Assembly (NCBI GenBank): GCA_958295775.1
Contig: CATQHC010000009.1
Coordinates: 868,001 to 932,000 of the forward strand
Reading direction: 5' to 3'
Source: Chloroflexota bacterium
Lineage (GTDB): Bacteria > Chloroflexota > UBA11872 > VXOZ01
Length of the DNA stretch: 64,000 nucleotides
The translations under genes and the position numbers were made by a program. The notes under the pieces are model-generated. The model worked only from the letters and a program-made list of their open reading frames with translations. It had not been told where the DNA came from and searched no databases. Below are positions 1 to 64,000 of this stretch, one piece after another (positions within the stretch are counted from its first letter, which is position 1; each line of letters opens with the position of its first letter).

Positions 1-1
1 C

Positions 2-88
2 GATGCGCCTCACTCCCTCAACCCGTTTGGCATTTTCGGCGGCGACCCGGAAACGATGGTCAACAAGGCTGAGACCGCCGAGGCATGA
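2..88 (+). CDS. C-terminal end of an unidentified protein (partial)
   Basis: The reading frame is open from the left edge and ends at a TGA at 86-88. It supplies the last 28 residues of a protein that begins outside the window, including the stretch NPFGIFGGDPETM. Sequence after the stop shows no continuation. The fragment is too short to assign a family, and it is called coding only because the frame is open and its composition is protein-like. It points toward queF, which lies on the opposite strand, so the two would be convergent. Confidence 0.4.
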   Translation, partial: DAPHSLNPFGIFGGDPETMVNKAETAEA

Positions 89-145
89 TCGCGTGGTTTG
101 GTCGCAAAGGGCGGCGGGTACGCCAACGGAGAATTCCCTCGAAGA

Positions 146-682
146 CTAGCCTCCGCCAGAGTTCGCCGGCGGATACCCTACGGTCACTACCGTATGCAGG
201 CCGCCCCGCGGTGTGTAGTCCAGAGACACGGCCATGGAGCGGGGGTCGCAGGCTTGGACGAGATCATCCAGAATGCGGCTGGCCGCATGCTCCTGCACGA
301 TACCGACCTGCCGGAAGGTAAGTAAGTAGTACTTGAGCGACTTGAGCTCGATGCAGTGCGTGCCCGGCACGTAGGAAATGGTCAGGTCGCCGGTGTCCGG
401 TAGGCCCGTCCACGGGCAGACCGCCGTGAACTCATGCGTGTCTATCACAATCTCGGCAGGATTGTCGGCGTAATCATAGGGGAAGGCCAGTAGGCTCGCT
501 GCGTCGATAGCCTCAGGATCGGCGGCTTCCAGTTGCAGATCAAGCGCTGCGTAGCGATCCTTTATGTCATCGAGCGACTCAGGCACGGGCAGCTCCTTTT
601 CGCGGACTTCATCCGTAGAGCGAAGTGTTGGCTCACTCTCTATTGTAGTATCTCGCGAGGCGCTGCACTTATAGGCCGACAT
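146..682 (-). CDS. queF: NADPH-dependent 7-cyano-7-deazaguanine reductase (QueF)
   Basis: QueF reduces the nitrile preQ0 to the amine preQ1 in cytoplasmic queuosine synthesis. The C-terminal 110 residues carry the family hallmarks. FTAVCPWTG contains the cysteine that forms the thioimide with substrate, ELKSLKYY is the QueF signature, and RILDDLV and TPRGG follow in the expected order. This is the short, single-domain (unimodular) type. The frame stays open to 769, but the ATG at 682 gives about 178 residues and avoids a cysteine-rich N-terminus unlike the family. Even so, some 60 to 70 residues precede the conserved core, so the true start may be further in. No other queuosine gene is visible nearby. 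It is divergent from the amidohydrolase that starts near 785. Confidence 0.9.
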   Translation of the reverse strand: MSAYKCSASRDTTIESEPTLRSTDEVREKELPVPESLDDIKDRYAALDLQLEAADPEAIDAASLLAFPYDYADNPAEIVIDTHEFTAVCPWTGLPDTGDLTISYVPGTHCIELKSLKYYLLTFRQVGIVQEHAASRILDDLVQACDPRSMAVSLDYTPRGGLHTVVTVGYPPANSGGG

Positions 683-784
683 CTTCTCCGCGATGCAAGA
701 GTAGCATCTTCCGTCCGCAGGACTCCCAGTGTGCAGGTACCATGGACGCAAAGGACACGTTCGCGACAAGGCTGGTTATTCTCG

Positions 785-1555
785 TTGCCGCCAGGAATTA
801 TCGACGTTCACGTGCACTATCGGTCGGAGGCGCAGCTTAAGCAGGCGTTGCGCCAGGCCGCGCGGCTTGACATGGTGCTCTGTGTGAACACGATCAACTT
901 GGAGGGCACGACCTCGCCGCATTTTCCGTCGGCGGAATTCGTGGCCGCCTGCAATGACCGTACGGAGGCGGCGGCACGGGAGCACCCGCAGCGCGTGATA
1001 CCATTCTGGTATCTAAATCCGGCACATGGAGACGAAGCCTGCGCGGAGCTACGTCGAAGGGTCAAGCGCCACCCGGGCCCGCAAGGGGTCAAGCTCTGGA
1101 TGGCGGTGAAGGGGAACGACCCGCGCCTCGATCCCGTGCTTGACCTCTGCGCGGAGTACGGCCTGCCGGTGCTCCAGCACACCAATATCGAGACTGGCGG
1201 CACGCTTCCCACCGAAACGACGCCGCAGGAAATGCGGGGAATGGCCTTAAGACACCCAGATGTCACGTTTCTGTGGGGTCACGCCGGCAGCGACATCGAG
1301 TACGGCGTGAAGTGCGCCCTGGGTGTACAAAACGTGCTCATGGACATTGGCGGCAACGAGGCGACAAACGGCTACACCGAATCACTCGTCCGCTACCTGG
1401 GCGCGGAACGAGTGGTGTACGGCAGCGACGCCACGGGCAGGTCGTTCGCCTCGCAGTTGGCGAAGGTCTACGGCGCGGACATTACGGAAGACGAGCGCGA
1501 GAAGATTCTTTACGGCAATGCCGCGGCGCTCTTTGACCAACAACGCTATGATTAG
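785..1555 (+). CDS. Amidohydrolase-2 family metal-dependent hydrolase (tandem copy 1)
   Basis: This is a TIM-barrel hydrolase of the amidohydrolase-2 (ACMSD-like) family, about 256 residues. The N-terminus has the metal-binding HxH (IIDVHVHY). Later ligands appear as VLQHT, GHAGSD and the final aspartate in GSDATG. It aligns along its whole length with the gene at 2053-2829, for instance through VIPFWYLNP, QGVKLW and GGNEA, so the two are tandem duplicates. The frame is open upstream to 533, but that part runs antisense through queF. No ATG lies between there and the conserved core. A TTG at 785 with AAGG about 12 bases upstream, or a GTG near 729, are the candidate starts. Substrate is unknown; decarboxylase or lactonase activity is also possible in this family. 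Confidence 0.85.
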   Translation: MPPGIIDVHVHYRSEAQLKQALRQAARLDMVLCVNTINLEGTTSPHFPSAEFVAACNDRTEAAAREHPQRVIPFWYLNPAHGDEACAELRRRVKRHPGPQGVKLWMAVKGNDPRLDPVLDLCAEYGLPVLQHTNIETGGTLPTETTPQEMRGMALRHPDVTFLWGHAGSDIEYGVKCALGVQNVLMDIGGNEATNGYTESLVRYLGAERVVYGSDATGRSFASQLAKVYGADITEDEREKILYGNAAALFDQQRYD

Positions 1556-1638
1556 ATCGTGTGTCGCGGGAGTCTTGCCCTGGCAGCCGCGTAGTTTGTT
1601 GCCTCGTCCAAGATGTCGTAGATCCTTAGCGCAAAGAG

Positions 1639-1657
1639 GCGGGGGACAAGCCCCCGC
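1639..1657. repeat. GC-rich inverted repeat, GCGGGGG-type
   Basis: The perfect 7-base arms GCGGGGG and CCCCCGC flank ACAAG. A near-identical element, with one changed base in the right arm, lies at 1782-1802. The first copy follows the stop of the upstream amidohydrolase by about 80 bases and could act as a terminator. A U-run is lacking, so a dispersed REP-like element is the better reading. Confidence 0.55.
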
Positions 1658-1823
1658 GCTACGACAGGACTCGAAGAGATGGACAATACGCAACCGCGCT
1701 ATGGTCGATACCTTGTTCTATATAGGTCGTCATTCCCGCGGACGTGGGCATCCATCCCATCTGCGCAATGTAATTCAGCCCGGCGGGGGACAAGCCCCTG
1801 CGCTTGGATACATGGCGGCATCC

Positions 1824-1851
1824 GTAGGGGCGGTTCGCGAACCGCCCCTAC
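1824..1851. repeat. 28-base perfect palindrome, GTAGGGGC family (copy 1)
   Basis: The sequence begins GTAGGGGCGGTTCG and continues with its exact reverse complement, with no loop. A second palindrome of the same length and the same GTAGGGGC ends, but a different centre, lies at 6272-6299. Identical ends with variable centres point to a dispersed intergenic repeat family. Confidence 0.75.
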
Positions 1852-2052
1852 CATGCGGGGCCGCTGTTGTCTCGCTTAGTCCTTGACCTATATATCCTTC
1901 TACAGTACGCTTACAAGGCCGCTCGCAAACCACAAGCCGGGTAGCGGCGCCATGGCTGGGTTCTGCGCGATATGGCCGCTGGCCCTTTTGCATGCAGCCG
2001 TAATTCTCCGCGCAAGCCGCTGCTACGTGAGAATTACGCGAAAACAAATGCC

Positions 2053-2829
2053 ATGATCTACGATGCGCACGTGCACTTTCGCAGCGTGCCGATGATGCAG
2101 CGCGCGCTCGCGCAGGCGGAGCGCCTGGGCATGGTTCTGTGCACGAACAGCATCAATCTTGAGGGCAGCAGTTCCCCCAACTTCCCTTCACGCGAATTTG
2201 TAACTGCCTGCAACGACCGCACCTTGGGCCTCGCCCAGCAGCATCCGCAGCGCGTGATCCCTTTCTGGTACCTCAACCCGGTGCATGGGCAATACGCCTG
2301 CGATGAGTTGGAACGTCGCGTGAAAGGCTATCGCGGTCGGCAAGGGGTCAAGCTCTGGGAAGCGATCCGGGGCAACAGCCCGCAAGTAGACGGCATCATG
2401 CAGATTTGCGCGGAATATCGGCTGCCCGTGCTGCAGCACACGTTTAACGAGGTTACGGGCAACCTGCCCAGCGAGACCAGCGGCCCGGACATGCGCGAGA
2501 TGGCGCTGCGCCACCCGGACGTCACCTTCTTCTTCGGCCATGCCGCCGGTGACATCGAGGTCGGCGCCAAGTGCGCGCTCGGCCTCCCGAACGTTCTCAT
2601 GGACGTGGGCGGCAACGAGGCCGTCAACGGCTACACGGAAATTCTCGTCAAGCACGTCGGCGCCGCGCACGTCGTCTACGGCAGCGACGCTTCCGGCCGG
2701 TCGTTTACATCGCAACTTTCTAAGATTTGGGGCGCTGATCTCACTGCTGCGGAGCAAGAGCAGATTCTCTTTGCCAACGTGCAGCGCATCTTTGATCGGC
2801 AGCAGGAGCTGGACAGTGCTAGTATTTGA
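2053..2829 (+). CDS. Amidohydrolase-2 family metal-dependent hydrolase (tandem copy 2)
   Basis: The product is about 258 residues with the same fold as copy 1. The HxH is in YDAHVHF, followed by VLQHT, FGHAAGD and GSDASG, so all metal ligands expected for the family are kept. The ATG at 2053 places the HxH directly at the N-terminus, which is usual for these enzymes; the frame extends upstream but with non-homologous sequence. The overall likeness to copy 1 is high across the whole protein, while the region between HxH and the first conserved loop differs enough to allow different substrates. It is separated from copy 1 by about 500 bases of repeats, so the two are probably transcribed separately. 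Substrate is unknown. Confidence 0.88.
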   Translation: MIYDAHVHFRSVPMMQRALAQAERLGMVLCTNSINLEGSSSPNFPSREFVTACNDRTLGLAQQHPQRVIPFWYLNPVHGQYACDELERRVKGYRGRQGVKLWEAIRGNSPQVDGIMQICAEYRLPVLQHTFNEVTGNLPSETSGPDMREMALRHPDVTFFFGHAAGDIEVGAKCALGLPNVLMDVGGNEAVNGYTEILVKHVGAAHVVYGSDASGRSFTSQLSKIWGADLTAAEQEQILFANVQRIFDRQQELDSASI

Positions 2830-3147
2830 GGCGGAAGGCGGTTTGATGGACAAGAGACACCTTGACTGGGTGCCATGCAAGTGCCGGAAAGTAGCTTGCA
2901 GATCGGGTACTTGGGAGAGAAAGCGATATGCGCCAACCTGGGGTTAGGGAAGCGTGAAGCGTGCGGCCTACACGGATGGCGCCGGTTCACGCGGAGGATC
3001 AAGCGTAGTGCGCGACTCGTCACTTTGGCGAAAAGCCTACCCCAGACTTGATACGGGTCTGGAGTATGAGGCCAAGTCGAAGATGGATTTCCGCTTTCGC
3101 GAGAATGACGGAGAAGAGTCTCTCCATACTGATAGGATAACCACCGC
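2830..3147. other. Intergenic region with a degenerate dispersed repeat
   Basis: No gene is supported here. Around 3082-3114 lies a degenerate member of the GGATTCCCGC...GCGGGAATGAC repeat family (GATGGATTTCCGC then GCGAGAATGACGG). The rest shows only short unrelated open frames. A weak Shine-Dalgarno is present before the downstream start at 3148. Confidence 0.45.
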
Positions 3148-3981
3148 ATGCTAGACGCGAATGCCTTTCTCGGCGAGTGGCCGTTTCGCCGGTTGCCGTA
3201 CGCCCAGCCAGAAGACCGTCTGCGCAAGATGGACGCCCTCGGCATCGAGAAAGCCGTCGTCTCGCGGTTGGAGAATATCTTTTACAAAGACCTCTTGGTG
3301 GGCAACGAAGAGTTAAGCGCCATCGTGCAGCGGCATCCCGATCGTTTTATCCCGGCCTACACCATCAATCCGGGCTTCCCCGGCTGGGAACACGACCTGG
3401 AGATCTGCCTAAACGACTTCGGCATGCGGAATCTGCGCCTCCATCCGAACTACCATCAGTACAGCCGCTTGAAAGGCAACGTGCCGCGCATGGCCGAGGC
3501 ACGGGGATATCCCAATTACCAGCAGTACCACTTTCTCGACGACCAGGCGCAAGCACTGCTGGGCAAGGCCGAGGAGCATGACCTAGTGGTGCTGATCTCA
3601 ATTGGTGTGGAAGACCCCCGCTTTGCGCATTGGTTGATGAAAGTACCCTCGGTAACGACAATCGACGCGGCGGAAGCGGTCAATGGCTTTCCAGGTGTGC
3701 GCTTCCTGGTCTGTGGAGCGACCTTCTCCGAGGTGCGCAGCCTCTGGTCGACCGCCTATCACCAGGACAATCTCTACTTCGAGAACTCCCGGGTGCAGGG
3801 GCCCATCGGCGATGTGGACGACCTCTGCGCGCTCATGGGTCCGGACCGCCTGCTCTTCGGCTCGAATCTGCCGATAAACTACGCCGAATCGGCCAAGCTC
3901 AGCATCGAATATGCTGAGGTAGACGCTGACGTGAAGCAGGCGCTCTTTAGGGGTAATGCAGAGCGGTTGTTTGGCGTCTAG
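3148..3981 (+). CDS. Amidohydrolase-fold protein lacking the metal-binding HxH
   Basis: The 277-residue product has the length and overall pattern of an amidohydrolase-2 TIM barrel. It has an N-terminal MLDANAFLG, then HPDRFIPAYTINP, LRLHPNYHQY in the middle, and LLFGSNLP near the C-terminus. In active relatives the N-terminus reads DxHxH and the C-terminal motif GSDxP. Here the two histidines are absent and the aspartate is an asparagine, so two of the metal-binding elements are missing. It therefore looks like a diverged paralog that is metal-independent or non-catalytic. The frame is intact and the start is well placed, so decay is unlikely. It follows the tandem amidohydrolases on the same strand and may work in the same pathway. 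Confidence 0.75.
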   Translation: MLDANAFLGEWPFRRLPYAQPEDRLRKMDALGIEKAVVSRLENIFYKDLLVGNEELSAIVQRHPDRFIPAYTINPGFPGWEHDLEICLNDFGMRNLRLHPNYHQYSRLKGNVPRMAEARGYPNYQQYHFLDDQAQALLGKAEEHDLVVLISIGVEDPRFAHWLMKVPSVTTIDAAEAVNGFPGVRFLVCGATFSEVRSLWSTAYHQDNLYFENSRVQGPIGDVDDLCALMGPDRLLFGSNLPINYAESAKLSIEYAEVDADVKQALFRGNAERLFGV

Positions 3982-4119
3982 CTGTGCTGCCAGAGGCTGG
4001 CGAGTATACGACAGCAAGCCTTTGGGCAGACACCGCATGGGCAAAGTGATAGTCTGCGTCTTGCCGGCTCAACGACTGTCGAAAGGATCATTAGACGTTT
4101 CCCAGAAGGAGGACCAGCT

Positions 4120-4440
4120 ATGAGTTTCTTGCGCTCCTATGGCGGCTTGACCAACATTGCGTGGGTGAGCGCCCTTGTCTTTGTTGCCTCGATCACGGAC
4201 GCTTGGCTCACCGATAGCGAAGTGGCTGCCCGGATGGCTTACGGCCTGGCGGCAGTCGCCGCCGCGGTTGTAGTGGTGCTGATAGTCGCGCTGCGCAGGC
4301 TGAAGAGCCGGGCTGAGCGCAAGGTCACGGCGTCGGAGCCAATTCTCCTGACGGACATCCAGGTCCTAGCGAAGTCCAACTCAGGATTGCTGGAGGATGC
4401 CCTCGCCCTGCACGTCTCTCAGAAGGGCGAGGCGGACTAA
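4120..4440 (+). CDS. Small membrane protein of unknown function
   Basis: The 106-residue product has two hydrophobic stretches, around residues 12-30 (WVSALVFVASI) and 40-60 (LAAVAAAVVVVLIVAL). A basic segment RRLKSRAERK follows, then a soluble tail of about 40 residues. This suggests two membrane segments with the tail in the cytoplasm. A strong Shine-Dalgarno, AGGAGGA, lies nine bases before the ATG, which supports translation. No family was recognised. It sits alone between the defective amidohydrolase paralog and the solute-binding protein gene. Confidence 0.65.
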   Translation: MSFLRSYGGLTNIAWVSALVFVASITDAWLTDSEVAARMAYGLAAVAAAVVVVLIVALRRLKSRAERKVTASEPILLTDIQVLAKSNSGLLEDALALHVSQKGEAD

Positions 4441-4776
4441 CCGGTATGCTGCATTCGTTGGCCAGGTGAGAGCCGGCTTACGTTCCAGTTCTGACTTCGC
4501 TGCGCCGCCGCCCGTCTTGCCATCGCGCAAGAGTGGAGCTATTGGCGCAAGGGTGCAAACGATTAGAGTGTTGACGAACCCCATGGTGAGGCATATAGTA
4601 TGAACAAGTGCAGCGAAGGGTAACAAAAAAGGAGGTGCCAACCCGAAATCCGCTCACTGCTCCGCATGTCTCAAATTTGCTGAACGTCCCAGACAATGCG
4701 CACGCACCAGAAGGTGCGAAGTAGCGGGCTGGAGAAGTCAAAAATCGCAGTGGTGCAAACCAAGGAGATGCAACGG
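4441..4776. other. Intergenic leader of the solute-binding protein gene
   Basis: No gene was recognised. The notable content is a strong sigma-70-like promoter at 4571-4599, which would give a transcript leader of about 170 bases before the solute-binding protein start at 4777. No riboswitch-like fold was evident by eye. Confidence 0.5.
4571..4599 (+). promoter_or_regulatory. Sigma-70-type promoter TTGACG-17-TATAGT
   Basis: The -35 hexamer TTGACG at 4571-4576 and the -10 hexamer TATAGT at 4594-4599 are separated by exactly 17 bases. Each differs from consensus by one base. It faces the solute-binding protein gene at 4777. Confidence 0.6.
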
Positions 4777-6138
4777 ATGTCTACGACGAAACTGACTCGA
4801 CGCACGGTTCTCGGCGGCACACTCGGTGTTGCCGGCGTCGCATTGCTCGCCGCGTGCGGCACGGTGCAGACCGCAGCCCCGGCGGAGCAGCAGGAAGAAG
4901 TGGCCCCCAAGGAAGCCGCCCAAGAAGCGCCTGCCATGGAGCATACGCCCGTCTGGGCGGTGTGGATGGGCGATGAGACCAGCCAACTACGCTGGAACAC
5001 CGCCATGGAACTCTTCGGGGAAGAAAATCCCGAGGTCACGTGGAGGATCACCTGGGAGCACTGGAAGCGCAGCCTGCCGCCGTTGTTGGCGGCCGGTGAA
5101 GTGCCGGACATCGCGAATACGTCGTCAGCCCCCCACATTCTGGTCGACAACTGGCTGGATGCCGGCCCCATCATGTCGGCCGCCGGCATCAATCAGGCCG
5201 ACTACGCCGGGCGGCTCTTCGAGGCCGTTACCTGGCGCGGCAAGACCATGGGCGTTCCCACCGGCTCGAACACCACCGCGCTCTTCTATAGAGGCGACAT
5301 GTTCGATGAAGCCGGCCAGAATCCGCCGACGAACGACATGTCCTGGGAAGAGACCATCGCGGTTTCCGCCGACATCGCCGGCCGCCTGAACCAAGGCGAG
5401 GAGCGTGCGCGCTGGGGTATCTCTACCATGAGCTACGCCTGGAGTTACTACCCGCTCCTCTACGCGGGCATGTTGGATACCGACGGCAACGTCGTGGTGA
5501 ACCGCGACATCGCCGTGCACCTCGTGCAGTTGATCATGAAGGACTCGATTGAGAAGTTCCGCGCCGCCCCCACGCGGGAAGACCTTGCGGCCACGGAAGA
5601 CTATTACGGCACCGGGGTCTTCCCCACCGGTAAGGTGGCCATGGTACCGGGCGGCACGTTCATCTTGAAGCCGTTCCGCGAAGCCGACCCGTTCGCGTTC
5701 TCCACGGTGGAAGTGCCCTATACGGAAGTAACGGGTACCAGGGTGCGCGGCGCCTTCAACGGGCACGAGCAGATGAGCCTGCTGGCCGGCGGCGCGGAAA
5801 ACCCGGATGCGCAGGAGTTCGCAATCTGGACGATGGGGGAGAAGCACCAACGCTGGATGGGCGGCGAGGGCTGGTCGGTGCCAGCGCTGAATGCGGCGGC
5901 GGACACGTTCGCGCCGCCGGCGGACGATCCGCGGCCCGCCGACCAGAGCGCGTTCGTCAAGGCCATTAGCTACGCCACCAGCTACTTCGCGCACCCGGCC
6001 TCCAGCGCGATCGCCTCCGCGGGCACCGGCCCGCTCCGCGCCTTCGTGGAAGAAGGGGCGCTCACCGCCGAGGAGACCGTGGACCTGGCTATCGACCAGA
6101 TGCAAGCCGCGGTGGACGAATGGGAGGGCAACCAGTAG
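4777..6138 (+). CDS. Extracellular solute-binding lipoprotein of an ABC transporter (family 1)
   Basis: The 453-residue product begins with a twin-arginine-like n-region (LTRRTV), a hydrophobic core and a lipobox LLAAC, then an Ala/Glu/Pro-rich linker. This predicts export and lipid anchoring outside the membrane. The mature part has the layout of family 1 sugar-binding proteins, with an early WRITWEHW-type segment, a central GVPTGSNTTALFYRGD segment and a C-terminal helix-rich part. The ATG at 4777 is preferred to earlier in-frame ATGs because AAGGAG ends nine bases upstream and the Tat motif then follows at once. No permease or ATPase gene lies next to it, so it either pairs with a transporter elsewhere or is an orphan. 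Ligand is unknown; sugars or sugar acids are likely for the family. Confidence 0.9.
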   Translation: MSTTKLTRRTVLGGTLGVAGVALLAACGTVQTAAPAEQQEEVAPKEAAQEAPAMEHTPVWAVWMGDETSQLRWNTAMELFGEENPEVTWRITWEHWKRSLPPLLAAGEVPDIANTSSAPHILVDNWLDAGPIMSAAGINQADYAGRLFEAVTWRGKTMGVPTGSNTTALFYRGDMFDEAGQNPPTNDMSWEETIAVSADIAGRLNQGEERARWGISTMSYAWSYYPLLYAGMLDTDGNVVVNRDIAVHLVQLIMKDSIEKFRAAPTREDLAATEDYYGTGVFPTGKVAMVPGGTFILKPFREADPFAFSTVEVPYTEVTGTRVRGAFNGHEQMSLLAGGAENPDAQEFAIWTMGEKHQRWMGGEGWSVPALNAAADTFAPPADDPRPADQSAFVKAISYATSYFAHPASSAIASAGTGPLRAFVEEGALTAEETVDLAIDQMQAAVDEWEGNQ

Positions 6139-6228
6139 CCCGCACAAAGGCCTGACAAAGGAAACGCTTGCCTTGCGCGAGAACATGGCAAGTTGATGGC
6201 GTAGAGCACAAGCCAATGCGCTATCTGC

Positions 6229-6261
6229 TCCCTCTCCCCGCGGGAGAGGGCTAGGGTGAGG
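6229..6261. repeat. Dispersed CCCTCTCC...GGAGAGGG...AGGGTGAGG repeat (copy 1)
   Basis: The inverted arms CCCTCTCCC and GGGAGAGGG meet at CGCG and are followed by CTAGGGTGAGG. Related copies occur at 12051-12084 and, in the opposite orientation, at 38027-38064. All three are intergenic. Confidence 0.65.
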
Positions 6262-6271
6262 GCACAAATCC

Positions 6272-6299
6272 GTAGGGGCACGATATATCGTGCCCCTAC
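6272..6299. repeat. 28-base perfect palindrome, GTAGGGGC family (copy 2)
   Basis: GTAGGGGCACGATA is followed directly by its exact reverse complement. Length and outer eight bases match the palindrome at 1824-1851. It lies downstream of the solute-binding protein gene, so it could also form a terminator-like hairpin, but no U-run follows. Confidence 0.75.
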
Positions 6300-6465
6300 T
6301 GTTGTCTAGAGATCAAGGCGTCCCATTAGGGCAGTCACGTCTCATTCTTGCTGGATTTACGGTGTCTCTTCCTCAAAATACCGTTAGACGCGATTGCCTT
6401 GGGCGTCCCATTCGTCTCCACCGTATAGGCATCACGATCCACACATTTGTTCAACGCGTTTCTCG

Positions 6466-6494
6466 CCGACTGGGCCGCGCGCATACACTATAAT
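6466..6494 (+). promoter_or_regulatory. Probable promoter of the aldehyde dehydrogenase gene
   Basis: A perfect -10 box TATAAT lies at 6489-6494, about 70 bases before the start at 6563. The hexamer 17 bases upstream, CCGACT, keeps only the central GAC of the -35 consensus. The assignment therefore rests on the -10 box and its position. Confidence 0.4.
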
Positions 6495-6562
6495 GACACC
6501 AGCGAGACTCTGGCATAGATGAGCAATTCATGTGATGGCATAGGGCATTGAAGGAAAGACCA

Positions 6563-8059
6563 ATGGATACTCAACTCACGCAATCCGAAACCGACACGAA
6601 GTCCGCCGCTCCCAGGCTCCGCAACTATGTGGGCGGCCAGTGGGTGACGCCCCAGACCGAGAACTACCTGGACGTGACGAACCCCGCCACGGGCGAGACT
6701 ATCGCCCAAGTGCCGCTTTCCTCCAAAGAAGACACCGACGCGGCGGTGGCGGCGGCGCAGGCTGCCTTTCCCGCTTGGCGCGCCACGCCGCCCTTGGAGC
6801 GCGCGCGCCTGCTCTTTGCGGTCAAAGCGCGCATGGAAGAGCGGTTCGAGGACTTCGCCCAAGCCGTGACGCGGGAGCACGGCAAGACCCTGGAGGACGC
6901 GCGCGGCTCCGTGCGCCGCGCCATCGAGAACGTGGAAGTGGCCTGCGGCATTCCCTCGCTGCTCATGGGCTACGGCCTGGAGGACGGCGCCGCCAAAGGC
7001 ATCGATGAAGACGTGGTGCGCCAGCCGTTGGGCGTCTTCGCGGCGGTGTGCCCCTTCAATTTTCCCCTGATGGTGCCGTTCTGGTTCTGGCCCTATGCCG
7101 TGGCGTGCGGCAATACGTACATAATCAAGCCTTCCGAGCAGGTGCCGACCAGCATGCAGCTCGTGTTCGAGGAGCTGGACGCCTGTGGCTTTCCGCCCGG
7201 CGTGATCAACGTGGTGAACGGGTCGAAAGAGGCCGTGGACGCCCTGCTCGACAATCCGCAGGTGCGCGGCGTCTCCTTTGTTGGTTCCACGCCGACGGCC
7301 CGCTATCTTTACGCCCGCGCCGGCGAACAGGGCAAGCGCGTGCAGGCCCAGGGCGGCGCGAAGAACGTGATCGTGGTCATGCCCGACGCCGCGCTGGACG
7401 AGACGGTGAGTAACGTGATCAACTCCGCGTTTGGCTCCGCCGGTCAGCGCTGCCTCGCCGGTTCGGTGGTGGTGACCGTGGGCGCGGGACACGAACGCGT
7501 GCGCGACGCCATCGTGGCAGCGGCGGGTTCTTTGACAGTTGGCAACGGCGCGGATGAGGGCGTCGAACTCGGCCCGGTCATCTCCCACTCCGCCAAAGAG
7601 CGCATACTTGGCTACATCGAGCGCGGCGAGGCTGAAGGCGCGGCGCTGCTCCTAGACGGTCGCGAGGCAGCGACAGAGCAGGACGCCAACGGCGCGTTCG
7701 TCGGCGCGACCATATTCGACGAGGTGCAGACCGACATGACGCTCTTTACCGATGAAATCTTCGGCCCGGTGTTGAGCATGCTTCACGTGGATACGCTCGA
7801 TGACGCCATTACGCTGATCGAAAACCAGCGCTACGGCAATGCCGCGTCAATCTTTACGCAGGACGGCGCGGCGGCCCGCGAGTTTCGCTACCGCGCCCCC
7901 ACCGGCAACATCGGCATCAACGTGGGCGTGGCCGCGCCCATGGCCTACTTCCCCTTCAGCGGCGCGAAAGAGTCCTTCTTCGGCACCCTCCACGGCCAAG
8001 GCCGGGATGCGATTGACTTCTTCACTGAGCGAAAAGTGGTGATAACGCGCTGGTTTTGA
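6563..8059 (+). CDS. mmsA: Methylmalonate-semialdehyde dehydrogenase (acylating) family
   Basis: The 498-residue product is a full-length member of the aldehyde dehydrogenase superfamily. The catalytic cysteine lies in SAGQRCLAG, the form typical of CoA-acylating methylmalonate-semialdehyde dehydrogenases. QGGAKNVIVVMPDA, FNFPLMVPFWF and EEIFGPVL-like (DEIFGPVL) segments also fit this branch. Such enzymes convert malonate or methylmalonate semialdehyde plus CoA to acetyl- or propionyl-CoA in the cytoplasm, as in inositol or valine breakdown. The ATG at 6563 follows AAGGAAAG and has its own promoter-like region. There are no iol or valine genes beside it, so the physiological substrate is not fixed. 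It might also take semialdehydes from sugar-acid pathways represented elsewhere in the window. Confidence 0.9.
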   Translation: MDTQLTQSETDTKSAAPRLRNYVGGQWVTPQTENYLDVTNPATGETIAQVPLSSKEDTDAAVAAAQAAFPAWRATPPLERARLLFAVKARMEERFEDFAQAVTREHGKTLEDARGSVRRAIENVEVACGIPSLLMGYGLEDGAAKGIDEDVVRQPLGVFAAVCPFNFPLMVPFWFWPYAVACGNTYIIKPSEQVPTSMQLVFEELDACGFPPGVINVVNGSKEAVDALLDNPQVRGVSFVGSTPTARYLYARAGEQGKRVQAQGGAKNVIVVMPDAALDETVSNVINSAFGSAGQRCLAGSVVVTVGAGHERVRDAIVAAAGSLTVGNGADEGVELGPVISHSAKERILGYIERGEAEGAALLLDGREAATEQDANGAFVGATIFDEVQTDMTLFTDEIFGPVLSMLHVDTLDDAITLIENQRYGNAASIFTQDGAAAREFRYRAPTGNIGINVGVAAPMAYFPFSGAKESFFGTLHGQGRDAIDFFTERKVVITRWF

Positions 8060-8148
8060 GGGTACCTCGTTCTGCCTTTTGTATCGTATCTGTTCACCGG
8101 ATGCATACAGCATTGGATTAGCTTGATTGAGGAAACGAGGGCTAATAG

Positions 8149-8811
8149 GTGAAGAATTGGATACAAGCCAAAATATACTTTGACCGAGATGATTCTACGG
8201 TTATTTCGGTCTTTGTTGAAAGCAACGTGGAAGGCGAATCCAATGTCAGGAGTTTGGAGCAAGTGCTCTTAGTCGCATTCGCTTTTCGACAACTATCTAA
8301 TGTTAGTCTTGGCAACCACGCCAAGGAACTCAGTGGTTGGCTTTCGGCGGTGGGTATGTCCTTAAACGCAGTATGGAGCAATGACAAAGACATTGCACAA
8401 AAGGCCAGAGGATTTTTGAACCATCTGTTAGACGATATTACACTTACAGATAGACTAGGCGAACCAAGCGGAAAGAGATTTGAGGTACGGCTACAAACCA
8501 TAGAACTGGACAGCGGTCATAGACTCAAACTTGACTCGTGGCCGAAGGGATTTCCGCTCTTTGGCATGCTTGGGAATACTCCTTACCACGCTGCGTTGGC
8601 AGTGAAGGGCCTAGTAAAGTACCTTTGTGCGGGAAAGGATGTTATAGAGCTCTGGGGCTTAGGATTAGTCATCAAAGAGATTGCTGACGCGCGTCTCAGT
8701 GGAGAACTCAACATGATGAACCAATTGGAAATGGTAGACAGCGTCATGATCCGAGCACATGCGAGAGTAGCCCGGGTAATTGAGCGATTGGATAATGAGA
8801 ATTGGGAATGA
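8149..8811 (+). CDS. Hypothetical protein in a low-GC patch
   Basis: The 220-residue product has no family I recognise. It is soluble, without signal peptide or membrane segment, mixed alpha/beta by appearance, and its last third (NQLEMVDSVMIRAHARVARVIERL) looks helical. The GTG start at 8149 follows an AGGAAACGAGGG stretch. The base composition is clearly richer in A and T than in neighbouring metabolic genes, and codon choice differs, for example frequent AGA and TTA. This suggests recent acquisition. It starts about 90 bases after mmsA and is followed by an equally AT-rich gene on the other strand. Confidence 0.65.
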   Translation: MKNWIQAKIYFDRDDSTVISVFVESNVEGESNVRSLEQVLLVAFAFRQLSNVSLGNHAKELSGWLSAVGMSLNAVWSNDKDIAQKARGFLNHLLDDITLTDRLGEPSGKRFEVRLQTIELDSGHRLKLDSWPKGFPLFGMLGNTPYHAALAVKGLVKYLCAGKDVIELWGLGLVIKEIADARLSGELNMMNQLEMVDSVMIRAHARVARVIERLDNENWE

Positions 8812-9013
8812 TGTAGCTGACTAGCCAAAGAAATTAGCTAGCTGGTTCTTCTTCCCGTAGCATCGTTTATCTTGCCAACAATCTCACCATCACGTTTGAA
8901 CGTGAGAACTGTAAATCAATCTACAATCTGCTCGCAAATTGTATCAGCTTCTGGCCTGATAGTTTCAGAGTTGGTCATCGTACGCACACAGGAAAAATCG
9001 AACCGGTGGAGAT

Positions 9014-9298
9014 TCAGTTGTCGGTGTCATCTGGCTCCTCTTTCACTCGACTAAGACACTCGACTAGGATATCAATCATGAATCCTTGAAGACGAACCTT
9101 TTTCTCTGTAGCTTGCAACCGAGTTGGAGAGACGGGGGGATAGTCTGCTCGCTTGTTTAGGATGTCGTTGTCAAGATCTGCTATTTGTCTTTGGCAACGA
9201 CTGAGCAGATCTTTTGCTTTGTTCTTATTGTAATGATTTGGTCTGTAAAGGAGATCGCCAACTTCTTCGACCAAACTACTCAGTTCTTCGCTGTCCAT
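9014..9298 (-). CDS. Small helical hypothetical protein
   Basis: The 94-residue product is rich in charged and leucine residues (SSLVEEVGDLLYRP, KAKDLLSRCQRQIADLDNDIL), which predicts helices or a short coiled coil. It is acidic at the C-terminus (KEEPDDTDN). No family was recognised. Like the gene at 8149-8811 it is richer in A and T than the bulk of the window, and the two are convergent. AGAGGAAGAG lies just upstream of the ATG in the reading direction and can serve as ribosome binding site. No catalytic motif was seen, so a structural or regulatory part is more likely than an enzyme. Confidence 0.5.
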   Translation of the reverse strand: MDSEELSSLVEEVGDLLYRPNHYNKNKAKDLLSRCQRQIADLDNDILNKRADYPPVSPTRLQATEKKVRLQGFMIDILVECLSRVKEEPDDTDN

Positions 9299-9785
9299 GT
9301 TTCTCTTCCTCTAACTTAGGTAAGGGGTACGCTAATTATGTCGTCCTCCTAGGAGTAACGGTTAGATTTGACAAGAACCCGCTCGCACAGGCTGGCTCTT
9401 ACTTTAATCAGCTTGCCAGATTCCCGCAGTTTTGTCCGCCTTGACTACCCCTTTCTGGGTAGAACCATATAAAAAGCGGTAGCGGTTGCCGTCTTAGACG
9501 GCCGAGAGTCATTCAGGGAAAAACGGGCTCTCGGCCATTGGCTTAGCTGGTTAACAAGCCTACCATCAAAAAAGTAGAAGGAGAGCCACGAGAAGTCTTG
9601 CCGATAGCGTCCATGCTCAGTTGATATCGCAATCCCATTTAGCGCCGCGCAAATAGCTGTTGTGGTAGCTTATTTCGTGGCGGTATAATCAGTGCGTGGT
9701 TTAAGTAGCTGCTAATCAACAATGATGGATGCCCGTGAAAACGGGAATGACGGACTTGCCGATCCTCTTGCCGTAGTAGGGAGAA
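9299..9785. other. Intergenic region with a hairpin and a dispersed repeat
   Basis: No gene is supported here. A hairpin lies at 9500-9536. A member of the GGATTCCCGC-type repeat family, here reading TGGATGCCCGT then ACGGGAATGACGG, covers about 9725-9752, just before the downstream gene. Confidence 0.45.
9500..9536. repeat. Inverted repeat GGCCGAGAG / CTCTCGGCC
   Basis: Perfect nine-base arms at 9500-9508 and 9528-9536 enclose a 19-base loop. It stands about 200 bases from the nearest gene on either side. The loop is long and no U-run follows, so a terminator is doubtful. A small structured RNA or a protein-binding site is possible. Confidence 0.45.
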
Positions 9786-10094
9786 GTGGCCCAGATGCCG
9801 ATACGGGATGAACAGGCGTTGTGGTGCGTGGAGTGGGGCAAGCGCGCCACCGAGGGACGGTACTATCCAGACGGGTACTCGCTGCACACGTCCTTGGCAG
9901 ACGCCGAGGAGTACCAGCAGGTCAACCTGACGCGCTCCATGGCCGCCACCCAGTGGCAGGGCGAGCCGCGCGTGCTGCTGCGCAGGCCTTACCGCTGCCT
10001 GGTCCCCGATTGGCAGTACCACGAGACCCTGGCCAGCGACATCGGCGTCCACTACAGCGGCGCCTCCCCCGCGCCGCTAACGGAAGCGAGCTAG
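9786..10094 (+). CDS. Small hypothetical protein
   Basis: The product is 102 residues from a GTG at 9786, or 99 from the ATG at 9795; GTAGGGAGA precedes both. It is rich in Trp, Tyr and Arg (ALWCVEWGKRATEGRYYPDGYSLH, split by the family-like YYPDGYSLH turn) and seems to form a compact soluble beta-rich fold. It has no signal peptide. The composition matches the GC-rich chromosome background rather than the AT-rich genes just upstream. No family is recognised. It is flanked by long non-coding stretches and appears to be a single-gene unit. Confidence 0.5.
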   Translation: MAQMPIRDEQALWCVEWGKRATEGRYYPDGYSLHTSLADAEEYQQVNLTRSMAATQWQGEPRVLLRRPYRCLVPDWQYHETLASDIGVHYSGASPAPLTEAS

Positions 10095-10783
10095 CCGTCC
10101 TAGCGACGCCCTGCGTTGGCTGAACATGCCGCACCGTGTGGTCGCAGTCCCAACGAGAGCGGAGAGCAACGGATAATCCGTATTCCAGGATAGGCCGCGT
10201 GCTTCCTCTTAAAGGGGGGTGACGGCTTTGGTTGGCGCCAGGTAGGTGAGATTTCCCCTATGCCGCTCGCTGAGGCAAGCATGGAAAGCCTAACCCCCTC
10301 TTGCGCCGGCTGAAAGTGTGCGCACTCCTTTCGCAGTCCCCGCTTGAGTTTCTGCGTTCCAGCTTGAATTCCAGAGCACAAGAGGTATCTGGGACTTCCG
10401 CCACTCTTCGGAGCTCCCTTGTCCCCTCTCCCCCAGAGGCCGTCTCACAATTGCCCTTACCGTGGTATTCTGCCGTGCAGAGGAGCTAAGTGAGGTTTTG
10501 CGTTAGACTTGTGTTGCTTTCTGGGCGTCGCATCAAGCCTTCAAAATGCCGCTTCCATTACATTTACAACTCTGTCAATACAATCCACCACTCGGCTGCG
10601 TTCCTCATTTTACCTACCGTGCTCTGTAGCGGAATTATGAGACAGCCTCCGAGGGAGAGGGGACATGACCTGCCTCTTCCTACTTTGCAATACGATCCGG
10701 ACACGGTACCAGTTCAATCGTTGCGGAGTCATTTGCGTACCAATATGTGCGCCCTCCTGACAACCGCTAGGAGCGAAGGACTC
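10095..10783. other. Long intergenic region without recognisable content
   Basis: About 690 bases show only short open frames with no protein-like pattern. Nothing resembling a tRNA, a known riboswitch or a clear repeat family was seen. The right part (about 10500-10640) is more AT-rich than the surroundings. Confidence 0.4.
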
Positions 10784-11986
10784 CTACACCAGCGCCTGTT
10801 TCGCTGCCCTCAAGTTGGCCAGCCGCATTAGGCCGTAGTTGTAAACGCTCACGCGGTCCAGGCCGAGGGCGCGCACCTTCTCAATCTGCCCGGCCACGTC
10901 CGCCGAGGTGATGACCTGGGGCGGAATGAGGCGCAATCCTTCGCGGATGGGTACACGGTTGTTAACAAGCCGCTGTAAATCGTGAACGGCGCGGGCGAGG
11001 ACGAGGCCATCGAGCGAATACCCTGCGCAGTCGAGCAGTTCGTTGGGAATGCCGGCGTCCAGGGCGCGGCCGATGTCAACCCCGTCCAGTGCCTGAATTA
11101 TGGCGGCTTCATGCGGCATGCCGACGCCCATATTGACGATGGGGACAAAGTCCGATTTTCCGCCCAGCGCCTCTTTGCAGTCCGCCCACAGCGACATAAC
11201 CGTATCGATGCGCATGCGCAGGTAGCCGTCGAGTGCGGGGAACGTCAGCGCGTGGCCGACAATGTTGTCGCCCACGCCGCCAAGCGCGGGCAGTTGATCA
11301 CCCTCCAAGTAATCGATGAGATGTTCCCGCGCCCAAGCGCGCACGGCGCCACCGTCCACGCCTGCGTAGTGCGCGTTTTGCAAGCAATGCTCGCAAAAGC
11401 AAAGACCGAGCAAGTATTCGGTGAAGGGATCCAACTCCACGCTCGGTATGGCGTGGTGGACGTCGTGCTCAAAGCCGCCGAAGTGCAGGAATTCGAGTTC
11501 GACCTGCGCGGGGGCGAGGTTAGCGGCGATATCGCTCACGAGCGCCGTAATGTACGTGCGCACGTCGGGATTGCTCGGGCAGAGATAGTGGAGAATGCGG
11601 TCGCCCAGCGCGTTGAGGGTATTGATGCCGGGATAGATCGTGCCGAGCGCGCTATTGTGCAGGGTAACCGTCCAGGCGTGATACGCCAGCCCATGCTTCT
11701 CAACGGCGTCCCGTATGCGACGCAGCACGTCGTCTTCCTGGACGAGCGGCGCGACGATGGGCTTGATCGTGCCGTAGCGCGTGAGATCGGGCTGAAAGTA
11801 GATGGCCGAAGAGTTGGCGACAAAGAGCTTGCGGGTCGGATTGTGGGGCCGCAGGTGCTTGACGTTGTGGTAGCTGTGGCTCAGGGAAACCGCCTGCATG
11901 CCGCCTTCGTTGGCAATGCGGGCCAACGCGGTATCAATTCCTGCGTCGAGCACGTCCCAGGGATACGCCCAGATAACACCGTACAT
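10784..11986 (-). CDS. Predicted TIM-barrel, glycoside-hydrolase-like protein with CFCEHC motif
   Basis: The product is about 400 residues and lacks a signal peptide. Its order of motifs fits a (beta/alpha)8 barrel: MYGVIWAYPWDV at the start, AYHAWTVTLHNS after the third strand, LEFLHFGGFEH, and LGLCFCEHC near residue 205. The CxCxxC-like cluster after a strand is typical of uncharacterised glycosyl-hydrolase-like barrels, where it marks the spot before a helix-rich insertion. The catalytic residues cannot be named. The ATG at 11986 is preferred over an upstream start at 12010 because GGAAGGG precedes it at a suitable distance and the conserved part begins there. It may act on a carbohydrate in the cytoplasm. 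The gene is alone and divergent from the acetyltransferase gene at 12259. Confidence 0.65.
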   Translation of the reverse strand: MYGVIWAYPWDVLDAGIDTALARIANEGGMQAVSLSHSYHNVKHLRPHNPTRKLFVANSSAIYFQPDLTRYGTIKPIVAPLVQEDDVLRRIRDAVEKHGLAYHAWTVTLHNSALGTIYPGINTLNALGDRILHYLCPSNPDVRTYITALVSDIAANLAPAQVELEFLHFGGFEHDVHHAIPSVELDPFTEYLLGLCFCEHCLQNAHYAGVDGGAVRAWAREHLIDYLEGDQLPALGGVGDNIVGHALTFPALDGYLRMRIDTVMSLWADCKEALGGKSDFVPIVNMGVGMPHEAAIIQALDGVDIGRALDAGIPNELLDCAGYSLDGLVLARAVHDLQRLVNNRVPIREGLRLIPPQVITSADVAGQIEKVRALGLDRVSVYNYGLMRLANLRAAKQALV

Positions 11987-12050
11987 GGTTGCACCGATCC
12001 CTTCCGGCAACGCTCCGCATATTCGTTAGGAACTCTCCGCTCCCTCCGGT

Positions 12051-12084
12051 TCCCTCTCCTCCGGGGAGAGGGTTAGGGTGAGGG
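12051..12084. repeat. Dispersed CCCTCTCC...GGAGAGGG...AGGGTGAGG repeat (copy 2)
   Basis: TCCCTCTCCTCC is followed by GGGGAGAGGGTTAGGGTGAGG, matching the element at 6229-6261. It lies in the divergent gap between the TIM-barrel gene and the acetyltransferase gene. Confidence 0.65.
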
Positions 12085-12258
12085 GAATTCCTCAATAAGC
12101 ATGCTGAACCACTAACCCGCGCCGCTACAGTAGTAATGATCTGTGTGGTTGAATTCCTCGTAACGTCGACCGCTCCAGTTGACTATCATTATACTAGCAT
12201 CGCAATGCGCCGTGTAGAATAGGCCGTGCAGTACCCGTAACAAGAGAGGAAGCCCCAC

Positions 12259-13098
12259 ATGGTGTCTGGCGCCTCCGATGCCGCTAACCACGTCTATCGT
12301 GCGGAGATTACCAATGCCCTGCTAGAAGGAGGTGTGCAGTGCGGCGACACGGTGATGTTCCATAGCTCAATGAGCAGCATGGGGTGGGTCGTGGGCGGCG
12401 CGGACACGGTGATCGATGGCTTCTTGGAAGCAGTGGGCTCCAGCGGCACGGTTGTCGTGCCCACGCTCTGCCGGATGCCGCCTGATGAGCGGCACCTGAC
12501 GTTCGACCGCTGGAATATAGATACGTCCGTTTCTTGCGTCGGCCGTATTACGGAAGTGCTGCGGCACTGGCCCGATGCCGTGCGCAGCGATCATGGGACG
12601 CACTCAGTGGCGGCCATTGGCCCGCGCGCGCGGGAACTCACAGCAAATCACGGCGCGGCGGGACTGCGGCTGGGCCCGTGGGGTCCGCGCGCCTTTGCGC
12701 GGGAGAGCCCCTTGCAGAGATTTTATGACTGGAATGTAGCGTATTGCTTTCTGGGGGTGAATTTTCACTTCAATACTATGGTGCACCTGGTGGAATCTAT
12801 GCTGGTAGGCCGCGCCCTGCAACGAGCGGCGCCGGAGCAGCGTGAGGGTTTGGCAGCGCAGATTACGGATTGGCAGCAGCCGGGCGTGTGGCCGAGCATC
12901 GGGATTGAAGCGCGGGAAGCAATTGAGTCGTTTCTCGCGGAGCAGGGGGTGCTAGAGTACGGCAAGATCGGCGCGGCAACTATCCGCTGCACCCGCGCCC
13001 GGCCCATGGTTGACCAGTGGTTGGAGCTTGCCGAGGCTGATCCGCCACGTTGGTGCTCGGGGCCGTTCGTGCAGTGGCTCGGGCAGATAGACGCGTAA
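12259..13098 (+). CDS. Aminoglycoside N3-acetyltransferase (AAC(3)) family protein
   Basis: The 279-residue product shows the features of the antibiotic NAT fold. These are FHSSMSSMGWVVGGADTV near residue 35, GTVVVPT, HSVAAIGPRA near residue 120 and GVNFHFNTMVHLVE near residue 175. The family uses acetyl-CoA to acylate amino groups. Classical members inactivate aminoglycosides, but many chromosomal members such as YokD-like proteins have other or unknown substrates, and genomic context here gives no hint of resistance. The ATG at 12259 follows AGAGGAAGC. Length matches the family. It converges with the methyltransferase gene at 13112, the stops being only 13 bases apart. Confidence 0.85.
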   Translation: MVSGASDAANHVYRAEITNALLEGGVQCGDTVMFHSSMSSMGWVVGGADTVIDGFLEAVGSSGTVVVPTLCRMPPDERHLTFDRWNIDTSVSCVGRITEVLRHWPDAVRSDHGTHSVAAIGPRARELTANHGAAGLRLGPWGPRAFARESPLQRFYDWNVAYCFLGVNFHFNTMVHLVESMLVGRALQRAAPEQREGLAAQITDWQQPGVWPSIGIEAREAIESFLAEQGVLEYGKIGAATIRCTRARPMVDQWLELAEADPPRWCSGPFVQWLGQIDA

Positions 13099-13111
13099 CG
13101 AGAGTTCGCGC

Positions 13112-14413
13112 TTATTCCTCTAGACGCAGCCTATGTACCGCCACGCCAAGTAGGCGGGTGTCGGGTGAGCCGAATACTTCCTGCGGCGACCACGGCGCGT
13201 CCCAGCGCATGCCAACGGTGACGATTCCACCGGCGAAAGCCGGCACGGTCAACGTGATATCTGCCCACTCACCGGCCGCTAAAGTGACTGAGTGCGCTGT
13301 CTCATCCACGTAGACGGTGCCGGTAACGCTGCGCCTCAAGTCGGCCGGTCCGGCGAAGAGCCGTAGAGATAGCTGTCGCTCATGCTGCCGTCTAAGGTAA
13401 GCAACGGCTTCGGGCCCGGTCCAGCGTACAGCCGGCGGCCAGTGCTCGGCGCTATACCATCCCCCGCCAAGCTGGCCCAATTCGGTGGTGCCCATGACAA
13501 GCGCTCCTTGTGTGACGTCTGCCTGTCTGGCAAGCTCGCCGGCATAGCGCAGAGGATAGGCGTGCCCCGCAAGCGGTTGTACATCGGGATGATCCGGCGC
13601 CAATGCCAAGGCGGACCCTATGGCTGTGAGCACGTCCGCAGTGTTCGCTGAGTCGTAGGCAACGCCATTGCGGACAAAGTCTACATATGATCGCAGCAGT
13701 TGGTCCTCATCTTCCGGCCGGTAGGCCGCCTTGCCAGCCTCCTCAACGATAATGTCAAAGGTGTCTTCCCAGTAGAATTGCGTATTGGTCACGTTGCGAT
13801 AAGCCATTTCCCAGTGAAAGTACAACTCCGGGTCGGTGTGGAGCAGCCAGCGCAGGACGTTGCCAAAAGGGTGTTCGATGAAGGGGCGTGGCGTGAAGAT
13901 GATCGTATCGTCCTCCGCTCGCACCAGCCAGCGATGCGTCGGATCGCCGACGAGGTATTCGCTCAGCGCATTCGGTGTTTCGACATAGCCACGCGCCGCC
14001 ACACGCATCATTTCGGTGCACGCCGCCCTGGGATCGGCCGCGTGCTCGAGTACATGTCGGGAAAACGCAAAGTCGAAATTCCGGTCCGGGAATGGCAGAG
14101 CCTGCGCATCTGCGGCCACGTAACGCCGATCGAAATTCGCTCTGCGCCCCGCCCGCTGGACTGAATCGTTCAGTTCCTTTTCACAGACGACCGACGCGAG
14201 TTGGAACGGCTCCGCGCCGCCGCCAACGTCCAACACGCCGTCTTCCGGCGAAAGTTCCAGAGCGCGGGCAAGGAACTCATCGCCGCCTGGGAACGAGGGA
14301 TAGTTGCGGCCTGCCCAGTTGCAAAGCGGAACGGTTCGCTCGGCTCCATTCCATGCGATCGCAATTGCTGTGTTCCAGTCCGGCGCGTTCACGGATGGTA
14401 CTCTTTCTGACAT
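13112..14413 (-). CDS. Class I SAM-dependent methyltransferase with C-terminal beta domain
   Basis: The product has about 433 residues. The first part is a Rossmann methyltransferase: VLDVGGGAEPF is motif I, AADAQALPFPD is the acidic loop, and FAFSRHVLEH and GYVETP follow. The last 120 residues (after YSAEHWPPAVRWTG) look like a beta-sandwich domain, possibly for carbohydrate or protein binding. Domains of this sort occur on methyltransferases of surface-glycan clusters. The ATG at 14413 is used; an upstream TTG at 14437 would add eight residues. Substrate is unknown. It stands alone between an acetyltransferase-fold gene and the nuclease module, with no sign of an operon. Confidence 0.75.
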   Translation of the reverse strand: MSERVPSVNAPDWNTAIAIAWNGAERTVPLCNWAGRNYPSFPGGDEFLARALELSPEDGVLDVGGGAEPFQLASVVCEKELNDSVQRAGRRANFDRRYVAADAQALPFPDRNFDFAFSRHVLEHAADPRAACTEMMRVAARGYVETPNALSEYLVGDPTHRWLVRAEDDTIIFTPRPFIEHPFGNVLRWLLHTDPELYFHWEMAYRNVTNTQFYWEDTFDIIVEEAGKAAYRPEDEDQLLRSYVDFVRNGVAYDSANTADVLTAIGSALALAPDHPDVQPLAGHAYPLRYAGELARQADVTQGALVMGTTELGQLGGGWYSAEHWPPAVRWTGPEAVAYLRRQHERQLSLRLFAGPADLRRSVTGTVYVDETAHSVTLAAGEWADITLTVPAFAGGIVTVGMRWDAPWSPQEVFGSPDTRLLGVAVHRLRLEE

Positions 14414-14680
14414 TTGACCCAAAGTATGTCTTGGCAAAAGAATCGCCTTACACCGGCCATTATAGAGAGCGGGTCAGTAGGGGAGCAGTCCAAGCACCGC
14501 ATCAAGGCGACAACAGGGGCCTCGAGTGAAAATGCAACAGGCTATACCAACCTGCGGGGCCGCTAACGAGCAATTTCAAACTCACGCTTGCGCGCCTATT
14601 GCTTGATGAGTTTGGCGATCAGACAGGCAAGTCCTCCTCCTACCTCCAGCCGCACTTAAGTGTAGCGCAGCGGGTTTGAA

Positions 14681-15238
14681 TCAACTGGATTGGTGACCAA
14701 CGGCTTCATCCACGAGGGGGGCAAGATCTTGCCATGCCTTGAGAATAGATTTCACTAGGCGATTGCGGTATTCCTTGAGGTTGTCACCCTCCCAGAACTT
14801 GCCAGCCGGAGGTTCCACGTTCTTATAAGCCGGCCACCAACTGTTTTGATGCGGATAAGCGGGACGCGCCTCTTTCGTGAACGGCATTCTGTACTCCTTC
14901 ACATTAGTCACGACTCCGCAGATCAGAGGGCCGTGGGGAGGGAAGCTTGTCTTCTTGGCCTGCCATTGCAGTCTCACAGCCGGATCCTCAACGCCCTGGG
15001 GCCAGTCCTGTCGGCGCAGACCCAGTCCTGGCCACTGCGGCCATGTTTCATCGAGAAACGAGTCGACCCCGTCGTCGGCGATCTCTCCGCTCCTGATAGC
15101 CGCGTCGATATCGCCCTTGAGACTGCGATAGAATCGATCCGCGAGCTCAATGACTTCGGTCTCAAGGTCGGCCCACTCTCTGATCCGCTCTTCGTGCTGA
15201 AGAAAGAACCTGATTCGTTCGTTCTCGATCTGATTCAT
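14681..15238 (-). CDS. Partner protein of the PD-(D/E)XK nuclease-like gene
   Basis: The 185-residue product is not recognised. The N-terminal half is charged and helical (RFFLQHEERIREWADLETEV), and the second half is rich in Trp, Pro and Tyr (NSWWPAYKNVEPP), which suggests a compact binding domain. Its ATG overlaps the stop of the nuclease-like gene in the form ATGA at 15235-15238, so the two are very probably translated together and work together. No membrane segment or signal is present. The tight coupling of a small unknown protein with a PD-(D/E)XK protein is a layout also found in defence modules, but nothing in this sequence proves that. Confidence 0.6.
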   Translation of the reverse strand: MNQIENERIRFFLQHEERIREWADLETEVIELADRFYRSLKGDIDAAIRSGEIADDGVDSFLDETWPQWPGLGLRRQDWPQGVEDPAVRLQWQAKKTSFPPHGPLICGVVTNVKEYRMPFTKEARPAYPHQNSWWPAYKNVEPPAGKFWEGDNLKEYRNRLVKSILKAWQDLAPLVDEAVGHQSS

Positions 15239-15990
15239 CCGAACTGCTCCTCGAGCGTACGTAGGTAATTCCAGGTGACATCAACGGCGTCCTCGACGCC
15301 GGTCGCAGGCCGCGACTCGTTCAAGGCCGCCTCCAACATCGCGCGGACCCCTGGCCACGAAAGAGTCCTGAAAGCGTGCTGCGCTGCCGGTGTGGCCGCC
15401 GTGAGGGGCGGGCGGCCGTCCGGGGTCAGGAAGAGGAACAGCGGCGCGGTCTCGGAATTGTAGTTCTCGTACAAATCGTCGCACTGGTCGGGTTGCTCTG
15501 ACGCGTCCACCTTGTTCTCGATAATGAGCGTAAAATTCTGGCCCCACACAACGAGGTCGGCCTCTCTGTCATTCCGCCAGTGTGAGAAAACCACCCTGCT
15601 GACCGCCATGGTCGCCGGCACAGTCCCACCGGAGCAGTGTTCCACCAAGCGCCTGACAAGCCCACAACCAAGGCCATGACGTGCCGTCGGCGTCAAGAGC
15701 CACTTGAGCATGCGGGAATGAGTGTTTTCGTGGCGAGCGAGACCAATAATATCGAGGAAGTCCAACGGCCCAGTCACCCACCGTCCAGCGGAAACCAGAC
15801 GGTCGTGCTGGCATCGCATCTCCGACATGGCTTCATTCCACTCGGTCAAGGGTGCCCTCGCTCGACGCGCGGAGATCTCTGTCCATTGGCGATCCATCGC
15901 ACGCATGCAGACCTCCCACGAGTTGACTCGGTCAACTGGAGTGGCTTTAGAGGACGACGCGAATTTCGAGCGAATATCGACCTCAGTCAT
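15235..15990 (-). CDS. PD-(D/E)XK nuclease superfamily protein
   Basis: The 251-residue product carries DFLDIIGLARHENTHSRML near residue 80, then LTPTARHGLG, then the nuclease core READLVVWG followed by LIIENKVDA and EQPDQ near residue 160. The D, then E-x-K, then a glutamine in the following helix form the PD-(D/E)XK active site. The N-terminal pattern around HSRMLKWLL matches an uncharacterised branch of this superfamily (PDDEXK_4-like). It would be a cytoplasmic metal-dependent DNA or RNA endonuclease. It is the first gene of a two-gene unit with the 185-residue protein, overlapping by four bases. GGGAAGGGC precedes the ATG. Confidence 0.75.
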   Translation of the reverse strand: MTEVDIRSKFASSSKATPVDRVNSWEVCMRAMDRQWTEISARRARAPLTEWNEAMSEMRCQHDRLVSAGRWVTGPLDFLDIIGLARHENTHSRMLKWLLTPTARHGLGCGLVRRLVEHCSGGTVPATMAVSRVVFSHWRNDREADLVVWGQNFTLIIENKVDASEQPDQCDDLYENYNSETAPLFLFLTPDGRPPLTAATPAAQHAFRTLSWPGVRAMLEAALNESRPATGVEDAVDVTWNYLRTLEEQFG

Positions 15991-16129
15991 GTTCTGCCCT
16001 TCCCAATGTCGTGTTGCCCCGCGAGTACGACGGGCTTGCCGGATAGGCCTCGCATTTCCCGGTAATCACCCTAGCCTTGCTCACGCCACTCAAGGTAATG
16101 AGCGTGAACTCACCTCTTTCCGTTCATGC

Positions 16130-16147
16130 TGAGCTTGTCAAAGCATA
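16130..16147. repeat. Fragment of the CTTCGACAGGCTCAGTACGAACGG-type repeat
   Basis: CGTTCATGCTGAGCTTGTC followed by AAAGCAT resembles the reverse complement of the widespread intergenic element seen also at 39416-39450. It is degenerate. Confidence 0.45.
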
Positions 16148-16191
16148 AACAGTGAGTGGGACGATCACCTCAGTTGCGCGATGACATCGAC

Positions 16192-16224
16192 AAAGAGGCG
16201 GGAGGTCAAGCCTCCCGCCTCTTT
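16192..16224. terminator. Strong intrinsic terminator after the solute-binding protein gene
   Basis: Perfect 14-base arms (AAAGAGGCGGGAGG and its reverse complement) enclose the loop TCAAG. A T-rich stretch follows on the plus side and an A-rich stretch lies on the other, so it may work in both directions. It lies about 60 bases beyond the end of the minus-strand solute-binding protein gene. Confidence 0.8.
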
Positions 16225-16286
16225 ATTTGCCATCTTCAGAGCGACTGCTCATTCAATAGCGCTGGGAACAAACAGTCCCGCCCTCG

Positions 16287-17657
16287 CTACTCAGGAATGA
16301 TGATCGCGTTCAGTAGATCGGTGGCAGCACGGCCATATTCCTCGGCGGTCATGTTGCCCGTGTTGAACTCTTCGTAGATTGGACCGATGGCGGCGCGCCA
16401 TTCGCCCCAGGTCGTGTAGCGCAGCAAGCCCCAACCGGCCGGGCCGCTGTACGCCGACTGGTTGGCGTGTGCAACCGAATCGTAGCCCGTCTCTGCCTTC
16501 AACCTCTCTGCAGGCAACGTGGAAACTGCCGCGACGGGGCTGATCGTGTGGTTTACGGCCAGCGTGTAGCCGACGCTGTTCTCACCCGACATCATCCACT
16601 TCATCACGTTCCAGGCGTGGTCGACTTTCTCGCCGACGCCCATCAGGATAGCGGGATACCAGGCGCGGCCGGACTTGTTCGGCGCTTCGCCAGTGTAGGG
16701 CAGTGCAGCGCCGATCACCTCAAAATCGACCGCCGGCTTGTAGCCATTGGTGATGTGGAAGCCGACCTTGCCGGTCTGCCAAATGTGCTGTTCGCCGCTA
16801 AGTGCGGCAGACTGATCCGCGTTGGGAACTACGTTGTGCTTCTCGCGCAGGTCGTACCAGTACTGCAGCGCGTCGATGAAGACGGGGCTATCCATGTTCC
16901 CGCGCTTCTCTTCCTCGTTCCAGCAGAACTCGCCGAAGTAGGTGCCGGTTGCGATGCCGGAAACGTTGAACGCGGAGACGCCGCCGGTGTGGCCGAATTG
17001 CTCGTCGCCTTGGGTCATTGCCTGGGCGTAGTCGAGAAACTTATCCATCGTCCAGGAAGCATCCGCCGGGTCAGTAGACGGTGCGTCCAGACCAGCCGTG
17101 TCGAGCAACTGCTTATTCATGAGCAAGGCATCGCAATTGCCGGACGCCGGCATACCCCACAACACCCCTTTGTCGAGCCACTGCGTCAACGTGGCAGGCA
17201 GGAATATCTCCGTGGCTACCAGCCCATCGCGCTTGAAGAACTCATCCAACTGCGAGAGCACTTCGGCTTCCGCCAGGTCGAGATACGAGCCCCAACTGCA
17301 ACGCAAGAAGTCGATGGGCACGCCAGCCGCCGCGGCTACCCTGAGCTTAGTCTCAGCCTCAGCTACGCTGGGCAGATTCTGCAGGTCGATCGTGACATTG
17401 GGGGTCTCGGCCTCATAGGTGTCAAAATACGCGCGCACCTTCTCCGTGGTTGAGGCTGAGTCGCGCGAGAGGTAGATGAGCTGCACCGGCTCCATTTCGG
17501 GAGCCGCCTCGGCTTGGGCCTCTTCTGCTTTTTCAGCCGGCATCTCTTCCGCCGGCATGGCGCCGGTCTGGGCGCCGCAGGCGGCCAGGAACGCTGCACC
17601 GCCAACTACCGTCGCCGAGCCCAGAATTGCTCGCCGTGAATAACGCTTTGCCATCAT
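16287..17657 (-). CDS. Extracellular solute-binding lipoprotein of an ABC transporter (second copy)
   Basis: The 456-residue product begins with a Tat-like YSRRAILG, a hydrophobic segment and a lipobox FLAAC, followed by an Ala/Glu-rich linker. The mature part matches family 1 sugar-binding proteins: LIYLSRD near residue 60, a central WGMPASGNCDALLMNK, and a C-terminal helix-rich section. GAGAGGAG precedes the ATG at 17657 by nine bases. Like the copy at 4777 it has no permease or ATPase gene next to it. The two proteins share layout but not close sequence, so they probably bind different ligands. A strong terminator lies downstream. Confidence 0.9.
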   Translation of the reverse strand: MMAKRYSRRAILGSATVVGGAAFLAACGAQTGAMPAEEMPAEKAEEAQAEAAPEMEPVQLIYLSRDSASTTEKVRAYFDTYEAETPNVTIDLQNLPSVAEAETKLRVAAAAGVPIDFLRCSWGSYLDLAEAEVLSQLDEFFKRDGLVATEIFLPATLTQWLDKGVLWGMPASGNCDALLMNKQLLDTAGLDAPSTDPADASWTMDKFLDYAQAMTQGDEQFGHTGGVSAFNVSGIATGTYFGEFCWNEEEKRGNMDSPVFIDALQYWYDLREKHNVVPNADQSAALSGEQHIWQTGKVGFHITNGYKPAVDFEVIGAALPYTGEAPNKSGRAWYPAILMGVGEKVDHAWNVMKWMMSGENSVGYTLAVNHTISPVAAVSTLPAERLKAETGYDSVAHANQSAYSGPAGWGLLRYTTWGEWRAAIGPIYEEFNTGNMTAEEYGRAATDLLNAIIIPE

Positions 17658-17878
17658 GAGAAATCGCTCCTCTCACTACTGAATCCCGTGGGTATCCGCT
17701 GCAAAAACACATTGATTTTGCCTTATTGGCGCACGCGGCATACCAAACTTACGCTCCTTTATAGGTTGCAGCGAAGAACCGCAGGTGTCAAGGAAAAAGG
17801 GGGAAACCCTTCGCGGAATACTTGAATCTCAAGTGTCCGCAACGGCGGCCCAACGGGACCGGTAGGGATACCAGCGTC

Positions 17879-19027
17879 CTAGCGCTGATCCAGCGGCACC
17901 CAGCGGCGGTCTGTGGGACCCGTGTACACCGAGGAGGGACGGATGAGCCGGTTGTGCGAGAGTTGCTCCAGGCAGTGCGCGGACCAGCCGCCCACGCGGC
18001 CCACGGCAAACGTGGGCGTGAAGAGTTCGGCGGACATGCCGACGCCGTGCAGCACGAGCGCCGTGTAGTATTCCAAGTTCGTCTGCAGGTTGCGCCCCGG
18101 CTTGTATTCCTCCAAGAGGCGCAGGGCCGTCTCCTCGACCGCTCGGGCGAGGTCGTAGAGGGTGCGGTCGCCGGCCTGTTCGTAGAGGCGTTCCGCTGCC
18201 TGGGAGAGCACGTCGGCGCGCGGATCGCGCACCTTGTAGACACGGTGGCCGAAGCCCATCAAGCGCTCGCCGCCTTCAAGGCGTTTACGTATGTTCTGTT
18301 CGGCACGGTCCGCCGTGCCAATCTCAAACACCATGTCGAGCGCCGGTCCGGGCGCGCCGCCGTGGGCAGGACCCTTCAGCGCGCCAATCGCGCCGGTAAT
18401 TGCCGAATAGAGGTCGGATTCGGTCGAAACGATGACTCTTCCCGTAAAAGTAGAAGCATTCATGCCGTGATCCATGGCCGTAACAAGATAGGTGTCCATG
18501 GCGCGCACAAAGTCGGCATGGGGCGCTTCGCCGTTCAACATGTACAGGTAATTGGCGGCCTGACCGTAATCCTCCCGGGGCGCGACGACATCTTTGCCCT
18601 CTCTGAGACGAACGTAATTCGCCACAATCACGGGAAAGGCCGCACAAATCTTCTCCGCGCGGCTCAGTTGCGTGTCCGGGCTGGTGTCGTCGGGATTCTC
18701 ATCGCCCAGGGATAGGGTGGCGCACGCCATACGCAGCGCGTCGATGACGGGAGCTTTTCTTGCTGCGGCAGCTTCGAGCACGTGCTGGGTGGTGCGCGGC
18801 AACTGCTGACCGCCCTGGAACCGGTCCTTCAGCGCCGCAAGCTCCTCTGCATCAGGAAGACGGTCGTGCCACAAGAGAAACGCGGCCTCTTCAAAGGTCG
18901 CGTTGGGAGCAAGCTCCATGAGTGGGTGGCCGCCAATGGTCAGCCGGCCGGCGAGACCGTCAACATAGCTAAGCCGCGTCTCTGCAGCAGCAATACCTTC
19001 AAGGCCGGGAACTACTTTGGTAGCCAT
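17879..19027 (-). CDS. gltA: Citrate synthase family protein
   Basis: The 382-residue product joins acetyl-CoA (or propionyl-CoA in 2-methylcitrate synthases) to oxaloacetate. Family motifs are present: AMDHGMNAST with the active-site histidine near residue 185, GPAHGGAPG, and GFGHRVYKVRDPR with the second histidine near 245. The third catalytic position, usually an aspartate in NVDFY, reads NLEYY here, a Glu in place of Asp. Some related bacterial citrate synthases share this form, so activity is not excluded. The length fits the short Gram-positive-like type. Other TCA genes are absent nearby. GAAGGGAGAG lies upstream of the ATG. A 2-methylcitrate role cannot be excluded from sequence alone. 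Confidence 0.88.
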   Translation of the reverse strand: MATKVVPGLEGIAAAETRLSYVDGLAGRLTIGGHPLMELAPNATFEEAAFLLWHDRLPDAEELAALKDRFQGGQQLPRTTQHVLEAAAARKAPVIDALRMACATLSLGDENPDDTSPDTQLSRAEKICAAFPVIVANYVRLREGKDVVAPREDYGQAANYLYMLNGEAPHADFVRAMDTYLVTAMDHGMNASTFTGRVIVSTESDLYSAITGAIGALKGPAHGGAPGPALDMVFEIGTADRAEQNIRKRLEGGERLMGFGHRVYKVRDPRADVLSQAAERLYEQAGDRTLYDLARAVEETALRLLEEYKPGRNLQTNLEYYTALVLHGVGMSAELFTPTFAVGRVGGWSAHCLEQLSHNRLIRPSSVYTGPTDRRWVPLDQR

Positions 19028-19281
19028 GAAAAGGCCGCTCTCCCTTCACTATGCCGGGTGACGCCACCGCCACCCGCGAACACTCTCCGGTTCCAGCATG
19101 CTGGGCGCTTTTGCCTGCCGGTCTTGAACCGCGCGTGCGCTGGCTGGAACGGAGACTCCAGTTTCTCCTGATAAGGCGAATTCAAAGACAGGTGCAACTA
19201 TCCGAAAGGTGGATAGCTCTCCTTAGTATAGCAAGGTGCCGGGGAAACTTCCGCCTACGGCGGACTTTCGGCGGCTTCACC

Positions 19282-21879
19282 TTACTCCGCAGCCTCGCTT
19301 GGTTGCGCGACTTCGCTTGGTTGCGCGACTTCGCTCGGTTGCGCGGCTTCGGTATTGCGAATCGTAAACGTCACCGTCTTCATTCTTTGCCGGCCCGCGG
19401 TGTCCTGCGCTAGGAGCCGCACCATGTATATGCCGTCGGGATTTTGAATCGTGTCCCAAGCGGCGAGCACGGCATTTGCCTTCGGCTCGGTGGAATGTGT
19501 AATTCGCACCCACATGTCGGGATTGTCGCGTCCAACGTAGGCGACCTCGTAGGACTCAAAACCGGGGAAGAACGCATTGCCGCGAATTTCCAGGATGCTC
19601 CGCACCGTGTCGCCGTCGCGCGGATGGAGAATTATGACCGGGTCGTCGGGCACGCCCGTTTGACCTGCCGTCGGCGCAATTGCAATACCCTCAGACCTCG
19701 CCCACTCCTGCGCTGCTTCCGGTACCACCATAAACACTCTGACTTCAGTCTGGGTTACCGGCGCATTGGGCCCGGCACGCAAGTCCGTACCCCTATACAC
19801 ACGGAAGGGCACAAAGATGCTATCTACCACCCGTGGCGTATTCTCATTGAGGAAGATCTCCTCATGGGTGTCACCGCAATAAGGCGTTGGCAGCATTCCT
19901 GTTTGCGTACACACCTCCACTTCCACCATGCCCCGCGGTCTGGCAAAGTCCAGCGCCCGTGTATCTGCGAGCGCGGCTTCCATGAACGCATTCCAAATCG
20001 GGGTGGCGCCGCGCATGCCGGTGAGGTTCAGAGTCGGCGACCCATCGGAATTACCCACCCATACGCCCGTGACAAGCTGAGGTGTGAAACCAATCGTCCA
20101 ACCATCGCGGTTGTCGTCAGTGGTACCCGTCTTTGCCGCGGCGGGACGAGAGAGATCGAGCGGGGTATACGGCCCAAACTCGGCCGACCGGGTCTTGCTA
20201 TCGGAGAGGATACTCGTGATCTGATAGGCAATGCGCGGATCGAACACCTCTTCGACAGCAGGCAGTTCAAAGCGCTGCAGCACGTTGCCCCGCGCGTCGA
20301 CCACACGGCGGATCGAAGACACCGGAATGTAGGTGCCACCGCGCGCCAGGACCGAGTAGGCGTTCGTTATCTCAAGCAGCCTCACCTCGCCACCGCCGAG
20401 CACAATGCTGGGTCCAAAGCGGCTGCGGTCTGCAAACGTAGTCATCCCCACACTCTGCATCGTATCGATGGCCGTTTCCAGACCGAGAAAGGTGACCATG
20501 CGCACGGCAGCGACATTGAAAGAGTTGGCAAGGGCGTGGCGTGCCGTGACCGGTCCTCTGAATTGACCGCTGAAATTCCGCGGCACATAGTCGGGCTCGT
20601 TTTCAATCTCTATTGTCAAAGGGACGTCCCAGATTGTAGTAGCAGGCGTCCAGCCCTTGGTAAACGCGGCCGCGTAGAAGAGCGGCTTGAGGGCTGATCC
20701 CGGCTGACGCGGCGCCAACGCAACGTTTACCTGACCGTCGATGGATTCATCGTGGAAGTCCAAGCTGCCGACCATCGTGAGGATTTCGCCGCTCTTGGGC
20801 ACTATGGCTACGACGGCAGCATTGGATACGTCAAAGCCTGCCAGCGAGGCGACGTGCTCCCGCGCAATCTGCTCAGCGAGGTTTTGCAAGCCCAGATCGA
20901 GCGTGGTATAGACATGCAGACCCCCTTGGCGCACGCGTTCGGTCCCGTACTGCGCCGCAAGTTCGTCACGGACATACTGCACGAAGTGCGGCGCCAGGAC
21001 GGTACCTTCCTGGGCTTCGCTCTCCTCTGCAACGGTGGCCTCGCGTTCGAGACGCGCAAGCTCCACCTCTTGCTCCAGCGCCTGCTCCAAATCGGCTTGG
21101 GTGATATACCCGGCGACAACCATCTGATCCAGTACGTACCGCTGTCGTGCCTTCGCCCTTTCAAGGTTGGCGTAGGGGTTGTCACGCGATGGTGACGCGG
21201 TCAGGCCGGCCAGCATCGCCGCCTCCGCCAGGGTAAGCTCTTGCGCACCCTTGCCAAAGAACACCTTGGCCGCAGCTTCAATGCCATAGGCCTGCCTGCC
21301 GTAGTAGACCTTGTTGAGGTAGAACGCAAGAATGGACTCCCGGCTGAACTCTGCCGTTAGCCGGGCGGCAAGGTTGATCTCCCTTAGCTTGCGCTCGTAG
21401 GTCTGCTCGGAGGTGAGGCAGATAGTCTTGACGAGTTGTTGCGTAATCGTGCTGCCGCCGGAAACCACCTCTCCCGCTTGCTGGTTCTGCATGAAGGCGC
21501 GCGAAATAGCCCGCATGTCGTAGCCGGGATGCTGGTAGAAAAATCGGTCTTCGGCTGCGACAGTGGCCTGCTTGACGAGGAGCGGGATTTCGTCCGCGGT
21601 GAGGACAATGCGCAAGCCTTCGTCGGGATTGGTGATTGTTGCCAGCAGCGTGCCGTGGCGGTCGTAGATGTAGCTCACTTCCGGCAGCGCTTGATTGCGG
21701 ATTTTGTCAAGACACGCAGCGTAGTCCGCGTCGGTTACGATATTGCCGCCCGGGGCTGCCTCCACCCCGCACGCAGCCACCAACACCCCTCCGATAAGGG
21801 CAAGGCCGAATAGCCCGGGCCAGCGCCCGCCTAACGGCAGCCACCGCATTGAAACGAATCGTCGCACCACCCTCAACAT
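19282..21879 (-). CDS. Class A penicillin-binding protein with lipobox (bifunctional transglycosylase/transpeptidase)
   Basis: The product of about 865 residues makes and crosslinks peptidoglycan outside the membrane. The transglycosylase part has EDRFFYQHPGYD and GGSTITQQLVK in order. The transpeptidase part has SALK (SxxK), SFN (SxN) and KTGT. The N-terminus is unusual: a hydrophobic stretch ends in VLVAACGVE, a consensus lipobox, so it may be a lipoprotein rather than membrane-anchored by a helix. The C-terminus contains an Ig-like domain and ends in four copies of AQPSE(V/A). The ATG at 21879 is chosen among three candidates (GTG 21909, ATG 21879, ATG 21849), none with a strong Shine-Dalgarno. 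Confidence 0.92.
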   Translation of the reverse strand: MLRVVRRFVSMRWLPLGGRWPGLFGLALIGGVLVAACGVEAAPGGNIVTDADYAACLDKIRNQALPEVSYIYDRHGTLLATITNPDEGLRIVLTADEIPLLVKQATVAAEDRFFYQHPGYDMRAISRAFMQNQQAGEVVSGGSTITQQLVKTICLTSEQTYERKLREINLAARLTAEFSRESILAFYLNKVYYGRQAYGIEAAAKVFFGKGAQELTLAEAAMLAGLTASPSRDNPYANLERAKARQRYVLDQMVVAGYITQADLEQALEQEVELARLEREATVAEESEAQEGTVLAPHFVQYVRDELAAQYGTERVRQGGLHVYTTLDLGLQNLAEQIAREHVASLAGFDVSNAAVVAIVPKSGEILTMVGSLDFHDESIDGQVNVALAPRQPGSALKPLFYAAAFTKGWTPATTIWDVPLTIEIENEPDYVPRNFSGQFRGPVTARHALANSFNVAAVRMVTFLGLETAIDTMQSVGMTTFADRSRFGPSIVLGGGEVRLLEITNAYSVLARGGTYIPVSSIRRVVDARGNVLQRFELPAVEEVFDPRIAYQITSILSDSKTRSAEFGPYTPLDLSRPAAAKTGTTDDNRDGWTIGFTPQLVTGVWVGNSDGSPTLNLTGMRGATPIWNAFMEAALADTRALDFARPRGMVEVEVCTQTGMLPTPYCGDTHEEIFLNENTPRVVDSIFVPFRVYRGTDLRAGPNAPVTQTEVRVFMVVPEAAQEWARSEGIAIAPTAGQTGVPDDPVIILHPRDGDTVRSILEIRGNAFFPGFESYEVAYVGRDNPDMWVRITHSTEPKANAVLAAWDTIQNPDGIYMVRLLAQDTAGRQRMKTVTFTIRNTEAAQPSEVAQPSEVAQPSEAAE
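19290..19353. repeat. 18-base tandem repeats coding the C-terminal AQPSEV tail
   Basis: Near-identical 18-base units (GCGACTTCGCTTGGTTGC on the plus strand) occur about three and a half times inside the end of the PBP gene. They code a Pro/Ser/Glu-rich tail. Units differ by single bases, so the copy number may vary among strains. Confidence 0.75.
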
Positions 21880-22186
21880 AGGACTCGCTCTGTTTCTCGG
21901 AAGCAGCACCCGAGAATGTTAGGTTATCCCCTAGACTGTCATTATATGCCTCACTGTGTCAATCTTGCATGAGAGCCGGCTGAATGAGATAGAAAACCTG
22001 AAAGTCTTGTGCGACTGCTCTTTAGAACACCACAACGCTCAGTTAGCAGCAGCGGGCAGTTTCCTTTCCGTTCCAAATGCGCCAACGGCGAATTTTCAAG
22101 CCACTGAGACCCCGCACCAGCTACAATAGAGCGTAGAATGGTGACTGTAGCAGTCCATTAGTGCAAGGCGCCGAGAGTACGCCAGT

Positions 22187-23194
22187 ATGGTGAAGCGCTC
22201 GAGGACAACGCAACTGCGGGTCCAATCGCAATCGACCGGGAAAACGCGCCGCAAGGTTTTGCTCGGCCTGATTGGGGCAGCGGCAGCGCTTCCCGTTGCG
22301 TACCCGCTATCGGCACTCGCCCAATCCGATTCCGATGATGCGGATTCTCTCTTTGGTCTGGGTGGTGGAAATGGGGAGACGCCGGCGGAGCCGGACCTAA
22401 CCACGCCGGTAGCCGCGCCAGGGGCCGTCCCCGCACCCTGGCAACCACCCTATCCACGCGAACCGCTGGTACCCGAGAACGCCGTGGTACTGCCAATCCT
22501 CATGTACCACCGCGCTACAGTGGCGAGCGTTTTCGAGGCGCAATTGGTAGGCATGCTTACTGCGGGATATAGTCCGCTCTCCCTGCACAGCGCGATACTG
22601 GGACTCACAGGCGAGCAGAAGCTCCCCGCAAATCCAATCGTGCTCACTTTCGATGATGGCTGGGCAATACAGTATGATGCGGTGTTTCCCGTGCTCAGGC
22701 AGTATCGAGTACCGGCGACGTTCTTTGTCATGCCCGGCTTCCATGAGCTACAGGAAGGCTACATGGACTGGGACCAACTCACCGAAATTGCGGACTTTGG
22801 CATGGAGGTGGAGTCCCATACCATAAATCACGCCGATCTGCCGCGGCTTGCAAGAACCGATTGGGGCGCGGTGCTGGCGGAAGTAGTACTTTCCAAACAG
22901 ATTCTCGAGGATCGTCTCGGCCGGACCCTGCGGTATTTTGACTATCCGCTGGGCCGGCACGATGAGGAAATCGAACAGTTGGTGCAGGATGCCGGCTACG
23001 AAGCGGCCGTCATCATCGGACCCGGCGTACACCAGTCAGTCGAAACCATCTTTACGCTGCGCCGCATCCGGGTGGAAGCGTGGGACCTGTGGTCGCAAGT
23101 GGAACATAAGCTTAACTGGTACGGCGCGGGGATCAGCGATCCTGCCGAAGACCTGCAAGAAGATTTGCAGGAGAGTGAAGAAGCGCAACCGTAA
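22187..23194 (+). CDS. Secreted polysaccharide deacetylase
   Basis: The 335-residue product has a twin-arginine-like n-region (KTRRKVLLG) with a hydrophobic core ending in ALAQ, then a Gly/Pro/Ala-rich linker and a NodB-like deacetylase domain from about residue 110. The domain shows VLTFDDGW with the catalytic and metal-binding aspartates, ESHTINHADL with the HxxxxH metal site, and RYFDYPLGRHD. It removes acyl groups from N-acetylated or O-acetylated polysaccharide outside the cell, perhaps peptidoglycan. It faces away from the PBP gene and shares the divergent gap. No other gene follows closely on its strand, so it seems to be a single unit. The C-terminal 20 residues are very acidic. Confidence 0.88.
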   Translation: MVKRSRTTQLRVQSQSTGKTRRKVLLGLIGAAAALPVAYPLSALAQSDSDDADSLFGLGGGNGETPAEPDLTTPVAAPGAVPAPWQPPYPREPLVPENAVVLPILMYHRATVASVFEAQLVGMLTAGYSPLSLHSAILGLTGEQKLPANPIVLTFDDGWAIQYDAVFPVLRQYRVPATFFVMPGFHELQEGYMDWDQLTEIADFGMEVESHTINHADLPRLARTDWGAVLAEVVLSKQILEDRLGRTLRYFDYPLGRHDEEIEQLVQDAGYEAAVIIGPGVHQSVETIFTLRRIRVEAWDLWSQVEHKLNWYGAGISDPAEDLQEDLQESEEAQP

Positions 23195-23265
23195 CGCTTG
23201 TCCCTCGCGAGCGCAAACTCTCGGCGCTTGCCTCCTCTTCCGCTTGATCACAGGCCAATCGCCCC

Positions 23266-24426
23266 TCAGAGGATTTGCCCGCGGCGCAATATGGTCTCCG
23301 GGCTCTCCGGATCGCCGTGGACGGTCTCTCGCGCCGGATAGTTGGCGAAGTGGGCGAGTTTCTCGCGGTTGAGGGTCGCGCCGAGGCCCGGCCCCTGCGG
23401 TAGACGCAAGGCGCCCCCGTCAAACTGCAATCGTTCTGTGATTACGTCATCCTGCTGGATCGGATAGTGGGTATCGTTTGCGAGCGCAAAGCTGCGCTGG
23501 CTGGCAATGAGGTGCGCCCCCGCCAGGGTGCCGATGCCGAGCTCGGCCCACGTGCCCAGCACGCACGTAATCCCCGCTTGATAGGCAATGTCGGCGATCT
23601 GCCGCGACTTGAGCAGCCCGCCGGCTTCCGACACGTAGATGACGAAGACGCCGCACGCCTGCTTCTGCGCCAATTGCAGCGCGTCGAGGACGGTCTTGCA
23701 GCTCTCATCGGCGGCGACCGGCGTCTCCACGGCGCGGGCGACCTGCGCCATGCCGTCGAAGTCCCGGTCCGTAACCGGCTGTTCCACGTATTCCAAGCCA
23801 TACGGCTCCATGGCCCGGATCGCCTTGATCGCCGTCGGTACGCTCCAGCCCTGGTTGGCGTCGATGCGAATGCGCACGTCGGGGCCCACGGCATCACGGA
23901 TGGCGGCGATGCTCGCCGCGTCCTGGTCTATGCTGCGCCCCACTTTTACTTTCAGGCTGCGGAAGCCCCGGTCGACGTAGGCCTTGGCCTTGGCGGCATT
24001 CCGTTCCGGGGTGTCAATGAAGAGGTAGCCCATGTAGTCCACAGAGTCCCGGTAGCGGCCGCCAAGCAGGTCGGCAACGCTGGCGCCCCAGTGTTTGGCC
24101 TTGATATCCAGCAGCGCCATTTCGATACCCGCAATCGCATGATTGCCGGTTCTGAACCAGTGTATGACGTGCTCATCCATGCGATGGAGCAGGAATTCGG
24201 TGCGCAAAGGGTCCTGACCGATGAGCAAAGGCTTGAGTTCCTCAGCGACGGCAGTACGGATAACAGGGATGTGGGGTCCGGCGCACTCGCCCAGACCGAC
24301 AATGCCGGAGTCAGTCTCGATCTCGACTACGAGCGCCGGCGCCGTGCCCCGGGTGCCTCCCGACCACTTGACGGGTTCACTGAGCGGCACGCGGACGGCG
24401 GTGGTCTTGACGTCGGTGATCTTCAT
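23266..24426 (-). CDS. Enolase-superfamily enzyme (mandelate racemase / muconate lactonizing type)
   Basis: The 386-residue product has the N-terminal capping domain and the beta-barrel of mandelate racemase-like enzymes. The KxK motif is in SLKVKVG near residue 170, the first metal ligand in RIRIDANQGW near 200, the second in EYVEQP near 230, and the third in AADESC near 255. TWAELGIGTLAGAH follows. These ligands show a catalytically complete enzyme that removes a proton next to a carboxylate. Which reaction (sugar-acid dehydration, racemisation or cycloisomerisation) is not determined by sequence. The pattern KxK with a late Thr/Trp/Glu segment is closer to the muconate lactonizing group than to glucarate dehydratase. 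Convergent with the deacetylase gene. Confidence 0.85.
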   Translation of the reverse strand: MKITDVKTTAVRVPLSEPVKWSGGTRGTAPALVVEIETDSGIVGLGECAGPHIPVIRTAVAEELKPLLIGQDPLRTEFLLHRMDEHVIHWFRTGNHAIAGIEMALLDIKAKHWGASVADLLGGRYRDSVDYMGYLFIDTPERNAAKAKAYVDRGFRSLKVKVGRSIDQDAASIAAIRDAVGPDVRIRIDANQGWSVPTAIKAIRAMEPYGLEYVEQPVTDRDFDGMAQVARAVETPVAADESCKTVLDALQLAQKQACGVFVIYVSEAGGLLKSRQIADIAYQAGITCVLGTWAELGIGTLAGAHLIASQRSFALANDTHYPIQQDDVITERLQFDGGALRLPQGPGLGATLNREKLAHFANYPARETVHGDPESPETILRRGQIL

Positions 24427-24556
24427 GAGCGCAACAATACTCTAATTTTTTTGGCGCGTTCAATAGTCTGATCGGCGCGGTTTCTGGCGTCATGTCCTCA
24501 TCACTCTTAACACTTTTGTTGTCAACACTTCTCCCTAACAATCAGTCTAACACGCC

Positions 24557-24590
24557 AAAGCCCCCGCTTGCCATGTGCAGCGGGGGCTTT
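24557..24590. terminator. Intrinsic terminator between the enolase-superfamily and lipoprotein genes
   Basis: The perfect 12-base arms AAAGCCCCCGCT and AGCGGGGGCTTT enclose a ten-base loop. It sits just after the minus-strand lipoprotein gene and before the minus-strand enolase-superfamily gene, so it would end transcription of the lipoprotein pair. Confidence 0.75.
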
Positions 24591-24613
24591 GCTATAGCGG
24601 GCTACGAGAGTTG

Positions 24614-24925
24614 TCACTGCTCTGCGGGTGGTTGTGGGAGCACTTCGCAGACAATCCCGTCGTCGTCGTCATCTTCTGCCGTCGGCACGGTTGCCTGGGC
24701 AAATCCTAGGCCTGGCCCGATAGCGCCCAGTTTATATATCACCCGAGCGCGAACGGCGTCTCGGCATGTCTCGTAGACCTCATCAGTCCACGGTGTCGGA
24801 TGTGGCGCCGCCCTCGGCATATCAGGGACAAAGGGCGTTGCTACAGTTTCCGGCTGTTCTGCCGTGCTACATGCAGTCACAGCCAGCAGTAGGATTACGC
24901 CAACGACAAGCGAGCGGCACATCAT
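24614..24925 (-). CDS. Small lipoprotein with an Excalibur-like DxDxDGxxCE motif
   Basis: The 103-residue product has an N-terminal hydrophobic segment with lipobox AVTAC at about residue 19, then a Pro-rich linker. The C-terminal part has one early cysteine (YETCRDAV) and ends with EDDDDDGIVCE. This last stretch matches the Excalibur calcium-binding motif DxDxDGxxCE, and the two cysteines are spaced as expected for a disulphide. Excalibur domains occur on extracellular proteins and bind calcium. The ATGs at 24925 and 24922 overlap the stop of the upstream gene, so the pair is translated as a unit. Role is unknown. Confidence 0.65.
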   Translation of the reverse strand: MMCRSLVVGVILLLAVTACSTAEQPETVATPFVPDMPRAAPHPTPWTDEVYETCRDAVRARVIYKLGAIGPGLGFAQATVPTAEDDDDDGIVCEVLPQPPAEQ

Positions 24926-25329
24926 TGTTCTGTACCTCCGTCATTGTCATCAGGATCGTCCTCTTCTTCGGGAGGGGGGCATTCAACGCCGCCGCAACTT
25001 CCATCGATGAGGCAAGCGAGGTTGATGCGCGTACGACTGCATATCTCCTCCGTTTCGCAGTTGTACTTGGTGATCACCTTGTACCACATGAACTCCCAAT
25101 CGGTGTCGCAGTCCGCACCGCAGGGACCATCGTGCCAGGTGGTCCTTGAGCACCGGCACGGGTCGGACAACTGCGCATCGTCGTTCTCGATGTCGGCGGG
25201 GATGGTCGTTGCCGCTCCCGGCGCCATGGACATGGCGAGTGGCATACCACCTGTTGCGCCGGCGGCTGGAAGAAGGAACGCGGCAAATAACACTACAAGA
25301 CCTAGCGCTACACTGAGCTTACGCATCAC
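24922..25329 (-). CDS. Secreted cysteine-rich protein of unknown function
   Basis: The 135-residue product starts with a signal peptide (LSVALGLVVLFAAFLLPAAG, cleaved near the AGA segment). The mature part is cysteine-rich: DPCRCSRTTWHDGPCGADCDT, NCETEEICS, LACLIDGSCGGVEC. About ten cysteines point to several disulphides outside the cell. The tail is very acidic (EEEDDPDDND). It overlaps the Excalibur-like lipoprotein gene by four bases (ATGA). GGAGGTGTGTG sits just before the ATG. No known family is recognised, though the compact knot of cysteines resembles small extracellular binding modules. Its job is probably shared with the lipoprotein. Confidence 0.65.
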   Translation of the reverse strand: MMRKLSVALGLVVLFAAFLLPAAGATGGMPLAMSMAPGAATTIPADIENDDAQLSDPCRCSRTTWHDGPCGADCDTDWEFMWYKVITKYNCETEEICSRTRINLACLIDGSCGGVECPPPEEEDDPDDNDGGTEQ

Positions 25330-25889
25330 ACACCTCCAAGTGTGCTAAGAGACGGCCTAATGGTTTTGCCGCCATTGAGGGCGGCAGGAACACGGACAAA
25401 CCATGGCGCACCTCCTTAGCTTCACGCCAGCACATACCTCAATTGTATCACTACTCAGTCGATAGTCAAGAGCTTTATTGATTAAACTAAGAAACACCCG
25501 CGCCCGTTGCCAGGGCGGAGTGCTTTGAGGGCGCTCCCTTATCTTATTTCTACATTCCCTACTGCGAGAACAACTCCGCTTGCACGTACTCAGGCTGCGT
25601 GAAGGTACGCCTGGGGACACATAGGTCGTCTAGCATGAACGTACCAAGAGACTTGCCAGTCCAACCGCGTCAAAGATAGCCACTAAGCACTTGGCTCGGT
25701 TATTGTTCTCTTGCCACGTGTACACTTGATCCGCCCTAACACGCCGTAGCGCGGGGGCTTGGCAAAACGTGCACACCATCTCCGGCAGAGTCCTTAGCGT
25801 ACATTGACGCGTGTTCCCGCACAGCCTACCATGATTCCCGTCGGCTTGTTGATAAGGACTCCCAGCCAAAACAGAAAGATGCAACCGCA
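25330..25889. other. Long divergent intergenic region
   Basis: No gene is supported here. In the 5-prime leader of the Cys-rich gene there is a hairpin at about 25368-25387 (TGCCGCC, six-base loop, GGCGGCA, read on either strand). The centre, about 25440-25500, is AT-rich and could hold promoters. The right end leads into the metallohydrolase gene without a strong Shine-Dalgarno. Confidence 0.4.
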
Positions 25890-27071
25890 ATGGCAACTTA
25901 CGACGTGGTGCTGAAGGGAGGTCGCGTTCTCGACCCGGCACAGGGCATTGACGCAATGCTGGATATCGGCACGAAGCACGGTCGTATTGCCGCCGTGGCA
26001 GAGAATCTCCCGACCGCTGACGCCTGGCTCGTACTCGACGTTGCCGATCACTTTGTGACGCCCGGCCTCATAGACTTGCACACCCACATCTACTGGGGCG
26101 GCACCGATCTTGGCGTATTGCCCGACCAAACCTGCTTGCCCGCCGGCGTTACCACGGCGGTGGATGCCGGGAGCGCGGGGTGGGCGAATTTCACCGGCTT
26201 CCGCCATTTTGTCATCGGTCAATCCCGCACGCGGGCCTTTGCGTTCGTCAATATATCCAGCATTGGGATTACCGACATGCGCGTTGGCGAGAACCTCAAC
26301 CTCGCCTACTGTGGTGTGGAAGACGCGATCAAGGCTGTTGAAGCCAACCGGGACGTGGCGCTTGGCGTGAAGGTGCGGGTGGCTGAGAAAATCTGCGGGC
26401 CCAACGGTCTGGAACCGCTGCGCCGCGCGGCCGAGGTGCGCGATGCCACGAACACCCGCATGATGGTGCACATTTCGGACTGCGAGCAGCCGGTCGCGGA
26501 GATTCTGGCACACCTCAAGCCCGGCGACATCATCACCCACTGCTTCACCGGCAGAGGGCAGCTTATTCTCGACCAGCAGCGGGGCACAGTGTTGCCGGAG
26601 GTGCGTGCAGCCCAGCAGAGCGGCATCACCTTCGACGTCGGCCACGGCCAGGGTAGCTTCTCCTTTGCGGTGGCGCGGGCGGCTTTGGCAGATGGCTTCT
26701 TGCCGGATACGCTCAGCACCGATCTCCACAACTATTCGTCCCATTACACGGCACGGAGCCTGCCTGACGTGATGTCGAAGTTCCTCTTCCTCGGCCGGGA
26801 TATTCCCGATGTCGTGGCAAGGACAACCCGGAACCCCGCGGCGGCGATCGGCCGCGCGGACTCTTTGGGTCACCTGCGCGTTGGCGGCACCGCCGATATT
26901 ACAGCCCTGCGCCTTGTGTCCGGGCCGTATCACATGATGGATGCAGAGGAAGAGAAGTTCACCAACGACCGGTACCTCGCGGCTTCCTACACGCTAAGGG
27001 CCGGTGAAGTGTACAACCAGGCGGGGCGAGCAGCGCGCCGTTGGTACGGACCGCGCACTGAGGAAGGATGA
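25890..27071 (+). CDS. Amidohydrolase / deacetylase-type metallohydrolase
   Basis: The 393-residue product belongs to the dihydroorotase-like amidohydrolases of the COG3964 type. The N-terminal beta domain (YDVVLKGGRVLDPAQG) is followed by GLIDLHTHIYWGG with the metal HxH near residue 60, VKVRV with a likely bridging lysine near 160, MMVHISD near 195, ITHCFTG near 215 and LSTDLHN near 285. RNPAAAIG and the returning beta segment LRVGGTADI close the fold. The metal site is complete. Enzymes of this group act on N-acyl or cyclic amide bonds; the exact substrate cannot be told. It seems to be the first gene of a same-strand row reaching the creatininase gene. Confidence 0.85.
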   Translation: MATYDVVLKGGRVLDPAQGIDAMLDIGTKHGRIAAVAENLPTADAWLVLDVADHFVTPGLIDLHTHIYWGGTDLGVLPDQTCLPAGVTTAVDAGSAGWANFTGFRHFVIGQSRTRAFAFVNISSIGITDMRVGENLNLAYCGVEDAIKAVEANRDVALGVKVRVAEKICGPNGLEPLRRAAEVRDATNTRMMVHISDCEQPVAEILAHLKPGDIITHCFTGRGQLILDQQRGTVLPEVRAAQQSGITFDVGHGQGSFSFAVARAALADGFLPDTLSTDLHNYSSHYTARSLPDVMSKFLFLGRDIPDVVARTTRNPAAAIGRADSLGHLRVGGTADITALRLVSGPYHMMDAEEEKFTNDRYLAASYTLRAGEVYNQAGRAARRWYGPRTEEG

Positions 27072-27181
27072 GATGGGTCTTGCCTTGCTGCATACATGCT
27101 TACCGGCATTAGTCCGTCACTCCGGCGAAGAGCGTGCCCTATACGCTGCGCGGCGCCGGTGCATAAAAGAGACGGAGAAGA

Positions 27182-27208
27182 TGGATTCCCGCGCAAGCGG
27201 GAATGACG
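27182..27208. repeat. Dispersed repeat GGATTCCCGCGCAAGCGGGAATGACG (copy)
   Basis: Arms TTCCCGC and GCGGGAA flank GCAA, followed by TGACGAG. Members are also at 41527-41555, about 9725-9752, 32971-33000, 3082-3114 and, inverted, 1727-1762. This copy lies between the metallohydrolase and the AMIN/Gmad2 lipoprotein genes. Confidence 0.7.
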
Positions 27209-27276
27209 AGACAGAAAGCCGGATGGATTCCTGCCTCATTTCACGTGCGGGGCGGGCTCTGCACAGGCACGGCGGA

Positions 27277-28245
27277 ATGCTGAGAGGGAGGGATTTTCGC
27301 CCCCTATCCAGTACGGGGCAAGCCTATTGCCGGAACGACGCGGTTAGGGCCTCACCCTCCATCGAGAAATTCCGGCTCTTCGCGACCGGCGCGCGTCTTC
27401 GCTGCGGCGTCGGGCTGGTGGCGCTGCTGCTTGCGTTGTTGCTCACTGCCTGCGGTGATGACGCGGAAAGCGAACCGGCCCAGCCAGACGCAGCCGCGAG
27501 CCCCGCAGCATCCACGGCCGCGACTGAGGCAGATGGGTTCATAACCGCGGATTCAATGACGGGCGGCGGCGACACGGCTGACGCGCATATTACAAATATC
27601 CGGTTCGGCCGGCATGACACGTTCGAACGTTTGGTAATTGATTTCGCCACCGAGCAGTCCTCCGCGACCGCCCTGCCGCAGTGGCAGCTTGAGAAGGCGG
27701 CGGCTGCGGGCGTGCTGCGCGTTCATCTGCCTACGGTGGTGGCAACTGCCTTTACCGACGGTGACCTCGCCGGAGACTTGCTGACTCAGGTGTTTGTCGT
27801 GCGCGCTACGAACCGCAGCCTGTTCGTGGACGTGTTCATCCCGGCTTCCTTCCGGTATCGCGTGCTGGAGCTCAGCGATCCGCTGCGGCTGGTCATCGAC
27901 GTGGCGGCGGAAGGCACGGCTGCGTTTGCGCTGCCGGCTACCGATAAGTCTATCGTGCTCAATTTCCCGCGGGCTGGGGCTACCCTGGAAGGCTCTGTGA
28001 CGGTTTCCGGCTACTCGCGGCACTTCGAGGCGAACAACGTCATCATCCTGCAGGATAGCGAGGGCAGTGAAATAGCGCGAACTTTTGGCACGTCCGCGGA
28101 TTACGTCGAGACGTGGGGCTACTTTTCTCTTGAGCTCGCGATCCCAAATCGCCCGGGCGCGGGCAGTCTGCACGTTGGTGATTTTGACGCGCAGGATGGA
28201 TCATTCAAGGGCGTGACGGTTCTTGTGCAGATTGGCGGTTCATAA
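27277..28245 (+). CDS. Lipoprotein with AMIN-like and Gmad2-like domains
   Basis: The likely product is about 322 residues. A signal with lipobox LLLTAC (after GLVALLLALLL) is followed by an Ala/Pro-rich linker. Then comes a beta-rich domain, ADAHITNIRFGRHDTFERLVIDF to RLVIDV, which has the pattern of AMIN-like domains that bind the cell wall. A final domain, beginning SIVLNFPRAGATLEGSVTVSGY, matches the immunoglobulin-like Gmad2 type found in envelope proteins. The ATG at 27277 is only the nearest in frame. It puts about 45 residues before the signal, so the true start may be later and non-ATG. The frame is open further upstream through a dispersed repeat, which should not be part of the protein. 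Confidence 0.75.
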   Translation: MLRGRDFRPLSSTGQAYCRNDAVRASPSIEKFRLFATGARLRCGVGLVALLLALLLTACGDDAESEPAQPDAAASPAASTAATEADGFITADSMTGGGDTADAHITNIRFGRHDTFERLVIDFATEQSSATALPQWQLEKAAAAGVLRVHLPTVVATAFTDGDLAGDLLTQVFVVRATNRSLFVDVFIPASFRYRVLELSDPLRLVIDVAAEGTAAFALPATDKSIVLNFPRAGATLEGSVTVSGYSRHFEANNVIILQDSEGSEIARTFGTSADYVETWGYFSLELAIPNRPGAGSLHVGDFDAQDGSFKGVTVLVQIGGS

Positions 28246-28304
28246 TCAGTGCGTTGCTGTGAAGGACATCTCAAACAGCTATTCAGCAAACGAAAGAAGG
28301 TGAC

Positions 28305-29081
28305 ATGAGCGAACATCACTGGTTCGACGACTTGCAGGATGAGAAGTTTCTAAGTTGGGCTTCAACCTTTGAGGAAGTAGAAGAGAGTGGGTGCGACACC
28401 GCCCTCTTTTGCATTGGCGCCATCGAGCAGCATTCCTACCACATGCCGCTCGGCACCGACTGGCTGCTAGGGCTGTCCGGCAGCCGCCTGCTGGCGCGAG
28501 AGTTGGCGGAGCGCGGCCTGATCGTCTATCTTCTGCCGCCGATACCCATCGGCACCTCGAGCGAGTTCCTGAACTACAAAGGCACGCTGAGCCTCAAGCC
28601 CGCTACCGTTGCCGCCATTCTCGAAGACACCGTGGCCTGCCTCAAGCGCCAGGGCTTCAAGCGCATGATCGTGACCAGTTCTCACGGCGGTAACTGGATC
28701 CTGAAGCCCACCATCCGCGAGCTCAACATGTGGGACCCGGACTTCATGGTAATGTGGGGCGCGCCGGTCGGCGCGGGCGGCTCGGGTCCGGGCAAGGACC
28801 GCCACTCCGGCGAGAGCGAGACTTCCCGGCTCATGTACGCCTATCCCGAACTGATGCGCACCGAAAAGGTGGTCGACTCCTCGCCCGATTTGGGCTCCGA
28901 GTTCGTGGACATGATTCCAACCGAGTACTACACGCCCAGCGGCGTGTGGGGCTTCCCCAACAAAGCGGACCGAGACGCCGGCGAGGAACGCACGCAGCAA
29001 GGCGTACAACGCCAGGCCGACTACATTATCGAGACTATCGCAAAGCTTGACGAAATGCGCCGGGAGCATGAAGCGGAGTAA
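28305..29081 (+). CDS. Creatininase family amidohydrolase
   Basis: The 258-residue product has the creatininase metal-binding set. GAIEQHSYHMPLGTD supplies Glu, His and Asp; SSHGGNW supplies His; and DRHSGESETS supplies the last His and Glu near residue 165. The order and spacing match the family. Members open cyclic amides such as creatinine or process formylated intermediates (for instance FAPy deformylase and mycofactocin-type enzymes), so the substrate is open. AAAGAAGG lies right before the ATG at 28305. It ends the same-strand row begun by the metallohydrolase at 25890 and may share that pathway. No signal peptide is present, which fits a cytoplasmic enzyme. Confidence 0.88.
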   Translation: MSEHHWFDDLQDEKFLSWASTFEEVEESGCDTALFCIGAIEQHSYHMPLGTDWLLGLSGSRLLARELAERGLIVYLLPPIPIGTSSEFLNYKGTLSLKPATVAAILEDTVACLKRQGFKRMIVTSSHGGNWILKPTIRELNMWDPDFMVMWGAPVGAGGSGPGKDRHSGESETSRLMYAYPELMRTEKVVDSSPDLGSEFVDMIPTEYYTPSGVWGFPNKADRDAGEERTQQGVQRQADYIIETIAKLDEMRREHEAE

Positions 29082-29188
29082 TCTCAGTTCATTACCCAAA
29101 CCGCTCGTGTGACGTTGACAACCCAGTGAAATCCGCGCTACCGTGAAATAGGCACCTCATTGGTCCTCCCACTGGAGCATCCTTTCCC

Positions 29189-30076
29189 ATGGCACAACCC
29201 TCCCAGGTCTCCAAGGCCGTAATTCTCGTTGCCGGTTTGGGTACCCGACTCCTCCCTGCCACTAAGTCTCAGCCCAAAGAGATGTTGCCTGTCGGCCGCA
29301 AGCCGGTGGTGCAGTACGTGGTGGAAGAGATGGAGCAGGCCGGTATCAACCAGGTACTCTTTGTAACCGGCCGCAAGAAGAGCTCCATCGAAGACCACTT
29401 CGACCGCGATCCCGAACTGGAAGAACGCCTGGGCAGCGACGACCTGGAGTTGAGCGACAGGCTGCCAAACTTCGATACCTTGCTCCACGTCTTCTACACG
29501 CGCCAGAGCGAGCAGACCGGACAGGCGGACGCCGTGAATCTCGCGCAGGAGTTTGTCGGCGACGAGCCGTTTGTTGTGGCATTTGGCGACACGATCATTC
29601 GCGGAGGCAACCTGGTGCGCCGCATGGTGGCAAGCCACCGGCAGAGCGGCGCCGTGTGCACCATGGCCGTTGAGCAAGTAGCGCCTGAAGACGCACACCG
29701 CTACGGCGTCGTGATGCCGAAGGACGGTCTGGGAGCGGATTTTGCCATCGAGGGGATTGTGGAAAAGCCGTCGCGCGGCACCGAGCCCAGCAACTTCGCG
29801 GTGGTGCCGCGCTATGTGATGAATAGTGAGATCTTCGAGGCGATACGGCTGACGCTGCCCGGCAAGGGGAATGAGCTCTGGCTCGCCGACTCTATCGAAG
29901 TGCTCATCAAGCAACAGCAATTGGTCCGTTGCCTGGCGCTAGCGCCCGAGGAGGTCCGTTACGACATTGGCAATTTCGAGACCTACTTCAAAGCGTTCAT
30001 AGACTTTGCGCTCTCAGACGAGAAATACGGCTATCTCGTGCGGCAACACTTGATGCGTAAAGCGGCATCGTTATGA
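29189..30076 (+). CDS. galU: UTP--glucose-1-phosphate uridylyltransferase
   Basis: The 295-residue product makes UDP-sugar from sugar 1-phosphate and UTP. It shows VAGLGTRLLPATKSQPKEMLP, the nucleotide-binding loop of bacterial GalU, then the YVVEEMEQAGI, FVTGRKK and EKPS segments. Length matches the family. GGAG lies eleven bases before the ATG at 29189. The stop overlaps the ATG of the GHMP kinase gene (ATGA at 30073-30076), so the two form an operon. Together they suggest that a sugar or uronic acid is phosphorylated at C1 by the kinase and then uridylylated here. Glucose 1-phosphate remains the default substrate of GalU. Confidence 0.92.
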   Translation: MAQPSQVSKAVILVAGLGTRLLPATKSQPKEMLPVGRKPVVQYVVEEMEQAGINQVLFVTGRKKSSIEDHFDRDPELEERLGSDDLELSDRLPNFDTLLHVFYTRQSEQTGQADAVNLAQEFVGDEPFVVAFGDTIIRGGNLVRRMVASHRQSGAVCTMAVEQVAPEDAHRYGVVMPKDGLGADFAIEGIVEKPSRGTEPSNFAVVPRYVMNSEIFEAIRLTLPGKGNELWLADSIEVLIKQQQLVRCLALAPEEVRYDIGNFETYFKAFIDFALSDEKYGYLVRQHLMRKAASL

Positions 30077-31140
30077 CACCTTCCGCTACTGGAGACACGC
30101 CGCGGGCAACGGTGGTTGCCTCCGCGCCCGGTCGCTGCGGCATCATCGGCAACCCCACGGATATGTACGGCGGCAATGTGCTCTCGTGCACCATTCCCGA
30201 GCGCGGCTATGTTGCAATTCGCCCCGCCGATCGGCTTACCCTTGAGTCCGACCAAGGCGTGGTAACCGTGCGCACCCGCGACGACTTGCAGCAGCGCGGC
30301 GATCACTTCGACATTTTACGCGCGGTGGTATCCCAACAGCAGTGCCTGGGCATGAATGCGCACTTCAAGTGCTGGAGCGACGTGCCCATCGGCTCCGGCC
30401 TCTCAAGTTCTTCGTCGCTGGTCGTTGCCGCGCTGTACGCGCTCTTGCGCTATCAGGGCCGCAGCATGAATCGGTACTTCTTCGCGGAGACTGCCCGCGG
30501 CATCGAACTCAACGATATGGGCGTTACCTGCGGCTACCATGACTTCTATATGCCGGCGTTCGGCGGGCTCAACTACATGGACTTCCGTGACAAAGAATTC
30601 TACCGGGAAGTGCACAGCGAACCGTATGCCTGTGTGGAACCGCTGGCGCCGCTGGTTGATGAGTTGCCCTTCGTGTTGGCGCACACCGGCGTCGAACACC
30701 GCGCGGGCGTCGTCCATACACCCCTCCGCGAACGCTGGCTGGAAGGTGAGCGTACGGTGGTGCAGGCATATGACACAATTGCGCGCCTGGCGCGAGAGGG
30801 CAAGAAGGCGCTGCTGGAAGCCGACTGGGTGCGCCTGGGCAAGCTGATGAACGAGAACCACGCCATTCAACGCGACCTTGGCGGCTCAGGTGAGGCTAAC
30901 GAAGTGCTCATCAAGGCCGCGCTGGACAACGGCGCGCTGGGGGCCAAACTGGCCGGCGCCGGCGACGGCGGCACGATCATCGCGCTCCACCCGCAGCCGG
31001 AACACCTCGGTACTCTACTCAGAAATGCCGGAGCCTCCCGCATCCTTGAGATGCGTCCTGTCGAAGGCGCGCGGCTTGAAGAACCCACACAAATAGCTCG
31101 GTCTGATGTTGCCGGCTACTTTGCTGAAAGCGAGCGGTGA
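30073..31140 (+). CDS. GHMP-family sugar kinase, glucuronokinase-like
   Basis: The 355-residue product has the three GHMP motifs: GRCGIIGNPTDMYGGN near residue 20, the ATP loop PIGSGLSSSSSLVVAA near 105, and AKLAGAGDGGTII near 300. Recalled sequence of plant glucuronokinase resembles it in detail: GNPSDVYFGN against GNPTDMYGGN, and RQRWLDGDE against RERWLEGER, followed by a similar helical stretch. That kinase makes glucuronic acid 1-phosphate, which a UDP-sugar pyrophosphorylase then turns into UDP-glucuronate. Here the coupled gene is galU, overlapping by four bases. The assignment as glucuronokinase-like is an inference from motif likeness and pairing. A galacturonokinase, arabinokinase or other sugar-1-kinase remains possible. 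Confidence 0.75.
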   Translation: MTPSATGDTPRATVVASAPGRCGIIGNPTDMYGGNVLSCTIPERGYVAIRPADRLTLESDQGVVTVRTRDDLQQRGDHFDILRAVVSQQQCLGMNAHFKCWSDVPIGSGLSSSSSLVVAALYALLRYQGRSMNRYFFAETARGIELNDMGVTCGYHDFYMPAFGGLNYMDFRDKEFYREVHSEPYACVEPLAPLVDELPFVLAHTGVEHRAGVVHTPLRERWLEGERTVVQAYDTIARLAREGKKALLEADWVRLGKLMNENHAIQRDLGGSGEANEVLIKAALDNGALGAKLAGAGDGGTIIALHPQPEHLGTLLRNAGASRILEMRPVEGARLEEPTQIARSDVAGYFAESER

Positions 31141-31210
31141 GGCTCCCGACCCAACTAGGGTTGCAGGGGGACAGGCTTTTCGCGTCAGTAGACTTCTAGC
31201 CTTATAAGGA

Positions 31211-32041
31211 ATGCATAAGTTGAGCTATCCAAAGCGTCATCACTATATTCCAGCTATGTTGTCTAGACGATTTACTAATCAAGAGGGGAAGTTATACTTC
31301 TTCGATAGACGTTGCGCGGAACGTGGAGTCCTAGTGTCAACTCCGAAGAATCTCTTTGTAGAAAGCCATTTGTATACAACAGTTGACAGCAGTGGCAACA
31401 AGAACGTGGAAGTGGAGGAATCGCTTGCAATTCTTGACGGACAGGCTAGCAAACTCATCGCTAAGATCGTTAACGCTGCTCGGGAACTAAAGACACCCAA
31501 TCTGACGCAGGATGATAAGACGGCTTGGTGGGAATACTTCTATATACAATGGTGCCGAGTGCCAGATGTAGGTGAGCAAATCGCCTCTGAAGTGGTTTAT
31601 GAGGAATTGGTAAATCAGCATCTAAGAGAGTTAGTTGGGAAGAAAGAGCTGAACAGGATCACTAACAATGCTTGGGTAGAAAGCAAACTCAATCCGGGGA
31701 AGGAAGTACACCCTATTTTGATGAAGAAGGGACTAGGGGTTGTAGTCGCTCAGGACTTGCAAATCAACTTCATTGTTGGAAGCCATCCTATGGTGAAATT
31801 TGCGCACCCTGGTCGAGCACATCTTGCCAATCCAAGTGTTGAAATCTGGTTCCCACTTGCTTCCGATGTAGCAGTTTCCCCCTTTGCTGGCGAAACTGAG
31901 AAGCTGGTTCTAGTGGATGACAAAACCGTTCGATCCATCAACGAATCCATCTCGAAACAGAGCACCGTAATTGCTGGCTGCTCTCGTGAGTTGGTCTCAT
32001 CATTCGCGAGCCTGGATACGCAGACGTCAATACAAGGCTAG
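31211..32041 (+). CDS. DUF4238 domain protein
   Basis: The 276-residue product starts with KRHHYIPAMLSRRFTNQEGKLYFFDR, the hallmark of DUF4238 proteins, whose function is unknown. It contains a helical middle (WWEYFYIQWCRVP), a later NFIVGSHPMVKFAH and a final part like FPLASDVAVSPF. The gene is clearly more AT-rich than neighbours, with frequent AGA and TTA, which suggests transfer. DUF4238 genes are often found in variable genomic islands and near defence genes, though the role is not established. A TTG at 31220 with AAGGA about ten bases before is an alternative start to the ATG at 31211. It lies between the galU operon and a toxin-antitoxin pair. Confidence 0.8.
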   Translation: MHKLSYPKRHHYIPAMLSRRFTNQEGKLYFFDRRCAERGVLVSTPKNLFVESHLYTTVDSSGNKNVEVEESLAILDGQASKLIAKIVNAARELKTPNLTQDDKTAWWEYFYIQWCRVPDVGEQIASEVVYEELVNQHLRELVGKKELNRITNNAWVESKLNPGKEVHPILMKKGLGVVVAQDLQINFIVGSHPMVKFAHPGRAHLANPSVEIWFPLASDVAVSPFAGETEKLVLVDDKTVRSINESISKQSTVIAGCSRELVSSFASLDTQTSIQG

Positions 32042-32188
32042 TCACAGTCAAATGACCACCCTTACCTAAGCCGACGTTGAACGGTCCGCTCTTGATTGGT
32101 TTGCCGCACGCGGGCGGCGGACGGTGTAGAGTTTATCCAGAGCAATTAGCGTGCCAATTACCCGCCTATATTCTATAGGAGAGAGTAG

Positions 32189-32440
<252 letters not shown>

Positions 32441-32449
32441 ACCTTCCCT

Positions 32450-32803
32450 ATGCAATTCAAGCGAGACGAAAACCTGCCGGTCCAGCTAAAGCGTCTGTTT
32501 ACGGAAGCCGGCCATGATGTGGCCACAGTCCTCGACGAGGGGCTTGGCGGCGCGGCAGATGCAGATTTAGCGTCAGTCTGCCTGCTAGAGGAACGCGTGC
32601 TGGTGACGCAAGACGGGGACTTCGCCGACATCAGGATGTATCCGCCTGGGAGGTACCCTGGCATCGTGATATTGCGGCTGTCCGACCAAGCAAGGGACGC
32701 TATCTTGGCGGTCGGCGCTGACCTGCTTCAGATGCTTGCTACATCATCCCCCGTAGGCCAGCTTTGGATAGTGGAGGAATCGCGGGTGCGCATCAGGGAG
32801 TGA
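32450..32803 (+). CDS. DUF5615 (Mut7-C / PIN-like) toxin
   Basis: The 117-residue product has FKRDENLPVQL at the start, GHDVATV, then ADADLASVC and LVTQDGDFAD. These give the acidic residues of a PIN-like RNase active site. PGIVILRL closes the core. DUF5615 proteins are the toxin partners of DUF433 antitoxins, and the gene order and ten-base gap to the DUF433 gene agree. The enzyme probably cleaves RNA when released from its antitoxin. The C-terminus (PVGQLWIVEESRVRIRE) is typical. The module lies between an AT-rich DUF4238 gene and the sigA gene, and marks a site of gain. Confidence 0.88.
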   Translation: MQFKRDENLPVQLKRLFTEAGHDVATVLDEGLGGAADADLASVCLLEERVLVTQDGDFADIRMYPPGRYPGIVILRLSDQARDAILAVGADLLQMLATSSPVGQLWIVEESRVRIRE

Positions 32804-32970
32804 CGCTGGCCGTCCTCACAGAAGCCGACGTACATCCCAACAGTAGCGCACTCTTAGCCAGTCTATGCTCCAAGATTCAACTGAAACTCTGTGGCAGGAA
32901 AGCGCAAGACCCGCCTATTTGCATAGACGGGCCGGTAGATTCGTGAAAGGGCTTAGACGCCTACCCACCC

Positions 32971-33000
32971 TGGATTCCGGCTTGCGCCGGAACGACGGAT
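32971..33000. repeat. Dispersed repeat, TGGATTCCGG...CCGGAACGACGG variant
   Basis: Arms TTCCGGC and GCCGGAA flank TTGC, followed by CGACGG. It is a variant of the GGATTCCCGC...GCGGGAATGACGG family. It is placed just beyond the 3-prime end of sigA. Confidence 0.6.
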
Positions 33001-33068
33001 ATTGACCCGCTTTGCGTACTCCTCATAGCGTCATAAAGGTCAGCAAAGCAGGGGAGTAGGCTCCGCCG

Positions 33069-34370
<1,302 letters not shown>

Positions 34371-34446
34371 CATTCCTCCTTCACAGATCCCTCTGTGCTA
34401 GATATGCCGGCTTCCCATTTGGTTGCAAATTGCCATTGACTGACGG

Positions 34447-36309
34447 TTACGCAGTTCGGATGAAGCTCGTTTGCTTCAGCGCGAGATTTATCTGGCGCAG
34501 TTGCTCGCCGCTCATGCGTATCTCCTGCCGGATTTGCGATCCTAAGTGCTTGTTTTCGTTGGGACGCTCATTTGCCAAGAGTAGCTGCAGGTCTTCGTAT
34601 TCCGCCTGCACGTTGCGTTGCTTGAGCCGCAAGGCCGCCACCACCACAGTGGGCGGCAAATACTCATCGTTGATTTTCGGCTCCTGGTTGCGCTCCCCGC
34701 CCAACCGGTCGATGAGCTCCCGCACGTTCTCTTCCTCCAACCCATCCAGCAAGTCGACTTTGCTGCCCCGCGCCGCCAGCAGGTGCTCGTAGGCTTGCCT
34801 ATACAGCGGATGGTGAAAGTCATCGGCATCGATTACGTCTGCCGCAAGCTTATGCGCTCTGGGATGCACAACCAGCAATCCTAACAGATACTGCTCAAGC
34901 TTATCTACCGCGTCCTCCGGTTCGCTCTGCGACGGCTCAGCGCCACCATTCCCGCGGAACTGCGCCGCCTGCCGGGTCGGTCGCCGCGCATGCATCAGGT
35001 TCATCAGGACTTCGCTTTGGATGCCTAAATCCAGCACCTGGGCCAAGCGCTTGAGGTACTGTTGCCGTGCCACGGGATCGCTAATGTCGGTGATGAGCGG
35101 GGCCAACGCTTGCACGGCGGCGCGCTTACCCCCCGTGCTGCCCAAGTCATACTGCTGCGCAATTTGCCGAAACGCATAATCCACAAAGGGCACCGCCTTG
35201 TCGATGCAGCTCAGCCAAGCGGCGACGTCCTCGCGCAACACCTCGTCCGGGTCCTTGCCCTCCGGCAACACCGCGATGCGAATATCGGCTGCCAACGTGC
35301 TTTCCAGGCGCATGATGTCGCCGACCGAGACCTGGGTATCCACCCGATCGAATGCCCGGCGCGCCACTTCAAGTCCCCGCAACGTGGCCGCGCTGCCGGC
35401 GGCATCGGGATCGAGCGCCAAGACGAGGTTGGTGGTGAGGCCCTTGACGGCTTGTACGTGCTTTTCCGTGAGCGCGGTGCCCATGCTCGCGACGACGTTG
35501 GTCTCACCGTGTTGATGCGCCATCATCACGTCCGTGTAACCTTCCACGATGATGCACCGCTTTCGCTCCCGCAAAGACTGGTGCGCCAGATCGAGGCCGT
35601 AGAGCAGCGCGCTCTTATCGAAGATGGGCGTCTGCGGGGAATTCAGGTACTTCGGCTGAATTTCCGCGCTCAACGTCCGCGCGCCAAACCCGCAGAAACG
35701 ACCGCGCGCGTCCCGAATGGGAAACATGATGCGACCGCGAAACCGGTCGTAGGGCCCGCGATTGCCCTCAGTAAGCAGTCCGGCAGCCAGCAGATCTTCC
35801 AACGAGAAGCCAATCTGCAGCAAGTGCGTGCGGACGGTATCGAAACGGCTGGGAGCAAACCCCAGCATGAAGCGTGCAATACTCTCTTTGTCTATGCCGC
35901 GTGCGGCGAGATAGCGCCGCGCCGGCTCGGCTTCCTGCGACTCGTTAAGCAAGCGCTGGTAGAGCTGCGCCGCCTCCAGATTAATTTGGGCGAGGACTTG
36001 GTTGCGGCTGCGCTTGCGCTCCTCTTGGCGCGAAAGGGCGATGCCGGCGTCCCGCGCTAACGATTCCACCGCCTCCACGAATGAGGATTTTTCGCGCTCC
36101 ATGACAAAGGAGATCACGTCACCGCCGCGCCCGCAGCCAAAGCAGCGCCACGTCCCGCGCTCCGGGAAGACAAAGAACGATGGGGTTTTTTCTTCATGAA
36201 AAGGGCACAATCCCTTAAGGTAGCGGCCGCTCTGCTGCAGCCGCACCGCCGCGTTGACTATGTCTACTAAGGAGACCTGTGCTTTAACGTCCTCGACCGG
36301 CAACGGCAT
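34447..36309 (-). CDS. dnaG: DNA primase
   Basis: The 620-residue product lays RNA primers for replication. The N-terminal zinc-binding domain has GLCPFHEEKTPSF and WRCFGCGRGGDV. The central part has the Toprim-type core: IIVEGYTDVMMAHQHG with its glutamate, and LALDPDAAG with the aspartates. The C-terminal part, after about residue 450, is helix-rich and would bind the replicative helicase. Length fits the bacterial family. It precedes sigA in a two-gene operon. No strong Shine-Dalgarno precedes the ATG, which agrees with low expression of primase relative to sigA. Promoter-like sequence lies 290-315 bases upstream. Confidence 0.97.
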   Translation of the reverse strand: MPLPVEDVKAQVSLVDIVNAAVRLQQSGRYLKGLCPFHEEKTPSFFVFPERGTWRCFGCGRGGDVISFVMEREKSSFVEAVESLARDAGIALSRQEERKRSRNQVLAQINLEAAQLYQRLLNESQEAEPARRYLAARGIDKESIARFMLGFAPSRFDTVRTHLLQIGFSLEDLLAAGLLTEGNRGPYDRFRGRIMFPIRDARGRFCGFGARTLSAEIQPKYLNSPQTPIFDKSALLYGLDLAHQSLRERKRCIIVEGYTDVMMAHQHGETNVVASMGTALTEKHVQAVKGLTTNLVLALDPDAAGSAATLRGLEVARRAFDRVDTQVSVGDIMRLESTLAADIRIAVLPEGKDPDEVLREDVAAWLSCIDKAVPFVDYAFRQIAQQYDLGSTGGKRAAVQALAPLITDISDPVARQQYLKRLAQVLDLGIQSEVLMNLMHARRPTRQAAQFRGNGGAEPSQSEPEDAVDKLEQYLLGLLVVHPRAHKLAADVIDADDFHHPLYRQAYEHLLAARGSKVDLLDGLEEENVRELIDRLGGERNQEPKINDEYLPPTVVVAALRLKQRNVQAEYEDLQLLLANERPNENKHLGSQIRQEIRMSGEQLRQINLALKQTSFIRTA

Positions 36310-36934
36310 CCGTCAGTCGGTACCTTCCGCTATCTGGATTCGGTTAAATCAAGTATGCAGCCTCAAGAGCGCGCAAGCGTCACAAATTGACCACGGCGTA
36401 TTTTTCGCCAGCTTTTACGGCGTTGGCTGAGCCCGCTTCCGACGGGCCACCCACACGCGGCCCCCAATCGCCGCATGCACGAAGAAGCACGCCCACCGCC
36501 CGCTTTCGCAGGCGCTTCCCTAAGGAAAGTCTTACCCACCTTATTGCGGGTTTTGGCCATCGCAACGCACGCGAGGCATACTGCCTCCAGTATACCATAC
36601 AAATTGGAAAATATGGAGTGTCAAGAGGTTAATGTACGTTCTTTCATTCCTTATCTCCCAAAGAACTGAAGCCACTGAGAATTGCCATGCTCCACAATAC
36701 CGATGCCAAACCGCCCTTGCGCGAAAACTTCCAGACCAATATCCAAATCATCTGGCAGCGGTCCCAATTCTTTGGGTTCCGTTCCAAGAAACCATCAATC
36801 CTTATGCCCGGCCTCACTGCCCTCCCGTAGCTGTGATATGCTCACACTGAACAAATACGTTGAGTGAACTATTGTCAGCGCGCAAGACAGCGCATTGTGA
36901 TGGTGGCAGCGCGCGCACCCCAAAGGAGTGCAGA
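36310..36934. other. Intergenic region upstream of dnaG
   Basis: No gene is supported. On the minus strand it contains a perfect TTGACA (36619-36624) that may be part of the dnaG-sigA promoter. Otherwise only short open frames occur. The part near 36590-36680 is AT-rich. At the right end AAAGGAG (36922-36928) is the ribosome binding site of the next gene. Confidence 0.45.
36594..36624 (-). promoter_or_regulatory. Possible promoter of the dnaG-sigA operon
   Basis: Read on the minus strand, TTGACA (36624-36619) is a perfect -35 hexamer. TATGGT (36599-36594) follows after 19 bases, which is one or two bases longer than ideal. A better TATACT hexamer lies 24 bases after the -35. The assignment is tentative. 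Confidence 0.35.
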
Positions 36935-37927
36935 GTGGCGATGATTACTCTCGGTGTAATTGGGTGCGGCAACATGGCGCGCAACCACATGCGCAACGCG
37001 GTGGTCATGGATGGTGTCCGTCTGCACGGCTATGCCGATGTTTTCCCGGACGCCGCCACGGGCTTTCTCAACGAATTTGGCGGCGCGTACGCCACGGCGG
37101 ACCCAAACGACCTCCTGGCGGACGACGCAATCGATGCCGTGCTCGTTTCCACGCACCACGATACCCACGTGACGCTGGGCGTCGCGGCGGCGCAGGCCGG
37201 CAAGCACATCCTCATGGAAAAACCCATGTCCATGACGGTGCCCCAGTGCGATGCGGTGGTGGCGGCCGTGGAAAAGGCCGGCGTACGCCTGATGACGGGC
37301 TTCAAGCTGCGTTTCGCGCCCTTGATCCAAGAGGCCAAGCGGCTGGCGCCGGAGCCGTTCCTGTTGGTGGGCCAGATGATGTGCAATCGCTGGCCCGATA
37401 CGCTCTGGGCGGTTGATCCGGTCAAGGGCGGCGGCAATATTCTCTCCCAAGGCTGTCATACATTCGACTTGATCTGCTACCTGGCCGGGTCAAAACCGGT
37501 GGAGGTCTTCGCTGTCGGCGGCAACTACACCCATGAGAATAAGACGTATCCAGACAACATGGCCGGTCTCATTCGATTCGCAAACGGCGCGGCGGCGAGT
37601 GTCGTCCAGGGCGACGCGGCCGATTCGACTTCAGTCTCAAAATTCTTCTTCGAGGTCTTTGACAACGGCACCAGCGTGCAACTCTACGACCGGCTGCACC
37701 GGGCAACGGTCTCCGGCGCGAGCGTCGCGGACCCCGGCGAACGCCACGCGCCGGCTGACGCCGACCCGGAAGGACTTCAACAAGAGCTCACAGAGTTCAT
37801 CCACGGCTTGAACACCGGCGCGCCCTGGGCAATCGGCGCCGATCACCATGCCGGCAGACGCGCGACGGCCCTGGCGCATGCTTTCTTTGCGGCAATCGCA
37901 ACCGGCAATCCGCAGCGGCTCACTTAG
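36935..37927 (+). CDS. Gfo/Idh/MocA family oxidoreductase
   Basis: The product has about 330 residues. It has an N-terminal Rossmann fold with GVIGCGNMARNHM, then DAVLVSTHHDTH and HILMEKPMSMT, the EKP motif of this family. A C-terminal alpha/beta domain follows, with GGGNILSQGCHTFDLICYL, where the histidine and aspartate belong to the substrate site. Members oxidise or epimerise sugars, inositols or sugar acids with NAD(P). GTG at 36935 lies six bases after AAAGGAG and is preferred; ATG at 36941 is the alternative. The enzyme stands alone but shares the neighbourhood with KdgD and amidohydrolases, consistent with sugar-acid use. Confidence 0.88.
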   Translation: MAMITLGVIGCGNMARNHMRNAVVMDGVRLHGYADVFPDAATGFLNEFGGAYATADPNDLLADDAIDAVLVSTHHDTHVTLGVAAAQAGKHILMEKPMSMTVPQCDAVVAAVEKAGVRLMTGFKLRFAPLIQEAKRLAPEPFLLVGQMMCNRWPDTLWAVDPVKGGGNILSQGCHTFDLICYLAGSKPVEVFAVGGNYTHENKTYPDNMAGLIRFANGAAASVVQGDAADSTSVSKFFFEVFDNGTSVQLYDRLHRATVSGASVADPGERHAPADADPEGLQQELTEFIHGLNTGAPWAIGADHHAGRRATALAHAFFAAIATGNPQRLT

Positions 37928-38351
37928 TAGGTGCTGTGTATGCGTGAAGGGAGGTCAGGGCGCGCGCGAGGAGACTCTCTAGATGTGCGACCAATTTAGT
38001 GATGCTGGGCAGAAATGGCGAAGACTCACCCTCACCCCGACCCTCTCCCTCGAGGGAGAGGGTGCAGAATGCGGAACCAAGCAAGAGCGGAGCCTGCCCG
38101 TAATTGATACGGGGCGAGGGGAATCTTCTCATCTACCGGTCTGAGTCGTGCAAGGGTCTCCGTCAAGGGAGAGGGGCTTGCAGACTTCCAGCCTGGGTTG
38201 GTTAAGGGTTTTCACAGGATGCGGGCCAAACAGTCACTCTGAGAGGCGGCCTCGGTTGTGCTGGGTTGGTAAGCACGTTGCACAGACGAGGCTTGGTTAA
38301 GGTTGGTTAAGCGAAGCAGAACTGTAATGTAAGAAGAAAGGTGAAGGAAAC
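37928..38351. other. Repeat-rich intergenic region
   Basis: No gene is supported. At 38027-38064 lies an inverted copy of the CTCACCCTAACCCTCTCC-type repeat. Further on, short GGTTGGTTAAG-like direct repeats occur at about 38196, 38262 and 38293-38311. AAGGTGAAGGAAAC at the right end is the ribosome binding site of the amidohydrolase gene. Confidence 0.5.
38027..38064. repeat. Dispersed CTCACCCT...CCCTCTCC...GGGAGAGGG repeat (copy 3, inverted)
   Basis: ACCCTCTCCCTC continues with its exact reverse complement GAGGGAGAGGGT and is preceded by CTCACCCTCACCCCG, the mirror of the tail seen in the copies at 6229 and 12051. Confidence 0.65.
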
Positions 38352-39248
38352 ATGCCAATTGACTTTCATCAACACATCATGGTGCCGACGGACTATGACG
38401 CCGGCAACCCGCGCATTGGCGAGCACGTGGTGGCGCACATCGAGGCACACGGCGGCGGCAAGGCGGTAGTGCTGCCGTTGGCCAAGGGCAACAGCACGGC
38501 TATGGCCAAAGAGAAGTGGGGCGTGGAGCAGACGGCCATGCGCACCGACTACGCGCTGCAGGCCTACGACCGCTTTCCCGATACCATCATTCCCTTCTGC
38601 CACGTAGACCCTCTGCGGCCCGACGCTTTGGATGAGATTCGACGGTTCCATGAACTGGGCTGTATGGGCTTTGGCGAACACAAGGTACGGCTGCCGGTAG
38701 ACCACCCGGACAGCCTGGACATCTACGAACTCTGCGGCAAGCTGGGCTGGGTGGTGCTCCTCCACTTCGAGTACCGCAACTACAACTACAACTTCGAGCA
38801 GTTCGACCAGGTGCTGGAAGCCTTTCCCGATACGGTCTTCGTGGCGCACGCGCAGGCATGGTGGGCGAATGTGAGCGCTGAAGTGCCCCGCGACTGGCGC
38901 GCCGAAGGCTATACCAGCTATCCGCCGGGTCCGGTGGTGCGCGGCGGCCTGAGCGACCAATGGCTATCCAAGTACCCGAACCTCTATGGGGACATGTCGG
39001 CCGGTTCCGGCCTAAACGCGATTTCCCGCGACCCGGAATTTGGCGCGGAGTTCGTGAACCGCCACTGGAAGCAGTTGCTCTGGGCCACGGACTGCCACTG
39101 CCTGGACGGCAAAGGCAACTGGGAGAACGCGGGGCCTCGTCCCTGTTTTGCCTCGCAGACGCTGCCGTTGCTCAAAGAGTATTGCGACTCGGAAGAGAAA
39201 TACCACGCGATCACGCAAGGCAACGCCGAGCGCGTGCTGGGGCTTTAG
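38352..39248 (+). CDS. Amidohydrolase-2 family metal-dependent hydrolase
   Basis: The 298-residue product has the HxH motif at the start (PIDFHQHIMVP), IIPFCHVDPLRPDA, a middle VVLLHFEYRNYNYN, VFVAHAQAWW, and WATDCH with the final metal-binding aspartate near residue 245. It therefore retains all metal ligands of the ACMSD-like TIM-barrel family. It is not close to the tandem copies at 785 and 2053; loops and C-terminus differ. GAAGGTGAAGGAAAC precedes the ATG. The cytoplasmic enzyme probably hydrolyses or decarboxylates a small ring compound. Substrate is unknown. It stands as a single gene. Confidence 0.88.
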   Translation: MPIDFHQHIMVPTDYDAGNPRIGEHVVAHIEAHGGGKAVVLPLAKGNSTAMAKEKWGVEQTAMRTDYALQAYDRFPDTIIPFCHVDPLRPDALDEIRRFHELGCMGFGEHKVRLPVDHPDSLDIYELCGKLGWVVLLHFEYRNYNYNFEQFDQVLEAFPDTVFVAHAQAWWANVSAEVPRDWRAEGYTSYPPGPVVRGGLSDQWLSKYPNLYGDMSAGSGLNAISRDPEFGAEFVNRHWKQLLWATDCHCLDGKGNWENAGPRPCFASQTLPLLKEYCDSEEKYHAITQGNAERVLGL

Positions 39249-39415
39249 GCAGTCAACGCCGAGCGTGGTGTAGCCGTGCAAGTCTTGCGAGCACTGTGCC
39301 CTAACTGCCGGTCAACAAGGCGAGCGGCCATTCCCCAAGCGCAAATTCGCCCGGGTAACTTCGGCACGCGTTTGCTGCCAAGCTAGAGTCTTGCAAGAAT
39401 TGCTGCCATTGACCC

Positions 39416-39450
39416 GTTCATACTTCGACAGGCTCAGTACGAACGGGGAG
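39416..39450. repeat. CTTCGACAGGCTCAGTACGAACGG-type intergenic repeat
   Basis: GTTCATACTTCGACAGGCTC is followed by AGTACGAACGGGGAG. The outer GTTC and GAAC with partial internal symmetry fit a REP-like element. A degenerate copy lies at 16130-16147. Confidence 0.55.
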
Positions 39451-39514
39451 GGTGTCCACTTTGTGCGCTTCGTGATTGAAAAATCCAGAGTGATATCTGC
39501 CGGTCTCTAATAGA

Positions 39515-39548
39515 AGCTGGCAGGGCACTTCATCCTGCCCTGCCAGCT
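39515..39548. terminator. Intrinsic terminator after the YceI lipoprotein gene
   Basis: The perfect 13-base arms AGCTGGCAGGGCA and TGCCCTGCCAGCT enclose an eight-base loop. It lies 14 bases past the stop of the minus-strand YceI gene. Confidence 0.75.
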
Positions 39549-39561
39549 ATTCTGATATCTC

Positions 39562-40281
39562 TTATTTCTCGCGCACAACCGTGAAGTCAATCTCCAAGCG
39601 AATTTCGTCCACCACGCTGACCACCACGGCCACGCGCGGCTTGGTCAAGCCGAATTGCTCAAAGGTGATGGTCGTCTTGGCGGTGCCTGTCGACTCGGGG
39701 GCGCCGGCCTGAATGACCGTTTCCCACGTCACCTCGCTCGTCTGTTCCTGAATGGTAAAGTCACCAACCATCTGCACTGTCACCTCGCCGGAGGTCGGCA
39801 GCGGCCAGGGCAGTCCCTGAATCTCTTTCACCACAAACGTGGCGTTGGGATACTGGTCGGTTTGGAGGGTGTTGCGCTTGACGTAACTGTCGCGCCGGCT
39901 GGAGTCACTGGTCAGACCGGCCAGACCGACCACGATTTGCGACTCTTCGCTCACCACGTTGCCGTCTGCATCCAGCACGATGGCGCCGGTGACGTCCATG
40001 GTCTCGCCGATGGCATCATTGGGCGAGGTCAAGTTGGCCAGTTGTTCTCTGATGAGATAGCGGGCGGTGGAGCGCGCCGGATCGATGGCGAAGACGACAT
40101 TGGCTGGAGTGCTGCTGTCTTTTTGCTCCGGCGCCTGGGTTGCCGCCGGTTCCGCAGTCGCCGCGGGTGCTTCCGTCGCCGCTGGCGCCGCGGTTGGTTC
40201 CGCCTGCGGTTCATCACCGCCGCACGCCACCAATCCCAGCGTTACTGCAAATATGAGGGCTATTACAAGAAATCTCCGCAT
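39562..40281 (-). CDS. YceI-like family lipoprotein
   Basis: The 239-residue product has a signal with lipobox GLVAC near residue 20, a Pro/Ala/Thr/Glu-rich linker up to residue 60 and a YceI beta-barrel domain. This begins with FAIDPARSTARYLIRE and contains LTSDSSRRDSYVKRNTLQTDQYPNATFVV, the typical loop of YceI proteins, then VQMVGDFTIQ. YceI proteins bind isoprenoid quinones or other amphiphiles in a beta-barrel outside the membrane. AAGGAG lies six bases before the ATG. The gene has its own terminator, so it appears to be monocistronic. Confidence 0.9.
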   Translation of the reverse strand: MRRFLVIALIFAVTLGLVACGGDEPQAEPTAAPAATEAPAATAEPAATQAPEQKDSSTPANVVFAIDPARSTARYLIREQLANLTSPNDAIGETMDVTGAIVLDADGNVVSEESQIVVGLAGLTSDSSRRDSYVKRNTLQTDQYPNATFVVKEIQGLPWPLPTSGEVTVQMVGDFTIQEQTSEVTWETVIQAGAPESTGTAKTTITFEQFGLTKPRVAVVVSVVDEIRLEIDFTVVREK

Positions 40282-40527
40282 GCCTGGCTCCTTACGCTTC
40301 TCTCACTACCTAATGTCATAGTCCCCCTTAAGTATATGCGCTCAGACTTAGGACTGCCTGAGAATTCGTACGCTGTGCACGTCAATTTGCATCCCATTTC
40401 ACGAGAAGACCTACGCCCGGTTCAGTTGGAATTTGTATGCGCTCATTGGTACGATGGGGCATAGCGTCACTTTGCGAGTAACGTCATGAAAGCACGCTCA
40501 CAGTCAAAGAAGGAGCACACACCAGTG

Positions 40528-41442
40528 ATGACCCCAGCGGAACTGCGCGAACGCTTGCGCACCGTGATCCCGTTTCCCGTAACCCCGTTTAATGATGATT
40601 ATTCCCTCGATCTCGACGGCCTGCGCCGCAACATCGACTTTCTGGCGCGTGAAGGCTCCCCGGCCGTCCTTGCGGCCGGCGGCACCGGCGAGTTTTTCTC
40701 TTTGACGTTTACCGAGTGGCAGGACGTCGTCACCGCCACTATCGAGGCGGCAGCCGGCCGCTGCCTCCTGCTGGCGGGCGTGGGCGTGAATCCGGCCGTG
40801 GGCGCGGAAATGGCGCAATTCGCCGAGAGCGTCGGCGTGGACGGCCTGCTGATAATGCCGCCGTACTACGGTCAGTCGAGCGACGAAGGCTTCTACCAGT
40901 ACTACAAGGCGATTGCGGACGCCACCAGCCTCGGCGTCTTCCCCTATGCGCGCGATCACGCGAAACTCGGCCCGGAATTAGTCGACCGTCTCGCTGACAT
41001 TCCCAACATTGTGGCCTTCAAGGACGGCCAAGGCGACGTGCGCATGTTCCAGCGCGTTCGCTCCCACGTAGGCGATAGGTTGCTCTGGCTGGCGGGCGTG
41101 GGCGACGATCTGTTGCACGCCTATTTTGCGGCGGGCGCTGAGGGCTATACCTCCAGCAACGCCAACTACAATCCGAAATCAGCCATCGAGGCCCTCGACC
41201 TGGCGCGGGCGGGCCGCTTCAGCGAGCTACAGGCAAAGATCGAGCGCGAGACCCTGCCGATCTACAACATCCGCTACAAGGTGCGCGGCTACGAGGTCAC
41301 CGTGATGAAGGAAGTCATGATGGCCATCGGCCTGGCCGGCGGTCCCGTGCGCCCGCCGCTGGCGGAACTGTCACCGCAAGACAAAGCCGAAGTGCACGCG
41401 GCAGTAGCCAAGATCGGACTGCGGGAGTTGGTCAGCGCCTAA
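40528..41442 (+). CDS. kdgD: 5-dehydro-4-deoxyglucarate dehydratase
   Basis: The product of about 304 residues belongs to the DapA/NanA class I aldolase-fold family. The segment FPVTPFNDDYSLDLDGL, then AAGGTGEFFSL, the loop PPYYGQSS, VFPYARDHA, and NIVAFKDGQGD with the Schiff-base lysine, fits the KdgD branch. KdgD removes water and CO2 from 5-dehydro-4-deoxy-D-glucarate to give 2-oxoglutarate semialdehyde in glucarate and galactarate breakdown. The ATG at 40528 and the in-frame GTG at 40525 both follow AAGGAG at 40510-40515. It has no glucarate dehydratase beside it, though an enolase-superfamily gene and a semialdehyde dehydrogenase gene lie elsewhere in the window. Confidence 0.88.
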   Translation: MTPAELRERLRTVIPFPVTPFNDDYSLDLDGLRRNIDFLAREGSPAVLAAGGTGEFFSLTFTEWQDVVTATIEAAAGRCLLLAGVGVNPAVGAEMAQFAESVGVDGLLIMPPYYGQSSDEGFYQYYKAIADATSLGVFPYARDHAKLGPELVDRLADIPNIVAFKDGQGDVRMFQRVRSHVGDRLLWLAGVGDDLLHAYFAAGAEGYTSSNANYNPKSAIEALDLARAGRFSELQAKIERETLPIYNIRYKVRGYEVTVMKEVMMAIGLAGGPVRPPLAELSPQDKAEVHAAVAKIGLRELVSA

Positions 41443-41526
41443 GTGTATAGCCGCGATCAACCTGAATGAAGACCTAAGAAGCCCGGCCCTGCACCGGGCC
41501 AGATGGTGGCGCTTTGGCGCAGACCG

Positions 41527-41555
41527 GATGGATTCCCGCGCAAGCGGGAATGACG
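41527..41555. repeat. Dispersed repeat GGATTCCCGCGCAAGCGGGAATGACGG (copy)
   Basis: ATGGATTCCCGCGCAAGCGG then GAATGACGGA matches the copy at 27182-27208 almost base for base. It lies in the convergent gap between kdgD and the GT39-DUF2298 gene. Confidence 0.7.
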
Positions 41556-41714
41556 GATGACGCGCTCCTCGCGTTACCCTCTCGCATTCGGTCAATTGTA
41601 CGTCTTCTTCAATATACAAAAGACGGATTGCACGGCCCATCTCAATTGACAAGGCCTAGGAACAGTCACTTGCGCTGGCCCAAGTGGGCACGGCAAGGGA
41701 GCGTCGCGACTCAC

Positions 41715-44700
41715 CTATTTGTGCTCAACGCGGTAGATTGTTACTCGCTCGTTGCGGTAGACCGGGGCAATCCCAAATTCGCTCATCAGCTCAAACTTGC
41801 CCAGGCCCGGACCCTGATAGTAAGCGCGTTCCAAGTCACCCAGGTAGACATAGTCCACGCCGTACTGGCGGAGCAGTTTGAGCGTCAGGTCATAGTCCGC
41901 GGTCTCGTAGATCGTTTGGATATCCAGCTTCCGTTGCTCGATCATAGGGCGGTACTCCCAGCGCTGGAGCCATTCATGAGAATCCCAGCCCAGCACCGTA
42001 GGCAAGCCGGTGTGGATGCTCACGCGCGCTCCCCAACGAAAATACGGGATGGACGCCTCCAGCACCGTGGGCGTGCCGTCAATGTTGTCTTGCAGCCAGT
42101 GGATTGCCTCCAGGTCCCATTTGAGCGGGATTTCCCGGTCCTGATCGAATATCACGCCTTCCCGCATGAAGGCCGTGCCGTCCAACGTCACGAGATCCGG
42201 CACCAATCGCTGCTGGGCGCGGTGGGGAATTGCCGAGAGCGGATAGAGGAGGGCCAGCAGCACGAGCAGCGCCCCTACCGGCAAGAGAAAACGCCGGAGG
42301 CGCGCCTGTTGCCACAGCAACGGCAGCGTCGCCGCAGCCGCCAATGCCAGCAAATTCCAGGCTTGCAGGTAGAACTTGAACACGGTATTCATGCGCCCGA
42401 CGTCGCCGTCGATGGCGAAGAACTCAGGGAAGATGCCCAATACCGCCGCCAGCGCCACCATGCCGGCCAGCAGGCGGGTGGGGAGCCTCGCGGGAGAACC
42501 CAACGCAACCAACAACGCCAGCAGGATGGTGATTTCCAGCAAGAGCACGATCGGCCGCTGCCACAGCACGCTGGCGAGTACAATCTGCAGCACTGACAGG
42601 ATGGCAATTAGGCGGACATCGAACGCAGCCCGCCACCGGTACAACTCCCGCACCAGGAAGATGGCAACGAAGAAGAGCGACACCCCGTGAATTACGAGAT
42701 ATTGCCACAGCGGAGTTTGATCTTCAATGCTCCGCACGCCGAGGAAGAATGACTGGTAATTGTCGAGGTACGAACCGAAGGCCATTCGCCCGACAAGGTA
42801 GAGACCGACTGCGGCTGCGACCACACGTACCCTTGCCGGAATCTCAAAGCGGATAAGACCGCGGCGCTCAACTAAGATCACTGCCCCTCCGAGGAGCAGG
42901 GCATAGGTGGGATAGTCCCAGGTATTCGCGGTACGCAAAAAGCCCAGCACAAAGCCGCTAAGCAGCAGCAGGGGCAAGGTGGGAAAGCGCAGCAACGGGC
43001 GCAGCCACTCGAGAAGCGTCGGGCCGGAGCTCCGCACTCTCTCGATGGGATTGAGGTGGTAGCTCAAGACAAAGGCCAGGGCAAGCACCGGTATCACCAT
43101 TGTGAAGGGCAACGCCAGCACGTGAGGATGCAAATCGCCGTAGAGAAATGTGAAAAACGGGAACTCATGGATTGCGCCTTCGATCAGGCGCGTGCTGTGC
43201 CAGTAATCGAAACCCGGCGGCGGTTCGGCTCGCAACAGGTTGCCCGCGGTTTGCCCCAGCCAGTCCCAACCGGCACGCAGGCGGTTCGGTCCCGCATTCG
43301 CCGCCAGCCGCGTGAACCATTGCACCGCGCCGTCCAGGTTGCCGAGAACGGTCACGAGGACGATGGCGCCGACGCCGGCGAGCAACCGCATGTTTCGCGA
43401 CGCTGTGCGCCACACGGTGCACCCAAACGTGTAGACATTTGCCGCGAGCAGGGCCGCCACCAACGGCACGACCAGGTTGTAGGCCACCGACGGCACTATG
43501 CCCAGCAAGCGAATTAACGTGCCGAACACCTGGTGCCCCATGTAGTAGTAGTTGATGTAGCCTCCCGCAAACCACGGGTCGTACGGCGGGTACTGTCCGG
43601 CCTTGATGAGCGCGTTCATGTGGGCAAAATCCATGGGCTTCTCGCCGCCATAGAAAGGATGCCAGAGATCGGGATTCGTGAGGCGGACCCACAGAAAGAA
43701 GAGGAACGTACCGGTGAAGACCACCTCGCTGAGAACGATTTCGGTGCGCTGAACTTTCAGGAAGTGCACGAACCGCTGCCAGGTGCGGCGCAAGACCCAG
43801 GCGCTTGCCGCTGCCAGCAGCGCAATTGCAAGCCACGTGGACGCGCGGCCGGCCGCGAGTACGCCGCTGTTTGCCAGCCACCAGGAAATGTAGGCAACCG
43901 CCAAGAGCGCGATGCTCTTCGCAAGCAGGTAGCCACGGTCAGGAGCCATAGGTAAAATATGCCAGAGCAGCGGCCAGGCGAGCCAGCCCAGCATCAGCAC
44001 CGCCAGCCACCAGACCAGCCACGGCACGGCGTTAACGATGCTGCCACGCTCAAAGTAGCCCGACCACGTGCCGCCTGACCGGACGCCGCTGCTTTGTGTT
44101 CCGTCGAGCAAGAGGCCGTTGTAAAGGAGTTGCCGCGGCGAGAGCGTTTGGGGCAGCGCGGACAGGTGCGGCTCAAGCAAGGCGCGCAGCCGTTCTTGGT
44201 CGTAGCGATCGGTCTTTACGAAGAGATGGACCGTCGGGTGGTCAAAGACGAGAAAGTTCTCTTCTGCTTTGCTATCGTCAATTTCCCAGCCAAAGAGCCG
44301 GGGGAAGTGCGTGAACGTGCGCACGGGGGCGAAGCCAAGTTCACCGGCAAAGAGGTGACGGTAATACTGCGACATCATGGGGAAGCGCGCCGGAAGCTGC
44401 TGTATCACACCATGCGTACGCCCGCTGCTCACGACGATGTAGTCCGTTTGGTGGAGCGCCGCCAGCAGTTGTTCTAGTTTTTCCGGTGTATCCGCGCCAA
44501 ATACCTGAAGCTGCACGTATTGATAGCGCTCCGGCGCGCGTTCCTGTCCGGGCAGGCGCAGCGGCAGCGCGTCGTCCCAGTGCTCTTCCGCCAGCACCGC
44601 GCCGGCCGGGACGTTCTGATAGATCCACTCGCTGGCGCGCACCCGCGACACCGGCTCCGCGTAGATACGAGTAAACGCAAACGCCCACGCCAACGCGCCC

Positions 44701-46076
44701 AGCAACACGAATGCGGCGAGGCCCATTGCGGCAAGAGGCAGCACGCGCCCAACAAGTGGATTACCGCTTAGGTGGGAGACGCGGGCCAGCGGTCTTATGT
44801 GTCGCAGCCAGGCATGCGCGTCTCCCCGAGCGATCTGATAGACAAGCCAGCAGAGGAAGACTCCCCCCATCACGGCGAGGGCCGGATAGATCGGCAGAAA
44901 ATAACGGCCGGGCCGCGCGAACTGCGCAGCCTGGTACAAATAGAGCGTTAGCACCCACAGCACGACAGGCGCGAAGACCAGATTGCTGTGCCGCACCAGT
45001 TGCCAGATGCCCCAAATCACTCCCAGCCACGCGACGGCAGCAAAGGCCCAACCCATTTCCCATCGAAACATCTGTTCTAAAGGAAACAGCGCGTAATTGA
45101 CCGTGGACCAACTGTACGCAGGCGGAAACTCCGCATCTCCGCTCGCGAGAAAGCGCAGGGTCTCGATATCCTGCGCATAGCGCGGATTGAGCCGCGGATC
45201 CCACCAGGAAGCAGATGCGAAAACGTAGGGCACGCAGAGGCGGAGCACACCATACACGAGCACGCCGCCGATGATAAGGCGGCCGCCGAGGCGCGCGACT
45301 AGCTGGTGAGTGATGACAAAAGCTGGCGGCCGCATCTCCCGCCATGCCCGCAGCAAAAACGCAAAGCCGATCGGCACCGCCAGCGTCGCCACGCCCAGCT
45401 TGCTCGCCAGAGCCAAACCGGCAACAAGGCTCACGCCGGCCAGATCGTACCAACGACCCTCTTCCTGCCAGCGCAGCGCCCACCACAGCGCAAGGGCGGC
45501 AAAGAACGTTACCCAGGTGTCGGTAGTGTAGAAGTGCGCTTGCTGGATCGCCTGCACCGCACAGGCGTAGAATGCGGCGGCGAGGGCTCCTCCCCAGCGC
45601 CCGCCGAGTCGCCGTCCGATGAGAAAGACAAGCAGAATCGTAAGCACATCCAACGAGGCCGTAAGGTACCGGCCTACCAGGTCTATGCCGTCGTAGGCAT
45701 CCTTGTCCACGATGCCGGCCGCGGCCTTGGTGATGAATACGGGCAGCGTGCCGTAGACGAACGAGCCAATGCCTTGGTTATAGGGATTGAGCGGCGAGGT
45801 TTCCGTGTCGAAATATTGCGATAGTGAGTCCGGCCACTGAATCTGTGCCGTCGTTATCGTGATATGGCGTTCATCCGGATGGAGGTGTGTGCTATTGTCC
45901 CAGTCCAAGCCGGTGAAGCGAAACCATGCGCCAACCAGTACGGCCAAGGCGAGCAGCAGCCACGGTCCGTGCCGTGCAACCTCAGCGAAGTGCAGTGAAG
46001 GTGTTCGCCGTGTGAGAGTCGGCTCCGGGGAGTGCTCACCTTCGGGTACTGTTGCAGTTGTCGTGGGATCGCTCAT
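41715..46076 (-). CDS. Giant integral membrane glycosyltransferase: GT39 (PMT-like) fused to DUF2298
   Basis: The 1453-residue product joins two membrane parts. Residues about 40-640 are GT39/PMT-like, with WDNSTHLHPDERHI near residue 75, the Asp-Glu pair of this family, and many hydrophobic helices. Residues about 770-1440 are the DUF2298 (Chlor_Arch_YYY) type, with YGGEKPMDFAHMNALI, YDPWFAGGYINYYYMG and about a dozen more helices. GT39 members transfer sugars from polyprenyl phosphate on the outer membrane face; DUF2298 proteins resemble the same fold and are uncharacterised. The stop and start of the GT4 gene overlap it (46073-46076), so both are one transcript. The product probably decorates lipids, proteins or glycans of the envelope. 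Confidence 0.9.
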   Translation of the reverse strand: MSDPTTTATVPEGEHSPEPTLTRRTPSLHFAEVARHGPWLLLALAVLVGAWFRFTGLDWDNSTHLHPDERHITITTAQIQWPDSLSQYFDTETSPLNPYNQGIGSFVYGTLPVFITKAAAGIVDKDAYDGIDLVGRYLTASLDVLTILLVFLIGRRLGGRWGGALAAAFYACAVQAIQQAHFYTTDTWVTFFAALALWWALRWQEEGRWYDLAGVSLVAGLALASKLGVATLAVPIGFAFLLRAWREMRPPAFVITHQLVARLGGRLIIGGVLVYGVLRLCVPYVFASASWWDPRLNPRYAQDIETLRFLASGDAEFPPAYSWSTVNYALFPLEQMFRWEMGWAFAAVAWLGVIWGIWQLVRHSNLVFAPVVLWVLTLYLYQAAQFARPGRYFLPIYPALAVMGGVFLCWLVYQIARGDAHAWLRHIRPLARVSHLSGNPLVGRVLPLAAMGLAAFVLLGALAWAFAFTRIYAEPVSRVRASEWIYQNVPAGAVLAEEHWDDALPLRLPGQERAPERYQYVQLQVFGADTPEKLEQLLAALHQTDYIVVSSGRTHGVIQQLPARFPMMSQYYRHLFAGELGFAPVRTFTHFPRLFGWEIDDSKAEENFLVFDHPTVHLFVKTDRYDQERLRALLEPHLSALPQTLSPRQLLYNGLLLDGTQSSGVRSGGTWSGYFERGSIVNAVPWLVWWLAVLMLGWLAWPLLWHILPMAPDRGYLLAKSIALLAVAYISWWLANSGVLAAGRASTWLAIALLAAASAWVLRRTWQRFVHFLKVQRTEIVLSEVVFTGTFLFFLWVRLTNPDLWHPFYGGEKPMDFAHMNALIKAGQYPPYDPWFAGGYINYYYMGHQVFGTLIRLLGIVPSVAYNLVVPLVAALLAANVYTFGCTVWRTASRNMRLLAGVGAIVLVTVLGNLDGAVQWFTRLAANAGPNRLRAGWDWLGQTAGNLLRAEPPPGFDYWHSTRLIEGAIHEFPFFTFLYGDLHPHVLALPFTMVIPVLALAFVLSYHLNPIERVRSSGPTLLEWLRPLLRFPTLPLLLLSGFVLGFLRTANTWDYPTYALLLGGAVILVERRGLIRFEIPARVRVVAAAVGLYLVGRMAFGSYLDNYQSFFLGVRSIEDQTPLWQYLVIHGVSLFFVAIFLVRELYRWRAAFDVRLIAILSVLQIVLASVLWQRPIVLLLEITILLALLVALGSPARLPTRLLAGMVALAAVLGIFPEFFAIDGDVGRMNTVFKFYLQAWNLLALAAAATLPLLWQQARLRRFLLPVGALLVLLALLYPLSAIPHRAQQRLVPDLVTLDGTAFMREGVIFDQDREIPLKWDLEAIHWLQDNIDGTPTVLEASIPYFRWGARVSIHTGLPTVLGWDSHEWLQRWEYRPMIEQRKLDIQTIYETADYDLTLKLLRQYGVDYVYLGDLERAYYQGPGLGKFELMSEFGIAPVYRNERVTIYRVEHK

Positions 46077-47278
46077 TCCGTCCCTAGCTCTTGGCTTCCT
46101 GCCTCAGTTGTAGCTGCCAATTCAAATGTGCGGTCGTCTGCGGCAAGCTTGTTCGAGCGATACAGTTCCTCGTGCAGATCGACGGTGCGCTCGTAGTCAA
46201 AGACACGGGCAATCTTGCCTCGAGACATTGCATACGAATTGGGGCTTTCCAGCACCGCTCGCAGCGCCTCCGCGAGTGCCGCGTTATCGCTGGGCGGCAC
46301 AATGCGCCCCATGCCGGTCAGTCGCACCGCCTGCCGACAGCCGGGAATATCCGAGGCAACCACCGGCGTGCCCGAGAGCATTGCTTCTACCTGCACAATG
46401 CCAAATGACTCCATCGGGTTAACACTCGGCAACGTGAGGACGTCGCACGCAGCATAGAAACTGGCAAGCGCCCTCCCCTCCTGATGCCCGAGAAGCACAA
46501 CGCGATCCCCAAATGCCTCCAGTTGGGGACGCAGGCGCCGGTAATAGCTCTCACCAATAACATTGCGGTACTCTCCCGCAATCGCGAGCCGCACATTGGG
46601 CATGCGGCGTTGCACAGCGGCAAAGGCTGCAAGGAGTACATGCAGTCCCTTTTGTTCGGCAAAGCGACCCGCAAACCCAATGAGCCGCCCATCGAGCGCG
46701 TACGCTTCGCGAAAACCAGCTATGTCTGACTCTGTGGCAGCCGCTACCGTGACCGGGGGATGGATGACAATTGCTTTATCTAGGAAGTCGGCTAACAGAT
46801 ACGAGTTTCGGGCAAAGTCCCACGTGTAAGAACACAGCCAATCAGCGCGTCGTGCCGCAAGGCCCTGCATCACGTTGACTACCGTGCCTGCAATGCGATT
46901 GATAAGTCCCGCAGGCAGATAGAGGTCGGTATGTACGGTGAGAATGAGCGGCCTGCGACCGCGATTCACAAGCGCCGCATACGCTGCCTCCAAGAACGGG
47001 AGATGAATGTGGACCACATCATGAGTCTTTAGGTACCGGCCGAGCACCCCAAAGAGTGCAGGCATCACCGGCCCTTTGCTGATGCGCAAGAGGACGGGCA
47101 AGCGTATGATGCGAACGCCTTCAAGCCATTCCTCCTCACTCAGTCCGGGTTGGTGGCGTGATGTCAATACCGTAACTGCATGCCCCCGCTGCACCAATCC
47201 CCGCGCGACCCGGTGCATGTACGCCGTAATGCCGCTGCTGTGCGGCAAGTAGTAGGTTGTGAGATAAAGTATGCGCAT
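46073..47278 (-). CDS. Glycosyltransferase family 4 protein
   Basis: The 401-residue product has a GT-B fold of the GT4 family. The N-terminal domain starts MRILYLTTYYLPHSSGI with the acceptor-side glycine-rich loop. The C-terminal domain has LIGFAGRFAEQKGLHVLL and the donor-site segment PSVNPMESFGIVQVEAM, whose E-x7-E pattern binds the nucleotide sugar. The enzyme transfers a sugar to a lipid or glycan acceptor on the cytoplasmic face. Its stop overlaps the start of the GT39-DUF2298 gene by four bases, so they work as a pair. The tail, after about residue 370, is rich in Ala/Glu/Thr. No signal peptide is present. Confidence 0.92.
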   Translation of the reverse strand: MRILYLTTYYLPHSSGITAYMHRVARGLVQRGHAVTVLTSRHQPGLSEEEWLEGVRIIRLPVLLRISKGPVMPALFGVLGRYLKTHDVVHIHLPFLEAAYAALVNRGRRPLILTVHTDLYLPAGLINRIAGTVVNVMQGLAARRADWLCSYTWDFARNSYLLADFLDKAIVIHPPVTVAAATESDIAGFREAYALDGRLIGFAGRFAEQKGLHVLLAAFAAVQRRMPNVRLAIAGEYRNVIGESYYRRLRPQLEAFGDRVVLLGHQEGRALASFYAACDVLTLPSVNPMESFGIVQVEAMLSGTPVVASDIPGCRQAVRLTGMGRIVPPSDNAALAEALRAVLESPNSYAMSRGKIARVFDYERTVDLHEELYRSNKLAADDRTFELAATTEAGSQELGTE

Positions 47279-47636
47279 AATGACTGCTGGGATTGAGGCT
47301 TGCCCTGCACGCGTTCACTGTCACGTTGGAATCGTCTCACTACTCGCTGCCGCAGACAAGCGGTGCAGCCGCGGGGAACTTGCGTGCAGTGCGCTGAGCA
47401 CATAGGATTGCGAGTGAAGATTCTTGGCAGGCGAGCCCGACTTGGTAGCCAGCATGTATGCTACTACGTATCAACCCGCATCGCTACGCGTAGAGTTTCG
47501 TTGGCGTCCGTTTCGCAGCGCGTCTAGAGTCAGCACTACGGTTTGGCAGCGCGCTCTGGGTAAATGCCCAAGCGTCGGCTAGTGGATCTGCAAGCGTTTG
47601 CACACAGTGCCGGACTAGTGCTGGATTGGCACGTTC
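47279..47636. other. Divergent intergenic region of the glycan block
   Basis: No gene is supported. The region separates the minus-strand GT4 gene from the plus-strand methyltransferase gene and must hold both promoters. No clear -35/-10 pair, known riboswitch or repeat was recognised. Confidence 0.4.
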
Positions 47637-48470
47637 ATGACTACTCCTATTGACACATCCATCACCACCCTGATGTCCAGTGAGATCGATCCCGCGTTTG
47701 CGGTCAGGGCTTCCCTGATATTGCAGCAGCTTGGGTCCATTGAGGCTGGCAGAATCCTCGACTTGGGTTGCGGCCGCGGCTTCTATGCGAAAGCCATCAC
47801 TACCCTCTATCCAGGCGCCGCGGTTGCTGGCGTGGACTACAACGCTGACTACCTTGCCGTAGCTAAGGCGCAGACACACGCCACAACCGTACGACTTGCG
47901 CGTGCCGATGCGCGTGCGCTGCCCTTCCCTTCAGAATCATTCGACGCAGTTGTGTGCTCGGAGGTGCTTGAGCATATTGTCGAGGACGGCGCGGCGCTTC
48001 TGGAGATCAATCGCGTACTCCGCGCTGGAGGTCTGCTGCTCATCTCGGTACCCCACCAGGACTACCCATTCTTGTGGGATCCCCTGAACTGGGTGCTTGA
48101 ACGTGCCTTTGGTACGCACGTGCCTGCCCACATTTGGTGGCTCGCCGGCATCTGGGCCGATCACGTGCGCCTCTATACTGCCGCAGAACTTTCAAGCCGT
48201 ATACGCGCAGCCGGGTTTGTAACCGGATCAACGTGGTTTACCACGCCGCGCTGCCTGCCATTCGCCCACTTCTTGCTGTATGGAATCGGCAAGAACATTA
48301 TCGAAAGCGGACTCTGTCCCTCATTCAATCTATTTGGCCGAAAGTCAGGGCACTCTCGCTTTCTTGTGTGGGCACGGCGCCTCCTTTACGCATTCGACGA
48401 CCCGGACCCGGCGCGTTCTGACGAAACCCCTTCCGTGGGTATTGTAATCAAAGCTTACAAGCAAGCATAA
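47637..48470 (+). CDS. SAM-dependent methyltransferase (tandem copy 1)
   Basis: The 277-residue product is a class I methyltransferase. ILDLGCGRGFYAKAI is motif I, VAGVDYN motif II, ADARALPFPSESFDAVVC the acidic loop and post-I segments, and EVLEHI and LLLISVPHQ follow. Beyond the core is a distinctive aromatic stretch, WDPLNWVLERAFGTHVP then HIWWLAGIWADHVRLY, about 35 residues. It is nearly identical in the tandem copy at 48757. Substrate is unknown. The aromatic segment may dock at a membrane or a lipid. Position beside the GT4 and GT39-DUF2298 genes suggests envelope-lipid or glycan modification. Confidence 0.85.
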   Translation: MTTPIDTSITTLMSSEIDPAFAVRASLILQQLGSIEAGRILDLGCGRGFYAKAITTLYPGAAVAGVDYNADYLAVAKAQTHATTVRLARADARALPFPSESFDAVVCSEVLEHIVEDGAALLEINRVLRAGGLLLISVPHQDYPFLWDPLNWVLERAFGTHVPAHIWWLAGIWADHVRLYTAAELSSRIRAAGFVTGSTWFTTPRCLPFAHFLLYGIGKNIIESGLCPSFNLFGRKSGHSRFLVWARRLLYAFDDPDPARSDETPSVGIVIKAYKQA

Positions 48471-48610
48471 GAGGGTTTCTGCGTAAGCGTCTGTAGCTCT
48501 TTGCCAACACGATCTAATGCAGATCACCGCATACTACTACACTTGGAGCAGAACCCACTACGGCCAAGTTCGTGCACACTCGCTTGATAGCACGCCCCTC
48601 ATACCAAACC

Positions 48611-48641
48611 ATGGTCATCATATTTGACCATAGCGTATAAT
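48611..48641 (+). promoter_or_regulatory. Putative promoter with overlapping operator-like inverted repeat
   Basis: ATGGTCA (48611-48617) and its reverse complement TGACCAT (48625-48631) surround seven bases. A perfect TATAAT lies at 48636-48641. The inverted repeat would cover the -35 to spacer region. It sits about 115 bases before the second methyltransferase gene. Confidence 0.4.
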
Positions 48642-48756
48642 CAAGAGCGCCCTGGACGACGGTTCCGCTCAAAGTCGTGCCATTGTGGCTAGATTGGACA
48701 AACTGTGTATGAGAGCCGTCAATAGTGTCTAGAGTCTATTGCTAGCAAAACCTTCT

Positions 48757-49617
48757 ATGAGGATCCCAGCAAACGAAGCAGTCGCCACACTCTTGCGCCA
48801 CGAGATCGATCCCGCCTTTGTCATGAGGCTCACCATGCTCATGAACTGGCTTAGACCTGCTCGTTTCGGCACAATTCTCGACTTGGGCTGCGGACGCGGA
48901 TTCTATACGGAGGCTATTACGCATATTTACCCACAAGCCACTGCGATTGGCGTAGACTACAACGAAAAGCCCCTTACTCTAGCGAGAGAGCACGAAAACG
49001 CTGCGAAGGCATCGCTCGCGCGGTCCGATGCGCGTATGCTTCCCTTTCCAGCGGAAACTTTCGATGCGGCTATCTGCCCCGATGTATTGGAACACATTGT
49101 AGAACATGACGTCGTGCTCTCTGAGGTTTTTCGTGTGCTGAAAGACGACGGCCTATTGCTCATCACGGTCCCTCACCAGAATTACCCGTTTGTGTGGGAT
49201 CCGGTCAACTGGGTTTTGGAACGCGCTCTTGGAACACATGTGCCCTCGCATATCTGGTGGCTTGCCGGTATCTGGGCCGACCACGTAAGGCTATATACAA
49301 CTGACGAACTCACTCAAACTTTGAATGCGGCCGGTTTCACAATTGAAGAGACCTGGTATACGACCCACCGTTGCTTTCCCTTCTCGCTGATGCTCTTTAG
49401 GATCGGCAGTAATATTGTCAAGCACACAGTATGCCCCTCATTGAATCGTTATAGTGAAGACTTGGGTGCCTCTCGCTGGTTAATGTGGGCACGACGCATA
49501 CTCTATGCATTTCACGACACTGAGCCTTCAAGGGCAGCAGATGTTCCTTCAGCGGGAATTGTCCTCAAGGCGCGTAAGCGGCCGGAGACATCCAATCTCG
49601 GCGGCATGCAGGAGTGA
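48757..49617 (+). CDS. SAM-dependent methyltransferase (tandem copy 2)
   Basis: The product of about 286 residues is a paralog of the gene at 47637-48470. ILDLGCGRGFYTEAI, IGVDYN, SDARMLPFPAETFDAAIC, DVLEHIVEHD and LLLITVPHQ align without gaps. The aromatic WDPVNWVLERALGTHVP and HIWWLAGIWADHVRLY segments are kept. ATG at 48757 is used; a TTG at 48739 would add six residues. The gap of about 290 bases and the promoter-like motif upstream imply separate regulation from copy 1. Conservation is strongest in the aromatic stretch, which suggests that it matters for function. Confidence 0.85.
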   Translation: MRIPANEAVATLLRHEIDPAFVMRLTMLMNWLRPARFGTILDLGCGRGFYTEAITHIYPQATAIGVDYNEKPLTLAREHENAAKASLARSDARMLPFPAETFDAAICPDVLEHIVEHDVVLSEVFRVLKDDGLLLITVPHQNYPFVWDPVNWVLERALGTHVPSHIWWLAGIWADHVRLYTTDELTQTLNAAGFTIEETWYTTHRCFPFSLMLFRIGSNIVKHTVCPSLNRYSEDLGASRWLMWARRILYAFHDTEPSRAADVPSAGIVLKARKRPETSNLGGMQE

Positions 49618-49832
49618 TGAAAGTTCAGCGCATACATAGACTTCGAAAATCAGGGGCAGACTACGCCTGATGCCCTGTCCGATCGGCATCCGGTCTGAAA
49701 TTGAATTGGGTGGACGCTCCGCACTAACCCCTCGCAAACCCAGACATATAGTCGATTCCCGGCAAGACACGAGAGTCGCCACTCCGGTACGCCGGAAGCA
49801 AACAGTCGGTCGCCTTCGCTGAAAGCTATGAC

Positions 49833-50339
49833 TTAGGACGAGTCTGTGGGATCAGGAGCAAGCTTGATTTCCCTCACGGTCCCGACCTCCAGCACCCCGA
49901 AGCGCTTCAACAGGGTGAATTGCAGTTCCACGCCCCCGTGGCTGGGTGTTGTCCACCGCATGAGATAGGTGTCCGGCTCAAGGGTTCCCTGCCACACGGC
50001 AATGGTCGCCTCTTCCTCCACCGCCAGCCGTCCCACCGCTCGTTGCGAGAAGCGCGCCAGCAACTGTTCTGAACTGTTGAAAACCTCGCCGCGGCCCTCA
50101 ATTTCCTCGTCGCCTGAGAACAGTACATCTCCGACATTGCGCACCACGACCGCAATCTCCGTCTGTCCGGCGGAATTCAGACGCACGCTGCTTACGAATT
50201 CCAACCGTCGGTCCCCATCACCGCCGAGATTGCAGCCGACCGCGAGCACACACACAAGGAACATGAAGCCCAGCAAGGCCAACGTGACCACGATGCCGCG
50301 CTTCTGGACCGCAGAAGACACTACGCGCCTAGGTTTCAC
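49833..50339 (-). CDS. Hypothetical lipoprotein
   Basis: The 168-residue product has a basic start (KPRRVVSSAVQKRG), a long hydrophobic stretch and a lipobox LAVGC near residue 36. The mature part is a single beta-rich domain, from LEFVSSVRLNSAGQTEIAVVVRNVGD to the VELQFTLL segment, with an Ig-like or FxLYD-like pattern and no catalytic residues recognised. It follows the M16 peptidase gene by 33 bases on the same strand, so they probably form an operon. It may be an envelope protein that assists or is cleaved by the peptidase; this is only suggested by position. Confidence 0.6.
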   Translation of the reverse strand: MKPRRVVSSAVQKRGIVVTLALLGFMFLVCVLAVGCNLGGDGDRRLEFVSSVRLNSAGQTEIAVVVRNVGDVLFSGDEEIEGRGEVFNSSEQLLARFSQRAVGRLAVEEEATIAVWQGTLEPDTYLMRWTTPSHGGVELQFTLLKRFGVLEVGTVREIKLAPDPTDSS

Positions 50340-50372
50340 CGATCTCGCTAGCCTCCACAGTGGCTACAGAGG

Positions 50373-51638
50373 TCATTGCGTTGCAATTGGGAGTAGCTCC
50401 TGGCTGAGATCGCGCGGACCGATGACGGCGAGCTTTGCCGCGTTTGAGGAAAATATGCGAGCGGCGACCCGATGTATTTCATCTGCCGTCACTGCCTCCA
50501 CGCGGGCCACTGCCTCATCAGCCGTGATGAGTTCGCCGTGAAGCAGTTCGCGCACGCCGCCCCAGCCGGCCACACTTTGCGTACTCTCCAAGCCGAGCAG
50601 GATGTGACCCTTGGTAAACTCCTTTGCCTTGCGCAGTTCAGTTTCCGGCACCGGCTCTTGCAAGCTGCCGACTTGGTCCATGATGCAGCGCAAAGCATCC
50701 GCCGCATTCTCCGGATCGACGCCGCCATACAACGTGAATATGCCGGTGTCGAGCTGATGACGCTGGTAGGAGCCCACACTGTACGCCAAACCACGCTTCT
50801 CGCGGACTTCCAGGAAGAGCCGCGAACTCATGCCTTCGCCAAGTACGGTATTCAGCAGGCCCAGTGCATACCGGTCCTCATCGAACATGGAAAGGCCCGG
50901 GAACGAGAGCAGGATCGTCATCTGCTCCACCGACTCCCGCGCCTCGCCAATGGCGGTTGGCTCTTGCGCGCCACCGCCCCAGGGAAGGTAGTCTGCCGGC
51001 GCGCCATTCGTCCACGCGCCGTAGAGGCGTGCCGCATCAGCCAGCACTTGCTCATGGGTGATGTTACCGGCTACCGCGAGCACGGTGTTCTGCGGGCTGT
51101 ACATACGGCCGCGGTAGTCGTGGATCATCTCCGGCGTAATGCTCTGCACAGTCTCAGGGCTGCCGCCAATGTCCCGGCCCAGCGGGTGCTCCGGCCAGCA
51201 AATCTGATCGCTGAGAATGCTCACCCAACTGCGGGGATCGTCATGATACATGCGCAACTCTTCTAATATCACGCCCTGTTCCCGCTTGAGTTCTTCGTCC
51301 TCGAGGAGCGGATTCAAAAAGATGTCGGCAAGCAACTCCATGGCCAAGGTGTAGTGCGGCTGCGCGACCCGACACCAGTAGTCCACCACTTCCTTGTCAG
51401 TGCTGGCGTTCATAGACCCGCCCACGCCCTCGATGGACTCGCTCACGATCTGAGCCGTCGGCCATTTGTCGCTGCCCTTGAAGAGCATATGCTCAAACAC
51501 GTGGGCAATGCCGGCCTCGGGGTCTTGTTCGTAGCGGGACCCGGCCCGCACGAGCACGAGCACCGATACCGAACGCGTGTGGGGCATTGTGGAAGTGACG
51601 ACGCGCAAACCGTTTGACAGTGTAGACTTTTCGAACAT
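50373..51638 (-). CDS. M16 family zinc peptidase (insulinase-like)
   Basis: The 421-residue product carries HVFEHMLFKG, the inverted zinc motif HxxEH, near residue 50, with a second glutamate expected about 75 residues later (EQGVILEEL). The N-terminus starts with KSTLSNGLRVVTSTMPHTRSV, typical of the family. The two domains expected for half-size M16 proteins are present. Bacterial members of this size often degrade small peptides in the cytoplasm and are often called PqqF/YmxG-like. The ATG at 51638 starts the conserved segment; the frame extends upstream to 51665. GAGGT lies about eight bases before it. It is the first gene of a pair with the lipoprotein. Confidence 0.92.
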   Translation of the reverse strand: MFEKSTLSNGLRVVTSTMPHTRSVSVLVLVRAGSRYEQDPEAGIAHVFEHMLFKGSDKWPTAQIVSESIEGVGGSMNASTDKEVVDYWCRVAQPHYTLAMELLADIFLNPLLEDEELKREQGVILEELRMYHDDPRSWVSILSDQICWPEHPLGRDIGGSPETVQSITPEMIHDYRGRMYSPQNTVLAVAGNITHEQVLADAARLYGAWTNGAPADYLPWGGGAQEPTAIGEARESVEQMTILLSFPGLSMFDEDRYALGLLNTVLGEGMSSRLFLEVREKRGLAYSVGSYQRHQLDTGIFTLYGGVDPENAADALRCIMDQVGSLQEPVPETELRKAKEFTKGHILLGLESTQSVAGWGGVRELLHGELITADEAVARVEAVTADEIHRVAARIFSSNAAKLAVIGPRDLSQELLPIATQ

Positions 51639-52458
51639 AGATGTGCTACCTCTTGTGCTTCTCACTTTCGCAAGGAACGTATATTACTACCCTTACATGA
51701 CGATTGTGACAGTGGTCGTTTGGGCCATTACAGGCCTCCACCGACAGCAAGCCTGTATGCTCACACTTCGGGGCCGCGTTTCCAAACCTGGCAAGAAGCC
51801 TCTGCGCAACCTACTCGTGCTAGCCTCGGCAATGGACATGCGAGGATCCAGGACACGCGCTTGCGCATCTCCCGTTCTGAGCACAGGGAGTCAGGCCGCT
51901 TTGCTCAGCATGAGCAGTCGAAACCCAATCCGGGTGGCCTCTCCAGACCACGTCACACGAACTCATTGTACTCTAGTCGGTAGTCCAGACGCCGATACGT
52001 GCTACGGCGGGCAGCAATTTAGAAACCAAGTTGCAAAAACCCGTAAGAACGACTGCGGAGAGAGGATTTCTGCTCACTTCCCCACTTGCCCGTCACTTTC
52101 AAGCCCTCGCTTAGCGTGTTGCAGTCCTCGCGACCGCTGCAGACGAACCGCACAGCGATGGTTGGCTGCCAAATGCTACATACTGAAGGAGGGCAGTTGC
52201 GTCCGGCTCATTCACGTAGCCGCTTTGAAGGTCTCGCCCAAATCTGGAGGACGGTCTTCATACTTTCTTGAATGGTGTAGTTCACACTAGCCGATACAGT
52301 TAGTATGGGAAGGGCGTCTTGGGCTTGCCTTCGCTTGTAGAATTCGTGCGGCGACTTTGCTCACCGCATTTGGACTGGACTGCCATCAATTGACCGTCGC
52401 AGCTAGCGGTGCAGGGCGCCCTGAAGCAGCCCGGACGAAATGAAAGAGAGGGAAACGT
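51639..52458. other. Long intergenic region without recognised genes
   Basis: About 820 bases separate the divergent M16 peptidase and lipoprotein genes. Only short open frames without family likeness were seen. No repeat family from the rest of the window recurs here. It could contain a decayed gene that I could not identify. Confidence 0.4.
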
Positions 52459-53193
52459 ATGTCCAATTCATTCGCCGCGAGGGCGCTGGCGCTGCTGGTC
52501 GTCACGTGGTTGGCCGTCGGTTGCGGATCCGGCAACGGCGGCGCTGCCTCAGAAGCCGCTTCGCCCGCAATCACCGCCAAGGAACCAGCCTCCAGCCAAG
52601 ACGCAGCGTCAGAGTTCAAAGCTGAGGTGTGGGCCGACAATTGGTTCGCCCTCTATGTCAACGGTGAATTAGTCGGCGAGGATTCCACGCCGATTACGAC
52701 TGAGCGCTCTTTCAATGCCGAGACCATCACCTTTACTGCCACTTACCCACTGACCATCGCCATCGAGGCCAAAGACTTCAAAGAGACCGATTCGGGGCTG
52801 GAGTACATCGGTGAGCGCAACCAGCAGATGGGCGACGGCGGCATCATTGCACAATTCACCGACCTCAATACCGGCAAGATTGTGGCAGTCACCAATAGCG
52901 GGTGGAAAGTGCTGGTGATCCACCGTGCACCCTTGAACCCCGATTGCGAAAAAGCGTCAGATCCCAACACCGCCTGCCGCTTTGAGAAAACGGAAGCGCC
53001 GTCTGACTGGACCGGCGCCGACTTTGACGCGAGCCAATGGGCAATCGCAACCGAGTGGACCGAAGCCGCGGTGCGCCCTCGCGGCGGCTACAACGAAATC
53101 CAGTGGCATGAATCCGCCCGATTGATCTGGGGCAGCGACCTGGAAATAGACAACACCATCCTCCTGCGCCTGACCGTGCCTGCGCCATCTTGA
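52459..53193 (+). CDS. Hypothetical beta-rich lipoprotein
   Basis: The 244-residue product has a signal with lipobox LAVGC near residue 22 and an Ala/Ser-rich linker up to about residue 50. The mature part begins with EVWADNWFALYVNGELVGE, then ITFTATYPLTIAIEAKDF, a pattern of beta-sandwich domains that bind carbohydrates or act as jelly rolls (for example the galactose-binding-like fold). Cysteines at NPDCEKASDPNTACRF may form a disulphide. It is anchored outside the cell. AGAGAGGG lies upstream of the ATG. It has no close neighbour on its strand. No catalytic residue was recognised and the assignment to a fold is by pattern only. Confidence 0.6.
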   Translation: MSNSFAARALALLVVTWLAVGCGSGNGGAASEAASPAITAKEPASSQDAASEFKAEVWADNWFALYVNGELVGEDSTPITTERSFNAETITFTATYPLTIAIEAKDFKETDSGLEYIGERNQQMGDGGIIAQFTDLNTGKIVAVTNSGWKVLVIHRAPLNPDCEKASDPNTACRFEKTEAPSDWTGADFDASQWAIATEWTEAAVRPRGGYNEIQWHESARLIWGSDLEIDNTILLRLTVPAPS

Positions 53194-53601
53194 TCATTCA
53201 GCCCTCGGGAAGGTGGAAGAAGCCTCCATCTCGCTGCTCCGGTCACCTCGCTGATGCGGTGGGTTCCCAAGAGATTCGTCCGAAACTCATCTACCTGACG
53301 TTGCAACTGAACTTCCCCACGAATGAGATCAGTTTCGCTTGTGCCGACAGTAGAGTGAGAACGACTAAGAACGTGAACTATGGCGCAGCCGCAGCTTCAA
53401 CCTGAGAAACTTGCAATTGGTCCCGCTCGGTGCCAGTCCGTTTCCAAGTCTTTCTTGCTCCCAAATGACCGGCTAACCCAGAATCACCGCAGTAACGCCG
53501 GTTCAGACGGTTTTTGGGTCTGGCACCCTTGCATATCGTGATAATGACACGTATACTTATATTTACTATACGTATACTAATTAGGAGGGTTGCCAGCCAG
53601 G
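53194..53601. other. Intergenic region holding the toxin-antitoxin operator
   Basis: No gene is supported in the first 330 bases. The last 60 bases are AT-rich and carry direct repeats ACGTATAC (see the regulatory entry) and the AGGAGGG ribosome binding site of the antitoxin gene. Confidence 0.5.
53549..53577 (+). promoter_or_regulatory. Putative operator with direct repeats of ACGTATAC
   Basis: ACGTATAC occurs at 53549-53556 and 53570-53577, 21 bases apart, which is two helical turns, so both face the same side of the DNA. Each contains the palindrome GTATAC. The AT-rich spacer (TATATTTACTATA) could supply a promoter. Ribbon-helix-helix antitoxins commonly bind such repeats in front of their own genes. 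Confidence 0.5.
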
Positions 53602-53829
53602 ATGAAACAGAAGCTCACCATCACAGTGGACGCCGACCTCCTGCCGGCGGCCAAACGCTATGCCCGTTCGCGGGGCGTGTCCCTTTCGTCGTTGGTAGAG
53701 CAGTCTCTCAGGGAAATGGCGGGCGAGCACGTAGCGTCCTTTTCCGAGCGGTGGCGCGGCAAGTTTCAGGCGGCAGAGCGGGACGATGACGCGCGCTACG
53801 CCGCGCTGGCCAAGAAGTACCTCCAATGA
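53602..53829 (+). CDS. Ribbon-helix-helix type antitoxin (DUF6364-like)
   Basis: The 75-residue product has KQKLTITVDADLLPAAKRYARSRGVSLSSLVEQSL, which is a beta strand followed by two helices, as in ribbon-helix-helix DNA-binding proteins. The C-terminal 30 residues (FSERWRGKFQAAERDDDARY) would wrap the toxin. It is the antitoxin of the PIN gene, whose ATG overlaps the stop (ATGA at 53826-53829). The ATG at 53602 is used; a TTG at 53590 would leave no space after AGGAGGG. It probably binds the ACGTATAC repeats just upstream and represses its own operon. Confidence 0.82.
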   Translation: MKQKLTITVDADLLPAAKRYARSRGVSLSSLVEQSLREMAGEHVASFSERWRGKFQAAERDDDARYAALAKKYLQ

Positions 53830-54233
53830 TGCTGCTCGACACCGACGTACTCATCGACGTCGCACTCGACAGGCATCCCCATTCCGATTCAGCGTCGGAA
53901 CTTCTGGACCGGATTGAGCACGGCGCTGAGGCGGCATTTGTCGCGTGGCACTCTCTCTCAAACCTCTATTACCTGGTGGCTCCCGCGGTGGGAGGCGTGA
54001 GCGCGCGCGACTTCATTGTCGAGCTTACGCGCTTTGTGGCGGTGGCAGCTACCGATACCGACAGCATCCGCTATGCCGCCGCGCTGCCAATGGCTGACTT
54101 CGAGGACGCCATGCAGGTGGCTGCCGCCCATGCCTGCGGGGCCAGGCACATCGTCACGCGGAACGTCAGGGACTACGCACGCTCTCCCATCCGTGCGGTC
54201 GCTCCCCAGGAAGCGCTCGGTGGCTTGTTCTGA
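53826..54233 (+). CDS. PIN-domain toxin (VapC-like)
   Basis: The 135-residue product has the PIN-domain pattern: LLDTDVLIDVALDRHP with the first aspartate at residue 5, WHSLSNLYYL in the middle, ADFEDAMQVAAA with the next acidic residues near 95, and IVTRNVRDY with the last one. These build a metal-dependent RNase. It overlaps the antitoxin gene by four bases, the usual order for such pairs. Acting as an RNase, it would slow translation when free of antitoxin. The module differs from the DUF433/DUF5615 pair at 32213-32803, so the genome has at least two types in this window. Confidence 0.88.
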   Translation: MMLLDTDVLIDVALDRHPHSDSASELLDRIEHGAEAAFVAWHSLSNLYYLVAPAVGGVSARDFIVELTRFVAVAATDTDSIRYAAALPMADFEDAMQVAAAHACGARHIVTRNVRDYARSPIRAVAPQEALGGLF

Positions 54234-54497
54234 TACCCGGTGAATCGGTTTCAATTTCATGCTGCGTACTCCCACGCGCATTGCTGGCCGTATTCGCCTT
54301 CGGTTAGGAGCGGCGTCAAGTTGTGTAATCAATGTGCTATATTTGGAGTGCCACTCGCTTTCTGCGCAGGCGGTGCAGGTACGCTTTGTAACTGGCGGGA
54401 ACTAGAGAATAGGAGCTTGCAGAAAGCTCTAATCCGGTACTCTCTAGTCGAGATTTACCCCACCAAGTCGTAGGCACATAAAAGCATAGGAAAGCCC

Positions 54498-55427
54498 ATG
54501 GACCGAATTTGGCTGCGGTGGTGGGGGTGTGGGGCGTTTGACGTGCGGTTTGGTGATGTGAACATTGCCTTCGATCCCTATCTCTTTGGGGAGAACCTGG
54601 ACAACGCGCAGCCGATTTACGACTACATCTTCATCAGTCACGAGCACTTCGACCACTGCCACCCCAAGACGCTGCGCAAGCTCTGTCAGGGCGATCGGTT
54701 CAAGAAGATGTTCGTGCCGCCGGGCGCGTTGTGGCCGGACGAGCCTATTGACGAGAAGTACGGCGACGCGGCGTTTTCACGCGACTTGCCGATTACAAAG
54801 CACGTGCCGGCCGACAAGATACAGGTAATGTATCCAAAGCATCAGAACGAAATGCAGCGGGGCAGACCGTGGGCGGGCACGCAGCACGTGCGGGAGTTTC
54901 CCGGTCCCGTCGAGCTGGACCTTGGCCCGCTCCTTGTAGAAACCATCGAGAGCGGCGAGAACCAGCGCCCTGATCTGCCAAACCTAGGCTTCTTAGTGAC
55001 CCACAAAGCCTTGAATCTCTCTTTTCTGCACATTGGCGACGCTTGGGCTGCCTATCCGGCGATGCGGGAGTTGCGCGGACGGGTGGATTTCGCCATCCAC
55101 ATGAAGCTCGGTCTTATTCCGACGAGCGCGGCGCAGCAATCGACCGAACTCGAGGATTTTGTGGACTACATCCGGCCGTTTGCCCTGATCCCGGTGCATT
55201 ACCGCACTGACCGCAAGTCGGACCCGGTGCCGGAGGGACATTGGCCGCCGAACGCGAGCGACGTCGGCGCGTTCATCGAGTATTACCGCGAGAAGGTCGG
55301 CGCGCAGACGCAGGTGCTGCCGTTCACCGCCGGCGTCGAGTATGCGCTCGAGCTGCCGGCAAAACGGATCGTGTGGGAGTGGGAATGGGTGAACACCTGG
55401 GACGTGCCGCCGTGGCGCGCAGGGTAG
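54498..55427 (+). CDS. UlaG-like metallo-beta-lactamase fold hydrolase
   Basis: The 309-residue product is an MBL-fold hydrolase. FISHEHFDHCHP near residue 50 gives the zinc motif HxHxDH, and the later LHIGDAWAAYP and LIPVHYRTDR supply further metal ligands. The overall order resembles UlaG, the L-ascorbate 6-phosphate lactonase, but an assignment to that substrate would need other ula genes, and none is here. It starts directly with IWLRWWGCGAFDVRFGD. AGGAAAG precedes the ATG by three to six bases. The enzyme is cytoplasmic and lies between a toxin-antitoxin module and the parS/recF region. It may act on a lactone or phosphoester. Confidence 0.82.
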   Translation: MDRIWLRWWGCGAFDVRFGDVNIAFDPYLFGENLDNAQPIYDYIFISHEHFDHCHPKTLRKLCQGDRFKKMFVPPGALWPDEPIDEKYGDAAFSRDLPITKHVPADKIQVMYPKHQNEMQRGRPWAGTQHVREFPGPVELDLGPLLVETIESGENQRPDLPNLGFLVTHKALNLSFLHIGDAWAAYPAMRELRGRVDFAIHMKLGLIPTSAAQQSTELEDFVDYIRPFALIPVHYRTDRKSDPVPEGHWPPNASDVGAFIEYYREKVGAQTQVLPFTAGVEYALELPAKRIVWEWEWVNTWDVPPWRAG

Positions 55428-55465
55428 CGGGATGAACTGACATGAGTCGTACGGGCTGTCCGCCA

Positions 55466-55481
55466 TGTTTCACGTGAAACA
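55466..55481. promoter_or_regulatory. parS site 1 (ParB-binding)
   Basis: TGTTTCACGTGAAACA is an exact match to the bacterial parS consensus and is a perfect 16-base palindrome. A second identical site lies 110 bases to the right. Confidence 0.92.
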
Positions 55482-55575
55482 CTTTGGAGGGCGCCTGCAA
55501 TACCCAAGACCCATGGTGTGCCCTTTTGCGTTCACCCTCACCCACTGCCGTAGGTGTCGCTCCGTGCGCATAGCA

Positions 55576-55591
55576 TGTTTCACGTGAAACA
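55576..55591. promoter_or_regulatory. parS site 2 (ParB-binding)
   Basis: The same 16-base perfect palindrome as the first site. Together they occupy the gap before recF. ParB loads here for chromosome segregation, and such sites lie near the replication origin in most bacteria. Confidence 0.92.
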
Positions 55592-55628
55592 TCCCTCGCA
55601 GTTCCGGTAGCAGCCAGAAGGAACGGCC

Positions 55629-56819
55629 GTGTATCTCGCCGCGCTCTCCCTTACTAACTTCCGCAACTACCGCGCGGCCACGCTTTCACTTGCCCAGGGG
55701 CTGACGGTTTTCGCCGGACCCAACGGCGCCGGCAAGTCAAACATCCTCGAGGCCGTTCATTGCCTGGCGACGGGACGTTCTTTTCGCACTCGCGCCGAAG
55801 CTGAAATGCGCAGTTTTGCCCCCGATCCCGAACGACCCTACACACAGGTGGCCGGAAAAGTAGCAGCAGGGGGACACGAGACCGAGTTGGAGGTGATTTG
55901 GGCCGCCGAACCCGATAGAGAAGCCGGCTTCAGCAAGCGTATCCGCATCGGCGGCGCGCCCCGGCGCGCATCAAGCCTCCTCCAGCACCTGCACGTGGTG
56001 CTGTTTACACCGCACGACATCGCCCTCGTCGATGGCTCCCCGAGCACGCGCCGCCGCTACCTGGACTACCTGCTGAGCCGTATCGATCCCAGCTATCTGC
56101 GAACGCTGCAGAGCTTTGAGCACGTGATGGCGGAGCGCAACGCCTTGTTGCGCGCCCTCCGGGAAGGTACTACCAGGGACCAGCGGCAACTGGAAGCCTG
56201 GAACCGTGAGCTGACCGGCCTGGCGGCGCCGCTCATCGCTCTGCGCCTCGCCTTCGTCCACCAGGCGGCAGCACCCCTCGCCACCTACTACGCCAAGCTG
56301 ACGGGGTCTGCCAGCGAGCTTCACTTGCGCTATGAATCCACTGTGGATCTGCCGGCAGTGCCGCCGCTTCCTGCCGAACTCCGCATCAGCGCGCTACCGG
56401 ATACCTGGCAAGCAGAGATACAAGCGGTGCTTGCGGCCGCTCTCACGGAAAACGCCCCCCGCGAGCAGGCCCAAGCCGTGACGGTGGTGGGCCCGCACCG
56501 GGATGACTTTACCTTTCTCAGCAGCGGGCACCCGCTTTCCGCCTACGGCTCGCGCGGCCAGCAGCGGCTCGCCGCTCTCACGCTGAAGCTTACCGAGATC
56601 TTCTTGCTTCATGCAGAATCCGGCGAATGGCCGGTGGTGCTCTTGGACGACTTTCTCTCCGAACTCGACGCGCAGCGCCGCCAAGACGTGCTGGCCTCCC
56701 TCGCCCCCGCCATCCAAGCGTTCGCCACCACCTCCGACCTCCAACAATACGAACGGAGTGTCCTAGAATCCGCCCACATCCTGCACGTGGCTGACAACAC
56801 GATTGAGGCGGCGGGCTAG
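55629..56819 (+). CDS. recF: DNA replication and repair protein RecF
   Basis: The 396-residue product is an SMC-like ATPase that helps load RecA on gapped DNA. The Walker A is FAGPNGAGKSNILEAVHCL near residue 30. The ABC signature segment is SRGQQRLAALTLK near residue 310 and the Walker B is VVLLDDFLSELD near residue 335. Length fits RecF. GTG at 55629 is the start, and AAGGA precedes it by six or seven bases. It directly follows the two parS sites. In many bacteria recF lies next to dnaN and gyrB near the origin; here those genes are absent from the window, so the classical gene order is broken. Confidence 0.95.
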   Translation: MYLAALSLTNFRNYRAATLSLAQGLTVFAGPNGAGKSNILEAVHCLATGRSFRTRAEAEMRSFAPDPERPYTQVAGKVAAGGHETELEVIWAAEPDREAGFSKRIRIGGAPRRASSLLQHLHVVLFTPHDIALVDGSPSTRRRYLDYLLSRIDPSYLRTLQSFEHVMAERNALLRALREGTTRDQRQLEAWNRELTGLAAPLIALRLAFVHQAAAPLATYYAKLTGSASELHLRYESTVDLPAVPPLPAELRISALPDTWQAEIQAVLAAALTENAPREQAQAVTVVGPHRDDFTFLSSGHPLSAYGSRGQQRLAALTLKLTEIFLLHAESGEWPVVLLDDFLSELDAQRRQDVLASLAPAIQAFATTSDLQQYERSVLESAHILHVADNTIEAAG

Positions 56820-56949
56820 TCTCCGAATATAAGACACTGCCGCGGATTGCGGCCGCCAGGGCCTTAAAGTACATTGCGGGCAACGACTCAAGCGGCGCAG
56901 GCGGCCTTCAGCAACATCGGAGGCGCTAGGTTGGGGCAATTCAGCCTGG

Positions 56950-58257
56950 CTAGTAGGAACCGCAATAGTCCTGGTAGACTCTTGCCCCGCGAATGGCGTC
57001 GATCAACCCTCTTTGCAGATAGCTCATCAGGATGTAGTCCTGTGACTTAGAGTCTTCGTCCTGCTGTCCGCTGCCGTCCTTGCCGAAGTACTCCATCCAC
57101 CACTGGGCTTGCCAGCTAAAGGCCTGCTCTTCATGCCGATAGCACTCTTCCTGAGAGTTGGGAAGCTCAGGCGCAATCGCGTGGACAATTTCGTGCACGA
57201 GCCACGCCGCGGCATTTGTGGGACGGTGGCGGTGATTCTCATTGATGGCAATGTAGTTTTCTGAGGGTGAATACACGCCGCCACGGTATTGAATGTGATC
57301 GAAGAACACGCTCACACCTGATTCTACGAACCATTGATACACACGACTACCAACGGTTGTCTGCCTCATCGTATCCAGCGCATGCTGGATATCGGGGTCG
57401 CGCGCGGTTTCTCTTGGCACAGCAGGGCAAAACGTCGAATCCCGATGAATGCGAAAGTGCACATTGCTGAGTGCCGTTTCGCTCCGCTCGGCCTCAGACA
57501 CCACTGCGCGCCGGTTGAACTCCGCCAGCCAAACCTGCTTCGCGGTCTCAGCGCGATAATTGAGTTCAATGCACTGCACAACCGTCGTCGGCTCTCCCAG
57601 CTCATGCGACCACTTAGCATGCTCGGTCGCCTCCGCCAAGAGATAGGCAATAGTAGTGGCTGGCTCATGGGCATAGTTTCCGTAGAGCACGATGCGGTTG
57701 CTGGGCGCATCGAAGAGGTAAGCGCCCCACTTGGGATTGCCGCCGAACGTAATGCCCACACCCAGGCGCAGCAAGTCTTGATACGCGTTCTCGCCGCTTG
57801 CGGTCGTCCTCAGCAACTCAATCGCGGGCATCAAGATTGCCTCGGGATTTAGCTCGATTGTCGAAGGTGTCGGCGCCGCGGCCGGCGCGGGCGTCTCATC
57901 AGGATTTGACCTGGCAATGCCGCCATCCGGAGCGCCGCCGGATTCCCATTCAAACCGTTCCATGTTCAGCCGTTGCTCAAGGCCGTTCGGCCCATTGATC
58001 CACGTGCGGTAGCCGTCAGTAAACGCGGTCCAGTTATCGGCCTGGCGCCAGACCAAGAGGCCGCCTGTGGTCTGCTGTACGCCGTCACCGGAGTCGTTGC
58101 GGTGTTCGTTCTCCAGGCATTCGCCTACAATGTCGTGACCGATGAGGTCTCGCAGAGTCGCGAAGCCGAGAACGAATTCGCAGTCCGCGGCATGCGCCGG
58201 TGCTGTGGAGAATACGGCAAAGAGAAGCAGAAGGAAGGACGCAAGGAGAAACCGCAC
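56950..58257 (-). CDS. Secreted protein with HExxH motif, putative metallopeptidase
   Basis: The 435-residue product begins at a GTG with a clear signal peptide (FLLASFLLLLFAVFSTAPAHA). The first mature part has FATLRDLIGHDIVG, GLLVWRQADNW and TDGYRTWINGPNGL, a module typical of exported Chloroflexota proteins. A Pro/Ala linker near residue 125 leads to a second part of about 290 residues. It contains WLVHEIVHAI near residue 350, an HExxH-like zinc motif, but no third ligand can be named. Several cysteines may form disulphides. The GGAG lies eight bases before the GTG. It is convergent with recF. Peptidase activity is only inferred from the motif. Confidence 0.65.
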   Translation of the reverse strand: MRFLLASFLLLLFAVFSTAPAHAADCEFVLGFATLRDLIGHDIVGECLENEHRNDSGDGVQQTTGGLLVWRQADNWTAFTDGYRTWINGPNGLEQRLNMERFEWESGGAPDGGIARSNPDETPAPAAAPTPSTIELNPEAILMPAIELLRTTASGENAYQDLLRLGVGITFGGNPKWGAYLFDAPSNRIVLYGNYAHEPATTIAYLLAEATEHAKWSHELGEPTTVVQCIELNYRAETAKQVWLAEFNRRAVVSEAERSETALSNVHFRIHRDSTFCPAVPRETARDPDIQHALDTMRQTTVGSRVYQWFVESGVSVFFDHIQYRGGVYSPSENYIAINENHRHRPTNAAAWLVHEIVHAIAPELPNSQEECYRHEEQAFSWQAQWWMEYFGKDGSGQQDEDSKSQDYILMSYLQRGLIDAIRGARVYQDYCGSY

Positions 58258-58700
58258 AACGGGTCTCCGGAGCAGGACGTAGAGTAAAACGATGCCGTAT
58301 AGAGTAAATTGATCTCCAAGTACGACTGAAGCAGCCGGACTCAGGTGATTAGATTAATCGGCTCGTACTGGAACGTGTAGAGACCTATTATATGGAGAAC
58401 ATCTTGCAAATAAAACGATGGCCGTCGACTAAACCACGTGGCTGCCAACAACCGTCCCAATTATATGCACATCCGCGTTTGACGTGCAAGTCCCTGCTTG
58501 TATGTATTGGGAGCCGCCGCAATAGCCGGGTGTTTGGTGGGGTTTTTTGGGTCGCCTGCACGAGTAAGCCGCTCTCTTTATTCGCCCATGCCAAGACCCT
58601 GCTGCCCCCTGTTTCTAATCGGCGTTGAACAAGACTCTTCCCCTCAGATGGACTATGCATTTCCAGGCTGTGCTAGGCTGTGAGAGACTAGGGGAGAAGC
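58258..58700. other. Intergenic region before the dciA-like gene
   Basis: No gene is supported. It is AT-rich between about 58280 and 58400. No DnaA-box cluster was noted by eye. GGGGAGA just before 58701 serves as ribosome binding site of the next gene. Confidence 0.4.
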
Positions 58701-59273
58701 ATGTTCAAGTCGCTCAAAGACATTCTGCCCGGCACGATCGAAGAGCTTGGCATTGCGGAGCAGCTCAAGCGCACGGCGGTGTTTGCCGCGTGGCGCACTG
58801 TTGCTGCACGCCTGCCCGCGCACGCGCGCGCCGCACGTCCGCTCCGTTTCCAGCACGGCACGTTGGTGGTTGAGGCCCCGTCGTCCGCCGCCATACACGA
58901 ATTGCACATGCGCGCGCCCCAACTCACCCGCGACGTGAATAAGATCGTGGGGCGCCTGCTGGTCACCAAACTTGAATTCCGCGTCCGCGGCCAGCGGCCT
59001 GCAACCCGCGCCGCAACCGGCACTCTACCCCAATCAGCAATTGAAAAGCCGCGCACCAAGCCCGCCTCCCCAGAGGACCCCGACCGCGAACGACGGCTGC
59101 GCCAAGCCATCGACTTAATCGAGAACCCGGCGGTGCGCGGGCAAGCGCTCGCGCGCCTGGCTGGAAGCGAGGAGCAAGAACCGGAACGCTGCACCGCCTG
59201 CGGCACCGAGGTCAGCACCCCCGGCCTCTGCCCCCTCTGCCAAGCGCACGAGCGCCAGGGTAGCGGAGAGTGA
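58701..59273 (+). CDS. dciA: DciA-like DUF721 protein with C-terminal zinc ribbon
   Basis: The 190-residue product has an N-terminal DUF721 domain: the FKSLKDILPGTIEELGI start, then AAWRTVAARLPAHARAARPLRF and GTLVVEAPSSAAIHELHM. DciA proteins load the replicative helicase in bacteria without DnaC. The C-terminus, after a Pro/Arg-rich linker, carries a zinc ribbon CTACGTEVSTPGLCPLC with four cysteines. This extension is not part of most DciA proteins known to me and may aid binding to DNA or to a partner. GGGAGA lies before the ATG. Proximity to recF and the parS sites agrees with a replication function. Confidence 0.8.
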   Translation: MFKSLKDILPGTIEELGIAEQLKRTAVFAAWRTVAARLPAHARAARPLRFQHGTLVVEAPSSAAIHELHMRAPQLTRDVNKIVGRLLVTKLEFRVRGQRPATRAATGTLPQSAIEKPRTKPASPEDPDRERRLRQAIDLIENPAVRGQALARLAGSEEQEPERCTACGTEVSTPGLCPLCQAHERQGSGE

Positions 59274-59394
59274 GGCGGGTTCGAGCGTGGCACGTAGGGG
59301 GTTGAAGTTCGCCAACGCCAGGCTATTCTTATGAGCATGTCTACCAACAATCACTCAACATTGATAAGGCGGCGCAGTTCCCAAAGGCATCCAG

Positions 59395-60273
59395 ATGGCG
59401 AAACGCCCGGCGGTCGAGGTCTCGAACCTTACTAAGAGATACAGCGACGGTACATTAGCCAACCGAAAAATCTCGTTCACGGTTGAGACGGGTGAGTTTC
59501 TCGGCATACTGGGCCCCAATGGCGCGGGCAAGACCACCTTGGTTCGGCAGATCACCACCGAATTGGTACCGACAGAGGGCGGGGTACACGTGTTCGGCAT
59601 TGACGGCCTGTCGCGGCCAAATGAGGTAAAGCTCTACCTTGGGGTAATGCCTCAGGAAGCGACCCTGTACTTCGGACTATCGGTCCGGCATCATCTCCGC
59701 ATCTTCGGTAAGCTGCGCGGGCTAACGGCGACAACGGCGACACAACGCGCCGAAGAGCTTCTTGTCAGCCTAGGCTTGGAAGAACATAGGGACAAGCCGG
59801 CTGACAGGTTGTCGGGCGGTCTAAAGCGTCGCTTGCTCTTGGGCATTGCATCGGTAGCCGATCCGCCTTTGCTGGTTCTCGACGAACCAAGTGCAGGCCT
59901 TGATCCGGAAGCTCGGCACTATCTCTGGGATCTTCTCCGTAACGCGCATCGAAGAGGCGCAACGATTCTTTTGACGACACACAACATGTTGGAGGCTGAG
60001 GAGCTTTGTGACCGAGTGGGCATTTTCCAAAGTGGCTCGTTACTGGCGCACGACACGGTGGCTAATCTCAAGACCGCTCACGGCTATGAGTACAAAATTA
60101 CGTTCGATGCCGAGGAAGGTGTCGAGACTGTCTACGGGAATGATGATAAGACGCTGGTCGAGCAAGTACAGGGTCGTGGCATTCGGCAGTACTCCGTTTC
60201 CAAAACGACACTCGAAGACGTTTACCTCGGACTCACGAGAAAAGAGAGTGCCTCGCCGGAAAGTGATGCCTGA
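59395..60273 (+). CDS. ABC transporter ATP-binding protein (ABC-2 type exporter)
   Basis: The 292-residue product has all ABC ATPase motifs. Walker A is GPNGAGKTTLVRQ near residue 40, the Q-loop follows with VMPQEATLYF, the signature is RLSGGLKRRLLLG near residue 140, the Walker B and D-loop are LLVLDEPSAGLDPE, and TTHNMLEAEEL contains the H-loop. The sequence RLSGG at the signature and the C-terminal DUF4162-like tail with VYLGLTRKES place it in the drug/export type. It is coupled to the permease gene by a one-base overlap (TGATG). Substrate is unknown; lipids, drugs or antibiotics are usual for the class. Confidence 0.92.
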   Translation: MAKRPAVEVSNLTKRYSDGTLANRKISFTVETGEFLGILGPNGAGKTTLVRQITTELVPTEGGVHVFGIDGLSRPNEVKLYLGVMPQEATLYFGLSVRHHLRIFGKLRGLTATTATQRAEELLVSLGLEEHRDKPADRLSGGLKRRLLLGIASVADPPLLVLDEPSAGLDPEARHYLWDLLRNAHRRGATILLTTHNMLEAEELCDRVGIFQSGSLLAHDTVANLKTAHGYEYKITFDAEEGVETVYGNDDKTLVEQVQGRGIRQYSVSKTTLEDVYLGLTRKESASPESDA

Positions 60274-61085
60274 TGCCTGACACAGGCTCTCCGAGCCGAA
60301 ACGCGGCGAATGAAAACCTACCGCCAGTAATCCGTCCCGACCGGTCTGGGGGTCTTGGAAAGTTCTTTCTTGACGCCGTGAGCGTCTTCGAGATCAACTT
60401 CATTCCATTCCTCAAGCATTGGTACATTACGATTCTTCTGGCGTCGGGGACATCCCTCCCCTGGTTCTATGTAACGAGGGCCATCGCCCCCGATGACCCG
60501 CAGGTTGTCCGCAGGCTGATGGCGGGCACGCTGGTATTTGGCGTGACCTTCTCTGTAGGGATGATTGTCGGCCAGAACGCCGTAGCCCAGCGTTTTATGG
60601 GCAATTTAAAACTACTCGTCACAATGCCAATGTCCAAGGGATCGTATGTACTTGGTTCATTGGTATTCTCTTCAATATCCGGCGTGATAACTGTCCTGGT
60701 GTTGCTGGGCTTCGGAGTGACCACCGGCATAGGCATTGATCCAACATGGGCCTTGGCGCCATCACTGATCCTGGCCGTACTGACCATGGCGGGTCTTACG
60801 ATGTTTGTGGTGAGCTTTGCGCCATCGGCACAGGTGGGGAATATTTCAACAGGGCTGCTGTCCCTCGCCCTAGCGGGCTTGTCGCCAGTCTACTTCACGA
60901 TAGAACAAGCGCCGTTGCTTTTGAAGTTTCTGGGGTACGTCTCCCCACTCCGGTATGCGGCAGATGCAATTGAGAAGTCGCTGTCGGGAAGGGTCGACGT
61001 CTGGTTCGAGATGGTAGTGTTGGCCGGCTTCGCAGCTATTACGATGTCGCTAGGCCTGTGGCGACTGCCGTGGAGAGAAAGATAG
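60273..61085 (+). CDS. ABC-2 type permease
   Basis: The 270-residue product has six predicted membrane segments, starting about residue 45 (WYITILLASGTSLPWFYVT), and a loop with RFMGNLKLLVTMPMSKGSY typical of ABC-2 permeases. The C-terminal part (YVSPLRYAADAIEKSL) is the usual last loop before the final helix. It works with the ATPase of the overlapping gene as an exporter. The ATG shares one base with the preceding stop. No substrate-binding protein or MFP partner is adjacent. The transporter is next to the broken sterol-reductase gene, but nothing links the two functionally. Confidence 0.9.
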   Translation: MPDTGSPSRNAANENLPPVIRPDRSGGLGKFFLDAVSVFEINFIPFLKHWYITILLASGTSLPWFYVTRAIAPDDPQVVRRLMAGTLVFGVTFSVGMIVGQNAVAQRFMGNLKLLVTMPMSKGSYVLGSLVFSSISGVITVLVLLGFGVTTGIGIDPTWALAPSLILAVLTMAGLTMFVVSFAPSAQVGNISTGLLSLALAGLSPVYFTIEQAPLLLKFLGYVSPLRYAADAIEKSLSGRVDVWFEMVVLAGFAAITMSLGLWRLPWRER

Positions 61086-61353
61086 GCATTAAAACTCAAT
61101 GCAATGGTTCTTGGTTTTGTCCCGTTCGATAGGCTAGTGGAGCCCCAAACGCGTCATTCTCGGTGACGGTGGTCCTGTACGCGCGTCCCCTCCTCAAGAC
61201 TATTCACTCAATTTCTCACAAGGGTTTACAAGGTCTGCCGGCGGCCCATGGGGGTGCGTTGGCTCTGCCGTGCCGCTTGCTGCATAGTGTGATATTGACT
61301 TCCTTTTTCTTTGCCCAAAATCACCACGTCACTTGAGGAAGGGGTTTGCGGTC

Positions 61354-62492
61354 ATGGCTGAATGGCTAGGTATCGGTCACCTTTTCGAGCTTTCCCGGAC
61401 GGAAGCGCTATTGGGGTTTTCACCCCGCTGGCGATCTTCGCCCTGTTATTCCTGGCGCAGCTCATCCTGCCGGGCAGGCGGGTTACCGGCTACGTCATCA
61501 ATCCGGAGACCGGCGAACCCCGCAATTATCGGCTGAACGGTATACTGGTGTTCGCCATCGCACTGATCGTGTAATCGCTCGAGCTTACCGGCATGCCGCG
61601 TGACTGGTTCTACCGGTCCGCCATCTACGCGTTGGCCGGCGGTACGGTCTTTGCCGCGATCTTCACACTCATAGCGGTGTTTAGCCAGCCCCAAGGCGAG
61701 ACAAAGAACCTGATCGCGGCCTTGTGGCTGGGTCGGGCACAGGAACTGCAATTCTTCAACAACCGTGTTGACGTGAAAATGTGCTTCTACGTTGTCGGCG
61801 GCACGATGCTGTCGCTCAACGCCTTGTCCGGCGCCGCGTACCACTACGAACGCTTTGGCGACAACTTCAATCCGGGCGTGTTCCTATTCGCGGCATTCAT
61901 GACTTTCTACATTTTGGATTACTTCATCTTTGAGCGCGTCCAACTCTATACCTACGACTTGATCCACGAGAAGCTGGGCTTCAAGATGTTCTGGGGTGCC
62001 CTCATCGTGTACGGGTGGCTGTATACCCTGCCGCTGTGGGGCATGGCCGTGCATCCGCATCCCGGCTTCTCGACGGCCTGGACGAATGTGTGGCTGATCG
62101 GTTCAGTAGCGCTGTTCTTTCTCGGCTGGACCATCACCCGCGGCGCCAACATGCAGAAGTACACGTTCAAACGCTGGCCCGACCGCAAGTTCCTCGGCCT
62201 TATCAAACCGGAGTACATCGAGGCCGGCGACCGCAAGATCCTGTGCAACGGTTTCTGGGGCCCTGCCCGCCACTTCAACTACCTGGGCGAAGGATTCCTT
62301 TCCTTCTCAATCGGCCTGGTGTTTGGCTACTTCACCAATCTCTGGGCGTGGACGTACTTCATCTTCATCGTCACCATCTTCACCCTGCGGCAACGTGAAG
62401 ACGAAGAGCAGTGCGAGAAGAAATACGGCGCCGAAAAGTGGGCGGAATACCGGGCACGGGTGAATTACCGCATCTTTCCCGGCATCTATTGA
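61354..62492 (+). pseudogene. Sterol reductase (ERG4/ERG24) family gene, broken by frameshift and stop
   Basis: The reading frame for an ERG24-like sterol C14/C24 reductase is interrupted twice. It starts at ATG 61354 (AGGAAGGGG upstream) as MAEWLGIGHLFELSRT. It must shift by minus one at a GGGGTTTT tract near 61413-61420 to continue as FTPLAIFALLFLAQLILPGR. A TAA at 61572-61574 interrupts that frame. The rest, an intact open frame from ATG 61593, contains the typical membrane segments, NGFWGPARHFNYLGE and RQREDEEQC then EYRARVNYRIFPGIY, the C-terminal signature. One sequencing error per lesion is possible. If real, the gene is inactive or only the C-terminal part is made. Confidence 0.7.
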
Positions 62493-62633
62493 GAGCATTC
62501 CCCACGGAGACCGGTTAGCGCGCCCATTCCCCGGGATCGTTAAGTGGCTCCCGCGGAGCCCGGAAGGGGCCTGTGACGCGCCGGCCGACTTGACGCGCCC
62601 TCCACAAGCCGCAGTGACAATCTACCTTAGCTA

Positions 62634-62659
62634 TTGATACTCTCCTGTTCAGGTATAAT
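62634..62659 (+). promoter_or_regulatory. Possible promoter of the M48 peptidase gene
   Basis: A perfect TATAAT lies at 62654-62659, 64 bases before the start at 62723. TTGATA at 62634-62639 is a near -35 hexamer, but the 14-base gap is shorter than ideal. The -10 box is the stronger evidence. Confidence 0.4.
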
Positions 62660-62722
62660 CACACCACATGTCAAGCAAGGATGAGCCGTCGCCGCCTAGG
62701 TACATTCAGGGAGAGTCAGGTT

Positions 62723-63685
62723 ATGAAAAATCAGGAAGTGGACGTTGGGAAGCTCAGACATCCGGTGGAGCGGTGGCTGTTGGGTCTATGCATAGCGGCG
62801 TCCGTGATGCTGTTTGCTATCTTCTTGCTGTTGGCGTTTGCCAGGGGTGAAGTAATTTCACTGTACACGGGTGAAGTCGTGGCAACCTACCGCCAAGCCA
62901 ACCCGGTGGCGGCAAATCTGTCGGACGAAGCGATCAAGGAACTCCTGCCGGCGGAAGATAGGGAGACGCTCGAATTCCTCGATACCTATCTGTCTCCCGT
63001 AATCATCCTGCTGGCGCCGGTGGGCCTCGTGCTGCTGGTGGTGTGGACCTTCGGCAGGGAATACGGCAAGCTGCGCGCAAATGCCGTCCGCATCACGGCG
63101 CGGCAGTTTCCGGAGGTATACGCCCTGTGGGAAGACCTGACGCGACGGGTAGGGATTGAGGAGGTTCCCGACCTCTACACCATCAATGGCGATGGCTCCC
63201 TGAACGCCTTTGCGGGGTGCGTGCCGGGATCGCGGAATTTCAGCGCCATTTACTCGGATCTGCTGGAGACTTGCCTACGGAACGAGGACTGGGACAGCCT
63301 GAAGTTCATCCTGGGCCACGAGGCCGGTCATATCCGGCTGGGGCACGTCTCGTGGTGGTACATCATGTTCACGTTCATTTACCAAGTGGTGTTTCCCATC
63401 AGCTACCTCATCGGGCTGCCGCTGGGCCGGGCGAAAGAGTATGGCTGCGACAAAGTGGGCCACGCCGTCGCGCAAGACCTCGACTGCAAAGGCCTCCTTA
63501 TGCTCACCGCGGGCAAGCATCTCTATGACGGCCTGGACCTGGCGGAGCACATCGCAGAAACGGTTGATCAAGGCAGCCACTGGGCGCGAATGGTCAACTT
63601 CACGTCAACCCATCCGGTCCTCGCCTGGCGCATCAACGCAATCCGCAAAGGCCACAACGGGGGCGTGATCTTCCGTAAGGCATAA
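62723..63685 (+). CDS. M48 family zinc peptidase
   Basis: The 320-residue product has two membrane segments near residues 17-40 and 100-120 and a peptidase domain with LGHEAGHIRLGHVSWWY (HExxH, with the glutamate ligand expected in the later KEYGCDKVGHA). Two further membrane-like stretches around IMFTFIYQVVFPISYLI flank it. It resembles HtpX/CAAX-type M48 proteases, which cut membrane proteins at the cytoplasmic face. The ATG at 62723 is preceded by AGGGAGAG; the open frame extends 14 codons further upstream. Substrate is unknown. A promoter-like TATAAT lies upstream. Confidence 0.88.
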   Translation: MKNQEVDVGKLRHPVERWLLGLCIAASVMLFAIFLLLAFARGEVISLYTGEVVATYRQANPVAANLSDEAIKELLPAEDRETLEFLDTYLSPVIILLAPVGLVLLVVWTFGREYGKLRANAVRITARQFPEVYALWEDLTRRVGIEEVPDLYTINGDGSLNAFAGCVPGSRNFSAIYSDLLETCLRNEDWDSLKFILGHEAGHIRLGHVSWWYIMFTFIYQVVFPISYLIGLPLGRAKEYGCDKVGHAVAQDLDCKGLLMLTAGKHLYDGLDLAEHIAETVDQGSHWARMVNFTSTHPVLAWRINAIRKGHNGGVIFRKA

Positions 63686-63720
63686 AAGAGGAGCCGCCGA
63701 GCAAGCTGCATTCTGCACTG

Positions 63721-64000
63721 TCGATTCAGCCATTTGCATCAGCAGCGCGATCAACATGCACCAAAAACACTGTCGATGTGCATACGACTGCCAACTTCCG
63801 CAGCACGCAGGACGCCTTCCATGTCTCCCTAGACCTAAACGTCCGCATTAATGGCCTGCCGCACCACCAGAAGCGGTGGGCGGAGTCGTTCAAAAGGGGG
63901 TGCTATAGTAGACGGCTTTTCGAGGTGCTTGACCTCGCCATGGTATCGAATTTGCACCAAGTTCAGGCTAGTGCCCTATGTAATGCCTGTAAGTACTCGC
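63721..64000 (+). pseudogene. Remnant resembling the C-terminal domain of a CocE/NonD-type hydrolase (partial)
   Basis: The frame beginning at 63721 is open to the right edge. Its middle reads TVDVHTTANFRSTQDAFHV then SLDLNVRINGLPHHQKRW, which resembles the C-terminal beta-sandwich of CocE/NonD (X-Pro dipeptidyl-peptidase-like) hydrolases. No start codon with a Shine-Dalgarno and no N-terminal catalytic domain is seen before it; the M48 gene ends only 36 bases earlier. It therefore looks like a fragment left by decay or rearrangement, if it is real. The tail beyond RWAESFKRGC is not family-like. Confidence 0.35.

Follow-up and report, generated by a model that had tools for sequence, protein, structure and literature searches.

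Two overlapping genes in the 64,000-nucleotide stretch of Chloroflexota DNA analysed here (the window) probably form a salvage operon that would convert glucuronate to glucuronate-1-phosphate and then to UDP-glucuronate, leading on to UDP-xylose in the genus to which the window belongs. The kinase would phosphorylate free D-glucuronate at C1 in an ATP-dependent reaction, the coupled nucleotidyltransferase would combine glucuronate-1-phosphate and UTP to give UDP-glucuronate and pyrophosphate, and in this genus, where a UDP-glucose dehydrogenase was not found, the product would feed at least UDP-glucuronate decarboxylase (UXS). We infer glucuronate, and not a different uronic acid, as the substrate, C1 as the site of phosphorylation, and a preference of the nucleotidyltransferase for the resulting product. 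The clade in which the kinase falls, the conserved pairing, the uronate operons in relatives and the presence of UXS without a dehydrogenase together make this the best reading. The initial annotation had suggested a bacterial two-gene route of this kind, and that suggestion gains from all four lines; its arguments from a KdgD and a Gfo/Idh/MocA enzyme in the window fell away.

The gene pair

The genome from which the window derives is 3.4 Mb and 95 % complete. The features of the pair are as follows.

29174–29177, + strand: GGAG, Shine-Dalgarno-like sequence 11 nt before the nucleotidyltransferase start
29189–30076, + strand: GalU-like nucleotidyltransferase of the kinase-coupled clade, 295 aa, proposed glucuronate-1-phosphate uridylyltransferase
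30073–30076, + strand: ATGA, four-base overlap of stop and start codons
30073–31140, + strand: GHMP kinase of the glucuronokinase-like family, 355 aa, proposed to convert glucuronate to glucuronate-1-phosphate
30148–30177, + strand: GNPTDMYGGN motif, kinase residues 26–35, replacing GEHTDY of galactokinases and GGGTD of heptokinases
30727–30753, + strand: RERWLEGER motif, kinase residues 219–227
30955–30975, + strand: GAGDGGT, glycine-rich C-terminal GHMP motif, kinase residues 295–301

The four-base overlap of a GalU-type gene with a GHMP kinase gene, as originally described, is the ATGA above, and the two genes are likely to be translationally coupled through it; the overlap is equally tight in the nearest loci (L022–L024). 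The three kinase motifs quoted at that time, including the GDGGT loop, are all found in the translation. Pfam models above cut-off were NTP_transferase (123 bits) for the nucleotidyltransferase and GHMP_kinases_N, GHMP_kinases_C and GalKase_gal_bdg for the kinase. The pair is preceded by a creatininase family gene and followed by a DUF4238 gene, neither of which is in the conserved unit. The DUF4238 gene (31211–32041) lies directly 3′ of the pair, where the local GC content falls from approximately 0.62 to 0.47, and this stretch is possibly a foreign insertion.

Elsewhere, the window includes genes for an aminoglycoside 3-N-acetyltransferase family protein (12259–13098; Antibiotic_NAT, 150 bits), a 1453 aa protein that combines DUF2298 with a PMT_2 mannosyltransferase domain (41715–46076) adjoined by a glycosyltransferase (46073–47278), and an ERG4/ERG24 sterol-reductase family protein (61593–62492; 117 bits), the last in a Chloroflexota genome.

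The kinase appears to belong to a glucuronokinase-like family

Scanning of the GTDB species genomes for relatives of the kinase found 238, and the 80 that were kept come from the Chloroflexota, Latescibacterota, Armatimonadota, Gemmatimonadota, Planctomycetota and Sumerlaeota, with one assigned to the Bacillota. The family signature is GNP[ST]DxYGG together with RxRWxxG, and both GNP[ST]D and RxRWxxG were found in all 81 family sequences (80 relatives and the window kinase). RxRWxxG was absent from every galactokinase, HddA, mevalonate kinase and galacturonokinase tested and, among the tested GHMP kinases outside the family, only the Arabidopsis glucuronokinase includes both motifs. The Arabidopsis glucuronokinase and galacturonokinase reference sequences used here are provisional and unverified.

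When an HMM of the family was run against 16 references, the provisional Arabidopsis glucuronokinase was the top match at 147 bits, followed by a heptokinase-like protein at 127 bits; the provisional plant galacturonokinase scored 25 bits. In the reverse search, with the provisional glucuronokinase as query, family members scored up to 116 bits and the best heptokinase-like protein 26 bits, and galactokinases were not among the matches listed. A maximum-likelihood tree, as the initial annotation had called for, placed the provisional Arabidopsis sequence, which was the sole eukaryotic glucuronokinase reference and has a long branch (3.9), on the family side of a branch with 99/96 support, and the galactokinases, heptokinases and mevalonate kinase on the opposite side. 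The motifs and the separate tree clades speak strongly against the kinase being a galactokinase, heptokinase or mevalonate kinase. As the plant references are unverified, the grouping with glucuronokinase counts as a strong lead and not as a proven result, and on that condition the kinase appears to be a member of a bacterial glucuronokinase-like family.

Searches against general models and structures gave less specific matches. No NCBIfam model matched the kinase above cut-off, the best being mevalonate kinase, galactokinase and HddA models far below threshold (at best 100.5 of 443 bits for the galactokinase models, and 83.7 of 600 bits for HddA model NF049969). The solved structures closest by sequence were a heptose kinase (3k85, E 4e-22) and mevalonate kinases, and identity to the solved heptose and mevalonate kinases in the fold comparison was approximately 24–25 %. 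That comparison confirmed the GHMP kinase fold (TM approximately 0.66–0.78) and gave no clue to the substrate, as mevalonate kinase, heptokinase and galactokinase were matched alike; a search of the structure library found no chain named glucuronokinase.

The pairing is conserved across phyla

A nucleotidyltransferase from one distinct clade is found upstream of the kinase in 65 of the 80 loci, and these span at least five phyla (Chloroflexota, Latescibacterota, Gemmatimonadota, Planctomycetota and Sumerlaeota). In 62 of the 65 it is directly upstream, with a gap of no more than 139 bp, and the other three (L036, L091 and L097) have one intervening gene. Because this order recurs in so many loci from other genomes, the pair is more than a chance juxtaposition, and the pairing first noted in the window proves to be widely conserved. 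The gene between the two in L036, L091 and L097 is a response-regulator/histidine-kinase gene. No fused nucleotidyltransferase-kinase polypeptide was seen among the loci read; a 795 aa open frame in genome G009, considered as a fused pair, is merely an over-long frame.

In 11 loci (L037, L038, L040, L041, L042, L051, L053, L060, L062, L068 and L069), a gene for a xylose-isomerase-like TIM barrel protein (PF01261, no NCBIfam match) lies directly upstream of the nucleotidyltransferase gene, and its product may be a third pathway enzyme.

The kinase of the Armatimonadota loci has no nucleotidyltransferase partner, and the coupled nucleotidyltransferase is also absent from some f2 genomes that have the kinase. 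In three of the Armatimonadota loci (L050, L064 and L101), the glucuronokinase-like kinase follows the heptose genes HddA-GmhA-GmhB. The f3/g5 genomes have a UDP-glucose-type dehydrogenase, and their only GalU relative is the coupled nucleotidyltransferase which, hence, probably also makes UDP-glucose there. Taken with the loci and genomes that have only the kinase, this indicates that the nucleotidyltransferase may be broad in specificity and that the kinase may sometimes use an ordinary GalU.

The coupled nucleotidyltransferases are distinct from GalU

The product of the upstream gene had been identified as a GalU-type uridylyltransferase. It is a nucleotidyltransferase of the GalU type but not a canonical GalU, as it scores 258.9 bits against TIGR01099 (galU; cut-off 326.8 bits) and the coupled nucleotidyltransferases form a clade of their own. 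The same genome encodes a second, more canonical GalU which, at 325.6 bits, is just under the cut-off. In a tree that included 10 canonical GalU sequences, the coupled clade was split with 100/100 support from the canonical GalU paralogues of the same class and from E. coli GalU.

The coupled nucleotidyltransferases retain the Mg-binding Asp, the Gly of YGV, the Glu and Lys of EKP and the nucleotide-binding residues. Three sugar-pocket positions (E. coli GalU numbering) are altered in all 63 sequences: Pro136 is replaced by Gly; Asp at position 138 (Val in E. coli) by Ser, Thr or Ala; and Gly216 by Ala or Pro. In the window's enzyme the three residues are Gly133, Thr135 and Pro207. Asp38 is also replaced by Arg in 57 of the 63. 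Position 138 corresponds to Asp134 of YngB which, with Gly172, Glu191 and Val204, is a predicted glucose contact (PMC7961091). Loss of an acidic side chain at this position would suit a sugar bearing a carboxylate. The three changes, together with the separate GalU in the window's genus, suggest that the coupled enzyme is specialized there.

Uronate genes lie beside the pair in some relatives

In locus L049, the order is IolO-UxaC-UxaE-nucleotidyltransferase-kinase-D-mannonate oxidoreductase-HAD protein-LarA-like protein. IolO (5-keto-L-gluconate epimerase) is above cut-off, as are the glucuronate isomerase UxaC (521 bits, cut-off 387) and the D-mannonate oxidoreductase (386 bits, cut-off 281). 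UxaE matches PF16257 at 512 bits and a solved tagaturonate/fructuronate epimerase at 369 bits; for the LarA-like protein, the nearest model is a hexonate epimerase, below its cut-off. Parts of this arrangement are retained in L061, L067, L095 and L098, and in L091 and L097 a KDG-kinase-like gene and a KDPG-aldolase gene precede the nucleotidyltransferase gene. Loci with uronate genes beside the pair are a small minority of the 80, and many of these are related to each other.

In the window itself, KdgD and a Gfo/Idh/MocA enzyme had been taken as signs that uronic acids are available to the cell. The KdgD-like gene scores below cut-off for the KdgD models (258.6 of 278 and 242.5 of 374 bits) and is approximately 9 kb from the pair, and the inositol-dehydrogenase-like Gfo/Idh/MocA enzyme, at 122 of 355 bits for IolG, is also below cut-off and approximately 6 kb away, so neither lends support to this.

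A pathway gap in the window's genus

The textbook route to UDP-glucuronate in bacteria is the oxidation of UDP-glucose. No NDP-sugar dehydrogenase was found in any of six genomes of the window's genus, using a search that detected its positive controls; the best matches were 30 bits over short stretches, one of them to a hydroxyacyl-CoA dehydrogenase-like protein. All 35 other genomes of the class that were tested gave a strong match. The genus nonetheless has an SDR protein that matches human UDP-glucuronate decarboxylase (UXS1) at 373 bits, the next family being at 168 bits, and this UXS orthologue, encoded in genome G000 at C2:235914–236858, is present in all five of its near-complete genomes. 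Hence, no conventional enzyme was found in the genus to make the substrate of UXS, and this supports a pathway gap that the kinase/nucleotidyltransferase pair would fill.

It is quite possible, at slightly less than even odds, that in this genus the pair has replaced UDP-glucose dehydrogenase and that UDP-glucuronate, and through it UDP-xylose, is made from salvaged glucuronate alone. If so, the cell would depend on external uronic acid, perhaps from a host, for both; the isolate names of relatives suggest that the genus is sponge-associated. Within the genus, no UxaC gene was above cut-off, GH88 matches were all sub-threshold, and myo-inositol oxygenase, as a source of glucuronate, was not found in a search that had no working control.

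Genome G161 (99 % complete), from another family, also has the pair and lacks an NDP-sugar dehydrogenase; its kinase contig equals that of L060 in length. No UXS was found in the 1.87 Mb (72 % of this genome) examined, and the pathway-gap argument thus rests on one genus.

Alternative explanations

A broader route for salvage of UDP-sugars, in which a glucuronokinase or wider uronate kinase is partnered by a promiscuous UDP-sugar pyrophosphorylase, comparable to the USP of plants, that also uses glucose-1-phosphate, is a realistic possibility but is not the one we favour. It has the kinase step in common with the glucuronate salvage operon proposed above and differs in the second enzyme. The f3/g5 genomes, with a UDP-glucose-type dehydrogenase and no other GalU, are consistent with it, as is G161, the examined 72 % of which showed no canonical GalU, and the plant USP is broad (PMC3938481). 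However, the genus of the window retains a separate GalU of canonical type, and the sugar-pocket changes common to all 63 coupled nucleotidyltransferases suggest specialization. It is unlikely that the kinase instead uses another uronic acid or a hexonate (galacturonate, mannuronate or iduronate), with the pair making the matching UDP-uronate. The operons that include UxaC, UxaE and mannonate oxidoreductase are not specific to glucuronate but can also serve galacturonate, UxaE being the epimerase between tagaturonate and fructuronate, and C4 stereochemistry is not fixed by sequence alone. Against this, the provisional plant galacturonokinase is only distantly similar to the family (25 bits versus 147 for the provisional glucuronokinase), UDP-glucuronate is the substrate of the UXS found in the genus, and galacturonate is not accepted by the zebrafish relative (PMC3938481).

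The two remaining explanations concern the type of kinase. That it is an HddA relative with a role in surface polysaccharide synthesis, phosphorylating a heptose phosphate or a sugar like it, seems very improbable, though the heptose kinase 3k85 is its best solved relative by sequence and the Armatimonadota kinases come after HddA-GmhA-GmhB. A separate HddA is encoded in those loci, and HddA proteins have GGGTD but no RxRWxxG and form a clade apart (100/100); outside the Armatimonadota, no heptose gene cluster recurs beside the pair. Least probable of all is an ordinary Leloir-like pair for galactose salvage made up of a galactokinase and GalU. The GalKase_gal_bdg and GHMP domains of the kinase and its GalU-like partner would fit such a pair, but the kinase falls far short of every galactokinase cut-off, has GNPTD in place of GEHTD and is in a separate clade.

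Significance and comparison with known systems

A conserved two-gene route of this kind, spread over at least five phyla, would mean that bacteria share the final steps of the plant myo-inositol oxygenation pathway, would correct the annotations (GHMP kinase, GalU) of hundreds of genes and would give access to UDP-glucuronate in few enzymatic steps. It would also suggest an origin for the fused eukaryotic enzyme and supply partners for asking why the pyrophosphorylase domain of the zebrafish enzyme seems almost inactive.

HddA heptose kinases and galactokinases share the GHMP fold and the ATP site with the kinase but differ in their substrate-motif residues, lack RxRWxxG and form separate clades. 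Similarly, the coupled nucleotidyltransferase shares family, catalytic Asp, Glu-Lys pair and nucleotide-binding motif with GalU, GtaB and YngB (TIGR01099) but differs in its clade, sub-cut-off score, altered sugar pocket and fixed kinase partner. The Arabidopsis glucuronokinase (EC 2.7.1.43), again as the provisional sequence, is alike in having GNPSD and RxRWLxG, in being the best reciprocal HMM match and in falling in one clade with the bacterial family, and it differs in its low identity to that family and its long branch. In the plant, its partner is a broad UDP-sugar pyrophosphorylase and its substrate is supplied by myo-inositol oxygenase.

Another close parallel is zebrafish DrGKUP, a bifunctional glucuronokinase and putative UDP-glucuronate pyrophosphorylase, whose kinase accepted glucuronate alone among nine sugars tested and whose pyrophosphorylase domain was extremely weak in vitro; its authors list bacteria and archaea with the pyrophosphorylase only (PMC3938481). 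An N-terminal bacterial-type nucleotidyltransferase is followed in DrGKUP by a GHMP glucuronokinase, which is the same order, and the same activities, as proposed here, except that DrGKUP is one fused polypeptide and the window has two overlapping genes. No report of a bacterial glucuronokinase was found in the openly accessible papers searched. Taken with the zebrafish comparison, this points to a eukaryotic salvage route in bacterial form, split over two genes, rather than to new chemistry.
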